Positions 1 through 18,422 of a stretch of DNA of 18,422 nucleotides are shown piece by piece. The notes under the pieces were generated by a model. It saw only the letters and a list, made by a program, of their open reading frames with translations, had not been told where the DNA came from and made no database searches. Source of the stretch: an uncultured Porphyromonas sp. (GTDB lineage Bacteria; Bacteroidota; Bacteroidia; Bacteroidales; Porphyromonadaceae); contig CAKMOP010000200.1 in the NCBI GenBank assembly GCA_927910985.1, positions 1-18,422 on the forward strand. The letters run 5' to 3'. The position numbers and the translations under genes are program-made. The stretch's first letter is position 1; the number at the start of each line of letters is the position of its first letter.

Positions 1-2
1 GG

Positions 3-692
3 TACTCTTTCTTTAGAAGTCAAGAATACTCCAAAGGTAGTGGTGAGTTTATTGCTCCTGGCTCAGATATTATCGGAGAGACAGCATCTCTGGTTCGGTC
101 ACTTGAGGACACGATAGATGTGGGAACTCTGCTATATCGAGGTCGTCCAGAAGATGGAAATGGGCCATATAGTTTTTTTGGAGAACTGACTGCTCCTCCA
201 GTAGAAGCAGCAAAGGAAAACAGGATGAGTCCTTATGGTATTTCTATGTTCTATGGATCATACGACAAGGAGACCCCTATTAAGGAGATAAAGAATTACC
301 TCAAGAACAAGGATACAAGAATATACCTAGGAGAGTTTGAAGTCACGAAAACCCTAAAGGTGATCAACCTATGCAATACCCCACAGCCTGATTTCTGGAT
401 GGGGAAAGAAGGAGATTGGCAAATCTTCGCTTTCCTCCGTGCTTTCCATAAGGAGATTTCGAAACCCGTCGGCACGAATGACCCTAAATTAGAGTATATC
501 CCATCTCAAGTATTCTGTGAGTATCTTAGGCATATTCAAAAAGCAAAGGATGGCTCGTCCTACGATGGCATAGTTTACTCGAGTGCTATGACCAACGAAA
601 AGAACGTTGTGTTATTCTATGATAATAAGGGAAGTGTAGATGTTCTCAAGCTGAAGAGTGCAAGTATAGTCGACCCTGAAAACCATAATTGA
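3..692 (+). CDS. RES-domain protein, 5' end cut off by window edge
   Basis: The reading frame is open from the first bases of the window to the TGA at 690-692, so the gene begins upstream and the GTG at 120 is only an internal codon. From about 120 the protein matches the RES domain: an early LLYRGR arginine motif, SAPP-like TAPP, the RMSPYGISMFYGS segment, then KEI and the late GIVYSS serine motif. RES proteins studied as toxins of Xre-RES toxin-antitoxin pairs degrade NAD+. This one carries at least 39 extra residues before the RES core, as in RES proteins with an N-terminal helper (HEPN-like) domain, but too little is visible to name it. No antitoxin gene follows it; any partner would lie upstream. 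The gene is visibly richer in A and T than the mannosidase and chelatase genes, which hints at transfer. Family assignment is fairly sure; toxicity is not shown. Confidence 0.72.
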   Translation, partial: YSFFRSQEYSKGSGEFIAPGSDIIGETASLVRSLEDTIDVGTLLYRGRPEDGNGPYSFFGELTAPPVEAAKENRMSPYGISMFYGSYDKETPIKEIKNYLKNKDTRIYLGEFEVTKTLKVINLCNTPQPDFWMGKEGDWQIFAFLRAFHKEISKPVGTNDPKLEYIPSQVFCEYLRHIQKAKDGSSYDGIVYSSAMTNEKNVVLFYDNKGSVDVLKLKSASIVDPENHN

Positions 693-717
693 TATGCGCT
701 CTAATATGCAAATTCAC

Positions 718-725
718 TATCTTTG
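718..725 (+). promoter_or_regulatory. Promoter -7 box for ssrA
   Basis: TATCTTTG fits the Bacteroidetes -7 consensus TAnnTTTG and lies 15 bases before the tmRNA 5' end. A TTG at 689-691 is too far upstream for a standard -33 box, so only the -7 element is convincing. Confidence 0.6.
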
Positions 726-740
726 CAGTACAGACCTTAC

Positions 741-1147
741 GGGGATGACCTGGCTTTGACAGCGCGATGAAGTGGTTTGTAAGCATGTAGTGCAAGGCTT
801 GTGAGCACTCTAATCTCATAGAGCGACAATTCAACTGGCGAAAACAATTACGCTCTCGCTGCGTAACCGAATAGAGTAGGTTTGACGCTTCATCACGACG
901 ACAGACTGTTGTGACGAGACATCACTCAGGTAGCCGTTCTCACCGAGGCGACTTGATCATAGTGGTGCCGGAAAATCGGAGACTGGCCCAATGCTTGCCC
1001 TTGGCTTGGGAGTGTATTTAGAGGGATAAGGCACTGCCTATGGTAGCCTCAGTCGCGGGTGGTGCACGAAAACTCAAAGTGAGGATAAACATGTAGAAAG
1101 CAGATTGGTTCCGTGTTTGGACCGGGGTTCGACCCCCCGCATCTCCA
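741..1147 (+). ncRNA. ssrA: transfer-messenger RNA (tmRNA)
   Basis: tmRNA rescues stalled ribosomes and tags the unfinished protein for degradation. The 5' end GGGGATG pairs over 7 bp (one G-U) with CATCTCC at 1140-1146, leaving the discriminator A at 1147; CCA is not encoded. The T-arm is visible as CCGGGGTTCGACCCC just before it. The 5' half shows the usual tRNA-like D-arm text GACCTGGCTTTGACAGC. The tag frame resumes at GGC 837-839 and reads GENNYALAA, ending in TAA at 864-866; this is the Bacteroidales-type tag with the LAA end recognised by ClpXP-type proteases. The 407-base length and the single uninterrupted molecule are typical. The resume codon is assigned by comparison with known tags, not proved. 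Confidence 0.95.
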
Positions 1148-1161
1148 CACCTAAGGCTCTT

Positions 1162-1209
1162 ATCAGGCGACGACAGAGGCTCGAGTCTCTGCGTCGCCTG
1201 ATTTGTTTT
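1162..1209 (+). terminator. Rho-independent terminator after ssrA
   Basis: ATCAGGCGACG-A-CAGAG pairs with CTCTGCGTCGCCTGAT (16 bp with one bulged A) around an 8-base loop, followed directly by a T-rich run (TTTGTTTT). It begins 14 bases after the mature tmRNA end and separates ssrA from the mannosidase gene. Confidence 0.88.
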
Positions 1210-1215
1210 CTCCAC

Positions 1216-1223
1216 TACCTTTG
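1216..1223 (+). promoter_or_regulatory. Candidate promoter -7 box for the mannosidase gene
   Basis: TACCTTTG matches TAnnTTTG and lies just after the ssrA terminator, 53 bases before the ATG at 1277. I see no TTG at the proper distance for a -33 box, so this is weaker than the rpsL promoter. Confidence 0.4.
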
Positions 1224-1276
1224 TCTCAGATACATTACATATATATACTACACCTTCCGACCAAGCTCCGCTTTGT

Positions 1277-3892
1277 ATGAATCGTTTCCTCCTTCGCACG
1301 CTTTGTCGTTGCGCCCTTCTCCTACTAACCACAATGATAGCTCAGACAGTAGCCCTTGCTCTTCCCTCCGATACGCTGACCCTTAGCCGTGGCTGGACCT
1401 TCGGCGAACACGGTCGTGGGGAGACCTATCCGGCCACTGTCCCTGGGGTCGTACAGCAAGACCTCATTCGTTTAGGGAAGCTCCCCGACCCGTATTACCG
1501 CCTCGCCGAAGACTCCATCCAGTGGGTAGGGGAGCGGGATTGGGACTATATCTGCACCTTCTCCCTCAGCCCTGAGCAACTCCAGCATCCGTCTATTCAC
1601 CTCCTCTTCGAGGGGCTGGATACCTACGCTTCGATCTATCTCAATGGGTATAAGCTCCTCGAGGCGGAGAATATGTTCGTAGCGCACGAAGTCGATATCC
1701 GTCCCTATGCGCAGGCCTCTAACCGCTTAGAGGTGCGCTTCCGCTCGCCCCTCAAGGCTGCCCTGCCTCTCTACGAAGCTGCAGGCGTTAACTACCCTGC
1801 GGACAACGACCACGCTGAGAAGCACCTCTCGGTCTTCACGCGCAAGGCACCCTGTCACTACGGCTGGGACTGGGGCGAGCGTATGATTACCATCGGTATC
1901 TGGCGTCCTGTGCATGTGCTTCTGCGTGGGGCAACCTTCTTTGCGGAGCGTCCTGTGGTGAGCTATCACCCCGAGCGAAGCCTACCCATCGAGGTGCGCC
2001 TCCCTGCTGATGCCGTACGTGGCACCGAAGCCACCCACTTGCGCTACCATCTTTATGACGCTACAGGCCGCTTGGTCTTCGAGCGCACGGCACCGCTTGC
2101 TGACTTCATCACCCCTACCGAGCGAGGAGGCTTGCACGCCTTGGCCAACCCCCAGCTCTGGTGGCCGAAGGGCTTAGGTAAGCCCTACCGCTATCGGGCT
2201 TGCTTCGAGCTCCTTGAGGGGGAGCGTGGGCGTGTCTTAGATGAGACGCAGTGTGCCGTCGGGCTGCGCACCATCGAGCTGGTACGTGAGCCGGACAAGG
2301 ACGGGCGGAGCTTCTTCTTCCGAGTCAATGGTCAGCCGCTCTTCGCTAAGGGGGCGAACTACATCCCAGGGACGCTCCTCCTGCCGTCGCGCACCGAGGC
2401 CGACCGCAAGCAGCTCTTCGATGATGTCTCCAGTGCGCACTTCAATATGCTCCGTGTGTGGGGTGGGGGGACGTACGAGGAAGATGCCTTCTATGACGAA
2501 GCCGATGCGCGCGGTATCCTCATCTGGCAGGACTTTATGTTCGCCTGCACCGCCTACCCTGGGGATAGTGCCTTCCTGAAGAATGTGCAGAGCGAACTGG
2601 TGTACAACATCCGCCGTCTGCGACAGCATCCCTCGCTGGCGACGTGGTGCGGCAACAATGAGATACGCGAAGGACTCAAGTATTGGGGCTGGGCAAAGCG
2701 CTATCCCAAGGAGGTGTACGAACGCTTCTGGCGCGACTACGAAGCCCTCTTCGCAGGCCTCATCCCGAAGACCCTGCGTCAGGAGGACCCTTTGCGCCCC
2801 TATATCGAAAGCAGTCCCGACACGGTGAACTGGGGACGACCCAAGGAGTTGGGCCTCGGTGAAAGCCACTACTGGGGCGTATGGTATGGGCGTGAACCCT
2901 TCGAAATCCTGCGTGAGCGCATGCCTCGCTTCATGAGTGAGTTTGGGGTGCAGTCCTTCCCGATGCTCCCGAGTATCAGCCGCTTTGCTCGCCCCGAGAC
3001 CGACTACGCGCTGGAGAGTGAGGTGATGAAGGCGCATCAGAAGAGCAGCATCGGCAACGATGTCATCCTCCACTACATCCGTCAGGACTATCCCGAGCCA
3101 CGGGACTTCGCCGACTTCGTCTACCTCTCTCAGGTGATGCAGGGGCGTGGAATCGCCCTCGGCATACGTGCCCAGCGTGCTGCTGCCCCCTACTGTATGG
3201 GGAGCCTCTATTGGCAACTCAATGATGCTTGGCCCGCTGTCTCGTGGTCGAGTATCGACTACTACGGCGAGTGGAAGGGCTTGCACTACGAGGCGAAGCG
3301 TGCCTTTGCCCCCATCATCCTTGTGCCAGATACGGCACATAGTCAGCTCGCTATTGCCTACGACCCCCAGCCACGCAAGCGGACGGTGCGCCTGACCGCT
3401 GAGGTGCGTGACTTCTCGGGTCGTCTGCTGCGCCGCCACAGCTTTGCCCCCAAGACACTGCCAGCGCACGAGGTGGGGCGTGTAGAGGTGGCTCTTTCCC
3501 TCTCAAGGCTCTTCGTGAGTGAGGCTGAGCGGACGGGTGCCTATGTGCACTATGAGCTGCGTGATGCACGGACGAAGGTTCTTCTGACGGAGCTCACTGA
3601 CTACGCCGCTCGTACCAAGGAGCTGCGTCTCCCGCAGCTCAAGGCAGGGGACTACACGATTCAGGTGAGCGAGCGTACAGGTACGCTCTTCATCGATATC
3701 GAGAGCAAGACGCTCCTGAAGGATGCTTACATCGACCTTGGAGAGACGGGCTGGCAGTTGTCGGATAACTTCCTCGACATCCTCCCAGGTCGTCGCTACC
3801 GCCTGCGTGCTACGCGCCGTCAGAACGCCCCTGCCCGCATGACCAAGGCGCTCCCCACCGTCACCCTCCGCTCCATAACCACCGAGAAGTAG
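1277..3892 (+). CDS. Secreted beta-mannosidase, glycoside hydrolase family 2
   Basis: This 871-residue protein is predicted to remove non-reducing-end beta-mannose from manno-oligosaccharides or N-glycans. Residues 1 to about 28 form a signal peptide (basic start, LLLLTT core, VALA end), so it works in the periplasm or outside. The GH2 order is present: a jelly-roll sugar-binding domain with GLDTYASIYLNG, an immunoglobulin-like domain with NPQLWWPKGLGKP, then the TIM barrel with RVWGGGTYEED. The catalytic acid/base is E462 in WCGNNEIREG and the nucleophile is E555 in MSEFGVQSFP; the WGGG and NNE context marks beta-mannosidase rather than beta-galactosidase. Length is normal for the family. 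The start at 1277 is the only one giving the signal peptide. It stands alone, with no SusC/SusD or other glycosidase beside it, so the natural glycan is not indicated by context. Confidence 0.93.
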   Translation: MNRFLLRTLCRCALLLLTTMIAQTVALALPSDTLTLSRGWTFGEHGRGETYPATVPGVVQQDLIRLGKLPDPYYRLAEDSIQWVGERDWDYICTFSLSPEQLQHPSIHLLFEGLDTYASIYLNGYKLLEAENMFVAHEVDIRPYAQASNRLEVRFRSPLKAALPLYEAAGVNYPADNDHAEKHLSVFTRKAPCHYGWDWGERMITIGIWRPVHVLLRGATFFAERPVVSYHPERSLPIEVRLPADAVRGTEATHLRYHLYDATGRLVFERTAPLADFITPTERGGLHALANPQLWWPKGLGKPYRYRACFELLEGERGRVLDETQCAVGLRTIELVREPDKDGRSFFFRVNGQPLFAKGANYIPGTLLLPSRTEADRKQLFDDVSSAHFNMLRVWGGGTYEEDAFYDEADARGILIWQDFMFACTAYPGDSAFLKNVQSELVYNIRRLRQHPSLATWCGNNEIREGLKYWGWAKRYPKEVYERFWRDYEALFAGLIPKTLRQEDPLRPYIESSPDTVNWGRPKELGLGESHYWGVWYGREPFEILRERMPRFMSEFGVQSFPMLPSISRFARPETDYALESEVMKAHQKSSIGNDVILHYIRQDYPEPRDFADFVYLSQVMQGRGIALGIRAQRAAAPYCMGSLYWQLNDAWPAVSWSSIDYYGEWKGLHYEAKRAFAPIILVPDTAHSQLAIAYDPQPRKRTVRLTAEVRDFSGRLLRRHSFAPKTLPAHEVGRVEVALSLSRLFVSEAERTGAYVHYELRDARTKVLLTELTDYAARTKELRLPQLKAGDYTIQVSERTGTLFIDIESKTLLKDAYIDLGETGWQLSDNFLDILPGRRYRLRATRRQNAPARMTKALPTVTLRSITTEK

Positions 3893-3971
3893 CCCTCTGT
3901 CCTCGCTCCCCCGCTCTGTCTATCGTAGGCGGAGCTGATAGAGAGGATCTTTTCCTGCGCCACCTCCCCCC

Positions 3972-4014
3972 CCTCCTTACCTCTCCGCTCTCTTTAGAGT
4001 GAGGTGTGAGGAGG
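3972..4014 (+). terminator. Hairpin after the mannosidase gene, possible terminator
   Basis: CCTCCTTACCTC at 3972-3983 pairs imperfectly with GAGGTGTGAGGAGG at 4001-4014, with a smaller CTCT/AGAG stem inside. It lies between the mannosidase stop and the riboswitch promoter. No T tract follows immediately (the next T-rich stretch starts at about 4029), so termination is only likely. Confidence 0.45.
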
Positions 4015-4059
4015 CCGGGAGCGTGGCCTTTATTTATCGATTGTATCGGCCTTTTTATT

Positions 4060-4067
4060 TAATTTTG
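4060..4067 (+). promoter_or_regulatory. Candidate promoter -7 box for the corrinoid operon
   Basis: TAATTTTG fits TAnnTTTG and lies about 40 bases before the riboswitch core, where a promoter is expected. A TTG at 4041-4043 lies 16 bases upstream, slightly short of the usual 19-21 spacing. Confidence 0.45.
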
Positions 4068-4107
4068 TGGGCATACCTGACGGGAAGATTCCCTGTCTTA
4101 GGTGTGT

Positions 4108-4290
4108 ATGCTGGAGGTTCTACCCTCGCTCTGTATTCTGCTGCGAGGGCAGATTAAAAGGGAAGCTGGTGCAAAACCAGCGCTATCCCCGTAGCCGTGA
4201 GGTCATCATGGTGCTACTATGAGCCACTGCCCTATACTGGGGTGGGAAGGCGTAGTACTTCGGACTGAGCCGGAAGACCTGCCTCCAGCC
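4108..4290 (+). promoter_or_regulatory. Cobalamin (B12) riboswitch
   Basis: The conserved core is present in order: GGAAGCTGGTGCAAAACCAGC, CCCCGTAGCCGTGAGG, GAGCCACTGCC, GGTGGGAAGGC and the B12 box GAGCCGGAAGACCTGCC at 4266-4282. An enclosing P1-type helix pairs GCTGGAGG (4110-4117) with CCTCCAGC (4282-4289). Riboswitches of this class bind cobalamins and turn off transport and synthesis genes when the vitamin is plentiful. It sits 210 bases before the first gene of the corrinoid operon, all of whose genes run in the same direction, so it is expected to control the whole set. The Rfam model would settle the exact ends. Confidence 0.95.
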
Positions 4291-4499
4291 TTTAAGCTTA
4301 ATAAAGCGTAGGCGACCAGCGATTGTCTGTGTTTTTGCCTACTCTACGGACTCTCGGGTAGAAGAGCTGGAGCTTGGTACATAATAATACCATTAGGGTA
4401 ATGGGGCTTCTCACGAAGTGACCTGACAGCGCTTACCCTTCCTCTATGCCTCTACTCGCATATTGATGTGATTTGTCTTGCGATAGCGTTTGGCATAGT
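4291..4499 (+). promoter_or_regulatory. Long leader between riboswitch and first gene
   Basis: No gene is seen here. Several small hairpins can form: GTAGGC (4308-4313) with GCCTAC (4337-4342), TCTAC with GTAGA (4343-4362), the perfect CCATTA-GGG-TAATGG (4390-4404) and CTTC-TCAC-GAAG. This stretch probably holds the expression platform, but no hairpin has a clear T tract, so I cannot say whether control acts on transcription or on translation. Confidence 0.45.
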
Positions 4500-5672
4500 A
4501 TGAAACTCAGTACATCCATCTTTATAGGGATACTTTCCCTCTTTGTTAGCCTTACCTCCTGTGGCCGAGGTCAGCAGCACACGCAGTCGGTTGATACGAT
4601 CTTGGAGCGTGATTCCATAGATTTCAATTTTCCTGTCACTGTGGAGTATGCGCACGGATTCACCGTAGCCAATCACCCAGGATATAAGGAGCTCGTCATG
4701 TATAAGCCCGGTACACGTGATACCGTCGCCGACTATATTTTGTATCCTCGCAGTAGTGAGCAGCCCAGAGTGGCACATCCCCAAGCTGTATATATTCCTG
4801 TCCCTGCGCGCAACCTTGCGACCAGTTCCTCGCCCCATGTAGGAGCTGTCGCTGTCTTGGGCCTGCAGCATGTGCTTGTTGCCGTGTCTGATCCAGAGAA
4901 GGTCAATGACAGCCTGACGCGTCGCCGTATCCAAGAGGGTAAGGTGCAGCGTATAGGACGTGGCATGAGCAAGGATATAGAGCGCATCATCGCCCTCAAT
5001 CCAGATATCTATCTACAAGACTTGTATAGTGGTACGGAGAAGGATACGGATCTGGTGGCATCAGGGATCAATATTGTCTACTTCAATAACTGGAAGGAGC
5101 AGGATATGCTTGGGCGAGCTGAATGGCTTAAGGTCATAGGCTTGCTCTATGGACGCAATGCTGTAGCTGACTCCGCCTTCCGTCAAATGGCTGCTAATTA
5201 TCAGCTAGCAGCCAAGCAGGCTAAGGGAACTTCTCAAATTGTACCTGTCATGTATGGGTTGGACTATAAGGGCGTCTGGTACGTGCCAGGCGAATACTCA
5301 TACATTGTCAAAGCATTCTCTGATGCAGCCATTAGCTGTGACTTCATCCCAGGGCAAATAGATAGCCGTCCCAGTAGCTTCGAATATGTCTTTCGGCGCA
5401 ATCAGCATAAGAAGATATGGCTTTGCTTGATGACGGGTAAGCTGGAGAAGCTCTCGGACTTCCTTGCGCTCAACGAACGCTACATTCATTTTGATGCTGC
5501 GCGTGAGGGGGAAGTGTGGGTAGACCGCAAGATGCTCAATCAAGAGGGCGGTAATGACTTCTGGGAGAGCGGCCCCTATCATCCTGATTTAGTCCTCAAG
5601 GACTTCATCAAGATAGCTCACCCCGAGCTTCTCCCGGGCTATGAGACTCGCTACTGGATGCGTCTTAGGTAG
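4500..5672 (+). CDS. Lipoprotein substrate-binding protein of a B12/iron-type ABC importer (BtuF-like)
   Basis: I chose the ATG at 4500, not the one at 4473, because it gives a proper lipoprotein signal: MKLSTSIFIG, a hydrophobic core and the lipobox LTSC with Cys21 as the lipidated residue. The next residues (GRGQQH) lack the acidic cluster that exports lipoproteins to the surface in this phylum, so it probably faces the periplasm. The body reads as a class III (cobalamin/siderophore/heme) binding protein: VGAVAVLGLQHVLVAVSD, then IERIIALNPDIYLQD and a second lobe after VVPVMY-like IVPVMYGL. Being the first gene after a B12 riboswitch makes a corrinoid the likely ligand. No permease or ATPase gene accompanies it. 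A heme-binding role as in related Porphyromonas loci is the main alternative. Length 390 residues is on the long side for BtuF. Confidence 0.8.
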   Translation: MKLSTSIFIGILSLFVSLTSCGRGQQHTQSVDTILERDSIDFNFPVTVEYAHGFTVANHPGYKELVMYKPGTRDTVADYILYPRSSEQPRVAHPQAVYIPVPARNLATSSSPHVGAVAVLGLQHVLVAVSDPEKVNDSLTRRRIQEGKVQRIGRGMSKDIERIIALNPDIYLQDLYSGTEKDTDLVASGINIVYFNNWKEQDMLGRAEWLKVIGLLYGRNAVADSAFRQMAANYQLAAKQAKGTSQIVPVMYGLDYKGVWYVPGEYSYIVKAFSDAAISCDFIPGQIDSRPSSFEYVFRRNQHKKIWLCLMTGKLEKLSDFLALNERYIHFDAAREGEVWVDRKMLNQEGGNDFWESGPYHPDLVLKDFIKIAHPELLPGYETRYWMRLR

Positions 5673-5774
5673 CCACATACAATGCACTTCATCATTCCGG
5701 CCTTTAACCCGTCTCCATCCACGATACTTCGCAAATAATGTCCTCTCAGCCCTATCGCATCCTCTATATCCTGG

Positions 5775-8700
5775 ATGCACAATACTGCTGTTGCCCCCTC
5801 GGAAGATGATCCCCGACTTCAGGTCGACAGACTTGCTATCTCCCGCCTCAATGAGGGAGATACCAGAGCCTGGGCACTGACGGAGCAGGCACACTTCATC
5901 CTCGTGCTGACGCATGGATCGGTCTCTTGCTTTAGAGGGCTGCAGCGACTTATCTCAGGACTGAGGATGGAGCAGACACTCTTCGTACATAATAATATGG
6001 AGGATGAGTGTACAGCCTTGATGCCGCAGCTACGCCTGAGTGCTGCTGACTACCTCACGATACAGCGCTATGTCAAGTGCTACGACAAGACTAATGCAAC
6101 CCAACTGCATCGCTTCCTTGCCGCACGATTTGGCGGATTCAATTGGGATTATGCCCCGGCGCGATATCCTCGCTGGCATGGGCTCTATGGTTATAGTGAA
6201 GAGGAGGAGCCTCAGCGCTTAGCAGAGGTCATAGAGGCTCGGAGGACAGGGCGGATTATCATCGGACTGATTATACCTTTCTACCTCTATCGATCCGATA
6301 ATCTCCGTCATGTGGATGCTTTGCTCGCAGTACTCCAGCGCCAGGGAGTGGAGTCGCATGCTCTGTTTTCCACGGGAGCGGAAGACGCTGTGACGGGGGA
6401 GCAGGGTATTAGCTATGCGCTTGATCGTTACTTCCGTAGCGAAGGAGAGGTCTTACCTCACTGCATCATCAATCTGATGCCCTATGCTTTGGTATCTTCG
6501 AGCGTAGTGGTGCGATTTATACTCAGCCGGAAGATGCCTCTACAGGTATCCTCCGTCAGCTGGCGCTTCCCGTCCTGCAGACTTATGCAACGAACTATAG
6601 TGCAGAGGAGTACCATAGTCGTGTAGATGGACTGGATACCATTGGCCTGATCTCCAGTGTTTGCTATCCCGAACTTGATGGACAGGTAGATGCCTACCCA
6701 TTGCCACACGCGAGCTGAACGAAGAGGGACTGCCATACTTTGCTCCGCTCGATGACGAACTCCAATGGGTCGCCAGGCTGTCTGTACGCTGGGCGCAACT
6801 ACAACGCAAGCCTCAAGAGGAGAAGCGCATTGCGATTATCTTCCACAATATGCCTCCGCGCAACGATAGTATAGGTTGTGCTGCGGGCTTGGATAGTCCA
6901 GCCTCGGTCTACCACCTCATCAATAGGCTACGCAAAGAGGGCATAGACCTACCGCACCATTATGCTGATGGAGATGATATCATTAGGCAGATTATCCGTG
7001 CGGTGACGAATGATCACTCTTGGCTGGATCCTCGAGAGGTGATAAGACGTGCTGTGGATCGTATTCCCTCGAAACTTTATGAAGGATGGTTCGATGCACT
7101 CACTCCAGAGGTACAGCAGCGCTTGGTCGCCTCTTGGGGAGAAGCCCCAGGGACGTTTCATGTCGTGGAGGGGGAGATGCCTGTGCCTGGGATGATCAAT
7201 GGGAACGTCTTCATCGGCTTGCAACCACCTCGAGGCTATGAGGAGCATGCTGAAGCCATCTACCACAGTACGGATATAGTCTGTCCCCATTACTACATAG
7301 CTTTCTATCGCTGGATACGCTATGTCTTCCAGGCTGATCTCTTCATCCATGTCGGTACGCACGGGTCGCTGGAGTGGCTACCAGGTAAGGAAAAGGCCCT
7401 CTCTTGCTCCTGCTTTCCCCAGCTCAATACGCTGGATATGCCCCACCTATATATCTACCATACGGCAGTCATAGGCGAAGCTATTCAGGCGAAGCGTCGC
7501 TCGGCAGCCGTCTTGCTCCATCATATGGAGCCGGCAATGCGCGAAGGGGGAACTTATGGCCCCTTGGCAGAATTTGATGTACGACTCAATAGCTACATCA
7601 GTGGAGCTGTCGCCGAGAGTCAACGTCCTATACTACGTGAAGCCCTCCTTGAAGAAGCATGCTCCTTAGAGCTGCATCAAGACCTTGGCTATTCACGAGA
7701 AGGCGATGTCGAAGAGAATTTCTTCATTGAGCTTCATAACTGGCTCGCGGATCTCAAAGCCTCTATGGTGCGTGATGGCTTGCACATCTTCGGTCAGCCC
7801 CCTATGGAGGAGCGGATGGAGGCGAGCATACGTATGCTGCTCCGCTTGCCGCACGGATCGGTGACGACCTTGTTGGATGGTCTGGCTCGATACTATGGCT
7901 ATACAGAGGAGTCTTTATTAACGGAGCTCGATGCTAAGATAAGCCCAACGCATACGGCATCGATGATGATCGATGAACTGACGGAACGAGGGCAACAGCT
8001 TATTGAAGCTATGCTTGCGGATGGCTTTATAGCACAGCCTGCAGGCGAGCTGTTACAGACGATACTTGGTGATTGTCTCGGAGAGGAGAAGTCTTTGCGA
8101 GGCGTCTTACAGCTTGCGATAGATGAGGTCTATCCACGTCTCTGTCGCATCACCGAGGAGTTGGATCACTGTGCCCTCGGCGTGCGTGGGGGCTTTGTCC
8201 CGCCTTCTAAGGGAGGTAGTCCGAGCAGAGGTCAGTTGGAGATTCTCCCCACAGGGCGCAATATGTATGCGATCGATCCCAGTGAGATCCCCTCACATAC
8301 GGCCTATCAGATAGGTGTACGGCTTGGTCAGCAGCTCTTGGAGAAGCATCTTAATACCTCTGGAAGTCTACCTGAAAGCACTGCTTTTGTTCTCTATTCA
8401 GGTGACCAAATGCGTACCCATGGCGAAGATATTGGTGAGATACTTTGGTTGATGGGGCTGCGTCCTCAGTGGCTCAGTGAGCACTCCGATAAGGTCATCG
8501 GTCTGGAGGTTATCCCCTTGTCAGAGCTCGGACGTCCTCGTCTGGATGTCGTGTCGCGTATCTCAGGGCTCCTTCGTGATACTTTCCCGACACTGATCAC
8601 GCTACTTGACGAGGCGGTTCAGCTTGTGCTCTCCCTTGATGAGCCTATAGAATCGAACTGGGTGAAAAAGCACTATGAGGAGGAAGTGGCAGAGCTTCGA

Positions 8701-9468
8701 GCTGCAGGGATAGATCCAGAGACAGCACGCCAAGAAGCTAAGCTCCGAGTCTTCGGTTGTCCTCCAGGTACCTATGGTGGGGGGGTAGCTGTTTTGGTAG
8801 AGACTAAGCAATGGCAGAGTAGTGATGATCTTGGTGAGACGGCTATTACCTGGGGGTGTCATGCTTATAGCCAAGAGCTACACGGCCGTGTATCTCGAGG
8901 GGCTTTTGAGCGTAAGCTTGCTCGGGTCGAGGCGACGGTCAAGAATCAGAATATCATTGGCTTTGATCTCTATGATATTGATGACGAATACATCTATCAC
9001 GGAGGAATCATCGCTGCCGTAAAGAAGCTACGAGGTCAGGCTCCTATGTCTTATTATGGTAACACTTCTGATCCTCGGCATAGTGTCGTGCGTACGCTTT
9101 CAGAAGAGTCGGCACGGGTGCTACGCTCACGCCTTCTTAATCCCCTGTGGATCGAGGGGCTTAAGCGCCATGGATATCGTGGAGCCTATGATGTGGCGTA
9201 CAATATGGATAATGTCTTTGGGTGGGATGCTACTGCGGATAGTGTCTTGGATTGGAACTACGAAGCCCTTGCCTCGCATTTCATAGGAGATCCCGCTAAT
9301 CGAGAGTGGCTTGAGTCCGTCAATCCGTGGGCGCTCTATGAGATAGCTCAGCGACTCTTGGAGGCTGCCCAGAGAGGTATGTGGCAAGCTAAGCCCGAGA
9401 CAATAGAGATGATTACCGAGATATACCTCTCCAGTGAAGGGGTGCTTGAAGAAGGTGCTTCGGGATAA
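5775..9468 (+). CDS. cobN: CobN-like cobaltochelatase large subunit, frame broken at two sites
   Basis: CobN is the large, tetrapyrrole-binding subunit of the ATP-dependent cobaltochelatase and a relative of BchH/ChlH and HmuS. The protein is read in three frames: 5775 to about 6490, then about 6488-6699 (reading FGIFERSGAIYTQ...VCYPELDGQVDAYP), then about 6697-9468 (ATRELNEEGLPYF...). The joined product is about 1,230 residues, a normal CobN length. Diagnostic segments are MPPRNDSIGCAAGLDSPAS (from 6850), the histidine motif HVGTHGSLEWLPGK (7348-7389), and FGCPPGTYGGG (8752-8784). Each break is repaired by adding one base to a short run (TTT at 6488, CCC at 6697), which points to sequencing errors; a recent pseudogene is the alternative. 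The start is uncertain: ATG 5738 in another frame begins MSSQPYRILYILDA, a plausible first beta strand. The next three genes supply the ATPase partners. Confidence 0.88.
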
Positions 9469-9563
9469 TTTATCGGATGCCTCCTTTTTAGGCTGTACCT
9501 CTCGACAGCATTCCAGTCCGTGACTCATTAGCTTTTACTCGTCCCCGAAATATCTTTCTTATT

Positions 9564-10532
9564 ATGTCTTCCTGCACAGCTTCTGTGGACTCGATCACTC
9601 ATCCTTATTATTTCCCCTTCTCTGCTATCGTGGGGCAGGAGAAGATGAAGCGAGCGCTACTGCTCAATCTCATAGATCCTACGCTCGGAGGGGTGCTTAT
9701 CCTCGGAGAAAAAGGTACAGCAAAGTCGACTATTGTACGAGCTTTGAGTCAACTCCTCGAGGGACTCTCCGTTATAGAGCTACCTATAGCTACGACGGAG
9801 GATAAGCTCGTTGGCTCGATCGATGTGGAGCATGCTTTGTCTACGGGAGAGCTGCGCTTCTCTCCCGGTATCTTGGCTCGTGCTCATAAGCAGATTCTCT
9901 ATGTCGATGAGGTGAATCTCCTCGAGGACTACTTGGTCGATATCCTCTTGGATGTCGCAGCTATGGGCGTCAATCATATAGAGCGTGAGGGGATCTCCCA
10001 TAGTCATCCCGCACGCTTCACGCTCATCGGGACGATGAATCCCGAAGAGGGTAGTCTGCGGCCTCAGCTTCTTGATCGCTTTGCCTTGTCCGTAGAAGTG
10101 TGCGGGGAGCGAAATGTATCTGCCCGCTGTGAGGTGCTCCAGCGACGACTCGACTACGAGCGAGATCCTCAGAGCTTCTGTGCTCGCTATCGGGAGGAAG
10201 ACGAAGCCCTCGCTGGACGGGTGCGCCAAGCTCGCTCGCTTCTGCCCCAGCTGCGCTACACTGAGCCTCTGCTGGAGCTTATTGCTCGTCTGGGTATCGA
10301 GCTGGAGGTTGATGGACATCGCTCGGATATTATGTTGCTCAAGGCGGCCTTAGCTACCGCAGCTCTCGAAGGAGCTACGGAGCTCAGCGTTGAGCACGTC
10401 TATACAGCAGCAGAACTGGTGCTTCCTCACCGACTGAGGCGTTTGCCTTTTGAAGAGCGTTACTTCGCTGCCGAGGATATTCGTCAGCTGTGTGAGCGCT
10501 TGTTCGAAGAGTGTGTAGCTAAGCTGCAATAG
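9564..10532 (+). CDS. BchI/ChlI-type AAA+ ATPase subunit of a metal chelatase
   Basis: This 322-residue protein is a full-length magnesium-chelatase subunit I homologue; together with a D subunit it forms the ATP-driven motor that drives metal insertion by a BchH/CobN partner. Family features are clear: the opening [14 protein letters not shown], Walker [10 protein letters not shown] (48-56), Walker [11 protein letters not shown] with D115 and E116, the family insertion [15 protein letters not shown], sensor-1 TMNPEEG with N159, and the arginine finger R172 in LLDRF. All catalytic residues are present, so it should be an active ATPase. It follows cobN by 95 bases and precedes the next gene by 10. 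True cobaltochelatases of aerobic bacteria use CobS and CobT instead, so this is the BchI-type variant. The start is the first ATG, with no obvious Shine-Dalgarno sequence. Confidence 0.9.
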
Positions 10533-10542
10533 GCGATAGGTA

Positions 10543-11376
10543 ATGAGGATGCATAGCTTCTCTCAGTGGATAGGTGTGGAGGTAGCACGCCAGGCGCTTA
10601 TCATTACTCTGATCCGCAGGCAAGGAGCAAGTCTTCTCCTGAGCGGAGGCAGTGGTACGGGTAAGTCGATGCTACTCTCTTGCGTCGCCTCGATGTATCC
10701 CGAGGACGTAAGCTACCTACCACTACACCTGAGCCCAGAGATGCTCTATTCGGGGTATACACTGGATGCAAAAGGGGAAGTGTGCTTGTCTTCTGGCTTC
10801 CTTGCTCGGCTTGAGGGGCGTATCTTACTGGTGGAGCAGCTTCCCCTCCACAGTCGTGAGCTACTTGGTCAGCTGATGGCGTATCAAGAGCAATTGCCTG
10901 AAGAGAAACGCTGCACGCTCATAGCGACCACTAATCCCGAGGAGGGAGCTGTCGCTTCAGCTCTGTTGGATAAGTTTGATCTCTTCGTGGAGCTCCACCC
11001 TACGATGGATATAGCTCTGCGTAAACGTATCCTCAGTGAAGCCCTCCGCATTCCTAAATCAGATGAGGATATGACTTTTCTTAGCCTGATGGAGGCAGCA
11101 CGCCAGCGCTTTGAAGGAATGCAGATGGGGAAGGAACTGCAGAAGTATGTCGTTCAACTCTGTGTTGATCCTCTGACTTTAGGGCATAGAGGTGAGTTGG
11201 CTTTGGCTCATAGCGCTCTGGCATGGGCTGCTTGGCAGGGAAAGCGACAGGCAGAGCGGGGCGATGTCGATGCTGTCCGTCAGTTAGCTTTGGCTCATCG
11301 CTGGCTGGAGACGCACCCTGAGTACCCTGCAGAGCTGCCCGAAGATGGAGCACAAGCGCAGGGATCCCTCTACTAA
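10543..11376 (+). CDS. Degenerate AAA domain protein, N-terminal half of a split BchD/ChlD
   Basis: The 277-residue protein aligns in layout with the AAA domain of chelatase subunit D. It keeps Walker A GGSGTGKS (35-42) and the sensor TTNPEEG (N131), but Walker B is ILLVEQLPL, with E98-Q99 in place of the Asp-Glu pair, and the arginine-finger position in LLDKF is Lys144. Loss of these residues is typical of BchD, whose AAA ring is structural rather than catalytic. The protein ends in a PAELPEDGAQAQ tail where the acidic, proline-rich linker of BchD would begin, and the next gene supplies that linker and the VWA domain on another frame, overlapping by 32 bases. It starts 10 bases after the bchI-like stop. 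Either ATG at 10543 or the one at 10549 could be used. Confidence 0.82.
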   Translation: MRMHSFSQWIGVEVARQALIITLIRRQGASLLLSGGSGTGKSMLLSCVASMYPEDVSYLPLHLSPEMLYSGYTLDAKGEVCLSSGFLARLEGRILLVEQLPLHSRELLGQLMAYQEQLPEEKRCTLIATTNPEEGAVASALLDKFDLFVELHPTMDIALRKRILSEALRIPKSDEDMTFLSLMEAARQRFEGMQMGKELQKYVVQLCVDPLTLGHRGELALAHSALAWAAWQGKRQAERGDVDAVRQLALAHRWLETHPEYPAELPEDGAQAQGSLY

Positions 11377-12415
11377 TCGTCAGGAGGAAGGGGAGTCGGA
11401 TGGCGAGAAAGACGCAGAGATGACGAGTGGAGAGGTTAACCCTGTGACTTCTGCCGAAGAGACAAACAACTCCCAGGACGCCTCGCACGCAGAGGACGGG
11501 CAGCAAGATGTTCCGATGATCCCTCCGCTTCAGTCGCCGCCGAAGGAAAATCCCCATACTTCGAGCAGAGCAAGCTTACAGCAGGCCAAGGAGGCTTATC
11601 TACTGCATCACCCCTTGGATATACGGGAGCGTAGGCTGAAGGAATCTCTGGGGTCGGGGCGTCGTCTTTATAGTGACCAGCCGAGTCAGCGAGGTCGCTT
11701 AGGGCGTGTGCGCCCATACAGTACTCGGAGCTCCCAGCTCTCCCTCCCTGCTACGATACGTGCAGCTATTCCCTACCAATATCTACGTCAGCGCTATCTC
11801 AAGGCGTCTTCTACGAAGCTTTGCATCCATCCAGAAGACTACCGTAGTAGGCTGCATCATCACCGTGGCGGGTATCATATCCTCTTCGTCCTGGATGTCT
11901 CGGGATCTATGGGCGTGCGTGAGCGGATGAGTCTCGTCAAGGGAACTATCATCGAGCTACTAAAGGAAGCTTATGCCAAGCGTGATAAGGTCGGGCTCAT
12001 TACGTTCGCTCAAGATGAAGCGGAGCTGCGTCTGCCGTTCACGCATAGTGCTGAGCGGGCTGCGCACTTGATGCAAGATATTCGTACGGGAGGACGTACA
12101 CCACTATGGCTCGCCATAGAGCGTGCTGGCGAATATCTGGATGCTGAGCGACGCCGTGTGGCGGAATGCCTTCCTGTGGTGCTTCTCCTGACTGACGGGA
12201 GAGCAACCTCGGCACAGCGTAGCGAGAATCATGCGACGCGTATAGTCGAGGCGGCCAAGATGCTGCAGCGTCGCTGTCACCGCTGCCTCGTCATAGACAC
12301 TGAGTGTGGCTTCATTAGGCTCCAGCAAGCGCGCCATCTCGCTGAGTCGCTCCATGCAGAATACTATCATTTGGATGAGTTGGCTCAGTTACGTAGCCTC
12401 CTTCATCCCCGCTAA
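11345..12415 (+). CDS. VWA-domain protein, C-terminal half of a split BchD/ChlD
   Basis: Residues 1 to about 75 form a low-complexity acidic, glutamine- and proline-rich segment (EEGESDGEKDAE ... IPPLQSPPKENP), the BchD/CobT-type linker. A basic region follows, then an integrin-I/von Willebrand A domain from about 175 to 345. The metal-binding MIDAS site is complete: DVSGSMG (D184, S186, S188), T252 in GGRTPL and D284 in LLTDGRAT. In magnesium chelatase this domain contacts the I ring and the H subunit. The ATG lies inside the end of the previous gene in the +1 frame, so the two proteins together equal one BchD of about 620 residues. Translational coupling is likely; a single-base insertion splitting one gene is the alternative. 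It stops 12 bases before cbiZ. Confidence 0.87.
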   Translation: MEHKRRDPSTNRQEEGESDGEKDAEMTSGEVNPVTSAEETNNSQDASHAEDGQQDVPMIPPLQSPPKENPHTSSRASLQQAKEAYLLHHPLDIRERRLKESLGSGRRLYSDQPSQRGRLGRVRPYSTRSSQLSLPATIRAAIPYQYLRQRYLKASSTKLCIHPEDYRSRLHHHRGGYHILFVLDVSGSMGVRERMSLVKGTIIELLKEAYAKRDKVGLITFAQDEAELRLPFTHSAERAAHLMQDIRTGGRTPLWLAIERAGEYLDAERRRVAECLPVVLLLTDGRATSAQRSENHATRIVEAAKMLQRRCHRCLVIDTECGFIRLQQARHLAESLHAEYYHLDELAQLRSLLHPR

Positions 12416-12427
12416 ATCCTATTGACA

Positions 12428-13591
12428 ATGGCTCAATCAACTTCTCATTCCTTGAGTGTAGGCTCCGAAGAGTTGCTTTTTCATACACCGATGGGTGACG
12501 CTGTGTACTTTGCACGAGAGGCTATGATTATCTCTTTTGCTGGGCGACGTGGTGTCGTGAGTAGCTCTAATCTTAATGGAGGGTATCGCAATGACCTGCG
12601 CTCTGTGTTTAATCACAGTGTTGGGCGTGACCCTAATATTTTGCAGAAGCGCTGCCCTGGACTCAAGGGTGCGAATATCATAGAGCACTATGCGGTCATC
12701 GCCTCAGAGCTGGGCTTAGATCCAGAGCATACGACGGGGATGGGTACAGCTGCTCTGATCGAGAATCACGCTCGAGCTGAGCGCACCTATCACGGCGTGA
12801 CCGTGCAGGCCATAGCTACTGCCGGTATCGATGTCAATGGAGGTCGTGCCGGGGACAAGGCCAGTTATGATGAGTTTGAGCAGCGAAGCCTATTGCCTCC
12901 TCCTGGTACAATCAATGTATTCCTATTTATTGATGCGTATCTTGATCCAGGGGCACTTACCCGTGCGCTCATTACGGCTACCGAAGCTAAGACTGTTGCC
13001 CTGCAGGAACTGATGGCTCCGAGTCGCTATTCGGAAGGACTGGCGACGGGATCGGGAACAGATAGCCTCATCGCAGTCTGCAATGAAGAATCTCCCGTTG
13101 TCCTCTACGGGGCGGGAAAGCATGTCCTTCTTGGTGAGATGATCGGTCAGTCTGTCAAGGAGGCTGTGACGAAAGCTCTGGATCGACAGTCCGGGATGAA
13201 TGCTCAGCGGCAAAGCTCGTTCCTCCAGCAAGGAATACGCTACAGGCTGGGGATTGAGGATCTTCTTGCTCTTTATCAAGCACGTTATCTGGCGAGTGCT
13301 CAGGACGAAGCGACTCTTCGGGCGGCACTCCATCGACTTGCCTCCGATAGCTACCTCTGCGCTGCCGTTGCTTCGATTCTCCATCTTGTGGATCAGTGGC
13401 GATGGGGGCTTATCAGCTGGGCGAGTCTTATGGACTTGTCACAGCTTACCTTCTCCTATGTCTCCCAGCGCTACCGACTGGATCCCTGTGAGCTCTCGAT
13501 AGAGCAAGGCCAAATTCCTTGCTATGAACTCATCTTAGGCGAGCTGCGCAGCCTCCTGATTCTACTCCTCTATAGAGAAGTAGGCTCTTAA
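12428..13591 (+). CDS. cbiZ: Adenosylcobinamide amidohydrolase CbiZ
   Basis: CbiZ hydrolyses the amide bond joining the aminopropanol side arm to the corrin ring, giving adenosylcobyric acid, and so allows scavenged cobinamide or pseudo-B12 to be rebuilt with another lower ligand. The signature segments are SSSNLNGGYRN (45-55), TTGMGTAA (102-109), ATAGIDVNGGRAGD (130-143), GLATGSGTD (204-212) and YGAGKHVLLGEMIG (227-240). I chose ATG 12428; a TTG two codons earlier is possible but less likely. The recognised domain ends near residue 255, and about 130 further residues, mostly helical in look, have no function I recognise. The gene lies 12 bases after the VWA gene and 47 before the receptor gene, so it belongs to the same transcript. 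CbiZ in the operon shows that it handles imported corrinoids rather than only de novo synthesis. Confidence 0.88.
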   Translation: MAQSTSHSLSVGSEELLFHTPMGDAVYFAREAMIISFAGRRGVVSSSNLNGGYRNDLRSVFNHSVGRDPNILQKRCPGLKGANIIEHYAVIASELGLDPEHTTGMGTAALIENHARAERTYHGVTVQAIATAGIDVNGGRAGDKASYDEFEQRSLLPPPGTINVFLFIDAYLDPGALTRALITATEAKTVALQELMAPSRYSEGLATGSGTDSLIAVCNEESPVVLYGAGKHVLLGEMIGQSVKEAVTKALDRQSGMNAQRQSSFLQQGIRYRLGIEDLLALYQARYLASAQDEATLRAALHRLASDSYLCAAVASILHLVDQWRWGLISWASLMDLSQLTFSYVSQRYRLDPCELSIEQGQIPCYELILGELRSLLILLLYREVGS

Positions 13592-13638
13592 CTATAATCA
13601 ACTTAGTATATATATTCACCTCTTAACTAAAAACACTT

Positions 13639-15813
13639 ATGAAGAAAACATTGCTTCTTCTTGCGGCGATAGCTCCAGCGACGGCTGTAGCTCAGATCGC
13701 AAGTCCAGACAGCATCTCCACGCATGAGCTGGACAAGGTACTTGTCTACTCTACGCGAACAGCAGTGCCACTCAAGCGCGTGCCAGGGAAGATCGAAGTC
13801 ATCCGCCCCGAAGCTATTGCGACGTCTGGCCTCAAGGATCTGACAGATCTGCTCAAGAATAAGAGTTCGGTCGACGTCATCCAGTACCCCGGCTTCCTCT
13901 CCAATGTCGGTATACGAGGATTCATCCCCGACTTCTCTCGCTCGAGATATGTAGCCGTGCTCATCAATGGGATCCCCTCGGGTACGTCCAACTTATCGAC
14001 CCTCTCCCTGAATGGGGTAGAGCAAGTCGAGGTACTGAAGGGCCCCTTCTCCTCGATCTATGGCACGAATGCTATGGGTGGCGTTATCAATGTCATCACT
14101 AAGCGACATAATGGTCCTCTTACAGGGACTTTCACGACCTCGGGGGGATCGTTCGGCACGGGCTATGGTATGGTGAGCTTTGGCGGTGGGATCACGGATC
14201 GCCTTTCCTTCGACCTCAGTGCCTCCTATGAGTCTCAAGCTCGTAGTTATACCGTAGGGAAGAATAACTTCCTCAAGACAACTGCTCTGGAGAATGCTAT
14301 CTTGGATCCCACCAAGAAGGGGGCTGTAATGCCAGGCTCTACTTATGGAGTCGTCAAGGCGAATGCTCGCTTAGGCTATCAGTTTAGCGATGAGTGGTCG
14401 CTTCACATCTTCGAAGACCTCTTCCACGGTGATGGGATTCTGAATGGTGGATCCATTTGGGGCGTCTATGGAGCGAGCAAGAAGGATCTCAATCGCTCTA
14501 TGACCTCCGCTGAGCTGCGTGGTCGTCTGGGAAATAATCTCTTGACCTTCACTCCCTACTATTCGCGTGAGCAGAGTGATAACTACAAGGTGGGGACAGA
14601 GCCGGAGTACCGTAATAATTCTTCTGTGAGCACCAGCTGGGGAGCGATCCTACAGGATGAACTTCGCTTTGATGCTCATCGCCTTGTCCTCGGCTTGGAT
14701 ACGCGTAATCAAGATACGGATACTCGTAATTTCAAGGCCGATGGCTCAAGTGCCGTGCCTTATCAGCCTAATGTCTCCACGAGAGGATTGGGGCTCTTCG
14801 CTCAAGGTCACATTAGCCTGTTGGCTGATGCCCTCAATATCTCTGCTGGTCTGCGCGCTGACTTTATGAATCTCAGCCTCAAGGATAATGCCGATCTGCG
14901 TAGTAAGGCTTCGACGGAGTCCTTTAGTACCCTGAGCCCTAATCTCGGTCTCAAGTATGAGCTCGCTAAGGGCTTGATGGCGCACGCGAGCATTGGTTCT
15001 GCTTTCTCTGCTCCCTCTGCCTATGAGAAGGCGGGTGAATATCAGACCGCCTATGGGGTGACGCGTGGCAATGCAGCCCTCAGACCTGAGACTTCGCTGA
15101 CTTATGATCTGGGACTCAGCTATACGAATCGTGATCTGGGGGTTCAGCTTGATGCGACTTACTTTGATACGCAGCATCGTCAGAAGATCGTGAAGAAAAG
15201 TGCTGGCACCCTGGATGCTCTTGATGTGCAGGGACATAAGATCTTAGATAAGAATGGTCAGCCCAAGCAGCTCGCAGTGACGACCTTTGAAAATGCCGAT
15301 AAGGCACATATGAATGGTCTGGAGCTGGTGGCTTCGTATGACTTCGGGAGCCTTGTAGCTTATCGTTACTCCCTGCGCGCCTATGTCAATGCTACCTTTA
15401 TGTTCGATAGTCGCTATCTGCCTAAGGGAAGCACAGCTTGGACACAGCTGGAGTCCATCCGTAAGCAGAATGTCACCTTTGGACTCGAGTATAAGGCTCC
15501 CTATGGCTTGGAGCTGGGGCTGACAGGTCGTTATCTCGGTAAGCGCTATGAACATAACTGGTTCGGCTATTATCCGAATGTGCGTGTAGGTCTCTCTGAG
15601 CTGAATCAAAAAGAGATGCCCGAGTTGGCAGCCGCAGGTCAGCTTTTGCATCCTGCCGCACTCGTCTGGTCTGCTTCTGCACGCTACGATGTCACGAAGC
15701 AGCTGCGTGTAGGAGCGAACCTCCACAATATCTTCTCCGAATACTATACGGAGAAGGATGGCTACCATATGCCAGGGCGTTCGATCCAGTTCTCTGCATC
15801 CTACCGCTTCTAA
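13639..15813 (+). CDS. btuB: BtuB-like TonB-dependent outer-membrane corrinoid receptor
   Basis: The 724-residue protein starts with a signal peptide (MKKTLLLLAAIAPATAVAQ, cut near residue 19). A likely TonB box, DKVLVYS, lies at 32-38. The plug domain runs from about 45 to 157, with NVGIRGF and the family motif GPFSSIYGTNAMGGVINV at 135-152. The rest is a 22-strand barrel with alternating aromatic strands, ending in SFSASYRF-like FSASYRF with the terminal Phe needed for barrel assembly. Such receptors use TonB energy to take up large scarce ligands; the B12 riboswitch and CbiZ upstream argue for cobalamin or other corrinoids, though sequence alone does not exclude heme. It lacks the long N-terminal extension of SusC proteins, and there is no SusD or BtuG-like gene beside it. 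It is the last gene before a strong hairpin. Confidence 0.87.
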   Translation: MKKTLLLLAAIAPATAVAQIASPDSISTHELDKVLVYSTRTAVPLKRVPGKIEVIRPEAIATSGLKDLTDLLKNKSSVDVIQYPGFLSNVGIRGFIPDFSRSRYVAVLINGIPSGTSNLSTLSLNGVEQVEVLKGPFSSIYGTNAMGGVINVITKRHNGPLTGTFTTSGGSFGTGYGMVSFGGGITDRLSFDLSASYESQARSYTVGKNNFLKTTALENAILDPTKKGAVMPGSTYGVVKANARLGYQFSDEWSLHIFEDLFHGDGILNGGSIWGVYGASKKDLNRSMTSAELRGRLGNNLLTFTPYYSREQSDNYKVGTEPEYRNNSSVSTSWGAILQDELRFDAHRLVLGLDTRNQDTDTRNFKADGSSAVPYQPNVSTRGLGLFAQGHISLLADALNISAGLRADFMNLSLKDNADLRSKASTESFSTLSPNLGLKYELAKGLMAHASIGSAFSAPSAYEKAGEYQTAYGVTRGNAALRPETSLTYDLGLSYTNRDLGVQLDATYFDTQHRQKIVKKSAGTLDALDVQGHKILDKNGQPKQLAVTTFENADKAHMNGLELVASYDFGSLVAYRYSLRAYVNATFMFDSRYLPKGSTAWTQLESIRKQNVTFGLEYKAPYGLELGLTGRYLGKRYEHNWFGYYPNVRVGLSELNQKEMPELAAAGQLLHPAALVWSASARYDVTKQLRVGANLHNIFSEYYTEKDGYHMPGRSIQFSASYRF

Positions 15814-15837
15814 GTTCAAGCAGTCCCTCCTTTATCG

Positions 15838-15877
15838 CAAGGGGCGTCGAAGGCTACTCCGCCTTCGGCGCCCCTTG
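15838..15877 (+). terminator. Strong hairpin closing the corrinoid operon
   Basis: CAAGGGGCGTCGAAGGC at 15838-15854 pairs with GCCTTCGGCGCCCCTTG at 15861-15877, a 17-bp stem with one G-U pair and a 6-base loop. It begins 24 bases after the receptor stop codon. The T content after it is modest (TGGCTTTGGG), so it may work as a weak-tail terminator or an RNA 3' end stabiliser. Confidence 0.72.
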
Positions 15878-16317
15878 TGGCTTTGGGCTTTGGTGTAATG
15901 TGTTTCCTTCTGTCTTTCCTCCGTTGATCAGAGGCTTGTTATCTCATCTCTTTATATTTTTCCTCGGTGCTACTGATATGAGATGAAAAACTGAGGGAAG
16001 AGGTCTACGAAGCACCATTGGAAAGTAAGTATTCCAGCTTTGGAAAAGCAACTTTCCAAAGCTGGACAGAATCCTTTCCTCGGGAGGTAAGTACTTCGAC
16101 TCTTTTCCTTCCTCTTATTGAACAGGGGTATGGGGCCGTACAGATCAATGACCCAGACTGGGAAAGTAAGCATTGAGTCTGACGGATTCTATTGTAGAAT
16201 CCTATCTGGATCTCGTGTCTTGTTGGGATATCTCGAGGAGGTGAAGGGTGCTGTGTGTGACTCGAGCTGTGACGAGAAGAGTAGATCAGTGCAACTCTCT
16301 TAGGAGAATCTATCGTA
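15878..16317 (+). other. Gene-free stretch with hairpins and a diverged repeat
   Basis: No credible gene is seen in 440 bases. The small open frames here lack family features and run into the rpsL promoter. The stretch holds a loose CCTCGGT/ACTGAGG helix (around 15963-15995), a perfect 13-bp stem at 16034-16065, a perfect 8-bp stem at 16184-16202, and two related copies of a short unit. It may encode a structured RNA or be a decayed element. Confidence 0.4.
16020..16203 (+). repeat. Two diverged copies of a small hairpin unit
   Basis: Copy A (16020-16075) and copy B (16161-16203) both begin GGAAAGTAAG(T/C)ATT and end AGAATCCT, with a hairpin in between. In A the stem is CCAGCTTTGGAAA/TTTCCAAAGCTGG (13 bp, perfect); in B it is GGATTCTA/TAGAATCC (8 bp, perfect). 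A weaker match, AGGTAAGTACTT, sits between them at 16086. Two copies are too few to name a family. Confidence 0.45.
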
Positions 16318-16347
16318 TTGTATATTCGCAGATTATGTGTATCTTTG
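16318..16347 (+). promoter_or_regulatory. Promoter of the str operon
   Basis: TTG (16318-16320), a 19-base spacer and TATCTTTG (16340-16347) fit the Bacteroidetes -33/-7 promoter. Transcription should start near 16353, giving a leader of about 75 bases before rpsL. Confidence 0.75.
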
Positions 16348-16352
16348 TGCAC

Positions 16353-16383
16353 CCGTGGTATATGCCTTCGGTGTGTGCCGCGG
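16353..16383 (+). promoter_or_regulatory. Hairpin at the 5' end of the rpsL leader
   Basis: CCGTGGTATATGC (16353-16365) can pair with GTGTGTGCCGCGG (16371-16383) over 13 positions, several of them G-U, around a CTTCG loop. It would sit at the very start of the transcript, where it could protect the RNA or serve in ribosomal-protein feedback. Confidence 0.45.
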
Positions 16384-16427
16384 CTACTGAAGAGTAGATA
16401 AGTTATTCAAACATAAGTAGAAACGAA

Positions 16428-16832
16428 ATGCCAACTATTCAACAATTGGTTAGAAAGGGACGTGAGTCGCTCGTGGAGAAGGGTAAGAGCCCAGCTCTCG
16501 ACTCCTGCCCCCAACGCCGAGGCGTCTGTGTGCGTGTGTATACGACGACCCCTAAGAAGCCAAACTCTGCGATGCGTAAGGTCGCTCGTGTCCGCCTGAC
16601 GAATGGTAAGGAAGTCAATGCTTACATCCCAGGTGAAGGTCACAACCTGCAAGAGCACAGCATCGTGCTGGTACGTGGTGGTCGTGTGAAGGACCTCCCA
16701 GGGGTACGCTATCACATCGTACGTGGTTCGCTCGATACAGCTGGTGTCAACGGCCGTCTGCAGCGTCGCTCCAAGTATGGTGCTAAGCGTCCTAAGCCCG
16801 GTCAGGCAGCTCCAGCTAAGGGTAAGAAGTAA
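16428..16832 (+). CDS. rpsL: 30S ribosomal protein S12
   Basis: The 134-residue product is S12 along its whole length. It starts [13 protein letters not shown], carries the decoding-centre segment [17 protein letters not shown] with the conserved lysine at which streptomycin-resistance changes arise, and has [23 protein letters not shown] and the basic tail [13 protein letters not shown]12 lies at the A site of the small subunit and helps set decoding accuracy. It is the first gene of the str operon here, followed by rpsG and fusA. No resistance-type substitution is evident at the visible PKKPNS lysine. The start is fixed by the family N-terminus. Confidence 0.98.
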
Positions 16833-16864
16833 TCCTCTTCCCTTAGGCGAAATAAACTAACCCC

Positions 16865-16933
16865 GAGAGCTCGTGTAGCTCTCACCTGGCGCCTCCGATC
16901 TACACAATAATATATATGGTGTAGCGAGCGCCA
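16865..16933 (+). promoter_or_regulatory. Structured rpsL-rpsG spacer, candidate S7 control site
   Basis: Within the 234-base spacer, GAGAGCT-CGTGT-AGCTCTC (16865-16883) forms a 7-bp hairpin. Just after it, TGGCGC (16887) pairs with GCGCCA (16928-16933) and CTACAC (16900) with GTGTAG (16919-16924), giving a helix broken by a CTCCGAT/CGA-type internal loop. In E. coli the S12-S7 spacer is where S7 binds to repress its own operon. The position suggests the same use here, but this is inference. The rest of the spacer to 17066 shows only a small GCTCC/GGAGC hairpin. Confidence 0.45.
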
Positions 16934-17066
16934 AGCTAAGAGTCAATAGAACCAAGTTTCTTGAGTTCGTTGGATAGGCTATCAAGGTTGAGTAAATGCT
17001 CCAGCGGGAGCGTTGAAGTAAGATCACAGCACAACCAATCGACAGAAACGCAATTTACATTAAGCA

Positions 17067-17543
17067 ATGAGAAAAGCTAAACCCAAAAAGAGACAGGTAC
17101 TCCCTGATCCCGTATTTGGTGACGTAAAGGTGACGAAGTTCGTTAATCACCTGATGTACGACGGTAAGAAGAGCATCGCTTTCGATATCTTCTACACCGC
17201 GCTTGAGATCGTCGGTAAGAAGATCCAGCAGGAAGATAAGTCTGCACTGGAAATCTGGAAGGCCGCACTCGACAACATCACGCCTCAGGTAGAAGTCAAG
17301 AGCCGCCGTATCGGTGGTGCTACCTTCCAGGTGCCAACGGAGATCCGCGCCGAGCGTAAGGAATCTGTCTCCATGAAGAACCTCATCCTCTTTGCTCGCA
17401 AGCGCGGTGGTAAGACCATGGCAGATAAGCTTGCTGCAGAGATCGTGGATGCATTCAATAGCCAAGGTGCCGCCTTCAAGCGTAAGGAAGATATGCACCG
17501 TATGGCTGAAGCCAACCGCGCATTTGCTCATTTCCGATTCTAA
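17067..17543 (+). CDS. rpsG: 30S ribosomal protein S7
   Basis: The 158-residue protein matches S7 throughout: [19 protein letters not shown], then [20 protein letters not shown], the [14 protein letters not shown] beta-ribbon, and [20 protein letters not shown] near the C-terminal helices, ending [16 protein letters not shown]7 nucleates assembly of the head of the 30S subunit on the 3' major domain of 16S rRNA and contacts the E-site tRNA. Length is usual for the family. It lies 234 bases after rpsL, with a structured spacer, and 15 bases before fusA, the standard str-operon order. Confidence 0.98.
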
Positions 17544-17558
17544 GAATAAGCAAAGACA

Positions 17559-18422
17559 ATGGCTGATAACAAACACTTAGAGCTCACGAGAAATATCGGT
17601 ATCATGGCCCACATCGATGCCGGTAAGACGACTACGTCTGAGCGTATCCTCTTCTACACAGGGCTGACCCACAAGATCGGTGAAGTACACGATGGTGGTG
17701 CTACGATGGACTGGATGGAGCAGGAGCAGGAGCGTGGTATCACGATTACCTCCGCTGCTACGACTACCTTCTGGAACTACGACAACACCAAGTACAAGAT
17801 CAACCTCATTGACACCCCAGGACACGTTGACTTCACGGTCGAAGTAGAGCGTTCGCTCCGTATCCTTGACGGTGCTGTGGCTACCTTCTGTGCTGTCGGT
17901 GGTGTACAGCCTCAGAGTGAGACTGTATGGCGTCAGGCGGACAAGTACCGCGTACCTCGCGTGTGCTACGTCAACAAGATGGACCGCTCCGGTGCTAACT
18001 TCTTCGAAGTAGTACGTCAGGTCAAGACCATCCTCGGTGCTACCCCTTGCCCCATCCAGATCCCTGTAGGGCAGGAAGAAACCTTCCGCGGTGTCGTCGA
18101 CCTCGTCACGATGAAGGCTCTTGTATGGGATGATGAGACGATGGGTGCTCACTACGACATCATCGACATCCCCGCCGAACTGCAGGCAGAAGCCGAAGAA
18201 TGGCGCGACAAGATGCTCGAAACGCTCGCTGACTGCGATGACGTCCTGATGGAAAAGTACTTCGAAGATCCTTCGACGATCACCGAAGATGAGATCCGCG
18301 CTGCTATCCGTAAGGGTACGCTCGCTATGCAGATCAGCCCCATGCTCTGCGTTCTTCCTTCAAGAACAAGGGCGTACAGACCCTCCTTGACGCTGGGGTC
18401 GCAGCTTACCTCCCAGCCCAAT
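17559..18422 (+). CDS. fusA: Elongation factor G, 5' part, with a one-base error near the window end
   Basis: EF-G is the GTPase that moves tRNA and mRNA through the ribosome. The visible part covers the G domain: G1 AHIDAGKTT (17-25), the RGITIT switch (59-64), G3 DTPGH (85-89) and G4 NKMD (139-142). It runs off the window, so the C-terminal two thirds are missing. After Cys264 (18348-18350) the text reads GTTCTTCC where the family needs GGT TCT TCC; adding one G restores [16 protein letters not shown] second missing C is likely near 18410, where CTCCCAGCCCA would become the expected LPSP. Since the gene is essential, these are best read as sequencing errors at a poor contig end. It begins 15 bases after rpsG. 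Confidence 0.95.

What the first reader, a model, noticed from the sequence alone, without database searches (positions are those of the whole stretch)
4108..15813. B12-riboswitch operon joining a three-part metal chelatase, CbiZ and a corrinoid importer
Seen: one same-strand series headed by a cobalamin riboswitch, with a binding lipoprotein, CobN, BchI, split BchD, CbiZ and a BtuB-like receptor, and a hairpin after it. Known: CobN with an ATPase pair normally puts cobalt into a late corrin intermediate of the aerobic B12 route, while CbiZ acts in salvage. No ring-building gene is present, and the host looks like an anaerobe that would use the early, ATP-free chelatase route. Inference: the chelatase may act on imported corrinoids, for example inserting cobalt into metal-free rings, swapping a wrong metal, or pulling metal out. 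HmuS, a CobN relative of Bacteroidales, has to my memory been reported to remove iron from heme, so removal is not far-fetched.
Basis: partly seen in the sequence, partly recalled or inferred. Interest (0 to 1): 0.75.

Follow-up and report, generated by a model that had tools for sequence, protein, structure and literature searches.

The report
Vitamin B12 salvage operon with cobaltochelatase
An oral Porphyromonas bacterium carries a vitamin-B12-controlled gene group that pairs uptake genes and a B12-remodelling enzyme with an ATP-driven cobalt-inserting enzyme; similar groups are already reported in other anaerobes, and what the cobalt enzyme acts on remains to be shown.

Summary
The operon is real: cobalamin riboswitch, binding lipoprotein, CobN, ChlI, ChlD, CbiZ, TonB receptor, strong hairpin. 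Details change. The window comes from a close relative of Porphyromonas pasteri. Its cobN holds three frame changes and the "split" chlD one; ChlD is one gene in all seven relatives with the operon. Assembly error is likelier than decay, not proven. The ABC permease and ATPase found in six of those relatives are missing here and in P. pasteri. Ring-building genes exist elsewhere: all seven operon-bearing genomes carry CbiC, CbiD, HemC and a cytoplasmic early chelatase CbiK; none has a CobG match. So CobN is an extra ATP-driven chelatase beside the early-insertion route. It groups firmly with CobN, not HmuS or BchH, and lacks the second HmuS histidine. Best explanation: cobalt insertion into corrinoid rings during salvage. 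Comparable gene groups and that idea are in print (Dehalobacter operon-2; Chlorobaculum tepidum, second-hand): a new member of a known kind. Side lead: among 30 ring-making Porphyromonadaceae, cytoplasmic CbiK was found in 16 of 16 genomes with HemC and 0 of 14 without, which hold exported CbiK instead.

The parts
4098..4300 (+). cobalamin riboswitch aptamer (RF00174)
   Evidence: 112.2 bits, full model; also upstream of the operon in 6 of 7 relatives (none in G024 even at E <= 1)
4500..5672 (+). periplasmic-binding lipoprotein (BtuF-like), start taken at the ATG at 4500
   Evidence: PF01497 88 bits; 95% identical in P. pasteri
5738..9468 (+). cobN, cobaltochelatase large subunit; three frame changes between 5738 and 6850, open from 6850
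   Evidence: PF02514; frames; pieces cover residues 1-371 of intact P0002
9564..10532 (+). chlI/bchI, AAA+ ATPase subunit
   Evidence: TIGR02030 361 bits and TIGR02442 413 bits, both below their cut-offs; Walker motifs visible by eye in the translation
10543..12415 (+). chlD/bchD, AAA-like part plus VWA part (MIDAS-like DVSGSMG), one frame change near 11350-11400
   Evidence: single frame in 7 of 7 relatives
12422..13591 (+). cbiZ, adenosylcobinamide amidohydrolase with an unassigned C-terminal ~140 aa
   Evidence: PF01955 185 bits; C-terminus without a Pfam match at E <= 10; alignment
13639..15813 (+). TonB-dependent receptor (heme/hemoglobin-receptor subfamily by score)
   Evidence: PF00593 and PF07715; TIGR01785 326 bits, above cut-off
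15835..15880 (+). strong hairpin after the operon, without a T tract
   Evidence: not listed by the terminator scan, which requires a T run

Best explanation
This is a B12-riboswitch-controlled corrinoid salvage operon that includes a class I cobaltochelatase (CobN with ChlI and ChlD as ATPase partners). Low B12 turns it on. The receptor and binding protein bring in a corrinoid (a permease and ATPase are in the operon of 6 of 7 relatives; in the P. pasteri lineage they are lost, and a second importer 20-25 kb away in P. pasteri could serve). CbiZ cuts the side chain off the ring so that it can be rebuilt. CobN-ChlI-ChlD uses ATP to put Co(II) into corrinoid rings that arrive or end up without cobalt or with a wrong metal, as a supplement to the cell's own CbiK-based synthesis. 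Shown: gene identities, regulatory element, gene order in relatives, CobN family placement, early-route genes in relatives. Inferred: substrate, direction of the reaction, and that the window's own copy works.
For: Riboswitch and conserved gene order. CobN occurs only in genomes with CbiZ: 7 of 7 with CobN have CbiZ, against 6 of 30 without, Fisher p = 0.0002, not corrected for phylogeny. The 7 genomes already have cytoplasmic CbiK, CbiC, CbiD and HemC, so the early step does not need CobN. CobG in 0 of 37 family members, so no aerobic late-insertion route was detected. CobN clade placement 99/98, and inside it an anaerobe clade 100/100. The chelatase parts that could be compared (cobN from 6850, chlI, two parts of chlD) are under selection: dN/dS 0.07-0.12 between window and P. 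pasteri. Dehalobacter restrictus operon-2, with riboswitch, transporters, two CbiZ, CobN and Mg-chelatase subunits, rises 346-fold in transcripts on corrinoid starvation (PMC4285132, passages including the abstract).
Against: No biochemical test of such a complex turned up in the papers I saw. CobN is confined to genomes that can make their own ring (7 of 16 ring-makers with HemC, 0 of 14 without; p = 0.007, not corrected), whereas a pure salvage role would predict the opposite; of the 6 CbiZ-bearing genomes without CobN, 5 lack HemC. The receptor scores as a heme/hemoglobin receptor, not BtuB. The riboswitch was not found in 1 of 7 relatives (G024). The permease gene is interrupted by an in-frame stop in another (G023). 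The only CobNST substrate described in the passages I saw is hydrogenobyrinic acid a,c-diamide (PMC7689651). A supply of cobalt-free corrinoids in the mouth is not known to me.
Confidence: 0.5

Rival explanations
1. CobN-ChlI-ChlD is a second, ATP-driven cobalt inserter for the cell's own synthesis, acting at the sirohydrochlorin/precorrin stage or another internal stage as a back-up to CbiK when B12 is low.
For: Within Porphyromonadaceae CobN is found only in genomes with HemC and cytoplasmic CbiK (7 of 7), and in none of the 14 ring-makers without HemC. In 3 of 4 genomes with the order lipoprotein-permease-ATPase-CbiZ but no CobN, HemC is missing (G005, G010, G026; the fourth, G035, has HemC but no receptor next to the genes and no detected riboswitch).
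Against: CobN travels with importer and CbiZ genes, not with the hem/cbi genes. 9 of 16 HemC-bearing ring-makers do without it. CbiK is reported to work at in vivo cobalt levels while CobNST needs CobW at limiting cobalt (PMC7689651, passages).
Confidence: 0.18
2. The chelatase removes metal: it strips cobalt or a wrong metal from imported corrinoids or other metallo-tetrapyrroles.
For: A superfamily member, HmuS, does remove iron from heme (PMC12583661, passages and section 14). The receptor scores as a heme/hemoglobin receptor.
Against: CobN is outside HmuS with full support. HmuS His1209/Glu1212 (LSLDHxxEFMGG) are replaced here by Asp and Ile in YDIDDEYIYHGG. The ATPase pair is retained although HmuS needs no ATP. 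P. pasteri already has its own HmuS-type protein.
Confidence: 0.1
3. In this strain the operon is decaying: cobN and chlD are inactivated and the transporter pair has been deleted.
For: Three single-base frame changes in cobN and one in chlD. Permease and ATPase lost in the window and in P. pasteri; the receptor gene is mostly deleted in P. pasteri (345 of 2175 window bases align).
Against: dN/dS is 0.07-0.12 in the chelatase parts compared, all but chlI and the first part of chlD lying downstream of frame changes. The essential gene fusA at the window's end also carries frame-breaking length differences, which points to assembly errors, although these lie in the last ~70 bases. An intact homologue cluster with 1751 member sequences exists, its representative 95% identical to the window's 872 aa.
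Confidence: 0.3
4. The operon handles a non-corrin tetrapyrrole (heme-like or cobalt porphyrin) and the chelatase acts on that.
For: Receptor in TIGR01785 above cut-off in the window, G023 and G026.
Against: B12 riboswitch and CbiZ in the same operon. Receptor scores are below the TIGR01785 cut-off in G012 and G032, so the label is borderline. CobNST is reported as cobalt specific (PMC7689651, passages).
Confidence: 0.1

Closest known systems
Dehalobacter restrictus operon-2 (syntenic in Acetobacterium woodii; PMC4285132, passages including the abstract)
   Same: cobalamin riboswitch, ABC corrinoid transporter genes, CbiZ, CobN and Mg-chelatase subunits in one operon; CobNs named Dehalobacter and Acetobacterium are 39-42% identical to the G012 relative's CobN and fall in the same clade
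   Different: two CbiZ, no TonB receptor mentioned in the passages seen; D. restrictus has a truncated cbiH, P. pasteri has an open CbiH-CbiC fusion
Chlorobium/Chlorobaculum cobN-bchH-bchI-bchD beside cobalamin transport genes (PMC8620254, passages; citing Eisen 2002, not held here)
   Same: CobN with I and D subunits beside transport genes and CbiZ; early-insertion route present; the idea of cobalt insertion into acquired cobalamin already voiced there
   Different: includes an extra BchH-like large subunit; CobN 37-41% identical in the eight loci I take for Chlorobia
Aerobic cobaltochelatase CobNST or CobN-ChlID
   Same: large subunit family and AAA+/VWA partner pair
   Different: no CobG detected in the family, anaerobic pathway genes instead
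HmuS heme de-chelatase
   Same: same superfamily, HxGTHG motif
   Different: separate clade, membrane anchored, no ATP needed, second-histidine motif absent here (PMC12583661)

Membership tests
Class I cobaltochelatase (CobN type) | large subunit in the CobN clade, apart from BchH/ChlH and HmuS | tested here: met
   ML tree of 27 rows, CobN clade 99/98, window with P. pasteri 100/100; quick tree of 55 rows agrees
Class I cobaltochelatase (CobN type) | AAA+ ATPase subunit plus VWA-bearing partner | tested here: met
   AAA_5, AAA_lid_2, VWA hits; chlD interrupted by a frame change in the window, one frame in 7 of 7 relatives
Class I cobaltochelatase (CobN type) | intact large subunit gene in the window | tested here: not met
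   three frame changes before 6850; the open 872 aa score 724 bits against the TIGR02257 cut-off of 822
Class I cobaltochelatase (CobN type) | ATP-dependent cobalt insertion | not testable with these tools
   needs biochemistry
Aerobic (late-insertion) B12 route | CobG present in the lineage | tested here: not met
   0 of 37 Porphyromonadaceae at E <= 0.001, and 0 of 61 genomes over the cut-off; CobZ not tested
HmuS de-chelatase | LSLDHxxEFMGG motif with His1209 and Glu1212 | tested here: not met
   YDIDDEYIYHGG at those columns; motif from PMC12583661 section 14
HmuS de-chelatase | N- and C-terminal membrane anchors, hmu operon, no ATPase partners | tested here: not met
   alignment with the intact P. 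pasteri copy, neighbours; anchors judged by eye
Cobalamin riboswitch (RF00174) | score above Rfam gathering threshold | tested here: met
   112.2 against 31.5 bits
CbiZ amidohydrolase | PF01955 above cut-off | tested here: met
   184.6 against 27 bits
BtuB (TonB-B12 receptor) | TIGR01779 above cut-off | tested here: not met
   125 against 599.7 bits
BtuFCD importer | binding protein with permease and ATPase in the operon | tested here: not met
   only the binding protein in the window; permease and ATPase in 6 of 7 relatives, the G023 permease with one in-frame stop
Riboswitch corrinoid-salvage operon with CobN (Dehalobacter operon-2 kind) | riboswitch, transporter, CbiZ, CobN, I and D subunits together | tested here: inconclusive
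   window: all but permease and ATPase, with cobN and chlD frame-broken. Relatives: full, unbroken set with riboswitch in 4 of 7 (G012, G014, G031, G032); G023 has a broken permease, G024 no detected riboswitch, P. pasteri no permease, ATPase or whole receptor gene

The most novel reading that the evidence does not exclude
Anaerobes that already own the early chelatase CbiK keep a separate ATP-driven cobalt-loading machine for environmental corrinoids: it repairs imported rings that lack cobalt or carry a wrong metal, so that metal-free or mis-metallated corrinoids count as a usable B12 source.
Probability: 0.33. Interest if true: 0.7.

Novelty: new member of a known kind. Interest (0 to 1): 0.42.

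Why it matters
Why anaerobes with the early cobalt route keep CobN is, as far as I found, an open question (PMC6461909, passages, notes that the chelatases are not exclusive to either pathway). Porphyromonadaceae offer a natural comparison: a like importer-CbiZ operon with and without the chelatase in genomes of known pathway content. If CobN loads imported rings, cobalt-free corrinoids become part of B12 sharing in the mouth and gut.

Tried and rejected
Rejected: CobN as a replacement for CbiK (cytoplasmic CbiK present in 7 of 7). My first reading of the weaker CbiK scores in G001, G012, G014 and G024 as heme-binding lipoproteins was wrong: these copies have no signal peptide. Rejected: CobN as HmuS or BchH. 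Rejected: split chlD as a natural or programmed arrangement (single frame in 7 of 7; chlD frameshifting known from PMC9227772, passages). Promoter and terminator scans were near chance (9 found against 11.5 expected; 10 against 7.7). The order-wide survey gave little: 1 of 393 drawn genomes has this CobN. A structure prediction was not run: intact CobN exceeds the 1200-residue limit. Literature searches on P. pasteri with cobalamin (3 papers listed) and on metal-free corrinoids (10 of 17 listed) showed no test of this complex in the listings; searches for cobN with cbiZ, chlI, riboswitch (9 listed) and for cobaltochelatase, Porphyromonas, riboswitch, CbiZ (20 of 113 listed) gave the two papers cited as prior art.

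That the eight phylum-level CobN loci are Chlorobia is my inference from their BchH-like neighbours. Signal peptides were judged by eye; one CbiK fragment at a contig end in G019 has no N-terminus and was left out, as was the frame-interrupted match in G052, which lies outside the family. Fisher tests ignore relatedness. In one search the G426 genome (53% complete) of the family was left out, so n is 37, not the 38. The phylum list was cut at its low end.


Full report
What is there. The window carries a cobalamin riboswitch at 4098-4300, followed on the same strand by a binding lipoprotein, cobN, chlI, chlD, cbiZ and a TonB-dependent receptor, then a hairpin of -43.3 kcal/mol that none of 200 shuffles reached. 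Upstream lie a tmRNA and a glycoside hydrolase family 2 gene; downstream rpsL, rpsG and fusA (the ribosomal genes and fusA named from their sequence, recalled).

Whose genome. The window's own assembly is not held. The nearest named match is Porphyromonas pasteri JCM 30531, 98% identical over the 872-residue open part of CobN; window 4053-13832 is 91.5% identical to it in DNA. Synonymous divergence is 0.23-0.66 in seven gene segments and 0.09 in cobN, which suggests a close relative rather than the same species. What I say about the rest of the genome rests on P. pasteri (G001) and other relatives.

State of the genes. cobN begins near 5738 and changes frame three times before 6850; the pieces cover residues 1-15, 15-251, 251-321 and 321-371 of an intact 1243-residue homologue at 92-94% identity, so no stretch of it is left uncovered. 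chlD has one frame change. Compared with P. pasteri these are single-base length differences (3 in cobN, 1 in chlD). Two facts favour assembly errors: fusA, an essential gene, also has frame-breaking length differences, though within the last ~70 bases of the window, and dN/dS is 0.07-0.12 in the chelatase parts compared. I put recent real decay at about 0.3.

Missing transporter genes. In six relatives (G012, G014, G023, G024, G031, G032) two genes lie between the lipoprotein and cobN: a FecCD-type permease and an ABC ATPase; in G023 the permease is interrupted by one in-frame stop. They are absent in the window and in P. pasteri, where cobN follows the lipoprotein directly. P. pasteri also retains only the ends of the receptor gene (345 of 2175 window bases align). 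It has a second set of binding protein, permease, ATPase and receptor 20-25 kb away, which could supply the missing parts.

Pathway context. All 7 genomes with this CobN have CbiC, CbiD, HemC and a CbiK without signal peptide. In P. pasteri one cluster holds CbiK, CbiM, an ECF-type ATPase protein, HemA, HemC and a CysG-HemD fusion, and elsewhere CbiB, a CbiJ-CbiD fusion and a CbiH-CbiC fusion. The CbiK, HemD and CbiJ parts score below their NCBIfam cut-offs (142 against 400, 118 against 275, 126 against 130); the CbiK label leans on PF06180. HemB, HemL and the remaining cbi steps were not checked in P. pasteri. CobG, a marker of the aerobic route, had no match in 37 of 37 family members.

What kind of CobN. 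In a careful tree of 27 proteins the window protein falls with P. pasteri (100/100), within an anaerobe CobN clade with Clostridium, Dehalobacter and Acetobacterium proteins (100/100), inside CobN as a whole (99/98). Six HmuS-type proteins form their own clade (100/100) and include P. pasteri's own; the BchH proteins (Roseobacter and two Chlorobia-like rows) fall outside CobN, not as one clade. A quick tree of 55 proteins agrees. At the columns of the HmuS motif LSLDHxxEFMGG, which holds a histidine proposed as the second heme ligand and its glutamate partner (PMC12583661, section 14), the window has YDIDDEYIYHGG. HmuS does not need ATP (PMC12583661, passages); here the ATPase pair is kept. 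Insertion is therefore the likelier direction.

Distribution. The CobN type is in 7 of 38 Porphyromonadaceae (1878.9 bits or more; next best match 451 bits), in 1 of 393 genomes drawn across the order, and at 1256-1360 bits in 8 of 395 drawn across the phylum, besides P. pasteri itself; two more score 962-989 bits with one in-frame stop. The eight look like Chlorobia (my inference): I and/or D subunits lie near in 7 of 8 stretches, a BtuF-like gene in 5 of 8, CbiZ in 3 of 8, several stretches being cut short by contig ends. In Porphyromonadaceae CobN and CbiZ go together (7 of 7 against 6 of 30). A tree of the binding protein places CobN-bearing and CobN-free operons side by side (G023 with G005/G010/G026, 82/88; G014 with G035, 98/94), while the CbiZ tree leaves those relations unresolved; so the three chelatase genes may come or go as a cassette.

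A result against the simple salvage reading: among 30 genomes with CbiC and CbiD, CobN is in 7 of 16 with HemC and 0 of 14 without (p = 0.007, not corrected for descent). If the chelatase served only imported rings, genomes that cannot make rings should want it most. This keeps a role in the cell's own synthesis alive (0.18).

Is it new? Rupakula and co-workers described a riboswitch operon in Dehalobacter restrictus with transporters, CbiZ, CobN and Mg-chelatase subunits, strongly induced on corrinoid starvation and syntenic in Acetobacterium woodii (PMC4285132, passages including the abstract). PMC8620254 (passages) reports the cobN-bch cluster beside cobalamin transport genes in Chlorobium and quotes a 2002 suggestion that cobalt is inserted into acquired cobalamin. 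The Porphyromonas operon is a new member of that kind. The substrate question remains open and is testable.

A side lead. CbiK without signal peptide and HemC coincide in the 30 ring-makers (16 of 16 and 0 of 14). Those without HemC show CbiK forms with a signal peptide or lipobox (by eye; one fragment in G019 lacks its N-terminus). In G021 the exported CbiK lies in the corrin cluster with a TonB receptor, CbiL, CbiG-CbiF, CbiE-CbiT, CbiH-CbiC, CbiJ-CbiD and an ABC transporter. This suggests that species that lost tetrapyrrole synthesis insert cobalt into scavenged precursors in the periplasm before import, a possible answer to the old puzzle that P. gingivalis keeps corrin genes without precorrin-2 synthesis (Roper 2000, as cited in PMC6461909, passages).

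Noticed in passing
L131 (G021), L083, L075, L077: Among 30 Porphyromonadaceae with CbiC and CbiD, CbiK without signal peptide is in 16 of 16 genomes with HemC and 0 of 14 without; the latter show only CbiK with a signal peptide or lipobox (one fragment in G019 not judged), in G021 beside a TonB receptor and ABC transporter inside the corrin cluster. Suggests periplasmic cobalt insertion into scavenged tetrapyrroles.
   Followed up: partly
window 6600-9000: This part of cobN is only about 1-2% different from P. pasteri while neighbouring stretches differ by 7-14% (synonymous divergence 0.09 against 0.23-0.66 elsewhere): a recent exchange tract between lineages.
   Followed up: partly
L055 15960-16300 (P. 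pasteri): The receptor gene of the operon is reduced to its two ends in P. pasteri JCM 30531.
   Followed up: partly
L199 6229-11569 (P. pasteri): A second binding protein, permease, ATPase and receptor set, 49-72% identical to the G012 operon's genes, without a riboswitch above threshold.
   Followed up: partly
L058 5408-6442 (G023, P. pogonae): The permease gene of the CobN operon is interrupted by one in-frame stop.
   Followed up: no
window 18350-18422: fusA loses frame within the last ~70 bases of the window, probably an assembly error.
   Followed up: partly
L188 (G514) and L189 (G580): CobN-like genes flagged with one in-frame stop in the genome search, near ChlI-like genes; not examined further.
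   Followed up: no
window 741-1150: tmRNA with tag GENNYALAA.
   Followed up: no
window 3-692: RES-domain protein (PF08808) at the window start, often part of toxin-antitoxin pairs (recalled); partner not seen in the window.
   Followed up: no
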